A stretch of 61,841 nt of DNA from Porphyromonas gulae DSM 15663 (GTDB taxonomy: Bacteria > Bacteroidota > Bacteroidia > Bacteroidales > Porphyromonadaceae): the NCBI RefSeq assembly GCF_000378065.1, contig NZ_KB899159.1, positions 1-61,841 of the forward strand, written 5' to 3'. Positions within the stretch are counted from its first letter, which is position 1, and each line of letters starts with the position of its first letter. The position numbers and the translations under genes are program-made. Of this stretch, positions 1-61,841 are shown one piece after another. The notes beneath the pieces are model-generated. The model saw nothing but the letters and a program-made list of their open reading frames with translations, was not told where the DNA came from and made no database searches.

Positions 1-3
1 TGA

Positions 4-27
4 GGTCTATGGGTCAAATTGCAGGCT
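4..27 (+). repeat. Outer left terminal inverted repeat
   Basis: This 24-bp sequence, beginning GGTCTATGGGTC, is the exact reverse complement of 1331-1354. Confidence 0.85.
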
Positions 28-108
28 GCGCCCCCTCTCAAAACCTTTGTATATAAGGGCTAGAAGGCAATTGAACGGATTCAATACAAAATCGGCGATT
101 GAAAAGTC

Positions 109-130
109 TCTATAGGTCAAATTGCAGGCT
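109..130 (+). repeat. Inner left terminal inverted repeat
   Basis: This 22-bp copy of the outer repeat has one change (CTATAGG instead of CTATGGG). It pairs with 1290-1311 and lies about 70 bp before the transposase frame. Confidence 0.8.
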
Positions 131-199
131 GTAATATACTTACAAGGCCGATAAACACTTACCTTGAGGGCATTTCAAAAGCGATAAAGAGCCCTTACA

Positions 200-1147
200 A
201 TGAATAAAAAAGTGCCCCTGCTGTCAGTCTCTACAGACAAAGCGTAACGGCATCCGCCATGGTCGCCAACTCTACAAATGCACTCACTGTGGCTATCAAT
301 TTCGTACGACAAACAGAATCTCTCTTGACGAACTATGGGAGCGTTATTTGGAACACAAGCAAACAATCTCAGAGCTTGCAGCTTACTACCAAGTCAGTGC
401 ATCTACTATTAAACGACGCCTATCAGAAGTGCAGCAAGTTTGGGAACAGCCGCTTCTGGAGCAAGCAGGATTTGTGCATATCGATGCTACGTATTGGGGA
501 CGCGGTGCAGGTATTCTCTTAGCGATAGATCACCACACAGCTCGCCCTTTGTATCTTGAGTTCATCCGCAACGAGTGTGCTCAAGACTATAGACGAGCTT
601 TAGAAAGTATCTCCCGACGAGGTTATATTATTCGCGGTGTTGTGGTCGATGGCACCCGTACGCTCTTCTCTCTTTCGCTGAATATCCCTGTGCAGATGTG
701 CCAGTATCATATGCGGCAGATTATTTCTCGCCACTTAACCAAACGCCCAAAGTTTTGGCTTCAAGGGACTTACTGCTACTTATAGACAGCCTATCCAACC
801 AAACATACGAAGGGTTTAACCAAGCCTTTCAAGCATGGAAGAGCAAGTGGCATGACACCATTATGAGACGTTCCTTGCTCAAATCAGGCAAAAGTCGTTA
901 CCGACATCGTAAGCTGCGCTCCGCTATACATAGTATTGAGTTTTATCTCCCATACCTCTTCACTTACCAACAATCACAATGCATAGGGATGCCCAATACC
1001 AACAACAAAATAGAGGGGACGTTCTCCGCTCTCAAACGCAAGATAAACTGCCATAGTGGTATGTCTGCAGCTAATCGACAGCGGTTGATTTGTGGGTTTT
1101 TCTTGGCATGGAAAGCCTCTCTATGCAATGTAAAACAGGAGCCATAG
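200..1147 (+). pseudogene. Frameshifted IS256/IS1249-like transposase
   Basis: If repaired this would encode about 315 residues. A zinc ribbon (KCPCC at 210-224, then CTHC near 280) leads into a helix-turn-helix (about 366-420) and a DDE core: D in HIDATYW, D in VVVDGTR, E in NNKIEGTF. The reading frame is broken twice. The only nearby ATG (200) is out of frame with the zinc ribbon across a run of six A (206-211). Near 750-757, at a run of four T, the frame changes by -1 to the one that ends at 1147. Both breaks are at homopolymers, so they may be decay, sequencing error, or less likely programmed frameshifting. Family naming is by motif recognition only. Confidence 0.75.
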
Positions 1148-1289
1148 CATTGCTCCTGACTCCTGTTGCGACATTGCATCTCATCCCTTGTGGTCTATTC
1201 CTCATCGAGTTGCTCACCGGCAGTGATCGACCATGCTTCGAACAATCTTATAAAGATAGGAAGATAGCCCAACATACACCTAAAACAGT

Positions 1290-1311
1290 AGCCTGCAATT
1301 TGACCCATAGA
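1290..1311 (-). repeat. Inner right terminal inverted repeat
   Basis: Reverse complement of 109-130 with one mismatch. It is 19 bp inside the outer right repeat. Confidence 0.8.
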
Positions 1312-1330
1312 ACCACAACATGAAAATAAT

Positions 1331-1354
1331 AGCCTGCAATTTGACCCATAGACC
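1331..1354 (-). repeat. Outer right terminal inverted repeat
   Basis: Exact reverse complement of 4-27. Beyond it, 1355-1490 holds no feature I can support. Confidence 0.85.
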
Positions 1355-1490
1355 AAAATTGATAGCCGATTTTTCGTTACAGCAAACAAGATAATAAGGT
1401 CACTTGGGGGCGGGATGGTCATTCTCATATTGGCATAGACAGATTATATACAACAAATATGCCCTTACACATCACATATATACTTTGTTA

Positions 1491-1532
1491 GAAAAAAGAA
1501 AGCCGGGCTGCAGGTATTTCCTTACAGCCCGG
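1491..1532 (-). terminator. Rho-independent terminator of the thioredoxin-like cargo gene
   Basis: On the minus strand an 8-bp GC-rich stem (CCGGGCTG/CAGCCCGG, 1503-1510 with 1525-1532) is followed directly by CTTTCTTTTTTC. It lies about 75 bp beyond the stop codon at 1609. Confidence 0.8.
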
Positions 1533-1608
1533 GTCTTACTTATAGAATGGCTCAGATATCTCCACGGGTCCAAGTTTGGACACAAGCAGACAGTGAGATC
1601 CAATTTTT

Positions 1609-3447
1609 TTATTTCACAACAACTTTCTTAATGATCTTGCCCGTATTAGCTTCGATAGAAACTACGTATGTACCTGCTTGAAGGTTCTTGCCGGCATGCA
1701 TACGACCCTGCATATCAAATACGCGGAAAGATTGGTATTCACCTTCGATAAGAATATCGCCATTCACGGCATATACCTTCATGTTCTGATCCAAGACGTC
1801 GGAAATAGTAGACGCTACAGGGAAAGGATATTCACGACTACGATAGACCGAAGGATCTGCCGTATTCGTTTTTGCATGGTGAGCAAACACGATCACTTTC
1901 ATTTTGTCCGTCTTCCAATCGTTAGGAATATCATACTCCCACTCATAGGTAGCAGCAGAAGGCTCAACCTTTTGTCCATTTGCACCACCCAGCAAGCGAC
2001 GAAGCACGTGGTTGTGGATGTAGTTTGATCCGGCACCTGCTTGGTTCTGTGCTTTGATATTGTCTTCTGTGAGTGCTACGTTCAGATAGAGGTCGTTGCC
2101 ACCTGTGAATTGGGATGTTGTCGGAGCATTGACTTTGATCTTGAACTTACGTGTGTCTTTATCATATGAGATTTCAGATTCGATCTCAATGCCGGAAGCC
2201 AAATGCTCTTTTGCAAAATTTATCAAATTCTTTACGTTGGCAGCAGAAACACCATGTACCACCTTTCCGTTGACCTTATTCCGATTGACCATAAAGGCCG
2301 GAGCGAAAGTTCCTTGGCCTCCTCCGATTGAATACAGAGAGAGCAACTGAGTGCTTTCCGGAACGGTCAAGAAGTCTGTATTGAAGCCTGCGTGATGAGA
2401 AACCCAACTAACCTTAACTTCCTCGATCATACTGGTGATGACGTTATTAATCGTCGTAGCTCCTCCGGGGCAATAACCACACTTCTCTGTCGTAAACTGC
2501 TCCAACATCACTTCTTTCAAGGCCGGCTGAGGCTGTGGTTCCGGTTCGGGCTCCGGTTCGGGTTCTGGCTGACCAGCCACCATGTCTTTCTGCATAGCAT
2601 TGATGATGCCTTTCTTCGTGCTATTTGCAAAATGCAAAATAACTACTACATGGGAGTAGTCCGTGTTATAAGGAGCGAAATTAGGAGTAAAAGCTTTGGT
2701 CATACTGAATTTACCATCTGCATCCGGAGTAACTTTTTCTCCTTGAGCCGAAGTCAGCGGCTGCAAAATGGTATGGTCATGCTTAAAGTTTTTCCAGAAA
2801 GCTTGATATTCTGCAAATAATGCAGGATCTCCACCCACTTGAGAGGGAGAGGTTACATAATTGCTCTGGCTTTTCTTTGGAATGCTATCGCGAATCAAGT
2901 ATGAACTAATATAAACGTCTTGACCTGCAAGAGAAGAAGCCAATTCACCCTTGATATTCATTGTGAATTCGTCCCCATTCTTCGTCAAAGTAAAATCCAC
3001 CGTACCTGGAGCTTCTTGAGCCAAACGTTCTCTAATAGCTTTCAGGAGTTTCTCATCCCCATGATTAGGATTGAATGCTACAGAGTTGAATGTGGTCGTT
3101 TTTGTCCTGTCAATTACCGCATTAGGAAATCCGGTCACACCAAAAGCATTAGCCAAGGATCCTCCATATGAACCAACAAGAGGGAACTGTTGAGTAATGA
3201 AGTCACCATCGTGGACATAGCTGATAACCACACGGGCTTGTTCCTCGGGAGAAAGCTGTTTGTAAGCTTTTTCCACAAAGAATTTGCCAAGTGGACACCA
3301 ACCACACCATTCGCCGGTGAAAACCTCCATAACAGCAGTACGAGGATACGCATCGGCACGTTTGCTCTGTGCTTTCTGCGCAAATGCGCTCAGCCCCAGA
3401 AACGATAATCCTACGGCGATAAGCGCTAAACGAGAAAAGATTTTCAT
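1609..3447 (-). CDS. T9SS-secreted protein with two thioredoxin/Omp28-like domains
   Basis: This 612-residue protein has a signal peptide (1-24, cut after AFAQ). Two related thioredoxin-like domains each start with a redox motif: WCGWC at C48/C51 and KCGYC at C323/C326. A Pro-Glu-Pro linker (about 293-308) joins them. The end (about 545-612) is a T9SS sorting domain, with VFDMQGR then GTYVVSIEA and a basic KIIKKVVVK tail, so it should cross the outer membrane through T9SS and be surface-attached. The build resembles a doubled version of the P. gingivalis haem-binding thioredoxin HBP35 and the Omp28-related family; identity with HBP35 is not claimed, since that protein is much shorter. The exact redox role is unknown. 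It is a single-gene unit with its own terminator. Confidence 0.8.
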   Translation of the reverse strand: MKIFSRLALIAVGLSFLGLSAFAQKAQSKRADAYPRTAVMEVFTGEWCGWCPLGKFFVEKAYKQLSPEEQARVVISYVHDGDFITQQFPLVGSYGGSLANAFGVTGFPNAVIDRTKTTTFNSVAFNPNHGDEKLLKAIRERLAQEAPGTVDFTLTKNGDEFTMNIKGELASSLAGQDVYISSYLIRDSIPKKSQSNYVTSPSQVGGDPALFAEYQAFWKNFKHDHTILQPLTSAQGEKVTPDADGKFSMTKAFTPNFAPYNTDYSHVVVILHFANSTKKGIINAMQKDMVAGQPEPEPEPEPEPQPQPALKEVMLEQFTTEKCGYCPGGATTINNVITSMIEEVKVSWVSHHAGFNTDFLTVPESTQLLSLYSIGGGQGTFAPAFMVNRNKVNGKVVHGVSAANVKNLINFAKEHLASGIEIESEISYDKDTRKFKIKVNAPTTSQFTGGNDLYLNVALTEDNIKAQNQAGAGSNYIHNHVLRRLLGGANGQKVEPSAATYEWEYDIPNDWKTDKMKVIVFAHHAKTNTADPSVYRSREYPFPVASTISDVLDQNMKVYAVNGDILIEGEYQSFRVFDMQGRMHAGKNLQAGTYVVSIEANTGKIIKKVVVK

Positions 3448-3547
3448 GTTCGTATATCTTTTATTAGTGAAACAATTTGTTTGATTTTCTCTATTTCGGG
3501 CACCAAAATACGACAGATGGATGAGATATGCAAATACTTTGCTGCTA

Positions 3548-5347
<1,800 letters not shown>

Positions 5348-5371
5348 TTTCTTTTTCTAAATAATTGGGGG

Positions 5372-5379
5372 CAAAGGTA
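5372..5379 (-). promoter_or_regulatory. Promoter -7 element of typA
   Basis: On the minus strand the sequence is TACCTTTG, matching the Bacteroidetes -7 consensus TAnnTTTG, 24 bp before the typA start. No TTG is found at the usual 19-21 bp upstream, so the promoter is only half supported. Confidence 0.5.
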
Positions 5380-5436
5380 GTAAAACAGGCTGTTTTTCGG
5401 AACGGATGTAAAAGCTAAGGCACTATAATACCACCA

Positions 5437-5478
5437 ATAAAAAGGAGGCTGCGTCGAAAAAGGACTCGACACAGCCTC
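5437..5478 (-). terminator. Terminator after ahpF
   Basis: On the minus strand a stem with GAGGCTG and GTCGA paired segments (5445-5457 with 5466-5478, one internal mismatch) is followed by TTTTTATT. It lies about 45 bp beyond the ahpF stop. Confidence 0.8.
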
Positions 5479-5523
5479 TTCTTAATAGTAGTTGTGAATA
5501 ATACGAGGGCCTCCCGAGCGGGA

Positions 5524-7071
5524 TCAGCCACGTATGCGATCCTCAAAAGCTGAGAGGGCTGCTTTCGCTCCTTCGCCCATGGCAATGACGATCTGTTTGT
5601 AGGGCACAGTAGTACAGTCACCTGCAGCATATATACCGGGCGTATTGGTGCGGCAGGAAGTATCGATGAGCACTTCGCCTCGGCTGTTTGTTTCTACCAA
5701 ATCCTTCACAAGGGCTGTATTGGCGGCAAGACCGATCTGTACGAATACGCCACTGAGTGCAATTTGCTTTTCTTCACCCGTATTGCGATCGGTAAGCAGT
5801 ATTCCCTCCACTTTCTGTCCGTTGCCCATGATTTCTTTGGTAGCAGTACTGAGGAGGATGTCGATATTGGCCGTTTCACGTGCTTTCTTTTGAAGCACTT
5901 CATCAGCCTTGAGTACATCCAGAAACTCCACTACGGTCACATGTTCGCATATACCGGCCAAATCGATGGCAGCTTCCAGACCGGAGTTGCCTCCACCGAC
6001 CACGGCCACGCGTTTGCCTTTGAAGAAAGGCCCATCGCAGTGAGCGCAGTAAGCTACACCATTACCCGTATATTCTTTCTCCCCGGGCACACCGAGCTTG
6101 CGCCATGAAGCACCCGTAGCCATGATAAGAGCCGGAGCCGTGAAGACTTCTCCGGAAGTCACTTCCACACGGGATATACCTTCTTCTTGTGTGATGGACG
6201 ACACGGTTCGCGCCTCGAAGAGGGAGATCGTATTGGCCTTGATATGAGAATTGAGGTTAGATGCGAGTTCCGATCCTGTGGTGTAAGGCACGGAAATCAG
6301 ATTCTCGATTCCTACCGTTTCGTTTACTTGTCCGCCTACCCGTTCGGCTACTATGGCTACCTTCAGCCCCTTACGAGCAGAATAGATGGCTGCAGCCGAT
6401 CCGGCCGGGCCACCGCCCACGACAAGGAGGTCGAAAGGCCGTGGTGTCTTATCTGCCGACTCGGCCGGGACAGAGCCATATTTGGCTTCTATCTTGTTGA
6501 GCAGGGCGGCCATGTCGCCACGCCCCACATGGATCACTTCATCTCCGGCCATAACCGTCGGAACGGAAGCGATGCCCAGCGACTCTACTTCGTCCGGGAA
6601 GAAAGAACCATCGACCATAGTGTGACTGATGGCCGGATTGAGAATGGCAATCATATTGAGGGTCTGCACCACATCAGGACAATTCGTGCAGGAGAGGGAG
6701 ACATAGGTTTTCAGCTCTATCGGCCCATTGATACGGCGGATTCTATCCTGTACTCCTTCATCGGGGATATTCCTTCCGATACCATCATTGTTCAGAATCG
6801 CAAGAAGCAATGAGGTAAATTCATGGCCTCCCGGAATACCACGGAAACCGATGCCGCTATCTGCTCCGTCTACGAGCAGATCGATACGAAAACCATCTGC
6901 TGCATTGTATTCCGCACGAACGTGATCCGAAACGGATGCAAGCCCATCGAGCATTTCCTTCGCCTCGTTGTAGGAAGGATGGGACGCATGAGCGTTGAGT
7001 CGTAATGTATAGGACTTTTTCAGTTGGGCAAAATAAGAACCCACTTGGGCAAGAGTATCTTTATCAAGCAT
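5524..7071 (-). CDS. ahpF: Alkyl hydroperoxide reductase subunit F (NADH:peroxiredoxin reductase)
   Basis: This 515-residue flavoprotein re-reduces AhpC with NADH in the cytoplasm. The N-terminal double thioredoxin-fold domain has the C128-x-x-C131 pair (SCTNCPD). An FAD-binding VVGGGPAG follows near 217, the thioredoxin-reductase-type CAHC pair (C342/C345), an NAD-binding VVGGGNSG just after, and the closing FAD motif YAAGDCT. All electron-transfer cysteines are present and the length is normal. It lies downstream of ahpC on the same strand, separated by 166 bp that hold a terminator-like hairpin, so it probably depends on read-through from the ahpC promoter. Confidence 0.95.
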
Positions 7072-7165
7072 AGTCGTTAGGATAATGATTAAAAAGGGAT
7101 TTTTGTCAAGAGTTCCAATTCTCTCACTGTATTCAGAGGAAGAGCATAGAGAACTCTCTCGTACC

Positions 7166-7221
7166 TTAAAGAAAGAGGGTGTGTTGTGATCACCTCGTTT
7201 CGCGATTCCGACACACCCTCT
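7166..7221 (-). terminator. Partial terminator/attenuator between ahpC and ahpF
   Basis: An 11-bp perfect stem (7174-7184 with 7211-7221; AGAGGGTGTGT/ACACACCCTCT) is followed on the minus strand by TTCTTTAA, a weak T-tract. It lies 17 bp after the ahpC stop and about 100 bp before the ahpF start. It probably protects ahpC mRNA or lowers ahpF output. Confidence 0.65.
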
Positions 7222-7237
7222 CTCCTCGGTTTACTGC

Positions 7238-7804
7238 TTAGATCTTACCAACGAGATCAATGCTCGGCTTCAGTGTCTGCTGACCTTCACGCCACTTGGC
7301 CGGACATACCTGGCCATCGTGAGCAGCTACGTACTGTGCAGCCTTGATCTTGCGGAGGATCTCTTCTGCATCACGGCCTACGCTGTTGTCGTTCAGCTCT
7401 ACGATTTTGATAATGCCTTCGGGGTTGATCACGAAAGAGCCACGGTAAGCCATGTGAACATCATCGATCAGGATACCCAGATCGCGAGTGAGTGCACCGG
7501 AGGGATCGGCCAACATGGGATACTGTACCTTCTTGATCGCAGGAGAAGCGTCGGCCCATGCCTTGTGTACAAAATGGGTATCGCAGCTGCAAGAGTAAAC
7601 CTCTACTCCGAGTTGCTTGAATTCTTCATATTTATTGGCCAAGTCTTCCAATTCCGTCGGGCATACAAATGTAAAGTCACCGGGGTAGAAAACGACCAAT
7701 GACCACTTGCCTTTCAGGTCTTCGTTGGTGATTACTTTGAATTCGCCATTGTGATAGGCATTGAGTTTGAACTCGGGGAAAACTGTGTTCAGGATAGGAG
7801 TCAT
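7238..7804 (-). CDS. ahpC: Alkyl hydroperoxide reductase subunit C (peroxiredoxin)
   Basis: This 188-residue typical 2-Cys peroxiredoxin reduces H2O2 and organic peroxides and is recycled by AhpF. The peroxidatic cysteine is C48 in the DFTFVCPTE motif and the resolving cysteine is C167 in GQVCPAKW. The start at 7804 gives the family N-terminus MTPILNTVF; a longer frame upstream (to 7882) runs through the promoter and is rejected. A good promoter lies 47 bp upstream. In Bacteroidales ahpCF is commonly under OxyR, but I cannot identify a clear OxyR operator here. Confidence 0.97.
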   Translation of the reverse strand: MTPILNTVFPEFKLNAYHNGEFKVITNEDLKGKWSLVVFYPGDFTFVCPTELEDLANKYEEFKQLGVEVYSCSCDTHFVHKAWADASPAIKKVQYPMLADPSGALTRDLGILIDDVHMAYRGSFVINPEGIIKIVELNDNSVGRDAEEILRKIKAAQYVAAHDGQVCPAKWREGQQTLKPSIDLVGKI

Positions 7805-7851
7805 AATGCTTCTGTTTTTAGTTTGTTTAGTATGAACGTTTGTTTCTGGTG

Positions 7852-7882
7852 CAAAGCTATGTGTACTATCTTTCGTCCGCAA
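7852..7882 (-). promoter_or_regulatory. Promoter of ahpC
   Basis: On the minus strand: TTG (7880-7882), 20-bp spacer, TAGCTTTG (7852-7859). This fits the Bacteroidetes consensus and sets the transcription start inside the longer open frame, which fixes the ahpC start at 7804. Confidence 0.7.
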
Positions 7883-7930
7883 CAGCCTCGATATATCGGA
7901 TCATTGACCACATCTATATAGGTACAGTCA

Positions 7931-7965
7931 AAAGCAAAAAAGTCGCCTTTTACCGGCGACTTTTT
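7931..7965 (-). terminator. Terminator of the guaA-panB-TRIC unit
   Basis: A stem of about 11 bp (7936-7947 with 7955-7965, core GTCGCC/GGCGAC) is flanked by A-runs on one side and T-runs on the other, so it could work both ways. On the minus strand it follows the TRIC gene by about 120 bp and ends in TTTTTTGC. Confidence 0.75.
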
Positions 7966-8088
7966 CCGTCTGCATATGAAGCCCAACGCGATAAAGAGAG
8001 AGCAGAAGATCACTCCGCAGCTATCGTAATAAGGTGACAGTCAAAAAGGAGATGCCTCCAAAAGGAAAAATTCTGTCTTGGGGACAAC

Positions 8089-8721
8089 TTATACAGCTCC
8101 GCGGAAAGTGGGGATACTGATATGGTATTTCACCGAGACGAACCGCACTGCTACGACAATAAAGGCTGCTATGAACTGTATCATTTCGATCGGAAGAGTC
8201 GTGTACATGAGCCCCACATAGACCGCCCCTCCGATCAGGCATGCCATGGCATATATATCCTTGCGGAAGATAAGCGGTGTCTGATTGATCAGAATGTCCC
8301 GGATCATACCACCAAACGACCCTGTGATCGTACCCATCGCAATGGCCAGCCACCAGGCATAACCACACTCGAAAGTCTTGGCAACACCGACTATGGTAAA
8401 TAGGCCTATACCCACAGTATCGAAAATGAAGACCGTATGATTCAACCGCACCACATACTTCCGAAAGACAATCGTGAAGATGAGAGCGAGCATAGAGATG
8501 AAAAGGTAGGAAGGCTGGAGCATCCAAAACGGCGGCACATTAAGCAGAATGTCGCGCACCGTACCACCACCAACGGCTGTAACCACACCGACCACATAGG
8601 CTCCGAACCAATCGAAGCGCCGGGCAGCAGCCAAACGAATACCACTGATCGCAAAAGCAAAGGTGCCCAGATAGTCGCACCAAGTGATAAATTCGGTAAG
8701 ACCTTGCTCTATTCCATGCAT
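8089..8721 (-). CDS. TRIC-type trimeric cation channel (UPF0126/YicG family)
   Basis: This 210-residue inner-membrane protein has about seven hydrophobic segments. It carries the duplicated signature of the family: GGGTVRDILLN near 51-61 and GGMIRDILIN near 136-145. Bacterial TRIC homologues form trimeric cation-permeable channels, and some family members have been linked to glycine uptake; the substrate cannot be read here. It begins 51 bp after the panB stop and is probably the last gene of the guaA-panB transcript, since a terminator follows. Confidence 0.85.
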   Translation of the reverse strand: MHGIEQGLTEFITWCDYLGTFAFAISGIRLAAARRFDWFGAYVVGVVTAVGGGTVRDILLNVPPFWMLQPSYLFISMLALIFTIVFRKYVVRLNHTVFIFDTVGIGLFTIVGVAKTFECGYAWWLAIAMGTITGSFGGMIRDILINQTPLIFRKDIYAMACLIGGAVYVGLMYTTLPIEMIQFIAAFIVVAVRFVSVKYHISIPTFRGAV

Positions 8722-8772
8722 AGTCGATCGCTGATAATCGCAGGAAAATCGTAAGCGTCAGGGAGAACAGGA

Positions 8773-9594
8773 TCAGTACTGCTCATCCTTATTGGGGAAA
8801 TCCATGCTCTTCACATCGGCGATATAATGCTTGAGTGCCCGATCTATCTCGTTGGCCAGATTGGCATAACGGCGCAGAAAACGGGGACTGAACCCCTCCG
8901 TGATACCGAGCATGTCGTGCATCACCAGCACCTGACCGTCCACACCACCTCCGGCACCAATGCCGATAACAGGAATGCTCAGCTCCGAAGCCACACGTGT
9001 AGCCAATTCGGCGGGTATTTTTTCGAGGACGAGAGCGAAGCATCCGAGTTCTTCCAAGAGGTGAGCATCCTGAAGCAGCTTCTCGGCTTCGGCCTCTTCC
9101 TTAGCGCGGACATTGTAGGTGCCAAACTTATTGATGCTCTGAGGCATCAGTCCAAGGTGCCCCATGATCGGAATACCGGCCGACAGGATTCGCACAATGG
9201 ACTCGCGCACTTCTTCTCCCCCTTCGAGTTTGATACAGTCGGCATGTGTCTCTTTCATCACACGGATGGCCGAGCACAAGGCTTCTTTGGAGTTGCCCTG
9301 ATAGGATCCGAAAGGAAGATCTACGACCACAAGAGCACGCTTGACGGCTTTGACCACAGATTTGCCGTGGTAGATCATCTGATCGAGAGTGATAGGTAGG
9401 GTGGTGACATTGCCGGCCATAACGTTCGAAGCCGAATCACCTACAAGAATGACATCCATACCGGCCTCATCGACCAGCTTAGCCATAGAGTAGTCATAGG
9501 CTGTGAGCATGGAGATTTTCTCCCCACGGCTCTTCATCTCGATGAGGCGATGTGTAGTTACCTTACGAGTATCTTCCAGTTGGTACGTGGACAT
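8773..9594 (-). CDS. panB: 3-methyl-2-oxobutanoate hydroxymethyltransferase
   Basis: This 273-residue enzyme makes ketopantoate from 2-oxoisovalerate and 5,10-methylenetetrahydrofolate, the first step of pantothenate and CoA synthesis. Visible hallmarks are LTAYDYSMA, the metal-binding VGDSA (D53), GHLGLMPQS, a KLEGGEE segment and the catalytic-Glu region VLEKIP, then [16 protein letters not shown]. Length is normal. It starts 71 bp after the guaA stop on the same strand. The rest of the pantothenate pathway is not in the window. Confidence 0.95.
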
Positions 9595-9665
9595 GAAAGC
9601 AGTTTTTATAATAGTGAATAGGATCGGTGGTCACTGTACAGATTTGTGTACGGGCACTGACATTA

Positions 9666-11186
9666 TTATTCCCATTCGATCGTGCTGGGGGGTTTGGAGG
9701 AGATGTCGTAGACTACGCGGTTTACGCCACGCACTTTGTTGATTATTTCGTTCGACACCTTGGCCAGAAAATCATACGGCAAATGCACCCAATCGGCACT
9801 CATGGCATCCAAAGAAGTCACGGCACGCAGTGCCACGGTGTATTCGTAGGTACGCTCGTCGCCCATTACGCCTACGGATCGTACCGGTAGCAGGATGGCT
9901 CCGGCCTGCCACACCTGATCATACAGCCCCCACTCGTGCATAAGGCTCATATAGATGTCATCAGCGTTCTGCAAGATAGCGGCTTTCTCTTCCGTGATCT
10001 CTCCGAGGATACGGATGCCAAGACCGGGACCGGGGAAAGGATGGCGATGGATCAGGTGCGGCATCATGCCAAGCTCGAGACCCACGCGACGCACTTCGTC
10101 CTTGAAGAGGGTACGGAGCGGTTCCACGAGGCGGAGATTCATCCGCTCGGGCAGTCCTCCCACATTGTGGTGGCTCTTGATCACCATACCGGTGATACTC
10201 AGACTTTCAATGACATCGGGATAGATCGTGCCCTGAGCAAGCCATTTAATATCTTTCAGCTTTCGGGCTTCTTCGTCGAACACTTCGATGAAACCACGAC
10301 CGATAATCTTCCGTTTTTGCTCGGGATCGGTAACGCCTTTAAGGGCTGCAAAGAATTTTTCTTTTGCATTCACCCCGATTACATTGAGACCCAAGTGCTC
10401 GTAGTCCTGAAGTACGCGCTCGAATTCGCCCTTACGCAGCAAGCCGTGATCGACGAATATACAAGTCAGGTTACGACCGATGGCTTTGTTCAACAGCACT
10501 GCCACCACCGAACTGTCCACACCTCCGGAGAGTGCCAGGATCACCTTGTCATCGCCCAACTGCTTGCGTAGCTCCTGCACGGTGGTCTCGATAAACGAAG
10601 CCGGCGTCCAGTCGCGCTTCATACTGCAGATGTCGAGGAAATTGCCAAGCAGTTTGGCACCTTCCTCTGAGTGGTAGATCTCAGGGTGGAACTGTACGCC
10701 CCACGTTTTCTCCCCTCGGATGCGGAATGCAGCATTAGGCACATCCTCTGTACCTGCTATGACCTCGAATCCTTCAGGCAATGACGTAATCGTATCGCCG
10801 TGGGACATCCACACCGTAGTGCCGGATTGCAGGCCAGTCAGCAGTGCATCATCAGGCTGCCGGAGGGTCAGATGTGTTCGCCCGTATTCGCGACTATCGC
10901 ACGGCTCTACTTTGCCACCGGCTTGATGGACAAGGCTCTGTGCTCCGTAGCAGATACCCAAGAGAGGCAATTTGCCTCGCAATTCGCTCAGTTCGACACG
11001 GAAGGCTTTGCTGTCATACACGGAATAAGGACTCCCCGACAGGATGATGCCTCGCACTCCTGAGAGGTCTTCCGGCAGTTTGTTGTAGGGATAAACCTCG
11101 CAGTAGGTGTTCAGCTCGCGAATTCGTCTGGCGATGAGCTGCGTAGTTTGGGAACCGAAGTCCAGAATAATGAGCTTTTCCAGCAT
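9666..11186 (-). CDS. guaA: GMP synthase (glutamine-hydrolysing)
   Basis: This 506-residue two-domain enzyme converts XMP to GMP. The N-terminal class I glutamine amidotransferase has the nucleophile C79 in GICYGAQ and the QFHPE histidine-glutamate pair. The C-terminal synthetase has the PP-loop LSGGVDSSV and ends with the family's IEWE tail. The start at 11186 gives [13 protein letters not shown]; the longer open frame to 11330 passes through a promoter and is rejected. It heads the guaA-panB-TRIC run. Confidence 0.96.
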
Positions 11187-11219
11187 GGAGAAAACAGTCT
11201 TTATAATTGTATTGCAGCG

Positions 11220-11251
11220 CAAAGGTATATGAAACGCCTTAATCCCACCAA
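11220..11251 (-). promoter_or_regulatory. Promoter of guaA
   Basis: On the minus strand: TTG (11249-11251), 21-bp spacer, TACCTTTG (11220-11227). It lies 33 bp upstream of the guaA start. Confidence 0.7.
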
Positions 11252-11536
11252 CGACTGCTCGGAATAATTCCGATATGGCAGGCTGAAATAAGACGGAAGC
11301 ACGTTGATCTAAGAGGGCAAACCCGTCCAATCATCTCCCCCTTATATATAATATAGGTATCCGATAGAGGCTACTCATACACCTCCCCCACCCTCGCCCC
11401 GATCAGTCCAAAGCGCATAAAAATTCGGTCAGAGCAAGGCACAGATACCCCGTTATCGGAAGAAGGAATTCGATCTCCGGAGCAGAATCCGCATCCGACC
11501 TTATTGTCGCGCGAAAAATTTTCTGATCGACAGCCC

Positions 11537-11672
11537 GAAAAACGTGGCGCGTAAAAGTTTTTGTTTTGGCGCGGCAATCAAAAAAATCTCGCGCCCAAAT
11601 AAAAAAATTCTCGTTCGACTTTTTCAAAGAAACGGAACCGCAATCTCCGCAGTTTCGGCACCAAAACGCGAG
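11537..11672 (+). repeat. Dispersed intergenic repeat, copy 1
   Basis: It shares an ordered series of blocks with the reverse complement of 40343-40492: AAAAACGTGG, TTTTTGT-TTGGCGCGG, AAAAAATCTCGCGC, then GCAAT..TC..CA.TTTCGGC.CCAAAA. Identity is partial, so the copies are old. Neither copy has coding capacity. Confidence 0.65.
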
Positions 11673-11778
11673 GGAACAGTCTTACGACAAACATCAAAAC
11701 ACCTGATCGCCTGCTTATCTTTGCCCCATCGGTATCCGACATGGAGGATAGAACTTGTTTTTGACTCGGCGTAACTGC

Positions 11779-11808
11779 TTGCCAAGTAAAATAATATCCC
11801 TACCTTTG
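11779..11808 (+). promoter_or_regulatory. Promoter of rpmE
   Basis: TTG (11779-11781), 19-bp spacer, TACCTTTG (11801-11808): a full Bacteroidetes consensus. It leaves a leader of about 90 nt before the rpmE start, which might carry ribosomal-protein feedback, but I see no clear structure. Confidence 0.75.
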
Positions 11809-11904
11809 CCGTCCGGAAATCTCTATCCGATTATAAACGAACGGTTACCAACGCAGAGTGCATCAATAACGAACGAAAACAAGAACAAAACTAAATAGAC
11901 AGCA

Positions 11905-12162
11905 ATGAAAAAAGGTATTCATCCCGAAAATTATCGTCCGGTAGTGTTTAAGGATATGTCCAACGAAGACATCTTTATCACACGCTCTACGATGGAGGCA
12001 AAGGAGACGATCGAGATCGACGGCGTTACTTACCCCTTGATCAAAGTGGAAATCTCCAATACGTCGCATCCGTTCTTCACAGGCAAGGCCAAACTTGTCG
12101 ATACGGCCGGTCGTGTGGATAAGTTCATGAGCCGTTACGGCGACCGCAACAAGAAGAAGTAA
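11905..12162 (+). CDS. rpmE2: Large ribosomal subunit protein bL31, type B
   Basis: This 85-residue protein is the zinc-independent form of L31. It lacks the CxxC zinc ligands and has the type B features [12 protein letters not shown] and [11 protein letters not shown], with a lysine-rich end. It bridges the 50S and 30S subunits. Its only recognisable control is the promoter at 11779-11808, and a hairpin follows it, so it appears to be transcribed alone. Confidence 0.93.
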
Positions 12163-12242
12163 GTATTTCTTTCGCCTTTTTTGAATACTCATTCGCATCG
12201 AAAGCTCTACAGAGCCTCAAGGATGCGGAGAGGATTAGTTTG

Positions 12243-12276
12243 ACACCCGCTCAAAGCTATTTTGCTGAGCGGGTGT
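12243..12276 (+). terminator. Terminator-like hairpin after rpmE
   Basis: A 10-bp perfect stem (ACACCCGCTC/GAGCGGGTGT, 12243-12252 with 12267-12276) is followed by a pyrimidine-rich but weak TGCGCTTTCTGCTT. Confidence 0.65.
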
Positions 12277-12376
12277 TGCGCTTTCTGCTTGCAGCCCAAT
12301 AAACCTGACGCCCTTACCGACGTCTATCTAAGCATAAACGACAAAACACATTAGTCAAACTTTAAGAGAACATTGT

Positions 12377-13873
12377 ATGAACAAAGTGTGGAAATACGTG
12401 ACGGGAGCCTTTGGCGTAGCAGCCGTCAGCGCAGTGGCATCGATGGCAACAGTGGCAGCTTTGGGACATTACCGAGGCGAATCTTTCATAACCGATGGTA
12501 CGGAAAACGAATTCGGATTCAAGCAGACATCTTACACAATGACATCCGGAGCCTCCGCCGCTCTGCCCAATTTGGTCGAAGCTGCAGAAGCATCGGTACA
12601 CGCCGTAGTACACATCAAAGTGGAGTCCGAGCAGCGAATGGACTCACAGCAGTACTTCGATCCGTTCGAATTCTTCTTCGGAGGCGAATCCAGGAACTTC
12701 CAACGTCCCCAAACACGGCAGATAGTAGGCTACGGTTCGGGGGTGATCATCAGTACAGACGGATATATCATCACGAATAATCATGTGGTAAAGGGAGCGA
12801 AAGAAATGACGGTAACGCTCAATGACAATCGCACCTTCAAGGCCAAACTGATCGGGAGCGATGCCACGACCGACATAGCCTTGCTGAAAGTAGATGCCAA
12901 GGGACTGCCGACGATGCCTTTCGGCGATTCGGACAAGCTCCGCGTCGGGGAATGGGTATTGGCAGTGGGCAACCCCTTCAATCTCACCTCTACGGTAACA
13001 GCCGGTATCGTCAGCGCGAAAGGGCGTTCCACACAGCAAGCAGCCAGAGGCGGTTCGCTCCAGATCGAATCCTTTATCCAGACCGACGCTGCCGTCAATT
13101 CGGGCAATAGCGGTGGAGCTTTAGTAAACGATCGCGGTGAGTTGATCGGCATCAATACGATGATCTACAGCCAGACGGGCAACTATGCCGGTTATTCATT
13201 TGCCGTACCCATTTCCATAGCGGCAAAAGTGGTAGCGGACATCAAGCAGTATGGCACCGTACAGCGTGCAGTGCTGGGTATTGCCGGTGGAGATATATCG
13301 GACGAAGCCGTCAAAAAATACGATCTGAAGGTACGCGAGGGTGCTCTTGTGGCAGACTTTGCCGAGGTCAGCGCAGCCGTTTCTGCCGGTATGCAGAAAG
13401 GCGATGTGATCACTGCCGTAGAAGGCAAACAGATAAAGAGCTTCCCACAACTGCAAGAGGCCATCAGCCGCTACAGACCGGGGGACAAGGTAAGGCTGAC
13501 CGTCAACCGCAAGGGGACGACCAAAGAGCTGACCGTGACCCTGAAGAACAATGAAGGAAGCACCTCAGTGATCACCGGCGAATCCTCAGAAAGCATACTC
13601 GGAGCATCGTTCAAAGATCTGAGTACTGAACAAATGCGGTCCTATGGTGTTTCTTATGGTGTAGAGGTAGCCTCTGTAAGCTCAGGAAAATTCAAGGAAG
13701 CAGGTATCAAGAAAGGATTCATCGTTCTTTCGATCAACCGCCAACCGGTAAGCTCAGGCTCGGATGTCAGCGAGATTGTCCGTGAGGCAAGACAAAACCG
13801 ATCAGGTCGCTTGATTATCGTACGCGGGTTCTATCCGGACGGCAATATACGGACCTTCGAAGTAGAACTATAA
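12377..13873 (+). CDS. htrA: Periplasmic serine protease HtrA/DegP
   Basis: This 498-residue envelope protease and chaperone degrades or holds misfolded exported proteins. An N-terminal signal or anchor (about 10-30) is followed by a trypsin-like domain with the triad H136 (TNNHVV), D166 (TTDIAL) and S245 (GNSGGAL). Two PDZ domains follow (about 290-385 and 400-495). The length fits the family. In P. gingivalis HtrA is known to support survival under oxidative stress and heat. It stands alone between a hairpin and a terminator, directly upstream of rpoD. Confidence 0.95.
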   Translation: MNKVWKYVTGAFGVAAVSAVASMATVAALGHYRGESFITDGTENEFGFKQTSYTMTSGASAALPNLVEAAEASVHAVVHIKVESEQRMDSQQYFDPFEFFFGGESRNFQRPQTRQIVGYGSGVIISTDGYIITNNHVVKGAKEMTVTLNDNRTFKAKLIGSDATTDIALLKVDAKGLPTMPFGDSDKLRVGEWVLAVGNPFNLTSTVTAGIVSAKGRSTQQAARGGSLQIESFIQTDAAVNSGNSGGALVNDRGELIGINTMIYSQTGNYAGYSFAVPISIAAKVVADIKQYGTVQRAVLGIAGGDISDEAVKKYDLKVREGALVADFAEVSAAVSAGMQKGDVITAVEGKQIKSFPQLQEAISRYRPGDKVRLTVNRKGTTKELTVTLKNNEGSTSVITGESSESILGASFKDLSTEQMRSYGVSYGVEVASVSSGKFKEAGIKKGFIVLSINRQPVSSGSDVSEIVREARQNRSGRLIIVRGFYPDGNIRTFEVEL

Positions 13874-13937
13874 GGACAAGGAATACAAGACCTTGATGTA
13901 AGTCGCGCGCACCCAACTGGGATTATTCCCGCTGCAG

Positions 13938-14003
13938 TCGCTCTTCTCTCTACCTTCTTCTCATACCCAGAGGAAAGATCGAGAGAGGAGCGATTGTATT
14001 TTT
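13938..14003 (+). terminator. Terminator after htrA
   Basis: A 13-bp stem with one wobble (13938-13950 with 13981-13993; TCGCTC...GAGCGA) is followed by TTGTATTTTT. Confidence 0.7.
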
Positions 14004-14062
14004 CCGATTACTAAGGATATTTACTACTTTTGCAGTTCAATTTAATAGTGTAAGGAGCAAGA

Positions 14063-14926
14063 ATGAGGCAACTTAAAATTTCCAAGTCGATCACAAACCG
14101 TGAAAGCGCGTCTCTGGACAAGTATCTGCAAGAGATCGGTCGCGAGGACTTGATTTCGGTCGAAGAAGAAGTGGAGTTGGCGCAAGCCATCAAACGTGGC
14201 GATCGCAAAGCCCTTGAAAAGCTTACTCGTGCCAATCTTCGTTTCGTAGTATCCGTAGCCAAACAATACCAGAATCAGGGACTTAGCTTGCCGGACTTGA
14301 TCAATGAAGGTAACCTTGGATTGATCAAGGCAGCAGAGAAATTCGACGAAACGCGTGGTTTTAAGTTTATCTCATATGCCGTATGGTGGATTCGTCAGTC
14401 CATCCTGCAAGCATTGGCCGAACAGTCCCGTATCGTCCGCCTGCCCCTGAATCAGGTGGGTACGCTTAACAAGATCATCAAGGCTCAGCAGAAATTCGAG
14501 CAGGAGAACGAGCGTCGTCCCTCATCGGCAGAGCTGGCCAAGGAGTTGGACATCGCGGAAGACAAAATCGCCGATACGATGAAGGTATCCGGACGACATA
14601 TCTCCGTAGATGCTCCTTTCGTGGAGGGCGAAGACAACAGCTTGTTGGATGTACTCGTCAATGAGGACACCCCTAATACGGACAAGTCGCTGATCAATGA
14701 ATCGTTGGCCGTTGAGATCGAAAGGGCTTTGTCCACACTGACGGAGCGTGAAGCAGAGATCGTGAAGCTGTTCTTCGGCATTGCCGGCTGTCAAGAGATG
14801 ACACTGGAGGAAATCGGCGACAAGTTCGGTCTCACTCGCGAACGTGTCCGCCAGATAAAAGAGAAGGCTATTCGCCGTTTGCGACAGAGCAACAAGTGTA
14901 AGAATCTGAAGGGTTATCTCGGCTAA
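14063..14926 (+). CDS. rpoD: Primary sigma factor RpoD (sigma-70, Bacteroidetes short form)
   Basis: This 287-residue protein is the housekeeping sigma factor in the short form typical of Bacteroidetes, which lacks the long acidic region 1.1 and the non-conserved insert of E. coli RpoD. It begins [11 protein letters not shown]. Region 2 (about 50-120) has [12 protein letters not shown] and the promoter-melting segment [15 protein letters not shown]. Region 4.2 (about 235-275) is [18 protein letters not shown]. It reads the TTG/TAnnTTTG promoters seen throughout this window. A TACTTTTG at 14025-14032 may be its own -7 element. Confidence 0.96.
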
Positions 14927-14952
14927 CGCCCAATAACTACAAAATATTCGGG

Positions 14953-14983
14953 TTGCGTATTTGCACGAATGTGCGTACCTTCG
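14953..14983 (+). promoter_or_regulatory. Promoter of rpsF-rpsR-rplI
   Basis: TTG (14953-14955), 20-bp spacer, TACCTTCG (14976-14983), one mismatch from consensus. It is 39 bp before the rpsF start. Confidence 0.6.
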
Positions 14984-15022
14984 CGGCCGAAATTATCGAA
15001 TAATTCACTTAAAGGTTTAACA

Positions 15023-15376
15023 ATGAACAACTACGAAACCGTTTTCATTTTGACTCCCGTTTTGTCTGATGCTCAGATGAAGGAAGCGGTAGACAAGTTC
15101 ACCGGCCTCCTCAAACAAGAAGGGGCTGTGATCGTGAACGAAGAAAACTGGGGCTTGCGCAAGCTCGCCTATCCGATCCAAAAGAAATCGACCGGCTTCT
15201 ATCAGCTCGTCGAGTTCCAAGCCAATCCCGATGTAATCGCCAAGTTGGAGACGAACTTCCGTCGTGACGAACGCGTGATCCGCTTCTTGACTTTCCGTCA
15301 GGATAAGTTCGCAGCAGAGTATGCAGCAAAGAGAAGAAGTCTGAAAGCAAAAACAGAAGAAGTAAAGGAGGCGTAA
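15023..15376 (+). CDS. rpsF: Small ribosomal subunit protein bS6
   Basis: This 117-residue protein binds 16S rRNA as a heterodimer with bS18. It has the bS6 start [16 protein letters not shown] and the [15 protein letters not shown] core. The start at 15023 is chosen because an upstream in-frame ATG (14969) lies inside the promoter. It is first of the rpsF-rpsR-rplI operon, with 3 bp between its stop and the rpsR start. Its last codons carry the Shine-Dalgarno sequence for rpsR. Confidence 0.96.
15364..15371 (+). promoter_or_regulatory. Perfect Shine-Dalgarno sequence of rpsR
   Basis: AAAGGAGG ends 8 nt before the rpsR ATG and overlaps the end of rpsF. Most genes in this window have no such sequence. 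In Bacteroidetes ribosomes the anti-Shine-Dalgarno is held by bS21, bS18 and bS6, so a strong site at rpsR suggests autoregulation by bS18 supply. Confidence 0.8.
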
Positions 15377-15379
15377 ATC

Positions 15380-15652
15380 ATGGCAGCTAACAATCAAGGA
15401 GAAATTCGTTACCTGACTCCGTTGTCGGTAGACACAAAGAAGAAGAAATACTGTCGGTTCAAAAAGAGCGGTATCCGCTATATCGACTATAAGGATCCCG
15501 AATTCCTGAAAAAGTTCTTGAACGAGCAAGGCAAGATCCTGCCGCGTCGCATCACCGGTACTTCGTTGAAATTCCAACGTCGTGTCGCTCAGGCTGTGAA
15601 GCGTGCTCGCCACTTGGCACTGTTGCCCTACGTAACCGATATGATGAAATAA
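15380..15652 (+). CDS. rpsR: Small ribosomal subunit protein bS18
   Basis: This 90-residue protein has the S18 core ([20 protein letters not shown], then [20 protein letters not shown]). It sits beside bS6 on the platform of the 30S subunit near the 3' end of 16S rRNA. It is the second gene of the operon and has an unusually strong ribosome-binding site for this phylum (15364-15371). Confidence 0.97.
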
Positions 15653-15676
15653 TAAAACAAGACGAGGAGACAGAAT

Positions 15677-16216
15677 ATGCAAGTTATTTTGAAAGAAGAT
15701 GTAGTCAACCTTGGCTACAAAGACGATATCGTGACAGTCAAGGACGGTTACGGTCGCAACTTTCTAATCCCGCAGGGCAAAGCAGTGATCGCATCGGAAT
15801 CAGCCAAGAAAGTATTGGCTGAAAACCTGAGACAACGCGCTCACAAAATCGCTCAGATCAAGAAAGAAGCTGAAGAAAAAGCTGCATCGATGCAGGGCAT
15901 CAGCCTGACGATCAAAGCCAAGACAAGCAGTACGGGTACGATCTTCGGATCTGTAACGAATATCCAGATCGCTGAAGAACTGGCGAAAAAAGGTGTGGAA
16001 GTGGATCGTAAGATCATCGTCCTCAAGCCTGCCGTCAAGGAAGTAGGCAACTATACGGCCATAGTACGTCTGCACAAGGAAGTTACGGTGGAAATACCCT
16101 TCGAAGTGGTTTCTGAAAATGAAACTATCGTAGAAGCAAAGCCCCAAGAAACGCCCGCTCCCGTAGCGGAAGCACCGGCTGCCGAGGCAGAACAAGCAGA
16201 AGCTGCAGCTGAATAA
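15677..16216 (+). CDS. rplI: Large ribosomal subunit protein bL9
   Basis: This 179-residue protein has the L9 N-terminal domain ([30 protein letters not shown]), the long connecting helix rich in Lys, Glu and Ala, and the C-terminal domain. It ends in an extra Ala/Glu/Pro-rich tail of about 28 residues after VVSENET, beyond the usual ~150 residues and probably disordered. A partial Shine-Dalgarno (GAGGA) lies 9 bp upstream. Last gene of the operon; a large hairpin follows. Confidence 0.96.
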
Positions 16217-16314
16217 GCTCGCTGTGATCGTTCCTTTTGAGCCTGCCCGCCGTCGCTTGGACGGACATGGATAAGGAATAACAGCATTGTCGGCATTCAG
16301 AATAAAACGATATG

Positions 16315-16353
16315 AGAGGGTGGACCAAAACGCATAGTTTTGGCTCACCCTCT
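16315..16353 (+). terminator. Terminator-like hairpin after rplI
   Basis: A long stem (16315-16331 with 16337-16353; AGAGGGTG..ACCAAAAC pairing with GTTTTGG.TCACCCTCT) with a 5-nt loop. No T-run follows, so it may stabilise or process the mRNA rather than end it. Confidence 0.55.
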
Positions 16354-16490
16354 TCGGTTGTCTGGAACAATCGACAAATACAATCTCCGAAACAGAAGAA
16401 AAGGAAGACGAAGACATTCCTCCCTGCTCATAGCTCAAGCACCTTTTTCTTACTTTTGTAGGAACTAACAAGGAAGCTCAACCCGCCAAG

Positions 16491-18440
16491 ATGAAAAAAC
16501 TACCGGTCAAGAGGCTCTACCTTTTCATGCTACAGACTTTTCTGCCACTCCTGCTGATGACTTTTGCCATCTGTTGGTTTGTGGTTTTGATGCAGTTTCT
16601 GTGGAAATATGTGGACGACATGGTCGGCAAAGGACTGAGTGCCATCATCTTGTCCAAGATGCTTTTCTATGCAGCCATGACCTTGGTTCCCATGGCACTC
16701 CCACTGGGTGTCCTATTGGCCTCATTGATGACCTTCGGTAATTTGGGCGAACGCTTGGAATTGCTCGCCATGAAGTCGGCCGGAGTACCGCTCTACCGCA
16801 TCATGAAACCTCTTTTCTTCTCTGTGGTAGCCATTGCTTGCGGGCTTTTCATCTTTCAGAACGATCTGATGATCCAGTCCCAAGTGAAATTCTATACGAT
16901 CCTATTCTCTGCGAGAAGAGCGACTCCGGAACTGGAAATTCCCGAAGGTTCTTTCTACAATGGTATTCGTGGTTACAATCTCTTTGTAGCCAAGAAAGAT
17001 CGTCGCACGGGAATGCTCCATGACATGATGATCTATGACCACTCTCAAGGGTTTGCCGATGCCCGCATTATCGTGGCCGACAGCGGTAAGCTAAAGATGG
17101 ATGAGGGCAAAACATTCCTTACCCTCATGCTCCACTCCGGCGAAACCTTCCAAAACCTCCGCTCACAAAAGACCGAAAGCAATGCCCCCACGCCATACAT
17201 GCGCGAACGATTCCGAACGAAAGAGATCGTCATCCCCTTCGATGCCAACTTCAGTCTGATGGACGAAGGAGCTATGCGTGGAGAATATGTGGGCAAAAAC
17301 CTGATCCAGTTGCAACGATTCATAGACACCGTTACTCTCCGTGTCGATAGTGCTTCGTTCCGAAATGCGAACAATCTATACATCCAAACCTACAATGCCC
17401 GCTATGCGACATCGCCACTTTCTCCGCTCGATACATCGGCAACTTCGATTGCCTACAGGACTAAAATAGAGCAGGCAGCCAAAGCAATCCCGACAACGCT
17501 GGACAGCATAGAGAGCAGATCGACCCTTTCGCAGCGTTTGGAAGCCCGATCCGTAATGATCAACCGATTCGACACCTACATCGGCGAATGCATGATCATG
17601 AAAGAATCCACCGCATTCGAAAGGGATAGACGCATCTCTCATATGAGGGAGTGGCATACGAAGTTTACCTATCCGGTGGCCTGCCTGATCTTTTTCTTTA
17701 TCGGCGCACCGCTGGGTGCTATCATACGGAAAGGAGGACTCGGCACACCTATTGTCGCATCGGTGCTTTTCTTTGTTCTCTATTATATGGTGGATACCTT
17801 TGGAGTTAAGATGGCCAAGACCGAAGAGTGGCCTGTCTGGTTGGGGATGTGGCTGAGCACTTTTGTACTGGTGCCATTCGGTTTCTTCCTGACTTATAAA
17901 GCTACCCGGGACTCCTCTACGCTGAATGTGGACACATACGTAAACTGGATTAAACGTGTTTTCAGGCCTCAACGTCTGCGTCTGCTGGAGAGGAAAGAGC
18001 TTGTAGTGGAGGAGGCAAACTACGAATACGCATTGACCGAAATAGCCAAGGTCCGCTCCGATGCACAACGGCTGCTCGCCTCTCGGATCATGAGCCGTCC
18101 CCTCCCCCTCATCTGGCTGTTTGGCAGTGATCTATCCTTACAAAAGGAACTCAGTGCTCGCGTAGATGATATGGTAGAATACCTCCATAATACTACTGAC
18201 AATCTCATTTTTGCCAAGCTGATGGATGTACCTCCGCTGCCCACTACCCTTTCGCACTGGTTGCCCAAGGACAAGCGGCACGGCATCGCTTTGGGACTGC
18301 TCTTGCCAATCTCCCTCCCGATGTTGATCTATCTGGGAAGTCGGCGCAAACTATTGAAAGAAGAACTGCATACGTTGATCAAGACGTGTGACGAATTGGA
18401 AGAAATAATCAACAAGAAAAATACAAACCAAATCATATAA
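16491..18440 (+). CDS. LptF/LptG-family lipopolysaccharide export permease (YjgP/YjgQ)
   Basis: This 649-residue inner-membrane protein has the family layout: two or three N-terminal membrane helices (about 10-130), a periplasmic beta-rich domain, then three C-terminal helices (about 390-490). The segments [19 protein letters not shown] and [15 protein letters not shown] are characteristic. With LptB and LptC such proteins pull LPS out of the inner membrane. It is much longer than E. coli LptF/LptG (about 360); the extra length is a larger periplasmic domain and a ~150-residue C-terminal extension. A possible -7 element TACTTTTG is at 16451-16458. ribBA follows 4 bp later. Confidence 0.88.
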
Positions 18441-18444
18441 AGTA

Positions 18445-19665
18445 ATGATGGAAGAAATCAAGCTGAATACTATTGAAGAAGCCCTGGAAGACTTCAAGGA
18501 AGGTAAGTTCCTGATCGTCGTGGATGATGAAGATCGCGAAAATGAAGGCGACTTTATCATCGCAGCAGAGAAGGTGACACCGGAGAAGATAAACTTCATG
18601 ATGCACCATGGTCGCGGTGTCCTCTGCGCTCCCATATCCGAAGAGCGTGCTCACGAGCTGGAGCTGGAGATGCAGGTGCCGGACAATACCTCGATACACG
18701 AGACACCCTTTACCGTTACGGTAGACCGTCTCGGCAACGGCTGTACCACAGGTGTCTCCATGTACGACCGTGCACAGACGATTCTGGCACTGGCCGACCC
18801 CAACACACGTCCGTCGGATTTGGGACGTCCGGGTCATATCTGCCCGCTACGTGCACGCAGTCGTGGTGTTCTGCGCCGTGCAGGACACACGGAAGCAGCA
18901 GTGGATTTGGCACGTCTCTGTGGTATGCAACCGGCTGCAGCCCTCATAGAGATTATCAATGAAGACGGTACCATGGCACGTTTGCCACAGCTATGGGAGG
19001 TCTCCAAGCGTTTTGGGCTGAAGATCATCGCCATCAAAGATCTGATAGCCTACCGTCTCAAACAAGAGTCCATCGTAGAAAAGGGTGTAGAAGTGGATAT
19101 GCCTACCGAATACGGACACTTCCGTCTCATACCTTTCCGCCAAAAATCCAATGGATTAGAGCACATAGCCCTCTTCAAGGGAACATGGGAGGAAAATGAA
19201 CCGATACTCGTTCGTATGCACTCATCCTGTGCCACGGGCGACATATTCGGCTCTATGCGCTGTGACTGTGGCGGCCAATTGCTCCAAGCGATGGAGAAGA
19301 TCGAAAAGGAAGGCAAGGGAGCCGTTATCTATCTAAATCAGGAAGGCCGTGGCATCGGTCTGATGGAAAAGATGAAGGCATACAAGCTGCAGGAACAGGG
19401 TATGGATACGATAGAGGCTAACCTCTGTCTCGGACACAAAGCCGACGAGCGAGACTACGGTGTAGGCGCTCAGATTCTCCGCCTCTTGGGTGTGAAGAAA
19501 ATGCGTTTGATGACAAACAACCCGGTAAAACGTATCGGTCTGGAAGCTTTCGGCTTGGAGATCGTGGAGAATGTCCCGCTAGAAACCGCTCCGAATCGCT
19601 ACAACGAATTCTACCTGCGTACGAAGAAAGAACGCATGGGACACGAATTGCATAATATCAAGTAA
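18445..19665 (+). CDS. ribBA: Bifunctional DHBP synthase / GTP cyclohydrolase II
   Basis: This 406-residue fused enzyme supplies both precursors of riboflavin. The N-terminal RibB half (1-200) has [12 protein letters not shown] and the catalytic region [15 protein letters not shown], making 3,4-dihydroxy-2-butanone 4-phosphate from ribulose 5-phosphate. The C-terminal RibA half has the zinc-binding [17 protein letters not shown] and the QEGRGIGL motif, opening GTP. The two upstream ATG codons (18445, 18448) are equally possible starts. It follows the LPS permease by 4 bp and is closed by a strong terminator, so the two are probably one transcript. Confidence 0.96.
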
Positions 19666-19696
19666 GTAACGGTTCCATCTCCTAACGAGAGTTATC

Positions 19697-19742
19697 AAAA
19701 AGGCCGTCGGACGTTTATCATACGCTCCGACGGCCTTTTCCT
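19697..19742 (+). terminator. Strong terminator after ribBA
   Basis: A 14-15-bp stem (19697-19711 with 19726-19739; AAAAGGCCGTCGGA/TCCGACGGCCTTTT) with flanking A- and T-runs; it could act in both directions. Confidence 0.88.
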
Positions 19743-19814
19743 TTGACCGGCAAAAAGCGATGTACATACGGTTTCCTCTGCTTTATCCGTTATATATCCA
19801 ATGATGGAAAAATG

Positions 19815-19822
19815 TATCTTTG
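19815..19822 (+). promoter_or_regulatory. Promoter -7 element of porQ
   Basis: TATCTTTG fits TAnnTTTG and lies inside the longer open frame that begins at 19801. It therefore argues for translation from 19849. No TTG is seen at the right distance. Confidence 0.5.
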
Positions 19823-19848
19823 TTCACTATCCACATAACCTTGTGTTC

Positions 19849-20841
19849 ATGATTCGCAAGCATTTCGGTATCATTTTGGGATTTCTCTCTCTTGTGTTTT
19901 CGGCAGGTGCCCAACAAGAGAAGCAGGTGTTTCATTTTCTGAACCTTCCGGCCACTGCACAGGCTTTGGCTGCAGGAGGAAAAGCTATCACCATCGTAGA
20001 CGACAATCCCGGACTGGCTTTTGAGAATCCGGCTCTGCTCGGATATGAATCCGGGGGCCGAGCCTTTCTTTCCTATTTATATTATATGAGTGGTTCGCAT
20101 ATGGGCAATGTCTGTTATGCCTCGTCCGTCGGAGAGCGCGGCATGTGGGGTGTCGGCACACGTTTCCTGAACTACGGATCTATGCAAGGATACGACCCGA
20201 ATGCGATTGAAACCGGCTCTTTTAGTGCCTCGGATATAGCTGTACAGGGGTTTTACAGTCATGAGCTAAGCAATCACTTCCGCGGTGGGGTCAGCCTGAA
20301 AGCACTGTATTCTTCTATTGAGACCTATAGTTCGTTGGGGCTGGGTGTGGATGTCGGCATCAGTTATTACGATGATGACAAAGGATACTCAGCTTCCGCC
20401 CTCTTCAAGAACATAGGGGCGCAACTCAAAGGCTATAATGATGAACGGGAACCGCTCGATTGGGATTTCCAGCTTGGCTTTTCTCGCAGTTTTATCAATG
20501 CTCCTTTTCGATTGCACATCACGTTGTTCAATCTGAATCCGCATTATTTCAAACGCCTTGTTCCGCGCGATTTGACCAAGATGCAAAAGTTCCTCCGACA
20601 CTTCTCGTTGGGAGCAGAATTCACTCCCTCGGAGAAGTTTTGGGTCGGACTGGGATATACGCCGCAGATTGCACAGGACTTCGAAGTGGAAGGCGGCAAC
20701 AAATGGGGAGGCCTTTCGGCCGGCGTTGGTTTCACTTCCGGTGCAGTACGTGTAGGCGTATCTGCTGCCACCTATCATCCTGCAGCTCTTTCGTTCATGT
20801 GTTCGGTAGGTATCCGTTTGGACGATAAGAGCATCTTCTAA
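19849..20841 (+). CDS. porQ: Type IX secretion system protein PorQ
   Basis: This 330-residue outer-membrane protein is a FadL-like beta-barrel of the PorV/PorQ group and is needed for T9SS export of gingipains and other cargo. The start at 19849 gives a signal peptide ([20 protein letters not shown]); the longer frame from 19801 has no signal and crosses a promoter element. PorQ features are [17 protein letters not shown], the [15 protein letters not shown] segment and many alternating hydrophobic strands ending in a short KSIF tail. It has its own terminator upstream and runs into cmk 29 bp later. The five T9SS cargo proteins in this window would use the system to which it belongs. Confidence 0.88.
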
Positions 20842-20870
20842 TACACCATCAACCATCAGCTTACTTTCTT

Positions 20871-21566
20871 ATGACTAATCCGATCATTATTGCCATCGAT
20901 GGGCATAGCTCATGTGGGAAAAGTACCATGGCCAAGGATTTGGCTCGTGCCATCGGTTATATATACGTGGATACCGGTGCCATGTACCGTGCCGTAACAT
21001 TGTACTCTATCCGCAGGGGGCTGTGGAAAGACGGAGCTCTCGATGCAGAGACTCTGCGAAGCCAAATGTCCGATGTACGGATTACGTTCCGGTTAAATAC
21101 GGAGACAGGATTGCCGGAGACTTATTTGAACGGAGAAAATGTAGAGCAGGATATTCGCAGCATGGAAGTCTCTGCCAAAGTCAGCCCGATCGCCACGCTT
21201 GATTTCGTACGCGAGGCAATGGTGCGTGAGCAGCAGGCAATGGGAAAGAGCAAAGGCATAGTGATGGATGGCCGTGACATAGGCACTACGGTCTTCCCCG
21301 AAGCGGAAATGAAGGTATTCGTGACGGCTCTGCCGCATGTGCGAGCACAACGCCGCTTGGACGAATTGCGTGCCAAGGGCGATGTTGCCATTACTTTCGA
21401 TGACGTACTGGCCAACATAGAAGAGCGCGACAGGATCGACTCCACGCGTGCCGTTTCACCTTTGAGGCAGGCTGAGGATGCCTTAGTGCTGGACAATTCT
21501 CATATGACCATCCCACAGCAGAAGGCATGGTTGCTGGAGCGTTTTCAGGAAGTGACCGGTTCATGA
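20871..21566 (+). CDS. cmk: Cytidylate kinase
   Basis: This 231-residue enzyme phosphorylates CMP and dCMP. The P-loop GHSSCGKST begins at about residue 11, followed by [13 protein letters not shown] and the [11 protein letters not shown] motif of bacterial CMP kinases; the LID region has [13 protein letters not shown]. Length is normal. Its stop overlaps the ispH start as ATGA (21563-21566), so the two are translationally coupled. Confidence 0.95.
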
Positions 21567-22432
21567 TTCCGATAGAAATAGACAGCGGATCGGGATTTTG
21601 CTTCGGTGTGGTCAATGCTATTCGTCATGCCGAGAATCAATTGGAGAAAAGCTCCGATAAGCTGTACTGCCTAGGCGACATCGTACACAATACGCTGGAA
21701 GTCGAACGGTTAGGGAAGAAAGGATTGGAGACGATCGATTACGATGCTTTTTCCCGGCTCCGTGGGGCAAAAGTGCTGTTGCGAGCCCACGGCGAACCGC
21801 CCAAAATCTATCGGATGGCAGGAGAAAATGGGGTAACGATTATAGATGCCACCTGTCCCGTGGTACTCCGCTTGCAAAACAAAATCAAATCACGATACGA
21901 AGCTACGCGCAGCCTCGGCGCACAAGTCGTCATCTACGGCAAAAGGGGGCATGCGGAAGTAAACGGTCTGGTCGGGCAGACCGAAGGAACGGCTATTGTC
22001 ATCGAGAGCGAAGAGGAGCTGGACAAAATAGACTACACACGTCCCGTCATCCTCTTTTCACAAACGACCAAGAGTCTGGAGGGATTCGGACAGATCATTG
22101 ACAGCATCAGCGCACGTATGCAGCCGGGTGTAACATTCGAGCATCACGATACCATCTGCCGTCAGGTGGCCAATCGGATCCCGCATATCGGAGCTTTCGC
22201 AGCTGCACACGAATTGGTGTTCTTCGTGGCCGGAGAGAAAAGCTCCAATGGAAAAGTACTCTTCGCACATTGTCTGGCAGCTAATCCCCGCAGTATATTT
22301 ATTTCCTCTCCGGAGCTTATCGTGCCGGATATGCTCGTGCCACTGCCGACCAGCATAGGCATCTGCGGAGCTACCTCCACGCCCCGATGGCAGATGGAAG
22401 AGGTGGCATCGCGTATCAAGGCTCTGTTGTAA
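21563..22432 (+). CDS. ispH: 4-hydroxy-3-methylbut-2-enyl diphosphate reductase
   Basis: This 289-residue iron-sulfur enzyme is the last step of the MEP isoprenoid pathway. Its three cluster cysteines are C13 (GFCFGV), C98 (DATCPVV) and C199 (HDTICRQ). The start at 21563 is taken because it gives the family N-terminus [15 protein letters not shown] and overlaps the cmk stop by 4 bp. Its 3' end overlaps the convergent exonuclease-family gene by 17 bp. Confidence 0.95.
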
Positions 22433-23471
22433 ACTCGGCCATCACGGGCAAGTGGTCGCTATACCCTCCTTTATAATGCATCCCCTGATAAGTACGATTG
22501 GGCGCGATACGCGCTACATTGTACGGAGCGGAGTGTACCAAATAAGGCAGGACTACGTTCTTGACCGATCCGGCTCGGTAGCTGATCCGTGAATCTGACT
22601 TCAGCAAATTACCGGACACGATGATGTGATCCAACTGTTCCCACTTACCTTTATACAGAGTCGTTCCGGGAGGAATTTGAGAGAGAGGACGCCCTGAGAG
22701 GTTGTACAACTCTCCGGCTCCTACTTTGTCGGCATCGGGTAGAACGGTATACGCTCGCAGGGTTTCAGTCAGAGGTGATTCGTTCGGATTGCTGTTGAGG
22801 TCTCCCATGATCAGGATAAAAGGATTGTCCCGACGGTTTACTATTTCATCACATTTTGCCCTTAGGAGCGTGGCGGCATCGTGCCGATAAGAATCCGTCT
22901 TACGCACACCTCCCCTACGGGAAGGGAAATGACAAACGAATACATCCAGCGTGTCTCCACCGGCCAACCGTCCCTGAGCATGTAGGATATTCCTCGTTCG
23001 TCTGTCCCTCTCGCCTCGAAAGCGTACTCTATACTCTTCTTTGTGATCCAGACTGAACAGCTCCGGCCGATAGAGCAGAGCTACGTCTATTCCGCGCTTG
23101 TCCGGGCTGTTAGTCATCACATAGCGGTAGCCCTGTTCTCCGAGAGGGGTACGGCTCAGCAGATTGTTCATGACCGTATCATTTTCCACCTCTACGAGAG
23201 CCACCAGTGCCGGCCAATCGGGACCACCCACAGCTTTGATCACCGAAGCCACCTGTTTGAGCTTGCGGTTGTAACGGTTCGGCGTCCACTTCAACTCTCC
23301 TTCTGGGAGAAATTCTCTGTCGTCCTTGCCAACATCGTCATAACAGTCGAAAAGGTTCTCGACATTATAGGTCATCACACGGAAGGAAACAGGCTTCGGA
23401 TGAGGGGCAAGACCTCCTGAAACGACTGCTATTCCGATGGAAGGAATGATGGTCTTTATGATCTTTTTCAT
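22416..23471 (-). CDS. Endonuclease/exonuclease/phosphatase family protein
   Basis: This protein of about 351 residues has the EEP fold (DNase I/Mg2+-dependent phosphodiesterase). Visible motifs are MTYNVENLFDCYD near the start, LVEVENDTV (metal-binding Glu), ILIMGDLNSNPNES (GDLN), and a terminal YSDHLPV (SDH). A hydrophobic N-terminal segment (about 4-22) suggests export or anchoring, so the substrate may be extracellular DNA, phosphoester or lipid; I cannot tell. The start at 23471 is chosen for that segment; the open frame extends to 23657 without support. A -7 element sits only 5 bp upstream of the ATG, so the mRNA may be leaderless or the true start may be the internal Met at MTYNVENLF. 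Confidence 0.8.
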   Translation of the reverse strand: MKKIIKTIIPSIGIAVVSGGLAPHPKPVSFRVMTYNVENLFDCYDDVGKDDREFLPEGELKWTPNRYNRKLKQVASVIKAVGGPDWPALVALVEVENDTVMNNLLSRTPLGEQGYRYVMTNSPDKRGIDVALLYRPELFSLDHKEEYRVRFRGERDRRTRNILHAQGRLAGGDTLDVFVCHFPSRRGGVRKTDSYRHDAATLLRAKCDEIVNRRDNPFILIMGDLNSNPNESPLTETLRAYTVLPDADKVGAGELYNLSGRPLSQIPPGTTLYKGKWEQLDHIIVSGNLLKSDSRISYRAGSVKNVVLPYLVHSAPYNVARIAPNRTYQGMHYKGGYSDHLPVMAEFTTEP

Positions 23472-23720
23472 CGGCCCAAAGGTAGTCACTCCCATCCATT
23501 TATCCGGCAGGTTTGGCAATGTATTGGAGCGGCTCCTGAGAGCTAAGTGTTTGATAGATTGGCTAAAACGCTTATCTTTGTCGCCGTGGTTGCTTCTACA
23601 AGCCCTTAGCGAAGGGTGGGCTGCCACCTCGAAACCCTCCGAAACACGGGGGCTCAAGCCTGCCGGATCCGTCGCTCTGACGGGCGGTTGCTTGGGGATG
23701 TCTAACTATAACGGAATAGT

Positions 23721-24215
23721 ATGAAATTAAAGAGGATACTTTCCGGCTCATTGGTCGCGGCAGCCTTGCTTTTGTCAGGCAGCTCGGCCTCCTCTCCGTC
23801 CGAAGCCATAGATGGCTTGGCAGTAGGGGCAGTGGTGCCGGAGGTAAAGTCTTTGGTCGTACAGTCGGATGGCGGCACAGAGGCTGCTTCGTACACGCTA
23901 GTCCACTTCTGGGCGGCATACGACGGAGAGAGCAGAGCCGGTAATGTCCGATGGTCTCGTTATTTTGCCAAAAGGCCCGATAGTCGGGTACGGTATGTAG
24001 GTGTTTCGATGGATAAGAACCTATCGGTATTCACGAACACCTTGGCTTTCGACCAAATAGACTTGTCTGCCCAGCGACTGGTGGAAAATAGTAAACGCGA
24101 TCAAATGCTCAACGTATATGGCTTGAAGATCCGTTTCCACAGCTATCTGGTAGACGCACAAGGGATTATACGGGCAGTAGATCCGAATCCCGAACAACTG
24201 GGAACAATACTCTAA
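23721..24215 (+). CDS. Thioredoxin-fold protein without cysteines, exported
   Basis: This 164-residue protein has a signal peptide (about 1-22) and a TlpA/AhpC-TSA-like fold. Where thioredoxins have FWASWCGPC it has VHFWAAYDGES (61-71), and there is no cysteine in the whole protein, so it cannot do thiol chemistry. The later segments VRYVGVSMDKN and GLKIRFHSYLVDAQGIIRAVDP, including the place of the cis-Pro loop, keep the family pattern. It may be a chaperone-like or binding protein. It stands alone and is closed by a strong hairpin. Confidence 0.7.
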   Translation: MKLKRILSGSLVAAALLLSGSSASSPSEAIDGLAVGAVVPEVKSLVVQSDGGTEAASYTLVHFWAAYDGESRAGNVRWSRYFAKRPDSRVRYVGVSMDKNLSVFTNTLAFDQIDLSAQRLVENSKRDQMLNVYGLKIRFHSYLVDAQGIIRAVDPNPEQLGTIL

Positions 24216-24237
24216 GCCGGATGAGTCCGGCCTGTGC

Positions 24238-24273
24238 GAACGAGGGTGCACCCGCAAGGGAGCACCCTCGTTC
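24238..24273 (+). terminator. Terminator-like hairpin after the thioredoxin-fold gene
   Basis: A perfect 12-bp stem (GAACGAGGGTGC with GCACCCTCGTTC, 24238-24249 and 24262-24273) starting 22 bp after the stop; only CCATTTCG follows. Confidence 0.7.
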
Positions 24274-25327
24274 CATTTCGAGACGAATATATCAGAATCT
24301 CCTGCCCTGCTTACCACTGTTGCCACCTTCTCCGGAGGCATCCACAGCGAAGCCATCGGCCATCTCTCCTCGAAAAACATCTTGAAAACACTTTCGGGAA
24401 TTCAAAGAGAGCACAAAAGGATAACCCCAAAAACAATAAACCGCTCAAAAATCATGCGCCAAAAAAGTTTTCAACAACGAAGACGAGTTTGGAATGATTC
24501 CAAATAAGCATCTCCGGAGACAATAAAACCGAGGCAAAAGCAGCGAGGAGATGAACTTTCACAGACTGAAAAACGAATTAAAACAAGTCGGACAACGATC
24601 TGTATATAAAACATTTTTGATTTATATATAAATCGTTTTCGTTTTGTATATAAATCGTTTTTAATAAATATATAAATCGTAAATGATTTATATATAAATC
24701 GCAGGATCAAAAAAGCCTTTTCAGCAGCTGATATAAAAGAAGCACCCGTCGAGTTCTCCGTAGAACTCCGACGGGTGCAGCCCGGATATGTATGTGGTGG
24801 GGCCTATGCCAAGATGCTATCCTTCTACATGTGATCTGAAGTGGATGTACGAATTTCCTCTGTGCAATCTCGGATCGGATCGTGGTTTGTTGCTGAGGCG
24901 AAATGCCCGAACAGGAGCTTATTCGGGCTTGATGTCAGGTGATGGGGCGTAGCTGGTATTCACAGATGTGTGGCATTTTCTTCTATAAATATTCTCTTTT
25001 TCAATTTATTGCTCGTTTCCAATACACGGGGAATCCACAGTTCGGAGCAATGCTTTTCGGCAAGACAAAATTAGCCAAATCTTTTTTTCCCACCAACGGC
25101 TATTGCCCTTCAGGGTATAATCTGCATGACACAATTTTTGAGGAAAATATTTGCACAATTTAATTTCATTTTATACATTGTAGCCGAAAATCAACTGTAG
25201 AGACACTTACTTATGAAAAACGACGATAATCCACCAAGCACAGTGGCGGCAGACTTGTAAATACTAAAGTCATGCCACGCCCTCCGTGAGAAATAATCAA
25301 TCAAATTCATTTGAAGACAATACGAAA
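24274..25327. other. 1-kb intergenic region before the C25 protease island
   Basis: This region holds the 22-bp repeat array, a near-perfect hairpin at 24742-24778 (stem GCACCCGTCG plus AGTTCT with one bulge, T-rich on the minus strand), and a smaller hairpin at 24905-24928 (GCCCGAA/TTCGGGC). An open frame of 74 codons at 24939-25163 has no signal or family resemblance and is not called. The A/T-rich 24370-24710 differs in base composition from the flanking genes. Confidence 0.7.
24603..24701 (+). repeat. Five repeats at exact 22-bp spacing
   Basis: TATATAAA begins at 24603, 24625, 24647, 24669 and 24691. Four of the five continue as TATATAAATCG; the first reads TATATAAAACA. The other half of each unit varies (T-rich). 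I recall 22-bp direct repeats being described in P. gingivalis but could not check a match. Confidence 0.85.
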
Positions 25328-26260
25328 ATGAGAAAAACAATAATTTTCTGCTTGCTGCTCGCCCTGTTTAGCTTTTCTTGGGCACAAGAAAGAGTCGATG
25401 AAAAAGTATTCTCCGCAGGAACAAGTATTTTTAGGGGCATCCTTGAAAAGGTGAAAGCACCGCTTATGTATGGAGATCGTGAGGTATGGGGTATGGCTCG
25501 TGCGAGCGAGGATTTCTTTTTTATACTTCCCGTTACGGATGACCTCACTCCCGTGCTTTTCTATAACCGTCTTACAAACGAACCCTGCTTTGTGTCAAAC
25601 CAAGGAATAACTGAGTTTTTCAAATTCGCTCAAGAAGGTGATTACATTGAAGTAGAAGGAAGCTCTGTATTCATGGGGAATCTTTTGTACTATCGTTTTT
25701 TTCCGACAAGAATTACCTCCTATAATGCTTCCATTGAAGGCGTTGTGAGCATGACGGGGAATCCTGCTTTTACAATTCCGATACTCCCCGGGGCTTCTGA
25801 TTGCATAGAAATCTCAAACAACCGCAAAGTCTTTCTGACAAATCAATTAGGGGTTGTAAACATCACTGACGGGATGGAACCTCCGATTATTGCCGGAGTC
25901 TCTGCTTCCTTTGGGTCTTCTGTTCGGGTGTATGGTCATGTCTCACAGCGGTGGGACATCATAGGCCGCTGCTATTTGGATATTTATCCGACCAATTGCT
26001 ACCCGCTCAGCATGAAACCCGTTGCAGGAGACGATGAGGTTTTTGTCAAACAACAAGGCAGGCAAATAGAGATCGATAGCAACAGCCCCATAGTCCAAGT
26101 GGTCGTATACGATCTTGAGGGGAAAAGTGTTTTTCGCAAAAGAATGACCGAAAACGCTTATACCCTATCCTTCAGGGCACCTATGCTCGGCTTTATGACT
26201 ATCATGATCGAAACACAAAATTCGATTATCAATAAAAAACTTAATGTTACTCAGCTATGA
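25328..26260 (+). CDS. T9SS cargo protein, small paralogue 1 of the C25 island
   Basis: This 310-residue protein has a signal peptide (MRKTIIFCLLLALFSFSWAQ) and a C-terminal T9SS sorting domain (about 235-310: QIEIDSNSPIVQVVVYDLEG, then LGFMTIMIET and KKLNVTQL). The middle (about 35-215) is a beta-rich module also found in the proteins at 29014 and 29711, with the pattern VWG, GDYIEVEG, YYRFFPTRIT, IEGVVS, VRVYGHVSQRW. No enzyme motif is visible. The start at 25328 is chosen for the signal peptide. Its stop overlaps the protease start as ATGA, which points to joint production. Function unknown; a pro-protein, chaperone, inhibitor or ligand-binding role for the neighbouring protease is conceivable. 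Confidence 0.8.
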   Translation: MRKTIIFCLLLALFSFSWAQERVDEKVFSAGTSIFRGILEKVKAPLMYGDREVWGMARASEDFFFILPVTDDLTPVLFYNRLTNEPCFVSNQGITEFFKFAQEGDYIEVEGSSVFMGNLLYYRFFPTRITSYNASIEGVVSMTGNPAFTIPILPGASDCIEISNNRKVFLTNQLGVVNITDGMEPPIIAGVSASFGSSVRVYGHVSQRWDIIGRCYLDIYPTNCYPLSMKPVAGDDEVFVKQQGRQIEIDSNSPIVQVVVYDLEGKSVFRKRMTENAYTLSFRAPMLGFMTIMIETQNSIINKKLNVTQL

Positions 26261-28950
26261 GGCGAATAATTTTATTATTCAGTGCTCTCTGCTTCTTCGT
26301 GTCACCTTATGTACAAGCGCAGAATGAAGGTTCAGATACTTATTATCGACAAATGTTTGAGCTAATCCGCTCCGACTTCGAACGGGATATGCTCTTACCT
26401 CAAGTGACCTCCATAACACTTCCGTCCGGACCGCTATCTGTGGTGAAAAGATTGGAGTTGCAAGCGAAAACGAATCAGACAGCAGAATATGTGATGATAG
26501 TTGTCGATAAACTCACTTATGACAATGTTAAATCATACATCGACCGATACGCAACCGACATTAATAATGTGACCCAAAAAAAGATAACTCTTTATACAGT
26601 CCAAAATGCATCACACATGGATGTCAAAGATCTTCTTGTACAGAATAGTCCTAACCTATGGGGGGCCGTTTTTATCGGCGATATCCCCACAGCAAGATAC
26701 GAGGGGCTCCACTTCGAAACAGGTGTCTATGCTTCGTGGCCTTGTGATCTTTACTATATGGACTTGAACGGCGATTGGATAGACAAAAACGGCAACAACA
26801 TATTCGACAATCACACCGGAAACGCTGCGCTGGAAAAAAACGTAGAGCCGGAAATATTTGTAGGAAGAATATCGACTAAGGGCATTGAAACAGGTTACGC
26901 GAAACTCAGAAAATATTTTGACAAAAATCATCAATTCTGGAGCAATACCAACCGCTTTAATGGTAAATACTCTTTGGCATACCTTGATTTCGATTGGACT
27001 TCTCTCAACAGCGATCTAGCTGTAGCAGCTCATGACATTTTTGCTCCGGGTGATCTCAAATCGGATTACGTTCGCTGTGGCGTTGATCCAGAATTTGGAT
27101 CAACGGATTATCTCGAAAGAATCAGCACCACCAAATACGACTTTGCCGTTTTGGCATGTCACTCAAGCCCTACGTGGCACTTCATGACGGGAGGGGGCAT
27201 TGGCTCACAAACCATTATCAACCGTAATGTTCGCTCCACCTTTTTCAATCTCTTCTGCTGTTCTGCCTGCGATTGGGAGCAACCCTCTACCACCACACCC
27301 TACCTCGGCGGTGCATACGTCTATGGCAATGAGAGTGGTACGTTGTCTCTCGTTGGCAGCACCAAAATAGGATCAATGCTGAGATTCTATAACTTTAATT
27401 CTCATTTGGGCCAAGGAAAGAGCATCGGAGAGTCCCTCAAGGAATGGTGGCACCAAACCTGTGGAGCCGAACATAGTAACTGGGAGGTTAGCTGGTTCTA
27501 TGGCCTCACAATAGTCGGAGACCCTTTGCTTTTTATCCCGCAGAAATACGATCTGATGATCAAGGACAATCCTGAGGATATAGGCATTGAGCCCAACCTT
27601 TCTACCCAAATCAGTTGGAATAGCCCCGACATTTGGGTTAGAAACCAAAATGACGATGTCCTTGATGAACATCAACAACCTATTTACAAACCGAATGGAG
27701 AACCTAACTACATTTATGTCCGCATCCGCAATAATAGTAAGTACACATCCGCTCCTGACGCTGCACTCAGAGTGTCAGCAAGGGGAGACAATTCTTTCTC
27801 TGTACAAACTCCAATAGGGACCATACCGGCATTTTCAAGCAAGGTGCTGAAATTCCCGTGGGTTGTTGCAGCCCCACCATCAGATGTAAGCGTAAAGCCG
27901 ACTTATACATTGTCCGCTAGAATAAATTCTGTGGAAGATGTACTAACATTTTCTACTCCTAACAGCCCCGGCAGCACTGCAGATCACATTCTGAACAACA
28001 ATAATTTGACAAGAAAAAGAGTAGCAGTACTTAACATCGCACCCGCATATCAAGGAGTAAGTGGATATGGTGTACGAATCTCTTTTGATAGTTTGCCGGG
28101 AACAAGCAACTATAGTATAGAGTTCGTGGAAGAGCTGACAGAGACTTATGGATCACCGACGGCAGAAGCCGAAGTTACGCTAAATCTTGGAGATCGCTTG
28201 CAAGAAGCATGGCAGCAAAGCGGTGAAGAAGCAATGGGTATATCAAGCTACAGGAGTGGTTCTGATATCCTTCAGATCAACCGGAATTATTCAGAACTAA
28301 AAAATATTTCTGTCAATGACAATACCGGTTTAGATCTGACCCTCCACTTCAACTTCTTGACAAAGAAACTGACCAATGACAATCGCTATGTGTATCATGT
28401 AAGGATACGCGACAATGCAACCAACGAGATCGTCGATGGACAAACCATTGTTATCAACAAGGAAAACAGTTTTGATGTTCGCTCTGCAATTACTGTGAGT
28501 GAAAATGAGAATCCCACCTTGATGGCAGAAGAGATCTCTATTCCGGCATCTTACAACTGGTATGATGGCTCTATGAACTTGCTTGCTGCAGATACGCTTG
28601 TCTTTGATGCCAATCAGAACAACGGAGAGTATATCTTAGAAGTAACAGCAAAAGAAAGCGGCTTCAAAGACTACTCGCATATCTCTGTGATTCCGACAAA
28701 CCAGATCGCGTCCATATCTCCCAATCCTGCCACGAACCTAATAACCATTACTTTCAGTAAAGTAATGCAACAGGGGGCAAAGATCGGCATCGTATCTGCT
28801 CAGGGTGTCAATATGGAGACAATCGTATTCGGACAAGAATGTTCTTCATTCACGAAAGATGTTTCCGGTTATCCTGCTTCCTCTTACACCGTTATTCTTT
28901 GGGATGCCGGTGGAAAGAAAGTAGGCAGCAAGATTTTTGTTAAACAGTAA
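26257..28950 (+). CDS. Gingipain-like (family C25, clan CD) cysteine protease, T9SS-secreted
   Basis: This 897-residue protein has a signal peptide (1-22), an N-terminal region, and a caspase-like C25 catalytic domain (about 75-430). Hallmarks are AVFIGDIPTARYEG (138-150), the acidic calcium-site-like LNGDWIDKNGNNIFD (170-184), EIFVGRIS (199-206), the catalytic His302 (LACHSSPTWH), and a cysteine cluster C334/C335/C338 (FCCSACDW). The His-Cys gap of 33-36 residues fits the gingipain dyad. The catalytic domain ends at YGLTIVGDPLLFI. Ig-like beta domains fill about 430-810, and the last 80 residues are a T9SS sorting domain beginning ISPNPATN. I do not recognise it as RgpA, RgpB, Kgp or PorU. 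Specificity and activity are unknown; which cysteine is the nucleophile is uncertain. Confidence 0.85.
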   Translation: MRRIILLFSALCFFVSPYVQAQNEGSDTYYRQMFELIRSDFERDMLLPQVTSITLPSGPLSVVKRLELQAKTNQTAEYVMIVVDKLTYDNVKSYIDRYATDINNVTQKKITLYTVQNASHMDVKDLLVQNSPNLWGAVFIGDIPTARYEGLHFETGVYASWPCDLYYMDLNGDWIDKNGNNIFDNHTGNAALEKNVEPEIFVGRISTKGIETGYAKLRKYFDKNHQFWSNTNRFNGKYSLAYLDFDWTSLNSDLAVAAHDIFAPGDLKSDYVRCGVDPEFGSTDYLERISTTKYDFAVLACHSSPTWHFMTGGGIGSQTIINRNVRSTFFNLFCCSACDWEQPSTTTPYLGGAYVYGNESGTLSLVGSTKIGSMLRFYNFNSHLGQGKSIGESLKEWWHQTCGAEHSNWEVSWFYGLTIVGDPLLFIPQKYDLMIKDNPEDIGIEPNLSTQISWNSPDIWVRNQNDDVLDEHQQPIYKPNGEPNYIYVRIRNNSKYTSAPDAALRVSARGDNSFSVQTPIGTIPAFSSKVLKFPWVVAAPPSDVSVKPTYTLSARINSVEDVLTFSTPNSPGSTADHILNNNNLTRKRVAVLNIAPAYQGVSGYGVRISFDSLPGTSNYSIEFVEELTETYGSPTAEAEVTLNLGDRLQEAWQQSGEEAMGISSYRSGSDILQINRNYSELKNISVNDNTGLDLTLHFNFLTKKLTNDNRYVYHVRIRDNATNEIVDGQTIVINKENSFDVRSAITVSENENPTLMAEEISIPASYNWYDGSMNLLAADTLVFDANQNNGEYILEVTAKESGFKDYSHISVIPTNQIASISPNPATNLITITFSKVMQQGAKIGIVSAQGVNMETIVFGQECSSFTKDVSGYPASSYTVILWDAGGKKVGSKIFVKQ

Positions 28951-28960
28951 CGATTAACTC

Positions 28961-29000
28961 AGAGCCGGAATCATATAGAATTTATATAATTCCGGCTCTT
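28961..29000 (+). terminator. Hairpin between the protease gene and paralogue 2
   Basis: An 11-bp perfect stem (AGAGCCGGAAT/ATTCCGGCTCT, 28961-28971 with 28989-28999) 10 bp after the protease stop, followed by weak TAACTAAT. It could partly end transcription, making the two downstream genes lower or separate. Confidence 0.65.
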
Positions 29001-29013
29001 AACTAATAAGTTT

Positions 29014-29703
29014 ATGATGAAAAAAGCATTTGTTTTCGTACTACTGGTTTGCCTATTCTCCTCGTTCAGCAGTTTTGCCCAAACAGCTACGAACGGCAGC
29101 CGGAGTTATTTTACAGGACGAATCGAGAAGGTGAGTTTGAACTTAGGGGTCCCACCCGTAAGCACGGAGATTTGGGGAATAACCCATGATGCGAATGGTC
29201 TCCCTTTCGAAATACCTATCTCTTTCAGTCGTTTCAACAGCCTGGGAGATATAGCTACCACCTATTACATAGCGAATAGCGAGGCAACTTTGAATGAATG
29301 GTGCGACTATGCACACCCGGGCGACATCGTGACGATAGAAGGTCGTTTTATGAAAATGACTTACAACATACCAACCTACAATGCTGTCTGCACTCGGATC
29401 ACATTTGAGAATCAAGAAATAGAAGGAGCGATCGTCTTGATACCCAAACCCAAAGTCTCGCTACCTCATGTATCGGAATCGGTACCCTGTATCCGAACCG
29501 AAGCCGGGAGGGAGTTTATCCTTTGCAAAGAAGACGACACCTTTGTGTCTTACGATGGTAACGAAGTAACGATAGGAGGTAAACCTTTCTTGCTCAATAC
29601 CAATGTAAAGATTGTGGGGGACGTATCCCAAAAGTATGCCGTGGGCGCAGGAGAAATTCGATTCCTGCAGATTTGTGCCAAAACAGTATCACAACAAAAA
29701 TGA
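29014..29703 (+). CDS. Exported protein, small paralogue 2 of the C25 island
   Basis: This 229-residue protein has a signal peptide (about 1-22, ending SSFAQ) and a single beta-rich module that shares a clear pattern with its neighbours: EIWGI, YAHPGDIVTIEGRF, AVCTRITFENQEIEG, IPKP, VSYDGNEVTIGGKPFLLNT, VKIVGDVSQKY, ICAK. Unlike the proteins at 25328 and 29711 it stops right after this module and has no T9SS sorting domain, so it should stay in the periplasm unless partnered. Function unknown. The next gene starts 7 bp later. Confidence 0.78.
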   Translation: MMKKAFVFVLLVCLFSSFSSFAQTATNGSRSYFTGRIEKVSLNLGVPPVSTEIWGITHDANGLPFEIPISFSRFNSLGDIATTYYIANSEATLNEWCDYAHPGDIVTIEGRFMKMTYNIPTYNAVCTRITFENQEIEGAIVLIPKPKVSLPHVSESVPCIRTEAGREFILCKEDDTFVSYDGNEVTIGGKPFLLNTNVKIVGDVSQKYAVGAGEIRFLQICAKTVSQQK

Positions 29704-29710
29704 ACACAAG

Positions 29711-30649
29711 ATGAAACAAACAATACTCGGCATACAGCTACCGCAATGGACAAGGATTTGGCTTTCATTTTTCATGATTGCAGGATGTACAGTAGCATTA
29801 TCGGGGCAATCGCAATCGAGAGGATACGCAACGACCGGCATCTTAGAGCCTGTCATGTTGCCCGATACTGTCTCAGTCGATTATCACTCGGCCTGGGGGA
29901 TGGTATGCGATGCACAACTGAATGCCTTTGACAAGCCGATAGCCTTTAGAGCACCATTCAGTTATCAGGGAAAAGGTTATTATTATCCTACAGCTTATTA
30001 TGGGGGATTAAGGGAGTTCTGTCCATACGCCAAGTTGGGCGATAGGCTCGTTACAGAAGGTCGTTTCCATGAATTTGATGCCTACTATGAACTGATGTGC
30101 ACACGCATCACTCTCCCCAATCGAACATTCGAGGGAGTGATTACCGAGATTCCTATGCCGCAATTCACGTATCCGGAAGTGACAGCTACCATTGTTTGCG
30201 TAAAAGAGGACAGCGGCTTCGAGATCGCAATCAAAGATGACGAAGGCAACTTTATCAGTAGTGAAAATGGCGAAGTAATGATAGCCGGCAACTCCTACCC
30301 CCTCCAAACACACGTCAGGATAGAGGGAGATATTGTGCAGGATTACCAGCTGAAGTATCCCATTATCTTCTATAGCACGGTTGCCAAATCATGCCACACG
30401 ACAGACAGCCAAAACGTTATACCTTCGTCGAATGACATAAATGTCTACGCCAAAGGAACGGTCATCAGCATCAAGGCAGAAAAACAGATCGAAGCAGTCT
30501 ATATTTATGATATGGCAGGACGGATACTTTTTGCCACGAGTCAAACACAGGGCCGAGAATTTTGTATCGACTTAAAGACGAAGGGCCATGTTCTCGTCAC
30601 TGTTTTGTTCGCAGATAATACACAGACATCTAAGAACATCATCTTGTAG
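29711..30649 (+). CDS. T9SS cargo protein, small paralogue 3 of the C25 island
   Basis: This 312-residue protein has the same module as paralogue 2 (AWGMV, YAKLGDRLVTEGRF, LMCTRITLPNRTFEGVI, IPMP, FISSENGEVMIAG, VRIEGDIVQDY, AKSC) followed by a T9SS sorting domain (about 245-312: VYIYDMAGR, GHVLVTVLFADN). The N-terminal hydrophobic stretch is preceded by a rather long n-region and contains MIAGC, which fits a lipobox as well as a signal-peptidase I site. The start at 29711 is chosen because the longer frame overlaps the previous gene with no signal. Function unknown. A strong terminator closes the island after it. Confidence 0.78.
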   Translation: MKQTILGIQLPQWTRIWLSFFMIAGCTVALSGQSQSRGYATTGILEPVMLPDTVSVDYHSAWGMVCDAQLNAFDKPIAFRAPFSYQGKGYYYPTAYYGGLREFCPYAKLGDRLVTEGRFHEFDAYYELMCTRITLPNRTFEGVITEIPMPQFTYPEVTATIVCVKEDSGFEIAIKDDEGNFISSENGEVMIAGNSYPLQTHVRIEGDIVQDYQLKYPIIFYSTVAKSCHTTDSQNVIPSSNDINVYAKGTVISIKAEKQIEAVYIYDMAGRILFATSQTQGREFCIDLKTKGHVLVTVLFADNTQTSKNIIL

Positions 30650-30733
30650 GACGGGTTTCGTCAGCTCTGAGAAACCGACCTTGAGCATTCTATCAAGAGG
30701 CATCGCGAAAAAACGTATTATTTGAATCCTATT

Positions 30734-30769
30734 GACGCCGATGAGAACACTTTCGTCGGCGTCTTTTTC
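30734..30769 (+). terminator. Terminator closing the C25 island
   Basis: Stem GACGCCGA/TCGGCGTC (30734-30741 with 30756-30763) followed by TTTTTCT. Confidence 0.82.
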
Positions 30770-30904
30770 TATGTATATATGCAACGCTACTGCAGATGGG
30801 ATGTGCAGTGGAGTTATTTTATTATTATTCTGCATTTTATCGTCCCTTTTGTGTACTTTTGCCCACGATACTAAAGAGTTATAGATTAGAAATAAAAAAG
30901 ACTT

Positions 30905-33136
30905 ATGCTTAACGTTGTAAGTAAGACTATCGATCTGGGGGACGGCCGTTCCATTAAGATCGAAACCGGCAAATTGGCCAAGCAAGCCGATGGTGCCGTG
31001 ACAGTCACCATGGGCAATACGGTATTGCTCGCTACAGTTTGTGCAGCCAAAAACGCTAACCCCGGCTGCGACTTCATGCCTCTTCAGGTGGAATACAAGG
31101 AGAAATACTCCGCCATCGGACGCTTCCCCGGAGGATTCACTCGCCGTGAAGGCAAGGCTTCGGATTATGAGATCCTGACTTGCCGCCTTGTGGACCGCGC
31201 CCTTCGTCCGCTTTTCCCGGACAACTATCATGCAGAGGTATTCGTCAATGTGATCCTCTTTTCAGCCGACGGCGAGGATATGCCCGATGCCTTGGCCGGT
31301 TTGGCTGCTTCGGCAGCTCTCGCCGTCTCCGATATACCGTTCAACGGCCCTATCAGCGAAGTACGGGTAGCGCGTGTGGACGGCCGTTTTATCATCAATC
31401 CCACTTTCGAGCAGCTTGAGCGCGCCGACATAGACCTGATGGTCGGAGCCACGATGGACAACATCATGATGGTCGAAGGTGAAATGGACGAAGTACAGGA
31501 ATCCGAAATGCTCGAAGGCATTCGCGTAGCACACGAAGCCATCAAGGTACAGTGCAAGGCACAGCTCGAACTGTCGGAAGCAGTAGGAAAGCTCCAAAAG
31601 CGCGAGTACTGCCACGAAGTGAACGATGAAGACCTGCGCAAGAAGGTACACGACGAATGCTACGCTCGCGCCTATGAGGTGGCGACCAGTGGCACCGGCA
31701 AACATGAACGCGGCGAAGCTTTTGAAAAGATCGTAGAAGAATTCAAAGCTCAGTATACAGAAGAAGAGCTCACTGAGAAGGGCGAAATGATAGCTCGCTA
31801 CTACCATGATGTAGAAAAGGAAGCAATGCGTCGTGCCATCCTTGACGAAGGCAAACGTCTGGACGGACGCAAGACCACAGAGATCCGTCCCATATGGATC
31901 GAAACAGATTGCCTGCCCGGCCCGCATGGTTCAGCTATTTTCACTCGTGGTGAGACGCAGTCCCTCACGACCGTTACTCTCGGAACAAAGAGCGACGAAA
32001 AGCTCGTGGACGACGTACTCAACTATACGAAGGAACGCTTCCTGCTGCACTACAACTTCCCTCCTTTCTCCACCGGTGAAGCTCGCCCCCAGCGTGGTGT
32101 AGGCCGCCGCGAGATCGGTCATGGCAATTTGGCTCACCGTGCCCTCAAGCGCATGATACCGGCAGATTACCCTTACGTGGTACGCGTGATCAGCGATATA
32201 TTAGAATCCAATGGTTCATCCTCAATGGCTACTGTCTGCGCGGGAACTTTGGCTCTGCGCGATGCCGGCGTACAGATCCGCAAACCCGTATCCGGTATTG
32301 CCATGGGCTTGATCTCCGAAAATCAGGGTAAGAACTACGCCATCCTCTCGGATATACTCGGCGACGAAGACCACCTCGGCGATATGGACTTCAAGGTAAC
32401 GGGTACGAAAGACGGTATCACGGCCACGCAAATGGACATCAAGGTAGACGGTCTCAGCTACGAGATTTTGGAGAATGCTCTGGAGCAAGCGAAGCAAGGA
32501 CGCCTACACATCCTCGGTAAGATTATGGAAGCTCAACCCGAGACGAGAGACGACCTCAAGCCCCACGCCCCACGTATCGAGAAGATGCGCATCGGCAAGG
32601 AGTTTATCGGAGCCGTGATAGGCCCGGGCGGAAAGATCATTCAAGGTATACAAGAGAAGAGCGGCGCCACGGTGAACATCGAAGAAGTGGATGGCATGGG
32701 CGTTATCGAAATCAGCGGTACGAACAAGTCCTGCATCGATGCCGCGATCGGCATGATCAAGGGTATTGTGGCTATGCCGGAAGTTGGAGAAACCTATCCG
32801 GGCAAGATCACAAGTGTGATGCCCTATGGCTGCTTCGTCGAATTCCTCCCCGGTAAGGAAGGACTCCTGCACATCTCGGAAGTGGATTGGAAACGATTCG
32901 AGACCATCGAGGACACCAACCTGAAGGAAGGCGAATCCATCGACGTGAAGCTGCTCGACATAGATCCGAAGACCGGCAAATTCAAACTCAGCCGCAAGGT
33001 ACTATTGGAAAAACCGGAAGGCTACGTGGAGCCTCAGCCGAGAGAGCGACGTGAGCGTCGCGAAGGCGGACGCGAGGGAGGTCGCAATTTCGAGCCTCGT
33101 GGAGGCGATCGTGAACATCGCGAGCCCCGCGGCTAA
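30905..33136 (+). CDS. pnp: Polyribonucleotide nucleotidyltransferase (PNPase)
   Basis: This 743-residue enzyme degrades RNA from the 3' end by phosphorolysis. Two RNase PH domains (about 10-230 and 325-555) flank a helical linker; [16 protein letters not shown] and [23 protein letters not shown] are conserved active-site regions. A KH domain has [13 protein letters not shown] (about 573-585) and an S1 domain follows (about 630-700). The end, after KPEGYVEPQ, is an added Arg/Glu/Gly tail with RGG-like elements that likely binds RNA. A -7 element TACTTTTG is at 30854-30861. It is transcribed alone. Confidence 0.97.
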
Positions 33137-33229
33137 AACGCATCAAGTGAGACAAGCCACTGCTTCCGCAGCGTAATACGCCCCATCAGGAAAAGGGCTT
33201 ATAGTCCTTAGGACAGTAATACTTTCTTA

Positions 33230-33262
33230 TCCATCAGCGAGGCATCCCGCTTTGCTGATGGA
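33230..33262 (+). terminator. Terminator after pnp
   Basis: Stem TCCATCAGC/GCTGATGGA (33230-33238 with 33254-33262) followed by TTTGCTTTTAT, about 95 bp after the pnp stop. Confidence 0.72.
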
Positions 33263-33495
33263 TTTGCTTTTATAAGGCATAGCCATTTCTACCTCTTGCG
33301 ATGGATATACTCAGACTTCTTGTATTCGCCCAAAGCAGTATGGCCTAAGTGATGTATGTAAGTAGGAATCCAAAGCCGGATTAACGGCTGCGAGCCTCAA
33401 CTCTTTTTAGTACACATTGGCAAGATCTTGGAGCTTATATCCATTTAGCCATATGGTTAGGTAGCGTATAGAATAATTTTACTTATTAATCGGTA

Positions 33496-33526
33496 TTGCG
33501 GAGATACATGGCTGACTATACCTTTG
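33496..33526 (+). promoter_or_regulatory. Promoter of the orphan unit
   Basis: TTG (33496-33498), 20-bp spacer, TACCTTTG (33519-33526): a full consensus match facing a region with no gene on that strand. Confidence 0.7.
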
Positions 33527-33532
33527 CCAATG

Positions 33533-33676
33533 TAATAGTAACACATTTGTTTAACCAAAGCCATTTGGTCTTAATGATGTAACCATTATAAAAGTGATAA
33601 ATCGATCGCAGTCGGTAGGACTTCATAGAAATACCGAAAAAAAGCACTTCTCCGGGAGGAGAGGTGCTTTTTTGTT
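33533..33676 (+). ncRNA. Candidate small RNA of about 140 nt
   Basis: The predicted transcript runs from the promoter above to the terminator at 33637-33673. It has three possible hairpins: ACCAAA/TTTGGT (33554-33559 with 33564-33569), CGGTA/TACCG (33613-33617 with 33632-33636) and the terminator. It has no plausible coding frame and cannot be a leader, since the downstream gene is on the opposite strand. It could be a trans-acting RNA or a 6S-like housekeeping RNA; I cannot assign a family. Confidence 0.5.
33637..33673. terminator. Bidirectional terminator
   Basis: A long stem (AAAAAAAGCAC..TCTCC with GGAGA.GTGCTTTTTTT) with A-runs on the left and T-runs on the right. It can end both the candidate small RNA (+) and the PUR-domain gene (-). 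Confidence 0.85.
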
Positions 33677-33713
33677 TTATATCCGCACAGAGAGAGGTGA
33701 GAATAGGAAAAGG

Positions 33714-34097
33714 TCAAAAATCGAAATCTATTTTCAGCGGCTCATCTCCTCCCAAAATAGAATCGGAGGACTCCGCCAAGCCCTCCACCTCTGTAGCCAT
33801 ATAGGAAAGTCTCTGCTCCATATCGGGCAAGCCAATGGCTTGTTCGCATCCGGGCACCTCACTCTTCTCTTCGAAAGACTTTAGCACGTCCAAAAAGGCT
33901 TCTGTGAATTTGGCAAAATCTTCACGATACAGGAAAACCTTATGCCGCGTCATTGCAGCACCTTCTTCGGCACTGTTGCTTTCGGTTATCACCAGATAGT
34001 CATTTCCTTTGGAATCGCGTTTGGCATCAATGTAGTAGAAGCGTTTGCCGGCTTTGACGCAGCGCGAATAAAGAGCGAAAGGCAATTTGTCTGTCAT
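33714..34097 (-). CDS. PUR-domain nucleic-acid-binding protein (DUF3276)
   Basis: This 127-residue protein has the bacterial PUR-alpha-like fold typical of Bacteroidetes and spirochaetes: LPFALYSRCVKAGKRFYYID, then KGNDYLVITESN and HKVFLYREDFAKFTEAFLDVL. Such proteins bind single-stranded DNA or RNA. The C-terminal 45 residues are acidic and ser-rich, probably flexible. Its stop is about 40 bp from a strong bidirectional terminator. It lies 109 bp downstream of the HD-domain gene on the same strand. Confidence 0.85.
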   Translation of the reverse strand: MTDKLPFALYSRCVKAGKRFYYIDAKRDSKGNDYLVITESNSAEEGAAMTRHKVFLYREDFAKFTEAFLDVLKSFEEKSEVPGCEQAIGLPDMEQRLSYMATEVEGLAESSDSILGGDEPLKIDFDF

Positions 34098-34206
34098 CGA
34101 TCGATTGATTATGAAGCTGTTATACTATCTAACAATACCGTTTGTATACAGAAGGGGAATACATCGTCCGATTATATCGAGCGGCTCCACGGTTTACTCC
34201 GGACTA

Positions 34207-34758
34207 TTATTCTACCGGAATCTTGAATATGGCGTGCATCTCATCGAAACGGCGCAGACTGTCAGCCCCATAGGAGAGCATACTGCGTCTGACTGCTTCA
34301 AGTTTCTTCACACGGTGGAGTTTCGTTTTGGAGAAAAACTTATCTGCATAACAAACAATTTTCTCCTCGATACTATGAGGAATATAAATACCTGCCGGGA
34401 GAGCAATCTGTCTGGCAGCAATATCCTCCGGCGTCAATCCTGACCCCGTATGGCGTTCGCAAACCAGAGCATGATGCGGATAACCCTCTTTGCGCAGAAT
34501 ATTGGCACCCAGATATCCATGTAGGATATAAGGTTCTTTCCCAAAACAGGCAATGCTCTCGGCATCGGTCAAGAATATGCCAATATCATGCAGCATGGCA
34601 GCCTCTTCGACGAAGAGACGATCCACTTGAAGTTCGGGATGGCTATCGACGACACGAAGAGCCATGGCCGCCACGTCGCGACTATGCTCTACTAAGATAT
34701 GATATTGGTCGGTTCCCTCTGTGTAGTACTTATTGATGATACTGATCGGATTCATCAT
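34207..34758 (-). CDS. HD/HDIG-domain phosphohydrolase
   Basis: This 183-residue cytoplasmic protein has metal-binding HD motifs: H25 in ILVEHSRDV, HDIG near residue 56, then H79 in ILHGYLGA and H96 in ALVCERHTG. Such small HD proteins are often nucleotidases or related phosphohydrolases. The substrate cannot be read from the sequence. It starts 26 bp downstream of tRNA-Leu on the same strand and so may be co-transcribed with it. Confidence 0.82.
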   Translation of the reverse strand: MMNPISIINKYYTEGTDQYHILVEHSRDVAAMALRVVDSHPELQVDRLFVEEAAMLHDIGIFLTDAESIACFGKEPYILHGYLGANILRKEGYPHHALVCERHTGSGLTPEDIAARQIALPAGIYIPHSIEEKIVCYADKFFSKTKLHRVKKLEAVRRSMLSYGADSLRRFDEMHAIFKIPVE

Positions 34759-34784
34759 TTAGGGAAAGAGAGTTAGACGGGAAG

Positions 34785-34868
34785 TGCCCGGAGCCGGGAT
34801 CGAACCGGCACGAATTTGCATTCATTGGTGTTTGAGACCAACGCGTCTACCAATTCCGCCATCCGGGC
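34785..34868 (-). tRNA. tRNA-Leu (anticodon CAA)
   Basis: This 84-nt class II tRNA has the acceptor stem GCCCGGA/TCCGGGC with discriminator A, D-arm TGGCGGAATTGGTAGACGC, anticodon stem-loop TTGGT-CTCAAAC-ACCAA, a short variable arm and GGTTCGATCCC T-arm. CCA is not encoded. Reads UUG. Confidence 0.95.
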
Positions 34869-34890
34869 AATTGTCTTTTCGAATACGGCG

Positions 34891-34919
34891 CAAAGGTAGA
34901 AAAATAATTCAATCCACAA
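34891..34919 (-). promoter_or_regulatory. Promoter of tRNA-Leu
   Basis: On the minus strand: TTG (34917-34919), 18-bp spacer, TACCTTTG (34891-34898), 22 bp upstream of the tRNA 5' end. Confidence 0.65.
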
Positions 34920-35055
34920 TGATTTCGCAGATAAAAACCCAGGGCTTGGGAATTACAGAAATTACAGGAAGCCCGTTTGAATCTGTACGTGATCGCAAAG
35001 AAAGGCATAACTTTGTGAGTATCGAATCAACAAAAAATAAACCCGATACTATCTT

Positions 35056-35712
35056 ATGCAACCTATCGTATCTCCATCTTTGCTGTCGGCCGACTTCCTG
35101 CATCTGGCCGACGATGTCGAAATGATCAATCGCAGCGAGGCCGACTGGCTGCATATCGACGTCATGGATGGCGTATTCGTCCCCAATCTTTCGTTCGGTT
35201 TTCCCATTCTCGAGGCTATCCGACTGATTTGTAAGAAGCCGCTCGATGTTCACCTGATGATCGTGGAGCCGATGAAGTTCGTGGACAGGCTCGCCGAACT
35301 GGGCGTTTATATGATGAACGTCCACTATGAAGCCAGTCCGCACCTGCATCGCTCACTGGCGGCGATTCGCAAGGCCGGCATGAAATCGGGCGTCACGCTC
35401 AATCCGCATACTCCCGTGGAGGTGCTGACCGACGTGCTGGAAGAGGCCGATATGGTGCTTCTGATGAGCGTAAACCCCGGATTCGGAGGACAGAAATTCA
35501 TCGAAAGGACGATAGACAAGACGCAACGCCTGCGCCGAATGATCGATAGCCAAGGTCTGGATACGATTATTCAGATCGACGGCGGTGTCAATGCCACCAC
35601 GGGAAAACGCCTGATCGAAGCAGGAGCCGATTCGCTCGTGGCCGGCAGCTATGTGTTCGGAGCAGAGAAGCCGGAAGAGGCCATCAGTCTGCTGAAGAGT
35701 TATAGCCGTTAG
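35056..35712 (+). CDS. rpe: Ribulose-phosphate 3-epimerase
   Basis: This 218-residue TIM-barrel enzyme interconverts ribulose 5-phosphate and xylulose 5-phosphate in the pentose phosphate pathway. Motifs: SPSLLSADF at the start, WLHIDVMDGVFVPNLSFG (metal-binding His and Asp), DVHLMI, MSVNPGFGGQKFIE, IQIDGGVN and LVAGSYVFG. Length is normal. A -7-like TAACTTTG is at 35008-35015. comEC begins 9 bp after the stop, so the two probably share a transcript. Confidence 0.96.
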   Translation: MQPIVSPSLLSADFLHLADDVEMINRSEADWLHIDVMDGVFVPNLSFGFPILEAIRLICKKPLDVHLMIVEPMKFVDRLAELGVYMMNVHYEASPHLHRSLAAIRKAGMKSGVTLNPHTPVEVLTDVLEEADMVLLMSVNPGFGGQKFIERTIDKTQRLRRMIDSQGLDTIIQIDGGVNATTGKRLIEAGADSLVAGSYVFGAEKPEEAISLLKSYSR

Positions 35713-35721
35713 GCTGTTGGT

Positions 35722-37257
35722 ATGCCGGTCTGCCCGAAGCCGTACTTTTGCCCCGGACCGTTTCTGTGGGTATTGCTTTTCCTGTCGATAGGCATAGGCC
35801 TGACGGAATACTTTCGCTCTCCTGTCGTTGCGCTTGGTGCGCTGACGACAGGATTTTTTCTTTATATCCTCAGTTTCTTTTTCCGTCCGGCTGTTGGAAA
35901 AAGGACTATTGCAGCTCTTCGTTTCGCCCCGATCGGCTTGCTTCTCGTTGCTGCGGGAGCTTTCTCTACACAGCTGACACGAGAGCGGCTGACAGCGTCT
36001 TCACGCTACAAGCTGTCTTCGTCCGACACCTTTCGGGTCATCGGGAATCCGGAGCCATGCGAAGGCAAGCTGCGGATGCAAGTGCAACTGTCCGAAGCCT
36101 CCTCCTCATCTTATATCCTGTACATCCGACACGAAGGAGAATACGAGCCGATCGTTCGTGGCGATATGCTCAAGCTCAGGAAATTCTATGCCCGATCGGC
36201 CGAAGAATGGGAGCAGCAAGCTCCTGCGATGGGGCGGTATATGGCCGGCAAGGGACTGTCCGGCAGTCTGCATGCCAAGACCGGAGATGTAGAAATCTTG
36301 CCGGCAGCCGAACGGCCGTTCTCTCTCAGACAAAAGGCTTTGGATTTGTCGGATCGCTTGGCGGCTACGTTGTACGAACTTTCCCCTTGGCTACTGTCCG
36401 AATCGCAGCGTGCGATGCTCGAGACCATGTGTCTGGGGCGTGAGGGCGAAGCTCCCGACGTTCGCCGCAAGTTCGTCGCGGCAGGCGTGGCACATATCCT
36501 TGCGGTGAGTGGTTTTCACGTGGGTATCGTATTGGCTGCCCTCGGTTTTCTTATGCGCATTCTGCCGATACCGCAGCGATGGCGTCGGGCAGAGTGGTTG
36601 CTTCCGCTTGCAGGGGGATGGATATACGCATTCGTTTGCGGGCTGGGTGCTCCCGTAGTCCGAGCCATGCTGATGGCTACCTTATATATAGTCGGCAAAT
36701 GCTTGGGCAGACCGACGGATGGATTGAATATCTGGGCTGCGGCAGCTTGTATCACACTCGTGGTCGATCCACTCTCTTTCTATGATGTAGGATTTGTGCT
36801 CAGCTATGCTGCGGTAGCTTCTATCCTGATCTTCTTCAGACCGCTGGCGTCCTTGCTCCCCGATGTGCGGCAGCCTCTTCTCCGTCTGTGTCGTGATACC
36901 ATGGCACTATGCCTCGCAGCACAGGCTTTCACCCTGCCGTTGGCGGCTCATTATTTCGGACATATCGGCATTATTTTCCTTTGGGCCAATCTTCCGCTTA
37001 CCCTGCTGGTCGTTTTTCTGATTCCCCTTAGCCTTATCTATATGGTATTGGCAGCTGTCGGATTCCCTTTGGTGTTGCTGTCTCGAGTAGTCGGTATTTG
37101 TGCCGATGGGGCGGAGAGATTGGTCACTGCGGCAGCTGCTGTGTCGCCGAACGTGGAATACGCCTGGCAGCCTTCCTTGCCGGTCGCACTATGTATTATG
37201 GCTGTATTGCTTGCGGTAGGTATCCTTTGGCGCGCAAATCGGCGACAATACGAGTGA
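35722..37257 (+). CDS. comEC: ComEC/Rec2-family DNA-uptake channel protein
   Basis: This 511-residue inner-membrane protein has two or three N-terminal helices (about 12-80), an OB-like periplasmic domain (about 95-200), and the competence domain (about 225-500) with the family hallmark GVAHILAVSGFHVGIVLAAL and about eight more helices. It should carry single-stranded DNA across the inner membrane during transformation; P. gingivalis is known to be naturally competent. It is short: the C-terminal metallo-beta-lactamase-like domain of longer ComEC proteins is absent. Its 3' end overlaps the convergent aroK by 62 bp. Confidence 0.88.
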   Translation: MPVCPKPYFCPGPFLWVLLFLSIGIGLTEYFRSPVVALGALTTGFFLYILSFFFRPAVGKRTIAALRFAPIGLLLVAAGAFSTQLTRERLTASSRYKLSSSDTFRVIGNPEPCEGKLRMQVQLSEASSSSYILYIRHEGEYEPIVRGDMLKLRKFYARSAEEWEQQAPAMGRYMAGKGLSGSLHAKTGDVEILPAAERPFSLRQKALDLSDRLAATLYELSPWLLSESQRAMLETMCLGREGEAPDVRRKFVAAGVAHILAVSGFHVGIVLAALGFLMRILPIPQRWRRAEWLLPLAGGWIYAFVCGLGAPVVRAMLMATLYIVGKCLGRPTDGLNIWAAAACITLVVDPLSFYDVGFVLSYAAVASILIFFRPLASLLPDVRQPLLRLCRDTMALCLAAQAFTLPLAAHYFGHIGIIFLWANLPLTLLVVFLIPLSLIYMVLAAVGFPLVLLSRVVGICADGAERLVTAAAAVSPNVEYAWQPSLPVALCIMAVLLAVGILWRANRRQYE

Positions 37258-37756
37258 CAAGTCGCCTCTCATCCTCTTCGTCCACCAGCTTCTCTGCATT
37301 TACAATCACCTTTGCACGGCGATATATATCGCCTCGGAAAGCCATTTCTTCACGGATGTGGGAGAGCAGTTCTTCGCCGGTCTTGTCTTTCACCTTCGGC
37401 CTTGTCCGCTTGCATAACTCCAGACGAACGGCAAGAACCTCGTCCGAAACTTCCAAATACAGCGTCAGGCCGGCTTCGTTCATCAGCTCCATATTGTCCG
37501 AATGACAGGACAATCCGCCCCCTGTGGCAATAATGGTATCCTCCATCCCCGATAGTTCCTCGATGACGACACGCTCGCGCCTGCGAAAAACCGCCTCGCC
37601 CTCGTCACGGAATATATCCGCCACGCACTTGCGAAATCGGTTCTCGATGAAGAAATCCGTATCAATAAAACGCCAGCCGAGCAGATCGGCCATCTTGCGC
37701 CCTACCGTACTCTTGCCGGAACCCATATAGCCAACGATAAAAATCGGAGCGTGCAT
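37196..37756 (-). CDS. aroK: Shikimate kinase
   Basis: This 186-residue P-loop kinase phosphorylates shikimate in aromatic amino-acid and chorismate synthesis. The Walker A is GYMGSGKST (9-17), followed by FIDTDFFIE (shikimate-binding Asp), FRRRE (Arg), IATGGGLSC and the LID arginine in CKRTRPKV. Its last 20 codons overlap comEC on the other strand. The 47 bp between its start and the 7TM-HD stop hold no clear promoter for it, so it may be transcribed with the gene upstream of it on the minus strand. Confidence 0.94.
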   Translation of the reverse strand: MHAPIFIVGYMGSGKSTVGRKMADLLGWRFIDTDFFIENRFRKCVADIFRDEGEAVFRRRERVVIEELSGMEDTIIATGGGLSCHSDNMELMNEAGLTLYLEVSDEVLAVRLELCKRTRPKVKDKTGEELLSHIREEMAFRGDIYRRAKVIVNAEKLVDEEDERRLVTRIVADLRAKGYLPQAIQP

Positions 37757-37803
37757 CTTACCTCATCTTCTTATTGCCACCGATAGCAAAGCACCTGAAA
37801 CGA

Positions 37804-39888
37804 TCAGACGGCCCCTTGTGTCTCTTCGGTGGTGCTCTCACCTTCCGGAGCTTTCTTCTTCAACTCCGGATAGGTGATGCGTGAATGGTACATGATCTTG
37901 ATCTTCTCGAAGAAAACTTCCTTGCAGATACGAATATCCTTGAATGTAAGAGGTGTATCCACGAGTAAACCGTCCTGTAAGATGCCATCGACTATCTTGT
38001 CGATAAGCTGCTTGATACCTTCTTCGGTATGGCGGCTGAGGCTTCGACTCGATGCTTCGATGGCATCTGCCATCATCAGTATACCGGTCTCCTTGCTGAA
38101 TGGATTCGGCCCAGGATAGGTGAACGACTCCGGATCCACCTCTTTGTCGGGGTACTGATTGCAGTAGGAATTATAGAAGTATTTGGTCTTGCCCCGTCCG
38201 TGATGCGTCCGGATAAAGTCGATAACGGAGTCCGGCAGGCGGTGTTTCTGCGCCAAGGCAATACCGTCGGTCACATGACGAATGATAATGCGAGCACTCT
38301 CATCGAAAGGCAATTTGGAGTGCGGATTCTCTGCCCCCTGATTCTCTGTGAAATAGGATGGGTTCTTCATTTTTCCTATATCATGATAGAGAGCACCGGT
38401 GCGTACAAGCTGCACGTCTGCTCCGATCTTGGTGGCTGCCTCCGTAGCGAGGATGGACACTTGGATCGAATGCTGAAAGGTGCCCGGTGCCACCTCCGAG
38501 AGCTGACTGAGCAGTGGCGTATTGACGTCGCTCAGCTCTACCAAACTGATATTGGAAACGTAGCCGAAAGCACGCTCCATCAGATAGACGAGCAGGTAGC
38601 TGAACATGAGGAAGATCAGATTCACACCGAAATAGAGAATGTTCAGCCCGTCTTCCATCTCCACCCGACCGTCCTGCATCAGTGAGAACGAAAGCTGTAC
38701 GATGGAATAAGTGAGGAAAACCAAAAAGGTCGTCCGAACCAACTGCAGGCGTGATGTCAGACGGCGCATACTGGTCACCGATACGATACCGGCCAGTACT
38801 TGCAAGAGGATAAACTCGTAAATGTCCGGTACGAACATGGCAACGATCAGGACATTGATCACATGGGCAAAAAATGCCGTGCGCGAATCATGAAACGTAC
38901 GTACCAAAATGGGCAGAATGATAAAAGGAATGATATAGATATTGAACCATCCGAAGCTGATAGCCAGTTCCGTAATCAAATTGATCACCAAAATCAGTGA
39001 GAGCACAAAGAAGGAATTGTGCAGCCGATCGAAAAAGGCAGGGCGGAACGAGAGCATATAAGTCCAAAGAGCCAGCAGCAGGAAGAAGATAATCAGAAAG
39101 ATGCCGAGATTGCGTGTAAATCTGAGGGTCGTACCTCCCGAACGCTCTTCATAGGTCTTCTTGAACGACTGAAGGACATTATAAGTATAGGTGTCTACAA
39201 TCTCGCCTGTACCGATTATACGTTCGCCGGCCTGTATCATTCCGGTCGATACCGATAGATTCTGTAGCTCTTCCTGTACCACCTGTCTGTGCATTTCGGG
39301 GCTTTCGGTGAGATTCACTCGCAAGTAGTTGGTCAGGTTCAGTCCGCGAAGAACTTCCCGATCCAACTCGGACGGAGCCTCTTCCACGAACATCTCATAA
39401 GCCTCCTTGAGCGTGTAGAAACGCGTAAGGGGCTCGCGATTCGAGTTTCGATTGGCTTGTAAGAGATTGATCTCCATCACGTCATCGTCATGGAGAGCTT
39501 TGCTATCTTCATTGCTGATGAGGCCCTGTCTGTATATATTGCGCAGGAAGCCCACTACGTACTGGTCGTACATGGGCGACAATCTGCCCTTGTGATTTTT
39601 GTCATAGTCGCTGCGCCAAGCCAGTTGCATCTTCGCCCCGATCGTATCGTCCATCGTAAAATACGGCTTGATGGTATTGCGCAGACTGTCGCGCTCGGCA
39701 TCGAGTATCACTTGAGGCTTGTATATCAGGAAATCATAAGGAGCCGTGAGCAGTTCATATTGCCATGGTTTGCCACGATAGAACTGGTATTTGAACTTCA
39801 GTTCCTGTGGGGCGAAAAGCGTGAGCATCATTGCCGTCAGGAAAAAGAAGATCAGCGATTTGTACTGAATTTTCATCTTCGTCTTCAT
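37804..39888 (-). CDS. 7TM-HD receptor-type phosphohydrolase (YqfF/PgpH family)
   Basis: This 694-residue membrane protein has an N-terminal helix, an extracytoplasmic domain (about 40-255), seven closely spaced helices (about 265-450) and a cytoplasmic HD domain with HSIQVSILATEAA, the LYHDIGK metal site, IIIRHVTDG and RTHHG. In Listeria the homologue PgpH hydrolyses c-di-AMP, and the c-di-AMP cyclase gene cdaA lies 8 kb away here, so it is a good candidate for the matching phosphodiesterase; this is inference. The tail after HSRITYPELK is acidic. aroK follows on the same strand 47 bp downstream. Confidence 0.88.
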   Translation of the reverse strand: MKTKMKIQYKSLIFFFLTAMMLTLFAPQELKFKYQFYRGKPWQYELLTAPYDFLIYKPQVILDAERDSLRNTIKPYFTMDDTIGAKMQLAWRSDYDKNHKGRLSPMYDQYVVGFLRNIYRQGLISNEDSKALHDDDVMEINLLQANRNSNREPLTRFYTLKEAYEMFVEEAPSELDREVLRGLNLTNYLRVNLTESPEMHRQVVQEELQNLSVSTGMIQAGERIIGTGEIVDTYTYNVLQSFKKTYEERSGGTTLRFTRNLGIFLIIFFLLLALWTYMLSFRPAFFDRLHNSFFVLSLILVINLITELAISFGWFNIYIIPFIILPILVRTFHDSRTAFFAHVINVLIVAMFVPDIYEFILLQVLAGIVSVTSMRRLTSRLQLVRTTFLVFLTYSIVQLSFSLMQDGRVEMEDGLNILYFGVNLIFLMFSYLLVYLMERAFGYVSNISLVELSDVNTPLLSQLSEVAPGTFQHSIQVSILATEAATKIGADVQLVRTGALYHDIGKMKNPSYFTENQGAENPHSKLPFDESARIIIRHVTDGIALAQKHRLPDSVIDFIRTHHGRGKTKYFYNSYCNQYPDKEVDPESFTYPGPNPFSKETGILMMADAIEASSRSLSRHTEEGIKQLIDKIVDGILQDGLLVDTPLTFKDIRICKEVFFEKIKIMYHSRITYPELKKKAPEGESTTEETQGAV

Positions 39889-40092
39889 TGCGAGAAAGTT
39901 AAATTATAGCTCTTGGTGTAGGGCGATACGAACGCTACCGGCATGCAACACGTTCGCTCACAGACTATAATTTGATTACCGCCAGTCCCACAAAGATAAA
40001 AGCAAAAAGGGTAAGTCCATGTGAGAGACTGAGCCATGTAAATAAAAACGAGACCGCTCCAATGCGATATTGAAACGGTCTCTCGGAATGAT

Positions 40093-40168
40093 TGGGGTGG
40101 ACGATGGGACTCGAACCCACGACAGACGGAACCACAATCCGTTGCTCTACCACTGAACTACGCCCACC
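40093..40168 (-). tRNA. tRNA-His (anticodon GTG)
   Basis: Acceptor GGTGGGCG pairs with CGTCCACC, including the G-1:C73 pair typical of tRNA-His. Anticodon stem-loop ACGGA-TTGTGGT-TCCGT and GGGTTCGAGTCCC T-arm. The three bases after C73 read CCA in the DNA (40093-40095). Confidence 0.96.
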
Positions 40169-40200
40169 ATCATAAATGGATGCTCCTGCGAGCAGCGGTG

Positions 40201-40230
40201 CAAAGGTACACATATCTTTCAATTGTGCAA
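40201..40230 (-). promoter_or_regulatory. Promoter of tRNA-His
   Basis: On the minus strand: TTG (40228-40230), 19-bp spacer, TACCTTTG (40201-40208); the best consensus in the window. Confidence 0.78.
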
Positions 40231-40342
40231 GCCTCTTACCTGCCAATTCTACTCAATTATCCATCGGCTACGGCTGCCGAATCGGATTTCCGAGTTCCAT
40301 TGCATGCAATTCATGCTACTTTTTGAGGCGATTCGACAGGAT

Positions 40343-40492
40343 CGGTCTCGGATTTTTGGAGCCGAAAATGATGAAATTGCCGTCCGTAAAAGCGAGAAAA
40401 AGCGCGCGAGATTTTTTTCGTTCCGGCGCGTAAAATTTTTACTTCCCGCGCCAATACAAAAATTTTCGCGAACCACGTTTTTGGGTGCCATA
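40343..40492 (-). repeat. Dispersed intergenic repeat, copy 2
   Basis: Inverted relative to copy 1 (11537-11672), with the same block order: AAAAACGTGG, TTTTTGTATTGGCGCGG, AAAAAAATCTCGCGCG, then GCAATTTC..CA.TTTCGGCTCCAAAA. Confidence 0.65.
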
Positions 40493-40785
40493 CACAAAGA
40501 AAATCCCGAGCCTAAAATAATATCGGCGGAATGAACACCGGATATTGAAAAACCATCTATCCAAGCCGGATTGCAACCACTGACAGAGCAGAAATCCCGG
40601 AGGTGTCAATAAGACGGTGTTCCTCTTGGTTCTTACTTTGAGTATAAGCATCGAACAGGCGTCTTATATATTGACGATTTTGGCTATTTTTGGTGCCCTA
40701 AGACCGCTTCAATGTTGATTTTCACGGGTTTTGCCACACCGAAGCGGGATCGTAGTCACGAAAATCCGGATATAGAAAAAAACTT

Positions 40786-42924
40786 ATGTCTAAGAAAGTT
40801 ACATCATTTGCGCTCATGGCGGCATTGTCATTATTTGCTGCCACAGAGACATCGGCCCAGCTGACAGGCAGAACTATTTCGGCAGCATCGCAGACTGCCG
40901 GAAAGGTCAAGGTGGCCACTCCTCAGAAGCCAAGCTTCAGCCAAGGCAAAGTACAGGTATCGGTTATGCCGAGAAAGCAAAAAAAAGCGAACGATTATGG
41001 CACAGAGGTTAGCATTTTGAAAGAAGACTTTGCCGGCTTTACCGCCGGTTCTATAGGAGCACCGGATCTGAATACGGTACTGACCTATGCTTTCCCCGGC
41101 GAATGTGAATATCCTTGGATCAACTTCAAGCCCGGCTACACCCACCAAGAAGGTTGGGGTGCTGCTAATGTGTGGCAGGCCGGTGGCACCGTCTGCCTCA
41201 ATGCAGATGGAGAGAATTTCTCCCACTTGAATACCCCCATGCTCAATGCTTCCGGCTATCAGAACATCGTTCTTGTACGCTTCGATGCCCGTACGGCAGA
41301 TGATATCGCCAATCAGATCATGATAGAAGCGGCCGAAACGTTCAATATGAGCCCTACATGGGACATCCTCGGTGCTTATATCTTGCCTCCCGTTACTCCG
41401 GACTGGCAGACTTATGAGGTGATCTTCTACGGGGCAGGTTCGTACTCGATATTCAATATCGTAGTCAACGATCATCCCGTCTATATCGACAACTTGGAGG
41501 TTTACCAGATCGACCAGCATGTGGGCACACCCAAAGCATTGCCCCACAGCAATTACAAGGGTACCAGCTTCAATGCCAACTGGAACAAGGTAGCAGGAGC
41601 CGAGGGCTATCTGTTGGATGTTTTCTCCGGTGGCAACGGGATGGATCCCGAATATTTGTTGCAAGGACAGGCTGTGAATGATACTACCTTCAACGTAACG
41701 AACGCCGAATCGGGCAAAACCTATTACTATCAGGTTCGTTCTCGCAAGGGAACTCACACCTCCATCGTATCCAAACCCATGGAAGTGTTCGACCTTGAAG
41801 CACCTAAGATGAATCCGGTGAACAATCTCGCTGCTTCCGCAGAAGAGGTAACCTATACTGCTTCATGGAACGCCGTACCTTCGGCCGAACGCTACAATTA
41901 TTTCGCTCGCTTCAAGCGCACGGCTGCCGCTGATGGCGTATTCTTTGTTACCAACGAAAACTTCGATGGCATCAAGACTCCTACCGGAGAACTGACCGGC
42001 TGGACGATCGAAAATCCCTCTACCTATACGTACGATGAAGTCTACCTGGGCGATCTGGTACAGGCCGGTTGGAAAGGAACCAACTATGCTCCTTACACGG
42101 ACTATATCTGCTTGGATGCATGGCAGTACATTTTCAATAAGAAAGATGCAGGTCTGATTTCACCGGAGTTGGATCTTTCCAAAAATGGTGGCAAGATAGA
42201 CCTGAGCGTGAAGCTCTATGCTACGAAATACGTCGGTGACGATGGTCAGGGCAATGAGGTACAAGGTTATACGCGTGCTGCGATCGCTCTCTTCCAATAT
42301 GATGAGACTCTCGGCGACTATGTTCAGTCCGAGCTGGTATATCTGAAAGAATCGGATGGACTGGTGGATCAGTGGAAGGTATTCAACGTTTCTCTGACGA
42401 AGGGAACGGCGCGTTCGGTAATCGGTATATACGCTGTGTATGCACCGGAGAACCTCTACGTAGACGACCTCAAGATCTCTCAGCAGTATAAAGCCGGCGA
42501 GAGTCTGATGGATCCGTTCCTCTTCAAGAGATATGTGGATGGCCAATCTGTTGATGTGATTGTGCCCCAGCAGGTATTCAATAACGAAATGTTCCACCAG
42601 GTGGCTGCCGTGAAGCATGGAGGCCAAGGTGTACAATACCAAGGCTATAAAATATCTGCTTACAGTCAGCTCGAATCTTTCGGCATCAGTCCTTCTCCCA
42701 CGAGCCTGACTCCTTCCGTGAGCATGGCTAAGGCTATGGTGAAAGTCGTAGAGGACAATATCCATATCGACAATGTTCATGGCGAAGCCGTAAGCATCTA
42801 CGACCTCAACGGCCGTTTGGTTTATAGCAACAACTCCGGCAACAAGTCTATCGTAGCGGATTTGGGCCAGGGCGGAACTTTCGTCGTTAAGGTGGGCAAT
42901 CACTCCGTGAAGTTGTCTTACTAA
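40786..42924 (+). CDS. T9SS-secreted surface protein with adhesin-like and fibronectin type III domains
   Basis: This 712-residue protein has a signal peptide (1-25, ending TSAQ), a jelly-roll domain like the cleaved-adhesin modules of haemagglutinins (about 80-240: LKEDFAGFTAGS ... VYIDNLEVYQID), two fibronectin type III-like stretches (about 245-330 starting GTPKALPHSN, and about 345-375), a second adhesin-like domain (about 390-570: NENFDGIKTP ... LYVDDLKISQ), and a T9SS sorting domain (about 635-712: VSIYDLNGRLVYS, GGTFVVKVGN). It probably acts in adhesion or nutrient capture on the surface. No catalytic motif is seen. A strong terminator follows. Confidence 0.82.
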   Translation: MSKKVTSFALMAALSLFAATETSAQLTGRTISAASQTAGKVKVATPQKPSFSQGKVQVSVMPRKQKKANDYGTEVSILKEDFAGFTAGSIGAPDLNTVLTYAFPGECEYPWINFKPGYTHQEGWGAANVWQAGGTVCLNADGENFSHLNTPMLNASGYQNIVLVRFDARTADDIANQIMIEAAETFNMSPTWDILGAYILPPVTPDWQTYEVIFYGAGSYSIFNIVVNDHPVYIDNLEVYQIDQHVGTPKALPHSNYKGTSFNANWNKVAGAEGYLLDVFSGGNGMDPEYLLQGQAVNDTTFNVTNAESGKTYYYQVRSRKGTHTSIVSKPMEVFDLEAPKMNPVNNLAASAEEVTYTASWNAVPSAERYNYFARFKRTAAADGVFFVTNENFDGIKTPTGELTGWTIENPSTYTYDEVYLGDLVQAGWKGTNYAPYTDYICLDAWQYIFNKKDAGLISPELDLSKNGGKIDLSVKLYATKYVGDDGQGNEVQGYTRAAIALFQYDETLGDYVQSELVYLKESDGLVDQWKVFNVSLTKGTARSVIGIYAVYAPENLYVDDLKISQQYKAGESLMDPFLFKRYVDGQSVDVIVPQQVFNNEMFHQVAAVKHGGQGVQYQGYKISAYSQLESFGISPSPTSLTPSVSMAKAMVKVVEDNIHIDNVHGEAVSIYDLNGRLVYSNNSGNKSIVADLGQGGTFVVKVGNHSVKLSY

Positions 42925-42960
42925 AAAAACAGCTTATCCTCCCTCAGCGGGGACGTACAG

Positions 42961-43000
42961 GGTGTGTCGGAGCATGCGAGTGCTTCGACACACCTTTTTT
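42961..43000 (+). terminator. Terminator after the 712-residue cargo gene
   Basis: Stem GGTGTGTCG/CGACACACC (42961-42969 with 42986-42994) followed by TTTTTT. Confidence 0.88.
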
Positions 43001-43122
43001 CTATGGGTACATTCAATATCATTTCTTGGCGCCGATGCCCACATCGGAAAAACGGTGGACCCCACGCAGACTTTAAGCAGACGAAATAAATCCGTTTCCT
43101 GGTTTTCATCAGGTCAAAATCT

Positions 43123-43130
43123 TAAATTTG
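43123..43130 (+). promoter_or_regulatory. Promoter -7 element of the DUF2891 gene
   Basis: TAAATTTG fits TAnnTTTG and overlaps the upstream ATG at 43128, which supports translation from 43152. Confidence 0.5.
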
Positions 43131-43151
43131 TACGCTTATCCCTCTAAAATT

Positions 43152-44258
43152 ATGAGAAGAATTGCTGCCATTACCTTCCTTTTGTTTTCTGCTTATCTGC
43201 TATTGGCACAAGATGCGAGCACGCTGGTGCGGCTCGTACGTATGCCACTCAAGAGTATTACCACGGAATACCCCAATAAGACGGGGCAGGTGATCAATGA
43301 CGAAGCCGATGCCCGACTGACGCCCTCTCAGTTGCATCCAGTGTTCTACGGATCGTTCGACTGGCACAGCAGCGTACACAGCCATTGGATGCTGGTACAT
43401 ACGCTGCGAATTGTACCCGATATAGCCCTTCGGGATAGCATCGTTGCAGCTCTGGACCATTCATTTACGGCTGAGAAGCTTGCAGCGGAGGCCGCCTATT
43501 TCGACAGACCCGGAGGGGCGACGTTCGAGCGCACTTACGGTTGGGCTTGGCTTTTGAAGCTGGACGAGGAGTTGCTTCGGATGTCTCAGGATCCAGCCAT
43601 GCCTCAGCACTTGGCAAGCCGCGCAGCCGAATGGCATCGGCATATGGCTCCCCTCTCACAAACCATCGTAGCCCGATGGAAAGCTTATCTTCCCAAGATG
43701 ACCTACGCCGATCGAATCGGCACGCACTCCAACTCGGCTTTCGGTATGGCCTTTGCCTACGACTGGGCTGTAGCTGTGGGTGACAGTAGGTTTCAGGAAG
43801 TACTACGCCAAAAAGCGTTGGACGTCTTTGCTAATGACCGAGCCATACCGGCCGAATGGGAACCTAACGCCACGGACTTCTTCTCTCCCTCCTTGCAGGA
43901 AGCGGATCTGATGAGACGAGTCATGCCTGCCGATACTTATCGGCAATGGCTCAAGCATTTTTTTACGGCCGAGGGATTGGAACGCCTGTGTACGCCTCCC
44001 ATCGTATCGGATCTGAACGATTATCACATAGTCCACTTGGTGGGACTTTCTTTCTCTCGGGCATGGTGTATGGGAGCCATAGCGAGGACTCTGCCGACGA
44101 ACGACAGCATGGGCAAACGGCTGCGACAAGCAGCCAAGCTGCATTACGAAGAGGGCATGAAGCAGATATTCAACAGCAATTACGGTGGCGATCATTGGCT
44201 GGGTAGCTTTGCCACCTACGCCTATGAGGAGATAAAGTGGCTGACCGATCGGCCATAA
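43152..44258 (+). CDS. DUF2891-family exported protein
   Basis: This 368-residue protein has a signal peptide (MRRIAAITFLLFSAYLLLAQ). The body is helix-rich and probably an (alpha/alpha) barrel, with the family's LHPVFYGSFDWHSSVHSHWML (two His), FERTYGWAWLLKL, RIGTHSNSAFGMAFAYDWA and GDHWLGSFATYA. Many Trp and His residues suggest a sugar- or glycan-related enzyme, but no activity is established to my knowledge. The start at 43152 is chosen for the signal peptide and because the -7 element overlaps the upstream ATG. It ends 24 bp before the amylomaltase gene, so a shared glucan role is possible. Confidence 0.8.
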   Translation: MRRIAAITFLLFSAYLLLAQDASTLVRLVRMPLKSITTEYPNKTGQVINDEADARLTPSQLHPVFYGSFDWHSSVHSHWMLVHTLRIVPDIALRDSIVAALDHSFTAEKLAAEAAYFDRPGGATFERTYGWAWLLKLDEELLRMSQDPAMPQHLASRAAEWHRHMAPLSQTIVARWKAYLPKMTYADRIGTHSNSAFGMAFAYDWAVAVGDSRFQEVLRQKALDVFANDRAIPAEWEPNATDFFSPSLQEADLMRRVMPADTYRQWLKHFFTAEGLERLCTPPIVSDLNDYHIVHLVGLSFSRAWCMGAIARTLPTNDSMGKRLRQAAKLHYEEGMKQIFNSNYGGDHWLGSFATYAYEEIKWLTDRP

Positions 44259-44282
44259 CGGAATGAGATATTCGTAAGAACG

Positions 44283-46976
44283 ATGGAGATAGTTTTTTCG
44301 ATCAAGTATCGAGCCGATTGGGGGCAACGCCTCTGTATATCGGGTTCTTCGGCCGAATTGGGAAATTGGGACGAAGCACTTGCCTTGGAGCTGACAGCCA
44401 CGGGCGAGGACAGATGGGTGGGACGTGTGATCATAGACGGCCGCCGCAAGGATATACAGTACTACTATCTGGTACGGGATGCTGACGGACACTCCGTTCG
44501 CAAGGAATGGAAGCGCATGCACCATCTGGTGTTGGATCATGGTTATAAACGAGTGTTGATGGACGATTACTGGATCGATCGACCGAAAAATGCACCTTTT
44601 TTCAGTTCTGCTTTTTACGATGTTTTCTTCCGCCATGAGGAGAAGCTGGAACGCGCCCCGAAACCAACGAAAGAGGGCGTCAAAGTCGTCATGCAGCTAT
44701 ATGCTCCATGCGTTCACCCTGACCAAAAGATTTATATGACGGGCAATAGCCCTGCTCTTGGCAACTGGTCTGTGCAGCAAGCCCGTGCCATGCACCATTT
44801 GGGAAAGGGCGAATGGTCTATCACGCTGGAGAAGGACGAATTGCCCCCACTTTTGGAATATAAGTTTTTCATCGCCGGACAAGACGACTGCTCCGACATC
44901 CGTTGGGAAGAGGGCGAAAACAGATCTTACCGATTCGAAGAAACGGATGCCTACGGTGCCGTCTATTTGGCCGGTCTCTGTTTCCGCGAGGGTGACTATA
45001 TGCCACGCTATGCCGGCACCGTCATCCCACTGTTCGGACTGCGTAGCCGCAAGGATTGGGGCATAGGAGACTTCGGCGCACTCCGCCGTATGGTGGATTG
45101 GGCGGCAATGACCGGCCAACGCATCATACAGCTCCTGCCCATCAACGACACCACTTACACACGCTCTTATCGCGACTCCTATCCGTATAATATAGTATCC
45201 GTCATTGCCATCCATCCTATCTATGCCGATTTGGATGCGCTACCACGACTGAAGGATAGTGCTCTGATGGCAAAAATGGAGAAGCAGGCCGAAGCACTGA
45301 GGGTGCTCGAGCAAACGGATTATCCGGCCGTGTTGGCTCTGAAGGAGGAATTTCTGCATGCCTTGTATCGACAGGAGGGGGCGAATGTGATGCGCAAGAA
45401 AGCTTTCCGCCAATTCGTATCAGCAGCGGCCGATTGGTTGGATCCATATGCAGCTTTCTGCCATCTGCGTGATAAGTACGAGGGACTGCCGCTCCACCTG
45501 TGGCCTGAATATACGTGGAAAAAAAACCGAATCGAACGAATGGCGGTATCTCCCGAACTGAAAACGGAGACTAATTACTACCGCTTCGTACAGTTTTTAC
45601 TCCACGAGCAGCTGCATGCCGTATCGGCCTATGCCGAAGAGAAAGGGATCCTACTCAAAGGTGACATACCGATCGGAGTCAGCCCCAACAGTGTGGAGGT
45701 GTGGATGGAGCCGTCCCTGTTCGATACGGAACATGCAGCCGGATCTCCTCCGGATCAGTTCTCCGAGAATGGACAAAACTGGGGTTTCCCCATCTACCGA
45801 TGGGACGTAATGAGCCAAAACGGCTTTGCCTGGTGGCGCAAGCGTTTCGAGAGCATGTCCGACTACTTCAAGGCTTTTCGCATAGACCATATATTGGGCT
45901 TTTTCCGAATATGGGAAATCCCTGTCAAGCATATTTCGGGCTTGCTGGGACATTTTAATCCGGCTATAGCCATGACCGAAAAGGAGATAAAGGAGTACGG
46001 CTTCCCGTTTGATGCCCGATTCTGCTCCCTTCCGCTCATTCATACGGATGACCTCAAGCCGATTTTCGGACGCTATGCAAGCGAAGTGTGCTGTCGACAC
46101 CTTCGCCCATTCGATTCGGATTATTATACGCTGACGACGAAGAATTTCTATCAGACCGATATAGCGGCGTTAGACCCTGCAGCCGTTGTCGGAGGAGAGG
46201 ACACGATCAGGGGTTTGATGCGTGTAGCCACGGAAGTATGCTTCGTTATCGACTTCGATAAGCCGGCAGCCTTTCACCCACGCATCCATTTCGAAAGATC
46301 CCTTCGCTATGCCCATCTGAGCTTGGAAGAAAAGAAAGCCTGGCAGCGTCTGTCGGACGACTACTTCTACAAGCGGAACGATGAACTGTGGAAGCAAGAG
46401 GCACTATCACGGCTGATACCGCTGCTTTCCTCGACGGATATGCTCGTCTGTGTGGAGGATCTGGGGATGATACCACCTGCGGTGCCCGTCGTAATGGAAC
46501 AGTTGCAGCTGCTATCCCTCATTTTGGAAAGAATATCCAAAGAGCCGGGACAGGACTTTGCCGATATGAGTCGGCAGCCCTATTGCTCGGTATGTACCAC
46601 GTCCACGCACGATATGGCCCCCCTACGCCTTTGGTGGCAGGAAAACGAACCGCTGCGCCGGCACTACTATTCGATGATCCTCGGAGAGAAAGGCAGTGCC
46701 CCGCAGGCATGTACGCCGGAGACGGCTCGCCGAATCCTTGGGCAGCACCTCCGCTCCTCATCCATGCTGGCTATTCTCCCGCTGGCCGACTGGCTGGCAC
46801 TCTCCGAAGACTTGCAAGGAGCCGTCACACCCGAGGCCGAGCAGATCAACAAGCCGGAGATTTCCGACCACTACTGGCGTTATCGGATGCCCATTCCGAT
46901 CGAAAGCCTTTCCGAAGACTATCGCGAGTTGAACGAATCGATAGCCTCCCTCATCCGCACTGCGGGGAGGGGATAA
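44283..46976 (+). CDS. malQ: 4-alpha-glucanotransferase, DPE2 type (GH77 with two starch-binding domains)
   Basis: This 897-residue enzyme has two N-terminal CBM20-like domains (about 1-105 with SSAELGNWDEALAL; about 130-235 with TGNSPALGNWSVQQA), then a GH77 barrel starting FGLRSRKDWGIGDFGAL. The catalytic nucleophile is D535 in AFRIDHILGFFRIWEIP; the acid region is CVEDLGMIPP and the third carboxylate SVCTTSTHDMAPL. This layout matches plant DPE2 and some Bacteroidetes rather than E. coli MalQ. It moves glucosyl units between maltose/maltodextrin and glycogen-like acceptors in the cytoplasm. P. gingivalis is largely asaccharolytic, so it probably serves glycogen or storage-glucan turnover. 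Confidence 0.93.
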   Translation: MEIVFSIKYRADWGQRLCISGSSAELGNWDEALALELTATGEDRWVGRVIIDGRRKDIQYYYLVRDADGHSVRKEWKRMHHLVLDHGYKRVLMDDYWIDRPKNAPFFSSAFYDVFFRHEEKLERAPKPTKEGVKVVMQLYAPCVHPDQKIYMTGNSPALGNWSVQQARAMHHLGKGEWSITLEKDELPPLLEYKFFIAGQDDCSDIRWEEGENRSYRFEETDAYGAVYLAGLCFREGDYMPRYAGTVIPLFGLRSRKDWGIGDFGALRRMVDWAAMTGQRIIQLLPINDTTYTRSYRDSYPYNIVSVIAIHPIYADLDALPRLKDSALMAKMEKQAEALRVLEQTDYPAVLALKEEFLHALYRQEGANVMRKKAFRQFVSAAADWLDPYAAFCHLRDKYEGLPLHLWPEYTWKKNRIERMAVSPELKTETNYYRFVQFLLHEQLHAVSAYAEEKGILLKGDIPIGVSPNSVEVWMEPSLFDTEHAAGSPPDQFSENGQNWGFPIYRWDVMSQNGFAWWRKRFESMSDYFKAFRIDHILGFFRIWEIPVKHISGLLGHFNPAIAMTEKEIKEYGFPFDARFCSLPLIHTDDLKPIFGRYASEVCCRHLRPFDSDYYTLTTKNFYQTDIAALDPAAVVGGEDTIRGLMRVATEVCFVIDFDKPAAFHPRIHFERSLRYAHLSLEEKKAWQRLSDDYFYKRNDELWKQEALSRLIPLLSSTDMLVCVEDLGMIPPAVPVVMEQLQLLSLILERISKEPGQDFADMSRQPYCSVCTTSTHDMAPLRLWWQENEPLRRHYYSMILGEKGSAPQACTPETARRILGQHLRSSSMLAILPLADWLALSEDLQGAVTPEAEQINKPEISDHYWRYRMPIPIESLSEDYRELNESIASLIRTAGRG

Positions 46977-47094
46977 TCATCTGCCCATTGCTCTTGAGAC
47001 CGGAAGCCACAGCCTTTGGGTATGAACATTGTACGACCTCGGTATGGAGCGAATTGGCTACTTTTGGGGGTGTCAAAAAGAAAGCATTAAGCAG

Positions 47095-47940
47095 ATGAAA
47101 CGGAAGACTCTCAACCTCGGCGGCAGGCTTTTCAGTCTGGAAAAGCCCGTCGTAATGGGTATTATGAATATCACCCCCGATTCTTTTTACTCCGGTAGCC
47201 GCCTCTCGAGCGCGGACGGTGTGCGGAGTCGGGCTCGCGAAATCGTGGAAGAAGGAGGGGCCCTGATCGACGTCGGTGCCTATTCGTCGCGCCCCAATGC
47301 CGACCACATATCGGCACGGGAGGAGATGGAGCGGCTGCGCCCGGCATTGAAAGTATTGCGGGATGAGTTTTCGGACGTGCCGGTATCGGTGGATACGTTC
47401 CGTGCCGATGTGGCCAAGATGTGCGTACAAGAGTACGGGGTGGCTATCGTGAACGACATTTCCGGCGGACAGCTCGACGGCGACATGTTCCGCACGGTGG
47501 CGGCTTTGCAAGTGCCCTATATACTGATGCATATGCGGGGTACACCGGCTACGATGCAGAGCCTCACCGACTACGAGGACATTGCGGTGGATATACTGGA
47601 TTACTTCGTGGAGCGTGTCGGGGAGCTGCGCGAATTGGGTTTGCACGACATCATCCTCGATCCGGGTTATGGCTTCAGCAAGACGCTGGAGCAGAATTAC
47701 GAATTGCTGTCGCGGCAGGAGGAGGCTTTCAGCGAGCTGGAGCTTCCCATTCTGGTCGGGATTTCGCGCAAGAGTATGATCTACAAGCTATTCGGCACCA
47801 CTCCGGAGGAGGCGCTCAACGGTACCACGGCGCTCAATATGTACAGCGTCATGCATGGGGCGGACATCCTTCGGGTGCACGACGTACGAGAAGCGGTGGA
47901 AGTATGCCGCATAGCGGACAAACTCGGCATTGTCAAATAG
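47095..47940 (+). CDS. folP: Dihydropteroate synthase
   Basis: This 281-residue TIM-barrel enzyme joins p-aminobenzoate to the pterin in folate synthesis. Motifs: VMGIMNITPDSFYSGSR, IDVGAYSSRPNA, VSVDTFRADVA, IVNDISGGQ, LMHMRGTP, DIILDPGYGFSKTLEQN, VGISRKSMI, and near the end DILRVHDVREAVE. The start at 47095 is chosen for the family N-terminus MKRKTLNLGG; the longer frame from 47029 spans a -7-like TACTTTTG (47059-47066). It precedes cdaA by 60 bp. Confidence 0.95.
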   Translation: MKRKTLNLGGRLFSLEKPVVMGIMNITPDSFYSGSRLSSADGVRSRAREIVEEGGALIDVGAYSSRPNADHISAREEMERLRPALKVLRDEFSDVPVSVDTFRADVAKMCVQEYGVAIVNDISGGQLDGDMFRTVAALQVPYILMHMRGTPATMQSLTDYEDIAVDILDYFVERVGELRELGLHDIILDPGYGFSKTLEQNYELLSRQEEAFSELELPILVGISRKSMIYKLFGTTPEEALNGTTALNMYSVMHGADILRVHDVREAVEVCRIADKLGIVK

Positions 47941-48000
47941 GAGCACTCCCTTTCTCGGAAACAGAAATTCTTACCACTCACAAAAAAACATCTCAATCTC

Positions 48001-48768
48001 ATGTTTCTCCAGTTTACCATCAAGGATATAATAGACATTCTGCTCGTGGCTTTATTCATCTATGCCATCTATACCACTTTCAAGCACTCGGGCAGCAAGG
48101 CCCTTTTCTCGGGGATTCTCACCTTCTTCGTCATCTGGATCATCGTATCGCAGATATTCCAGCTGCGTCTGATGGGAGCCATCCTCAATCAGTTCGTCAG
48201 CTTGGGGTTCTTCGTGCTGGTCATTCTTTTTCAGGGAGAGCTGCGCAAAATGCTCACGGCGATAGGCTCCACACGCCGATGGCGTTCGCTCAGGCGCCTT
48301 CTCAATAAGGAAAGGCGCGAGCAGGACTTGCAGGACGAACGCCGCATCATAGCCCCCCTGATGCTTGCCTGTATGAACATGGCTCGCAAGAAGACCGGTG
48401 CTCTCATCGCCATCCAGCAGGGAATAGACCTCACTCCGTTTGCCCATACGGGCGAGGTGTTCCGGGCAGAAGTAAATGCCCGACTGATCGAAAATATTTT
48501 CTTCAAGAACAGTCCGCTGCACGACGGTGCCATGGTCATTGCGGACAATAGCATCATTGCAGCCGGCTGTATCTTGCCGGTTGCATACAATACGGATCTG
48601 AACAAGGATTTGGGATTGCGGCACCGATCGGCTCTCGGCCTCTCGCAGGAGACGGATGCCAAGATCATCATTATCAGCGAAGAGAGAGGGCGGATTTCGT
48701 TTGCCTACCGCGGAGAGATTCATCAGGACATCACCACGGACGAACTACAGCTCCTGCTCGAAGATTGA
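48001..48768 (+). CDS. cdaA: Diadenylate cyclase CdaA (DisA_N domain)
   Basis: This 255-residue membrane enzyme makes cyclic di-AMP from two ATP. Three N-terminal helices (about 10-80) anchor a DAC domain with both signature motifs: DGA (D175-A177 in SPLHDGAMVI) and RHR (R207-R209 in LGLRHRSALGLS). Length fits CdaA. c-di-AMP controls osmotic and cell-wall balance in bacteria that have it. It follows folP on the same strand; a PgpH-like candidate hydrolase is encoded at 37804-39888. Confidence 0.94.
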   Translation: MFLQFTIKDIIDILLVALFIYAIYTTFKHSGSKALFSGILTFFVIWIIVSQIFQLRLMGAILNQFVSLGFFVLVILFQGELRKMLTAIGSTRRWRSLRRLLNKERREQDLQDERRIIAPLMLACMNMARKKTGALIAIQQGIDLTPFAHTGEVFRAEVNARLIENIFFKNSPLHDGAMVIADNSIIAAGCILPVAYNTDLNKDLGLRHRSALGLSQETDAKIIIISEERGRISFAYRGEIHQDITTDELQLLLED

Positions 48769-48783
48769 TACCGAGGAATCCCC

Positions 48784-49500
48784 TCAGAAGTGCAGGAAGA
48801 CGTAGTACTGCAGTATCTCCATCAGCTGGCGAGACATACACAGCATGGCAAAGACAAAGCCGATAAGGCTAAGGGTCCAAAGCCGAATGGAATCGCCGGC
48901 ATAGACTGCCGAGGGGTGGGCAGGGCATGAGGCTCCCAACCGACGGGAACGGGCATAGAGATAGACTCTATAGACGAAGTGCCCGACGATAAGTCCGACA
49001 GCGATACCCGGGATAATATCGGTAATGAAGTGTACTCCGATATAAATACGGCTATAGATGACGAGTGCGACGACGCCCCAAATCGTCCACGTGTAGAATT
49101 TATTCCGAAAAATGCGGCTCGTCAGCACTGCCAGCGATATATAGTTCGTCGTATGCCCTGAGATAAATCCGAATTTCCCTCCCCGATAGCCGTAGACCGT
49201 CTTCACATAGTCGATAAAATCAGGGTGGTGCGAAGGGCGGAATCTTGCAAAGAAAGGCTTGAAAAAAGAAGAGGAGAGTTGGTCGCAGATGAGTACGCTC
49301 AACAAGACTGCTCCTACGATGAAGAGGGCTTCCTTCGTCGGTTTCTTATAAAAAAGGAAGAACAGAAACACAATGGACATTACCACCCAAGTCCATTTGG
49401 CCGAGATCAAATAGAAGAAGCCGTCCAACAAAGGATGCTGTACTCCGTTCAGAGCCAAAAAGAGGTTTCGTTCTACTTCGAGAATGTATTCCAAAAACAT
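48784..49500 (-). CDS. PAP2-family membrane phosphatase
   Basis: This 238-residue protein has five to six membrane helices and the three motifs of the PAP2/acid-phosphatase family: K81-x6-R88-P89 (KPFFARFRPS), S114-G115-H116 (GFISGHTTN) and S150-R151-x5-H157-x3-D161. The active site faces the periplasm; substrates are usually undecaprenyl diphosphate, lipid A phosphates or phosphatidyl phosphates. The start at 49500 is chosen since the longer frame overlaps batE. It begins 20 bp after the batE stop and may be the last gene of the bat operon. Which substrate is used cannot be read. Confidence 0.87.
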   Translation of the reverse strand: MFLEYILEVERNLFLALNGVQHPLLDGFFYLISAKWTWVVMSIVFLFFLFYKKPTKEALFIVGAVLLSVLICDQLSSSFFKPFFARFRPSHHPDFIDYVKTVYGYRGGKFGFISGHTTNYISLAVLTSRIFRNKFYTWTIWGVVALVIYSRIYIGVHFITDIIPGIAVGLIVGHFVYRVYLYARSRRLGASCPAHPSAVYAGDSIRLWTLSLIGFVFAMLCMSRQLMEILQYYVFLHF

Positions 49501-49520
49501 ATATGTAAGAGAAGTAAGTA

Positions 49521-50429
49521 TCAGTCCACGGGAGAGACATGAATACGAGTCAGGACGGTCTGAGGAAGCCACCCTTCCTTGCCGTCAGCCAGTTCTATTG
49601 GGTACCAGCCGTCAATAGGTTCCCCTGTAATTCTAACACGCACACCCTCATGAAGTTCAAAAAGGGTGGTGCCATCTTCGTCCGGAGAGCTCTTGACGTT
49701 GGCTACGGATGCCATCATGATGCAATAGCTATCGTCATGGAAATCAGCCTTGCGGCGGAAAGCGGCCAAATTGAGCAGGATACAAAAGAACAAACTGACC
49801 CAAGCAGCATAGAATCCCCCTCGCCGCAACTTCCGGCTTCCCCCTAACAGAAAAAGCAAAATACTACCGAGAAAAATAATAAAGCAGATAATCCCCGCTA
49901 CTACGATTACACCCGACGACACCGAATAACAAAGACGTCGCCAGAGCTTGGCAGCAATACTCTCGCTATCCGGTATCTTATCAAAGGCTTTGAGTCTGGC
50001 CATTTCCAGATTGACGCGTATATCCTTGTCATTCGGAGCCAGTCGGTAAGCGCGCTCGAACATGAGGATGGAAAGAGCCACCTCGCCACTCTTGTAATAG
50101 CAGCAACCGAGGTTGTAAAGCAACGAAGCATCGGGCCGGTCTGTCTCGCGCAGGATTCGTTCGTATGCAGCAGCAGCCCGGCCATATTGCTTGGCATCGA
50201 ACAAGCGGTGGATCTCCTCGGCGGATAAAATCTTTTCCACTGTCGAAGAATCGGCAGCCGATTCAGTCTCTACTTCCGACACAGCGATTGAGGAAGAATC
50301 CACGGGCAAGAATACGGATCGGCGAACGGAGGTATCCGGATTTTGTGCCTGCAAGGACAGCAGGGAGCCGATCGACAGAAAAAGGATCAAGGGTAAAACC
50401 GCAATATGGCGTAGTACAGGCGTTCTCAT
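49521..50429 (-). CDS. batE: BatE, TPR and SH3b protein
   Basis: This 302-residue protein has a signal peptide (about 1-28, ending LSLQA), TPR repeats (about 70-150: LLYNLGCCYYKSGEVALSIL, FERAYRLAPNDKDIRVNLEMA), two membrane helices (about 170-220) and a C-terminal SH3b-like domain (about 235-300: NVKSSPDEDGTTLFELHEG, GWYPIELADGKEGWLP). It overlaps the end of batD by 4 bp. In Bacteroides the Bat proteins form a membrane complex linked to aerotolerance. Confidence 0.88.
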   Translation of the reverse strand: MRTPVLRHIAVLPLILFLSIGSLLSLQAQNPDTSVRRSVFLPVDSSSIAVSEVETESAADSSTVEKILSAEEIHRLFDAKQYGRAAAAYERILRETDRPDASLLYNLGCCYYKSGEVALSILMFERAYRLAPNDKDIRVNLEMARLKAFDKIPDSESIAAKLWRRLCYSVSSGVIVVAGIICFIIFLGSILLFLLGGSRKLRRGGFYAAWVSLFFCILLNLAAFRRKADFHDDSYCIMMASVANVKSSPDEDGTTLFELHEGVRVRITGEPIDGWYPIELADGKEGWLPQTVLTRIHVSPVD

Positions 50430-52228
50430 CTCTTCAAGGTTTTAGTGCTGTCAATCTGTTCGATTATACTGCAAACACGTTCGTACACGGAGTCCATAGC
50501 CGCATGCTCATTGCTCTCAGGAGCATATCGGGCAAATTCGCAAGTCTCGATCAGCTGCATGAGCTCCCCGATAAGAGTTTCCGGCACATGACCGGCCTGA
50601 GCAAGCCGTTCGGCTATATTATTCTTATTCAATTCCGACACGGTTATTCCCAGTTTATCACCCAAATAGCCCCAAACGGCTCTAAGGATTTCTTCGTAGA
50701 AGAGATCGCCCCGTCCGCTCTGTTTATATTCGGCTGCCCGTCGCAGACGTTTGACGGCAACTTTGTTAGCCTTGCGCCATCGCATACCGGCTTCGTCGGC
50801 TATCATCTTCATCCTTCGACGATAGAGGAAAAGCAACAGGAGTGCGAGCAGAAACAAGAGAAGATAGATGCCCCAATAAGCGACCGAAAAAGCAAAGGAA
50901 GAGGGAGAGGAAGAAGTTGTAAAGGGCTTCAAGTAACGAATGTCCTGCCCCAACATCTTGACCGCATCGGACCCGGAGCCACTCATGGTAGCACTCTCGC
51001 CTTTTCCTTTCGCTACCTGAATGGTGAATTCTTGCGTGGAAGCTGTTTTGTATGAGCGGGATACAGGATCGAAATAGGGTATGCTGATGGCGGGTATGGT
51101 AAACTTCCCCGTCTGACGAGGCACCACATAATACTCGATCGTACGCTGTCCATCGGCTCCCGAAACACTTACACGAAGGCTGCTCTCGGCCTTGGAGTCG
51201 TATTGTTCGAAGCTGTCGGGAAATTTCACTTTGGGATCTCCCATTAGCTTGATATTTCCGCTTCCGTTAATTACAAGCTTGAGTGTAAGGGCTTCGTTTG
51301 TTTTGGCCTGACGGTCATTGAAAGAAGCTGAGATCCGATAATTACCGACGGCACCATCGAATCCTTGGGGTTTCGGTTCCGGCAAGGGGGCGACATCTAT
51401 TGTGACCGGATTGGTGGTCAGAGTCCTCCGCACATTTTCATACGGCTGGAGAACAAAGAAGTCATCTATGTCGTCTATCTCCCGTCGTACCGCTACCACG
51501 ACACGGAAGTTACCCGATGGGATAATCAGCTTGCCGCTTTTTTGAGGGAAGAGCAGCGACTGCTTGAGAACGGCTGTCTGATAGTTCCGCCCTTCATAGC
51601 TTTCAAGGCTGTATTGCTTCTCTGCATTGTCCTCCACATCCTGTGATATAAACCCTTCGTATTCGGGGAATTTGACCTGCTCGAACTGCAAATTGGGATG
51701 GAGAGTGTAGAGCTTATAAGTGACGAGGATGGCTTCCTGTTCGTACACTTTGGTCTTATTGATGATGGTTCGGACAAACAAACTACCGGCATCGACCCGT
51801 GAGGAAGAAGAGGAGGACTTAGTATTTTTCGATGATTTCTTGTCGGCCGGAAGTACCTTGATAGATACCTGCTTGGTCTTATAATCTCGGTCATTGGCAC
51901 GGATGGAAGCCGGCCCGATCTGAAAGGTGCCGACCGACTTGGGCATCAGCGTGTACGTATAAGTGACACTTCGAGACGAAGTGGTCTTGCCGTTGGAAAT
52001 GGAACTGAATGAGCTTGTAGCAGTAGCCGGACCGAAAAGAACTTCGAAGTCGCTCATTGCAGGAGCTTTGAACTCCGCTCCATTAGCATCTTTGAGCGTA
52101 AAACTCACCCGGAATTGCTCCCCCATCGCCACACTTGCAGGGGCCTGAACCGTGAAAGACACCTGTGCATGGGTCCACCAAGAGAGACACAAGAAAAGGC
52201 TTGCCAGTATATATCGCACCTTAATCAT
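50426..52228 (-). CDS. batD: BatD, exported multi-domain protein
   Basis: This 600-residue protein has a signal peptide (1-21), three or so beta-sandwich domains (VSFTVQAPASVAMGEQFRV, the QFEQVKFPEYEGF region, VGNYRISASFNDRQAKTNE), one membrane helix (about 445-475) and a cytoplasmic helical C-terminus. The order matches BatD/BcBatD. It is preceded by a 175-bp gap after batC with no gene, wider than elsewhere in this operon, where genes overlap or nearly so. Confidence 0.9.
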   Translation of the reverse strand: MIKVRYILASLFLCLSWWTHAQVSFTVQAPASVAMGEQFRVSFTLKDANGAEFKAPAMSDFEVLFGPATATSSFSSISNGKTTSSRSVTYTYTLMPKSVGTFQIGPASIRANDRDYKTKQVSIKVLPADKKSSKNTKSSSSSSRVDAGSLFVRTIINKTKVYEQEAILVTYKLYTLHPNLQFEQVKFPEYEGFISQDVEDNAEKQYSLESYEGRNYQTAVLKQSLLFPQKSGKLIIPSGNFRVVVAVRREIDDIDDFFVLQPYENVRRTLTTNPVTIDVAPLPEPKPQGFDGAVGNYRISASFNDRQAKTNEALTLKLVINGSGNIKLMGDPKVKFPDSFEQYDSKAESSLRVSVSGADGQRTIEYYVVPRQTGKFTIPAISIPYFDPVSRSYKTASTQEFTIQVAKGKGESATMSGSGSDAVKMLGQDIRYLKPFTTSSSPSSFAFSVAYWGIYLLLFLLALLLLFLYRRRMKMIADEAGMRWRKANKVAVKRLRRAAEYKQSGRGDLFYEEILRAVWGYLGDKLGITVSELNKNNIAERLAQAGHVPETLIGELMQLIETCEFARYAPESNEHAAMDSVYERVCSIIEQIDSTKTLKR

Positions 52229-52403
52229 CGTATAGTCCGTGATTATTGAGATCTGTTTTCTTTCTTAATGCCGGCATTATAAAAACTATCAGAAGGTTTC
52301 AACCGGTAGCTATTTTGTTTTCAGCAGGTTGCTAAAATACATATTCCTTTCGGGAACTGTGGGAATAATAGCATCGAAACGACCAACGAGACAAAGAAAC
52401 GGG

Positions 52404-53147
52404 CTACCACTGCTTGGTGGAATTACTCTTTTGCTGCTTCATGCGCTGCTTACGCATCTGCTCTACTTTTTCGCGCGTTTTCTCCTCATCCTGCTCGTAG
52501 GCTTTCAATATCTTTTCAGCACTTTCACGACTCATCTCGTTCTGCCGTGACTGCTGATCCTTTTGCGTATTGTCCTGCTTGGACGGTTGAGGTTGCTGCT
52601 GTCCGCCTTGGTTATTGTTATTCGGATTGTTCTGTGGCTGGTTTTTGTCTTGATTATTCTCCTTATTCTGATCCTGATTGTCCCCGCCCCCTTGCTGTCG
52701 TTGCTGCTCGAGCAGCTTCATAGCCAAAGCCAGATTGTAGCGAGTCTCCTCATCGGTCGGATTCATTCGGAGCGAATGCTTATAAGCCTCTACACTCTGG
52801 CGATAGTCTTTCTTCTTCATAAAGGAGTTGCCGAGATTGTGCATCAGTTCGGCCCTGCGCTTAGGCGTCAATGTCGGATCTTGCACAAGAGCAGCATAGT
52901 TTTGGAGTGCTTCGTCCGTGCGACCTTGTGCATACTGCGTACCGGCTAACCCGAATCGTGCCTCGGTGAAAGTGCTATCCTTGGAGAGAGCTTTGCGATA
53001 TGCAACTTCCGCATTGGCATATTGACGGTTTCGATATACCTGTCGAGCCCGACGTACTTCTTCTCGCATGTTCTGCGCCAAGAGGCTCGACGAAGCAAGA
53101 TGTATGAAGAGAGTTATGAAGGCGGCGTATGCCCATGAATGTCTCAT
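52404..53147 (-). CDS. batC: BatC, TPR protein
   Basis: This 247-residue protein has a signal peptide (about 1-25), three TPR repeats (about 30-140: NAEVAYRKALSKDSTFTEA, LMHNLGNSFMKKKDYRQSVE, TRYNLALAMK) and a low-complexity Gln/Asn-rich linker (about 145-205), then a charged coiled-coil-like end (EKILKAYEQDEEKTREKVEQ). Its first codon overlaps the batB stop by 4 bp. Confidence 0.88.
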   Translation of the reverse strand: MRHSWAYAAFITLFIHLASSSLLAQNMREEVRRARQVYRNRQYANAEVAYRKALSKDSTFTEARFGLAGTQYAQGRTDEALQNYAALVQDPTLTPKRRAELMHNLGNSFMKKKDYRQSVEAYKHSLRMNPTDEETRYNLALAMKLLEQQRQQGGGDNQDQNKENNQDKNQPQNNPNNNNQGGQQQPQPSKQDNTQKDQQSRQNEMSRESAEKILKAYEQDEEKTREKVEQMRKQRMKQQKSNSTKQW

Positions 53148-54163
53148 CTGTCAAACAATTTGATCCTACTGAAGAACCTGCTCTTCCGTTCTTGAATCAG
53201 GAACTCCAACAATAAACATATCAAAGCTGCAAATCCGAACCATCCGTACACTTCGCGATAGCCCGATGAAGACGAAGAAGAGAGGACAGCTTTGGGGAGC
53301 TTGTCCAACTGACTCTCTACAGCCCGTACCAGGGCAGAGGCACTCTGCCCGGAAAAGAAAGTACCATCTCCTGCGGAAGCAATGTCACGGCACATCTTTT
53401 CGTCGAATTTGGTAACAACAGGATTGCCCGTTTCGTCTTTGAGGTATCCCCCGTCAATAGGTATAGGCGCACCCAAGGCTGTTCCAAGACCGATAACATT
53501 GACCCGGATGCCTGCTTCACGAGCTTGCTGTGCTGCTTCGATAGCATTTCCCTCGTGATTTTCTCCATCCGTCAAGATGATGATCGTCTTGCCGATCTCT
53601 TTATTATCGGAAAAAGATTTTGAGGCAAGTTCGATAGCCGCTCCGATAGCCGTTCCCTGAGCTGTAACCATGTTGGGACTTATGTCCGCAAGAAACTGTC
53701 TGGCAGCAGACAAATCCGTAGTAATCGGTATTTGCGTATAAGCATTACCTGCGAAAACAACCAATCCGACCTTGTCGTTCTGCATACCATCAAAGAGTTT
53801 TCCCAATACTTGCTTGGCAAAACTCAAACGATCGGGCTTGACATCCTCGCAGAGCATGGAGTTGGAAATATCCAAGCAAATCATAGCCTCAATGCCTTTC
53901 TCCTCTTTAGGCACATCCACACGAATACTTATTTGGGGGCGAGCAAGCATCCCGATCAAGAAAACGATGGCAAGAAGAAGAAATCCGTTGCGCCAGATCC
54001 GCCGTTTGGTACTTGCCTCCGGTTTGAGGGCCTTCAGCAGCGGAAGTTCGGCAAACCGTCTTTCTTGTGCCCGTCTCTTGCGATAAGCATAGAAGCCTAC
54101 CCCCACAAGCAATGGAAGCAGCAACAGCAAGTATAAGTATTCCGGCGAATAAAATCTGAACAT
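53144..54163 (-). CDS. batB: BatB, von Willebrand A-domain membrane protein
   Basis: This 339-residue protein has two N-terminal helices (about 8-30 and 60-78), a vWA domain (about 85-300) with a MIDAS motif DISNS (CLDISNSMLC), T in ITTD and the D of ILTDGENHEG, and a C-terminal helix (about 310-328). It pairs with BatA. It lies 10 bp after batA. Confidence 0.92.
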   Translation of the reverse strand: MFRFYSPEYLYLLLLLPLLVGVGFYAYRKRRAQERRFAELPLLKALKPEASTKRRIWRNGFLLLAIVFLIGMLARPQISIRVDVPKEEKGIEAMICLDISNSMLCEDVKPDRLSFAKQVLGKLFDGMQNDKVGLVVFAGNAYTQIPITTDLSAARQFLADISPNMVTAQGTAIGAAIELASKSFSDNKEIGKTIIILTDGENHEGNAIEAAQQAREAGIRVNVIGLGTALGAPIPIDGGYLKDETGNPVVTKFDEKMCRDIASAGDGTFFSGQSASALVRAVESQLDKLPKAVLSSSSSSGYREVYGWFGFAALICLLLEFLIQERKSRFFSRIKLFDR

Positions 54164-54173
54164 GGGAATCTCT

Positions 54174-55157
54174 TTACGGGTTGGAACGAAGAAGCGTATT
54201 GCGAAGTAAAAACTCTGTCAGCAGCAAAAGAAAAGCAATGAGGGCATAGACGAAATATTTTTCCTCATAAGCCTTGAAGCTCTTGGTCATAAGTCTCGTC
54301 TTCTCGAGCTTATCGATTTCCTTGTAAATTTCATCCAACGTCTTATTATCGACTGCCCTGAAATATTTTCCACCCGACACCTCGGCAATTCCGTCCAATG
54401 TCGGCTCATCGATATCCACAGGTACATTCTGAATCCGAACTCCGAATTCCGTCTGAATGGGGAAAGGAGCCTCTCCTCGTGTGCCTACACCGACTGTGTA
54501 CACACGAATACCGAACGTTTTGGCAATATCGGCTGCCATACGGGGAGTGATATCACCCATATTGTTCGATCCGTCCGTCAGCAGAATAACTACACGACTC
54601 TTGGCTTTGCTGTCCTTCAGTCGATTGACGGCCGTAGCCAGTCCCATGCCGATAGCCGTACCATCATCCAGAACACCCATCTGCAAGTCCTGTACCATAT
54701 TGAGCAGTACGGCATGGTCGGTAGTCAATGGACATTGAGTAAAGCTCTCTCCTGCGAATGTAACCATCCCAATATTGTCGTTCGGACGATTGTTGATAAA
54801 GGAAATCGCTACATCTTTGGCTGCCTCCAAGCGATTCGGCTTGAAGTCCATGGCCTGCATACTACCCGAGACATCCATGGCCAACATAATATCTATTCCC
54901 TCGATCGAATCTTTCTGCCAGCTATTGGTATTCTGTGGGCGAGCCAGAGCAATAATGAGAAAGCCTACTGAAAGAACTCTCAATATCGGCAACGAATGGC
55001 GCAAATAGACCCTTAATCCTCGGCGACCTCCTTCGAAAGGCTTCAATGAAGATATGGTCATCGTTGCCGAAGTCTTACGAGCTTGCAGAATATACCAGGC
55101 CGCCATCAAAGGCAACAGGATCAGTAGCCAAAGCAGTTCAGGATATGCAAACGTCAT
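54174..55157 (-). CDS. batA: BatA, von Willebrand A-domain membrane protein
   Basis: This 327-residue protein has N-terminal helices (about 7-25, 55-72), a vWA domain with a full MIDAS (AMDVSGSMQ, TTDH, LLTDGSNNMG) and a C-terminal helix (about 300-320). BatA and BatB have the same layout and are tandem paralogues. It begins 4 bp inside the end of the preceding gene. Confidence 0.93.
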   Translation of the reverse strand: MTFAYPELLWLLILLPLMAAWYILQARKTSATMTISSLKPFEGGRRGLRVYLRHSLPILRVLSVGFLIIALARPQNTNSWQKDSIEGIDIMLAMDVSGSMQAMDFKPNRLEAAKDVAISFINNRPNDNIGMVTFAGESFTQCPLTTDHAVLLNMVQDLQMGVLDDGTAIGMGLATAVNRLKDSKAKSRVVILLTDGSNNMGDITPRMAADIAKTFGIRVYTVGVGTRGEAPFPIQTEFGVRIQNVPVDIDEPTLDGIAEVSGGKYFRAVDNKTLDEIYKEIDKLEKTRLMTKSFKAYEEKYFVYALIAFLLLLTEFLLRNTLLRSNP

Positions 55158-56113
55158 GACTCCCAGATATTATGCACTTCATCGAGGAAGGCGCGAGCAT
55201 CTCGAATAGCTTCCGCATCCTCTCCATGCATCGGCTTATACTTGGCAAACTTGGCCAGGTCGGCCGTTTGCAATATTCCACGTAGCAGCAGTCTTTCTTT
55301 TTCAGGAAGTTCGATCCGCTGGAGGGCTTGTAATATCTCACTGCTGGTCATCTCCCTGGCATCTATTCCGCGAGTTTCGGCAATATAGCTCCGAAGCAAA
55401 TCTGTCAATTCCGTAAAGTATTCCTTATACAAACCGGCCTCCACCAGTTTTTTTGCACGCAATGTTTCCAAGGCTGCAATAGCTCGGTCATAAGCAGGAA
55501 TAGCCGGAGTATCAGGAATCACCACAGGACGGCGAGCTTGGTGCTCCTTGTATCTCTTATAAAAGAGGTAAGACAATACAGCCAAAAAGGCTGCAAGTAT
55601 GATCCACGTAAGGGGATGGCGAAGCATGATATTGAAAATATCGCTCCACGTATAAGGCACGCCCCACGGCTCCTTGATGTCATAAATAGAATCCGGTTGG
55701 GAAAGATCGACCTCCGGCATTGTAACTTTCAGGAAAAGACTTTTGGACATAACCTGGTCCCGACCATCCGTGACAATAAAAGGAGGAATCTCCAGCAGGG
55801 TTGAATCGAATGAGGTAATCACCATCTTGGCTTTTATCTCCACGACCGGGTCTTTCACTACAACCGTGTCAGTAATACCGAATGCCAAAATTTCGATCCG
55901 GCTCATAGTCGAATCAGTCGGTATTTGCAGATGTGTACTTGCCAAGTCGGCTGTGCGGATAGTAATATCTATGACTGCCTGCTCTCCTATTTGCATCTCT
56001 GCACGATCCAGTTTGCCGGTGATAGAAAGCTCTTGCGCTTTCAGCAGGGAAGAGGCAAGGAGCATGCAAAAAGCAGAAAGGACAAAGCGGCGAATGGCAA
56101 GAGAGTGTCTCAT
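55154..56113 (-). CDS. Bat-operon membrane protein (DUF4381-like)
   Basis: This 319-residue protein has a signal peptide (about 1-26), a beta-rich periplasmic domain (about 28-160: MQIGEQAVIDITIRTADL), one membrane helix (about 172-190) and a cytoplasmic helical domain (about 210-319: YDRAIAALETLRAKK, YKEYFTELTDLLRSYIAE). Such proteins always sit between the DUF58 gene and batA in Bacteroidetes and probably help anchor the vWA complex. It overlaps both neighbours by 4 bp. Confidence 0.8.
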   Translation of the reverse strand: MRHSLAIRRFVLSAFCMLLASSLLKAQELSITGKLDRAEMQIGEQAVIDITIRTADLASTHLQIPTDSTMSRIEILAFGITDTVVVKDPVVEIKAKMVITSFDSTLLEIPPFIVTDGRDQVMSKSLFLKVTMPEVDLSQPDSIYDIKEPWGVPYTWSDIFNIMLRHPLTWIILAAFLAVLSYLFYKRYKEHQARRPVVIPDTPAIPAYDRAIAALETLRAKKLVEAGLYKEYFTELTDLLRSYIAETRGIDAREMTSSEILQALQRIELPEKERLLLRGILQTADLAKFAKYKPMHGEDAEAIRDARAFLDEVHNIWES

Positions 56114-56982
56114 GAGCGTTTTTTAAATAAGATGAGAAGCTGCTGCACGAAATCCTGCCCCGTACGTATCTCGGTAGCATCTACACCACACCGTTTGAGC
56201 AAAACGGCAAGTGCTGCTTGCCTCTGCTCATAGGCATACGCATACGCTTTCCGAACGGAGCCATCAGCAGTATCTACCCAATGAGTCTGCCCTGTCTCTG
56301 CATCGCGAAAGCGCATCAACCCTACATTCGGCAGATCGGCCTCTCGCCGATCGAATATCCTGATGGCTACAATATCATGCTTACGAGCAGACATCAGCAA
56401 AGTCTTTTCATAGGAATCCGGCTCTGACTGAAAATCGGAAATCAGGAATGCTGTACACCGCTTCTTCACCAAGCGAGTCAGATAAGAGAGCGGAACTGAA
56501 AGATCCGTGGCTCTGCTCTGCGGACGAAACTCCAATAGCTCCCTGATTATATACAGGATATGCTTCTTTCCTTTGGCGGGTGGCACATACTTTTCGATCC
56601 TGTCCGTAAAGAAAAGGACTCCGATCTTGTCATTATTTTGGATAGCGGAAAAGGCCAATGTAGCTGCCACTTCAGCCGTCAGCTCTCGCTTAGTCTCTAC
56701 CTCCGTACCGAAAGACAACGAAGCGGACATATCGACCATTAGCATGACCGTCAGTTCACGTTCCTCCTCAAAAACTTTCACATAAGGGCGTGCATAACGC
56801 GCCGTCACATTCCAGTCGATGTCGCGCACATCATCCCCTACGGCATACTCGCGCACCTCGCTGAACGCCATACCGCGTCCTCTGAAAGCGGAATGATACT
56901 GTCCGGCAAAGATTTGTCGCGAAAGGCCTCGCGCTTTGATCTCGATCCGTCGAACTTTCTTAAGTAGGTCGCTTGTCTGCAC
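56110..56982 (-). CDS. DUF58 family protein of the MoxR/Bat operon
   Basis: This 290-residue protein has the DUF58 signature FRGRGMAFSEVREYAVGDDVRDIDW and then a vWA-like fold (VMLMVDMSASLSFGT, MIDAS-type DMSAS). DUF58 proteins accompany MoxR ATPases in nearly all bacteria. It starts 10 bp after moxR and overlaps the next gene by 4 bp. Confidence 0.92.
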   Translation of the reverse strand: MQTSDLLKKVRRIEIKARGLSRQIFAGQYHSAFRGRGMAFSEVREYAVGDDVRDIDWNVTARYARPYVKVFEEERELTVMLMVDMSASLSFGTEVETKRELTAEVAATLAFSAIQNNDKIGVLFFTDRIEKYVPPAKGKKHILYIIRELLEFRPQSRATDLSVPLSYLTRLVKKRCTAFLISDFQSEPDSYEKTLLMSARKHDIVAIRIFDRREADLPNVGLMRFRDAETGQTHWVDTADGSVRKAYAYAYEQRQAALAVLLKRCGVDATEIRTGQDFVQQLLILFKKRS

Positions 56983-56992
56983 TTGCCTCTAA

Positions 56993-57988
56993 TTAAGGGA
57001 CTTCTACTTTGTTCAGGATTTCATTGACGACGGCGTCCGGAGTCAGGCTATTAGCCTCTGCCTCATAGCTGAGTCCGATACGGTGACGCATCACGTCATG
57101 ACATACGGCACGCACATCCTCAGGAATCACATAACCTCTATGTTTAATGAAAGCGTATGCACGTGCAGCCAACGCCAAATTGATAGAAGCTCGCGGCGAA
57201 GCTCCGAAACTGATCATATCTTTCAAATCGTTCAACCCGAATTGTTCGGGATAGCGTGTGGCAAAAACTATATCGACAATGTAGTGTTCGATCTTTTCAT
57301 CCAGATACACCTGCCTTACTACTCGGCGTGCTTCCAGTATTTCCTCCGTAGAGATCACGGGACGAATTTCAGCTGACCGGCCACCGATATTCTGCCGAAC
57401 GATCTGCATCTCCTCCTTCTTTTGAGGATAGTCTATCAGTACCTTCATCATGAATCGGTCTACTTGTGCTTCCGGCAGCTGATAAGTACCCTCCTGCTCG
57501 ATAGGATTCTGGGTAGCCATTACGAGGAAAGGCTCTGGGAGCTTGAAGGTCGTTTCACCAATGGTAACCTGTCTCTCCTGCATCGCTTCGAGCAGAGCAC
57601 TCTGCACTTTGGCCGGAGCACGGTTGATCTCATCGGCCAAAATAAAGTTTGCAAAAATGGGACCCTGCTTTACTTGAAATTCCTCGCGCTTCTGGCTGTA
57701 CATCATAGTCCCCACGACGTCAGCAGGCAAGAGGTCCGGCGTAAACTGTATGCGGTTGTACTTGGCACTGATCAGCCCGGCCAGGGTTTTGATCGCCAAA
57801 GTCTTGGCCAATCCCGGCACACCCTCGAGCAGGATATGCCCATCGGCCAATAGTCCGATCAGAAGCGACTCCACCAAATGGTTCTGCCCGACGATATTCT
57901 GCGCCATACCGCGCGTGATGAGATTCACAAATGAGCTTTTCTGCTCAATAAGCTCTGTAAGAGCCTTGATGTCAATGGTTTCACTCAT
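56993..57988 (-). CDS. MoxR-family AAA+ ATPase
   Basis: This 331-residue AAA+ protein has Walker A GVPGLAKT (about 55-62), Walker B ILADEINRA, sensor 1 ATQNPIEQEG, arginine finger region and sensor 2 FGASPRASI. MoxR ATPases are thought to remodel or insert metal or cofactors into vWA-domain partners. It is the first gene of moxR-DUF58-DUF4381-batA-batB-batC-batD-batE. No consensus promoter is clear in the 101 bp before it. Confidence 0.95.
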   Translation of the reverse strand: MSETIDIKALTELIEQKSSFVNLITRGMAQNIVGQNHLVESLLIGLLADGHILLEGVPGLAKTLAIKTLAGLISAKYNRIQFTPDLLPADVVGTMMYSQKREEFQVKQGPIFANFILADEINRAPAKVQSALLEAMQERQVTIGETTFKLPEPFLVMATQNPIEQEGTYQLPEAQVDRFMMKVLIDYPQKKEEMQIVRQNIGGRSAEIRPVISTEEILEARRVVRQVYLDEKIEHYIVDIVFATRYPEQFGLNDLKDMISFGASPRASINLALAARAYAFIKHRGYVIPEDVRAVCHDVMRHRIGLSYEAEANSLTPDAVVNEILNKVEVP

Positions 57989-58089
57989 TGGTTTTCTATA
58001 TCTTTTCTTGCTAAATTCTAATGAAGACTATGCACGTCATCTCATGTTGGGATAGACACATAGTATCCGGCAGGGTTTAAGTTCGAAGT

Positions 58090-59016
58090 TCAGCCTACGG
58101 CCAGCATTCGCTCAATCGAGAGCAAAGCCTTCTCTCTGATTTCGGCAGGCACTTTCACCTCATAACGGTTGTGGCGGAGAGCTTCCAACACCTCCCACAA
58201 ACCTGTTTGTTTCATATGGAAACAGCGGTTGTCGGGTTGAATGGCAATAAACGTTTTACCCGGATTTTCTTTCCGCAACACGTGCAGCGTCTCCGGCTCC
58301 GTAGCAATAACAAACATTTTTTTGTCAGACACCCGAGCATGATTAAGAATACCGGCCGTGGAATACATAAAGCAGCGACTGCTACTCAGCACTCGTGGCG
58401 AATGAGAACCCTCGCTCTCCGGATGAATGAGAATATCAGCATCGGGATACAGCTCCAAAGCCTCTAAGATGGATTCTTCCGTAATCCGCTCATGCACGAA
58501 ACACGAAGCATCCCAAAGCTCCATCTCCCGTCCTGTCTTCCGCGAGATATAAGCTCCCAGATTTCGATCCGGTCCAAAGAGAATTTTTCTGTCTCGAGGC
58601 AAGCTCTCCACCACCTTGAGTGCATTGCTGCTTGTACAGCAGTAGTCCGTCCATGCCTTTACCTCGGCAGTCGTATTGACATAGCTGACGATGAGTCCAT
58701 CCGGGTTCTGCTCCTTCCAGCGGCGCAAGCCTTCGGCAGAGGCACCTTCGGCCAAAGAACAACCGGCATATTTCGTGGGAGTGAGGATAGTCTTCTGTGG
58801 CGAAATAATCGAAGCTGTTTCGGCCATGAAGTGGACTCCGCAAAAGAGTATCGTATCCGCCTCCGTATCGGCAGCCTGACGGGACAGACCAAGAGAATCC
58901 CCGATATAATCGGCAATGTCCTGCACCTCAGGGCGCGCATAGTAGTGTGCCAAAATAATGGCATTCCGTTCTTTCTTGAGAAGCTCTATCTCTTTAAGAA
59001 TATCCTTTGTTTGCAT
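58090..59016 (-). CDS. nadA: Quinolinate synthase A
   Basis: This 308-residue [4Fe-4S] enzyme condenses iminoaspartate with dihydroxyacetone phosphate to quinolinate. The N-terminus has AHYYARPEVQDIADYIGDS; cluster cysteine candidates are C86 (YAGCSLAEG), C126/C127 (DYCCTSSN) and C265 (PDNRCFHMKQ). It is last in the nadB-nadC-nadA run, 19 bp after nadC. Confidence 0.95.
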   Translation of the reverse strand: MQTKDILKEIELLKKERNAIILAHYYARPEVQDIADYIGDSLGLSRQAADTEADTILFCGVHFMAETASIISPQKTILTPTKYAGCSLAEGASAEGLRRWKEQNPDGLIVSYVNTTAEVKAWTDYCCTSSNALKVVESLPRDRKILFGPDRNLGAYISRKTGREMELWDASCFVHERITEESILEALELYPDADILIHPESEGSHSPRVLSSSRCFMYSTAGILNHARVSDKKMFVIATEPETLHVLRKENPGKTFIAIQPDNRCFHMKQTGLWEVLEALRHNRYEVKVPAEIREKALLSIERMLAVG

Positions 59017-59035
59017 ACAAAAACCAACTTAAAGC

Positions 59036-59878
59036 TTACTGAGTAAGGAGGAAATTCATGCTGATGTCCATGGCCGTAACGCTATGGGTCAAAGCACCTA
59101 CGCTGATGTAATCCACACCCGTTTCTGCCACACTTCTCAGCCGTTCGAGTGTCATATTGCCGCTGGCTTCTGTCCTGGCACGTCCGGCAATCAGCCCCAC
59201 CGCTTCACGCATGGTATCATTGTCCATATTGTCCAGCATGATTATGTCTGCACCATAGCGTACTGCTTCTTCGACCTCAGCCAGGTTGGATGTCTCCACT
59301 TCCAACTTGATAGAAAGCGGGAGTGCTCTTCTGGCTGCTTCGATGGCTTGGGGTATTCCTCCGGCGACCTTGATGTGATTGTCCTTGAGCATAATCATAT
59401 CATAGAGGCCCATGCGATGGTTATGTCCACCGCCATGGCGAACGGCCATCTTATCCGTTATTCGCATACCGGGTGCCGTCTTGCGAGTATCCAAAAGCCT
59501 TACGGCCGTACCTTTCAATGCCTCGGCATAGCGAGCGGTCATAGTGGCAATACCACTCATTCTTTGCAAAAAATTAAGCGCCAATCGTTCGGCTTGTAAC
59601 AAAGCCCGGTAACTGCCTTCCACACGCAGGATTACTTGACCGCGCTTTACGGGATCGCCATCCGACACATATGGAGTCCATGTCAGGGCTTCGAATCGCT
59701 CGAAGACACGGCGGGCAACTTCCATTCCGGATATGATGCCATCGGCCTTCATTACCATTGTGGCTGCAGCACCTTCCGATTGAGGGATAATGGCATTGGA
59801 AGAAATATCTCCATCGGCAATGTCCTCTGCTATTGCCAGATCGATCAATTTCTCCAAAAGCATTTCTTCATGAGTCAT
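59036..59878 (-). CDS. nadC: Nicotinate-nucleotide pyrophosphorylase (quinolinate phosphoribosyltransferase)
   Basis: This 280-residue enzyme converts quinolinate and PRPP to nicotinate mononucleotide. Motifs: EDIADGDISSNAI, LNFLQRMSGIATMT, LLDTRKTAPGMR, HGGGHNHRMGLYDMIMLKDNH, VEVETSNLAE and IMLDNMDNDTMREAV. Length is normal. It lies 31 bp after nadB. Confidence 0.96.
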   Translation of the reverse strand: MTHEEMLLEKLIDLAIAEDIADGDISSNAIIPQSEGAAATMVMKADGIISGMEVARRVFERFEALTWTPYVSDGDPVKRGQVILRVEGSYRALLQAERLALNFLQRMSGIATMTARYAEALKGTAVRLLDTRKTAPGMRITDKMAVRHGGGHNHRMGLYDMIMLKDNHIKVAGGIPQAIEAARRALPLSIKLEVETSNLAEVEEAVRYGADIIMLDNMDNDTMREAVGLIAGRARTEASGNMTLERLRSVAETGVDYISVGALTHSVTAMDISMNFLLTQ

Positions 59879-59909
59879 AACTTAAAAGTGATGAGGGTAT
59901 TACGCATTT

Positions 59910-61466
59910 TTATTTGATATGTCTTGCTCTGCCGGCAAGGATGTAGGAGGAGTGCTTGCGATAGGCCTCGCTCGTATCGGGATAGTCTTCCCGATAATGC
60001 CCTCCTCTACTTTCTCGGCGAGCTATCGCCCCCCGAACGATAAGCTGACCCACTGACAGCAGCTGCTCGGCAAAACAAGCATAAAGATCTTCTGTTCCGA
60101 GTAGTTTCCACCTAAGTTCTTCTATCTTCCGATCCACGGACAGAAGACCTTCTTCGTTGCGAATGATACCGACATAATCGGTCATCAGGCGGGACAACTG
60201 CTCTTTTACCTTATGATAGAGCGATGCATCTTTCGGCTCAGGATAGACAGCCATGCTCGACACCATTGTCGAATGGCCGATCGAATCCGAGGCAATCGTA
60301 TCAGCCACGACACGATGACCGAACACAAGGCATTCGATCAGAGAATTGGAAGCCAACCTGTTTGCCCCCATTATTCCGGTAGAAGCCACCTCTCCCACGG
60401 CATATAGATGAGGTACGGCCGTACAGCCATTCAGATCCGTACTGACCCCTCCCACCGTGTAGTGTGCCGCCGGAGCCACAGGGATACGGTCAGTAAGATC
60501 AAGCCCCAACTCTGCACAGCGAGCACAAATAGTGGGGAAACGTCTGCGAATATGATCCGGATCCAGATGTCGCAGATTGAGATAGACGTATTCGTCTCCC
60601 AAACGTCGCATCTCTAAAAAAATCCGCCGTGCCACCACATCACGAGGGGCCAATTCGGCCAATTCGTGAACGCCCTGCATGAAGCGTTCGCCTCTACTAT
60701 TATATAGGTGTGCTCCTTCTCCTCGTACGGCTTCGCTGATCAGGAAAGCCTCTCCTTTCGGATTGTACAGAGCTGTGGGATGAAACTGGACAAACTCCAT
60801 GTCGCGCACCTCACAGCCGGCATGATAGCAGAGGGCAATCCCATCTCCGAGGGTACCCTGCGGATTGGTAGATCTTCGATAGATGGCAGCCGATCCCCCG
60901 GTGGCCATCACCGTATGCTTGCCATAGAAAACGACTTCACGCCCATCTTCCCAATCCCATGTACGTACGCCACGGCAACCGAGGTCGTCTATCAGCAATT
61001 CGACCGCTTGGTGATTGACAAATATCTCTATCGCAGAAGTTTGCAGCACACTATCGATCATAAAGCTCGTGAGCATCCTACCGGTGGAATCACCTCCTGC
61101 ATGCAGAATCCGCTTGTGGTGGTGTCCACCTTCAAGCCCCAAAGCCAATAGGCCATCGGCTTCCGTATCGAAACGCATCCCCCAACGGATCAACTCGTCG
61201 ATCCGCTCCGGAGCCTCTTCGGCAAGCACCCTTACGGCATCGTCCTCACAAAGCCCCCGACCGGCTTCGACCGTATCGTTATAGTGGTTGTCCGGTGCAT
61301 CGTCAGCAGCCGTAACCGCTGCGACTCCCCCTTGTGCAAAGTACGAATTACTCTCATGGATGTCAGCTTTGGTTATCAGAGCTACCCGACCATGCTTCGA
61401 AGCCTTGAAAGCCGTATAGAGGCCGGCAAGGCCGCCTCCAACTACGATATAATCAAACCGATTCAT
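59910..61466 (-). CDS. nadB: L-aspartate oxidase
   Basis: This 518-residue FAD enzyme oxidises L-aspartate to iminoaspartate, the first step of de novo NAD synthesis. FAD motif VVGGGLAGLY is at 8-17; active-site regions include SYFAQGGVAAV, EGGHHHKRILHAGGDSTG, EFVQFHPTAL, APAAHYTVGGV and GANRLASNSLIECLVFG. The start at 61466 is chosen because the longer frame crosses a -7 element (TATCTTTG, 61489-61496). The gene order nadB-nadC-nadA suggests one transcript. Confidence 0.95.
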   Translation of the reverse strand: MNRFDYIVVGGGLAGLYTAFKASKHGRVALITKADIHESNSYFAQGGVAAVTAADDAPDNHYNDTVEAGRGLCEDDAVRVLAEEAPERIDELIRWGMRFDTEADGLLALGLEGGHHHKRILHAGGDSTGRMLTSFMIDSVLQTSAIEIFVNHQAVELLIDDLGCRGVRTWDWEDGREVVFYGKHTVMATGGSAAIYRRSTNPQGTLGDGIALCYHAGCEVRDMEFVQFHPTALYNPKGEAFLISEAVRGEGAHLYNSRGERFMQGVHELAELAPRDVVARRIFLEMRRLGDEYVYLNLRHLDPDHIRRRFPTICARCAELGLDLTDRIPVAPAAHYTVGGVSTDLNGCTAVPHLYAVGEVASTGIMGANRLASNSLIECLVFGHRVVADTIASDSIGHSTMVSSMAVYPEPKDASLYHKVKEQLSRLMTDYVGIIRNEEGLLSVDRKIEELRWKLLGTEDLYACFAEQLLSVGQLIVRGAIARRESRGGHYREDYPDTSEAYRKHSSYILAGRARHIK

Positions 61467-61537
61467 TCCGGACAAATTGATATGCCCGCAAAGATAAAGC
61501 AAATAAAAGGTTATCCGAAGGCAGAAAGACTGAGAGT

Positions 61538-61681
61538 CAGGGCAACCGCATCAAAAATTTCGAGAAAATACAAGTTGCTAATTTTCAAATGATTGCATTT
61601 CGGAGATTATACTCAAAGATAAAGAATGCACTCAAAACTATGATTGATAATCAGGCACTTACATTTTGATGCGGTTGCCTT
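61538..61681 (+). mobile_element. MITE-like element upstream of nadB
   Basis: A 16-bp perfect inverted repeat (GGCAACCGCATCAAAA at 61541-61556; reverse complement at 61664-61679) encloses 107 bp with no coding frame. It is flanked by a 10-bp direct repeat, GACTGAGAGT, at 61528-61537 and 61682-61691, as expected for a target-site duplication. Its parent element is not in the window. Confidence 0.78.
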
Positions 61682-61732
61682 GACTGAGAGTAAGCTAAAG
61701 GTCCAAAGGTGGAAGCGATTAATACAATTACG

Positions 61733-61773
61733 AATAAAAAAAGAAGAAGCTCCCCGAATTATTTTCGGGGAGC
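61733..61773 (-). terminator. Terminator for a minus-strand gene beyond the window
   Basis: A 10-bp stem (GCTCCCCGAA/TTCGGGGAGC, 61749-61758 with 61764-61773) is followed on the minus strand by TTCTTCTTTTTTTATT. The gene it serves would lie to the right; no start or end of it is visible. Confidence 0.68.
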
Positions 61774-61841
61774 CTGTTCTTAATGTTTTCACAACGGAAT
61801 AAAATCCTTGTTGGGAAATGCTTCAAATTTAGTTATGCAAA

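What the first reader, a model, noticed from the sequence alone, without database searches (positions are those of the whole stretch)
25328..30649. Gingipain-like protease packaged with three paralogous small exported proteins
Seen: an 897-residue C25-like protease with signal peptide, His302, a cysteine cluster at 334-338 and a T9SS domain is encoded with three proteins that share one beta-rich module (VWG..GD..EG..CTRIT..EG..IP.P..GD..Q.Y). Two of the three add a T9SS domain and one lacks it. The first overlaps the protease gene as ATGA. Known: clan CD secreted proteases often need a pro-domain, chaperone or inhibitor in trans. Inference: the paralogues may be dedicated partners (inhibitor, folding aid, or surface anchor), with the periplasmic one guarding the protease before export. 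I do not know of a described function for this set.
Basis: partly seen in the sequence, partly recalled or inferred. Interest (0 to 1): 0.78.

Follow-up and report, generated by a model that had tools for sequence, protein, structure and literature searches.

The report
Detachable protease among three OB-fold proteins
A gum-bacterium gene cassette carries three related small exported proteins plus a gingipain-like protease; two close relatives have lost the protease but kept the three proteins, so these do not depend on it, although they resemble in fold and gene arrangement known protease inhibitors of another oral bacterium.

Summary
The four genes are real: three paralogues (M1-M3) around an 897-residue C25-like protease (predicted dyad His302/Cys335). 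M2 models as two OB folds in tandem; M1 and M3 carry weak T9SS tails. The orthologous P. gingivalis set is PG0611-0614/PGN_0654-0657, with no function in the passages I read. The strict 'dedicated partner' reading partly fails: in G006 (P. gingivalis, by an HBP35 peptide and gene order) and in P. loveana a 2.5-kb deletion leaves only about 65 protease codons and half of its downstream hairpin, while all three paralogues stay intact (dN/dS 0.16-0.28). P. loveana also has a solo fourth copy. The cassette is about 95% identical between window and P. loveana, in different surroundings, against a 67-83% background: it moved horizontally. The protease is a chimera whose tail also follows S8, M4, C1 and C13 catalytic domains. 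OB fold, gene overlap and export recall Tannerella's potempin-KLIKK pairs, though the fold match is no better than to other OB folds. Preferred reading: potempin-like protease binding not limited to this protease (0.40, untested); independent ligand binding is nearly as likely (0.35).

The parts
25145..30776 (+). whole cassette as shared with P. loveana (upstream region, M1, protease site, M2, M3, terminator-like hairpin)
   Evidence: blastn blocks 25145-26449 and 28981-30776 at 94.6% and 94.9% identity to G008, with different flanks
25328..26260 (+). M1: signal peptide, module, weak T9SS tail (orthologue PGN_0654/PG0611 by gene order)
26257..28950 (+). C25-like protease, 897 aa, signal peptide, weak T9SS tail
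26491..27546 (+). catalytic part, residues 79-430
   Evidence: homologous to other Bacteroidales proteins, one of which passes the C25 cut-off
27160..27162 (+). His302, predicted catalytic His
   Evidence: 7 of 7 aligned sequences
27259..27261 (+). Cys335, predicted catalytic Cys
   Evidence: 5 of 7 aligned sequences; absent in L032 and L033
27547..28947 (+). exchangeable tail, residues 431-897, ending in a weak T9SS sorting-domain match
   Evidence: matches second halves of proteins whose catalytic domains are S8, M4, C1 or C13
26454..28978 (+). interval missing in G006 and P. loveana (ends uncertain by a few bases)
28953..29007 (+). hairpin after the protease gene, 25-nt arms; only its 3' half is left in the two deleted genomes
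   Evidence: (z -7.0)
29014..29703 (+). M2: signal peptide and module, no T9SS tail (orthologue PGN_0656/PG0613 by gene order)
29711..30649 (+). M3: signal peptide (IAGC, lipobox-like by eye), module, weak T9SS tail (orthologue PGN_0657/PG0614 by gene order)
30734..30763 (+). intrinsic-terminator-like hairpin (13 pairs, T-run) after M3
   Evidence: the scan as a whole finds 8 such sites against 5.5 expected, so this is a pattern match only

Best explanation
The locus is a compact, horizontally exchanged unit of exported proteins. Its conserved core is three paralogous proteins, each (by the model of M2 and by alignment) two OB folds in tandem: M1 and M3 sent to the surface by T9SS, M2 probably left in the periplasm. 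The C25-like protease is a detachable passenger: a chimera of a C25-like catalytic part and a tail also found behind unrelated peptidases, lost in two relatives by a deletion. Shown: gene order, paralogy, deletion scar, retention of the modules, high identity in foreign surroundings, chimera. Inferred: the OB proteins work by binding proteases, as potempins do in Tannerella, protecting the cell envelope from this protease when present and from other proteases (own, neighbour or host) when it is not.
Confidence: 0.4

Rival explanations
1. The tandem-OB proteins are surface and periplasmic binding proteins (sugar, peptide, haem or host ligand) unrelated to protease control; the protease is a chance neighbour.
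For: Modules kept without the protease in 2 of the 3 genomes that have them; solo copy beside an argS-like gene; a 199-aa protein with a T9SS tail and a marginal match to the module (E 4e-4) occurs in another Bacteroidales genome with no C25-like gene on the 3.2 kb read; OB folds bind many ligands (general knowledge).
Against: No ligand or binding residues identified; M1 overlaps the protease gene; the protease or its remnant lies inside the unit in all three genomes.
Confidence: 0.35
2. The three are dedicated inhibitors of this one protease, and the deleted genomes are in the course of losing them.
For: Gene order and overlap; the remnants show that the association is old in these three species.
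Against: dN/dS 0.16-0.26 for the modules between the two protease-less genomes, with the caveat that the remnant frame is also low (0.12); intact frames in both; solo copy.
Confidence: 0.1
3. Folding aid or surface anchor for the protease, acting in trans.
For: Shared export route and gene coupling.
Against: Kept without the client; related catalytic domains elsewhere (L045, L047, L048, L050, L032, L033) show no module-like neighbour by eye on the stretches read.
Confidence: 0.07

Closest known systems
Potempin-KLIKK protease pairs of Tannerella forsythia
   Different: KLIKK proteases are metallo- or serine proteases, here C25-like; the six small proteins there are putative lipoproteins without mutual similarity (PMC4404884, passages), here three paralogues of tandem OB folds, two with T9SS tails and two of them downstream; no inhibition shown
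Gingipains and PG0410 (family C25)
   Same: predicted His/Cys dyad, signal peptide, T9SS tail; PG0410 is likewise present in few strains (two P. gingivalis, three of 12 P. gulae; PMC5266723, passages)
   Different: divergent catalytic part below Pfam's cut-off; locus corresponds to PG0611-0614, not to PG0410/0411; tail shared with S8, M4, C1 and C13 peptidases
PG0611-PG0614 / PGN_0654-0657 of P. gingivalis
   Same: orthologous unit by gene order; PG0611 and PG0614 listed as T9SS cargo
   Different: in G006 the protease is a 67-codon remnant; W83 itself was not seen; no function assigned in the passages read

Membership tests
Peptidase family C25 (gingipains) | match to the family profile above the curated cut-off | tested here: not met
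   18.4 bits whole, 20.8 bits catalytic part, 22.2 bits in the genome search, cut-off 23. 4 of 6 members of A5, the window's included, match C25 at E <= 1; best is L045, 40.8 bits, over the cut-off; L050, not in A5, gave no C25 match
Peptidase family C25 (gingipains) | catalytic His/Cys dyad | tested here: met
   His302 in 7 of 7, Cys335 in 5 of 7 aligned sequences
Peptidase family C25 (gingipains) | profile-profile match to gingipains of the same genome | tested here: inconclusive
   hhalign probability 1.2%, E 0.045, with only two gingipain rows
Peptidase family C25 (gingipains) | caspase-like fold | tested here: inconclusive
   single-sequence model failed, pLDDT 32.9, pTM 0.23
Potempins | small exported protein encoded directly before a T9SS protease | tested here: met
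   M1 overlaps the protease gene; M2 and M3 lie after it
Potempins | OB fold like potempin A | tested here: inconclusive
Potempins | lipoprotein signal | tested here: inconclusive
   read by eye: M3 has IAGC at its signal peptide; window M1 and M2 show no lipobox; PG0611 is called a lipoprotein in two papers' tables
Potempins | inhibits the neighbouring protease | not testable with these tools
   needs purified proteins
T9SS cargo | C-terminal sorting domain | tested here: inconclusive
   protease, M1 and M3 match below curated cut-offs; orthologues PG0611 and PG0614 listed as cargo by proteomics

The most novel reading that the evidence does not exclude
An orphan-immunity polymorphism: a surface cysteine protease with three OB-fold inhibitors circulates among P. 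gingivalis, P. gulae-like and P. loveana strains; strains that lost the protease keep the inhibitors as protection against protease-bearing kin. It would be the first potempin-like set aimed at a cysteine protease (to my knowledge, from recall).
Probability: 0.15. Interest if true: 0.75.

Novelty: new variant of a known kind. Interest (0 to 1): 0.42.

Why it matters
PG0611 and PG0614 are detected T9SS cargo of a major gum pathogen with no role given in what I read. The evidence makes them a tandem-OB family that my searches found only in three related Porphyromonas genomes, packaged with a protease that is deleted in two of the three. That gives a testable hypothesis (protease binding) and explains the 67-codon frame of G006 (PGN_0655 by order). 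The tail found behind five kinds of catalytic domain shows that these exported peptidases evolve by domain exchange.

Tried and rejected
Rejected: (1) that this protease is PG0410. PG0410 lies beside PG0411, whereas this locus maps to PG0611-0614: in G006 the order M1, remnant, M2, M3, typA-like is followed by a 344-aa protein holding the published HBP35 (PG0616) peptide. (2) That the window gained the protease by insertion into a short gene: the two deleted genomes keep the 3' half of its downstream hairpin. (3) My first reading that the tail relatives in G005 and G023 are C25 proteases: the three scanned (L034, L036, L037) are papain-like C1.

Led nowhere: the two halves of the module do not match each other by sequence; no PDB sequence match below E 0.08; no viral-contig relative; Pfam gives the ten module members only weak hits, best CBM_3 E 0.012 in 3 of 10; a small protein beside an S8 peptidase with the same tail (L044) does not match the module; no Bacteroidetes-type promoter pattern before M1, and the two matches in the window are no more than chance; the protease model failed. 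Marginal module hits in 3 of 393 Bacteroidales genomes (E 4e-4 to 8.5e-4): two read (L039, L041), the third (L040) not read. In one search many OB families are listed; none stands out. L054 matched the tail but was not scanned for domains.

Full report
WHAT IS THERE. The four genes lie as described: M1 25328-26260, protease 26257-28950, M2 29014-29703, M3 29711-30649, all on the + strand. M1 and the protease overlap by ATGA. M2 searched against the window's own genome (2.31 Mb, 62 contigs) gives three places only: itself, M3 (E 1e-26) and M1 (E 1e-13). The alignment of ten members (three each from window, G006 and G008, plus the solo copy of G008) has 23 invariant columns, among them two cysteines (M2 159 and 221), a possible disulphide (pairing inferred). 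The T9SS tails of protease, M1 and M3 are below curated cut-offs, but PG0611 and PG0614 are listed as T9SS cargo found by proteomics (PMC5445135, passages).

NAMES. G006 is one contig of 2,354,886 bases, the size I recall for P. gingivalis ATCC 33277. After M3 it has a typA-like gene (by eye) and then a 344-aa protein with the sequence DKAEPTATEQIVATPSVK, the published tail cleavage site of HBP35, PG0616 (PMC4560394, passage). PMC5445135 equates PG0611 with PGN_0654, PG0614 with PGN_0657 and PG0616 with PGN_0659. So M1, remnant, M2, M3 are PGN_0654 to PGN_0657 by order. G008 is P. loveana DSM 28520: its contig C5 has the length of NZ_QEKY01000005.1 and the same match. The window's species is not given; it is 91-92% identical to G006 over the 12 kb before the locus and 87-94% after it, and I take it for P. 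gulae or a near relative (inference).

THE PROTEASE. Pfam's C25 profile matches weakly (18.4 bits, cut-off 23). Relatives of residues 79-430 occur in Bacteroidales as proteins of about 390-770 residues. Among seven aligned sequences (the window and six of the 16 loci examined, those that match the catalytic part), His302 is invariant and Cys335 is kept in five; L032 and L033, both from the window's genus, lack it and are probably inactive. L045 passes the C25 cut-off (40.8 bits); L050 gave no C25 match. hhalign against two gingipains of the same genome gave nothing and the single-sequence model failed. I therefore call it C25-like and do not file it as a C25 member.

The second half (431-897) matches, at about 23-34% identity, proteins whose catalytic domains are of other families: S8 (L044, L049, L051), M4 (L046), C1 (L034, L036, L037, L053) and C13 (L052). 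Six of these nine show a T9SS sorting domain, all below the cut-off; L051, L052 and L053 show none. The protease is therefore a C25-like catalytic part on a tail that exported peptidases exchange. In G005 and G023 the C1 peptidases stand beside other proteins with signal peptides (by eye), one scanned being a BspA-type leucine-rich repeat protein (L034), so 'protease plus exported companions' is not special to OB folds.

THE PROTEASE IS DETACHABLE. The protease query finds in G006 and G008 only its residues 1-64 and 1-66, in open frames of 67 and 73 codons. DNA identity breaks off at window 26449 (G008) or 26453 (G006) and resumes at 28981 or 28974, the same junction within a few bases in both. 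The window has a strong hairpin right after the protease stop (28953-29007, z -7.0); the other two keep only its 3' half, which no longer folds. This polarity says deletion, not insertion. One shared event is the simplest reading; two events at the same hairpin are not excluded.

THE MODULES STAY. dN/dS for M1, M2 and M3 is 0.16-0.28 in all nine pairwise comparisons, including 0.16-0.26 between the two genomes without protease. The short remnant frame gives 0.12-0.34, so with 64-66 codons even it cannot be called neutral; this weakens the argument. P. loveana has a fourth member beside an argS-like gene (L017 9938-10819), 36% identical to M1, with no C25-like gene by eye within the stretch read. 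A PGN_0654 deletion mutant is still pigmented (PMC7712824, passage). All four PGN genes fall together in a ppGpp-null mutant: 0.29, 0.37, 0.35, 0.27 (PMC6994654, passages); PG_0611, PG_0613 and PG_0614 fall together in a PG_0686 mutant, PG_0612 having no value (PMC10101095, passage).

HORIZONTAL MOVEMENT. The block 25145-30776, the protease apart, is 94.6-94.9% identical to P. loveana, while the neighbouring stretches of the window match P. loveana at 67-83% and on other contigs. The upstream neighbour of the window's cassette lies on another contig in P. loveana (L060, 80%). So the unit moved between the lineages, most simply in its protease-less form (inference). To G006 the block is about as similar as its surroundings (87-90% against 87-94%).

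HOW IT MAY WORK. In T. forsythia the KLIKK proteases are preceded by open reading frames for small putative lipoproteins (PMC4404884, passage), called potempins and described as inhibitors of the co-expressed protease (PMC7296668, passages; there cited as unpublished work). Potempin A has solved complexes with karilysin and MMP-12, as the entry titles say. M1's place and the OB fold fit that pattern. Retention without the protease suggests that the targets are not only this protease. I put 0.40 on protease binding of a wider kind, 0.35 on ordinary ligand binding, 0.10 on inhibitors of this protease alone, 0.07 on folding aid or anchor.

LITERATURE. Searches for PG0411 with T9SS, PG0410, PG0411, PG0413 and PGN_1555/1556, PG0611-0614 with PGN_0654/0657, PGN_0655/0656 and locus tags, P. 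gulae with gingipain, C25 and pangenome, and OB-fold with T9SS and P. gingivalis (no paper) led to no function for this set in the passages I read; some listed papers were not opened, and subscription papers are mostly not held. I read passages only, no whole paper.

Noticed in passing
L017 9938-10819 (P. loveana): Fourth, solo module protein with a tail-like C-terminus beside an argS-like gene, 36% identical to M1, no C25-like gene nearby by eye.
   Followed up: yes
window 27547-28947: Protease tail is shared with exported peptidases of families S8, M4, C1 and C13: an exchangeable tail.
   Followed up: partly
L032 7706-9424 and L033 7863-9494: Same-genus relatives of the catalytic part keep the His but lack the Cys: probable inactive enzymes between housekeeping-like genes.
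   Followed up: partly
L034 680-7257, L035 4398-10588, L037 948-5633: Large exported proteins (C1 papain-like in L034 and L037; L035 not scanned) with one to three similar companions next to them; the one scanned (L034 3925-5400) is a BspA-type leucine-rich-repeat protein: another protease-plus-companions layout.
   Followed up: partly
window 24619-24699: AT-rich repeated TATATAAATCG-like units upstream of the cassette; G006 has the stretch and also matches it in reverse.
   Followed up: no
window 30776-30905: Right after the cassette each genome continues differently (by eye): pnp-like in the window, typA-like in G006, a DUF1016-like gene in P. loveana.
   Followed up: partly
L050 768-3065: C25-like catalytic part split by inserted hemopexin repeats.
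   Followed up: no
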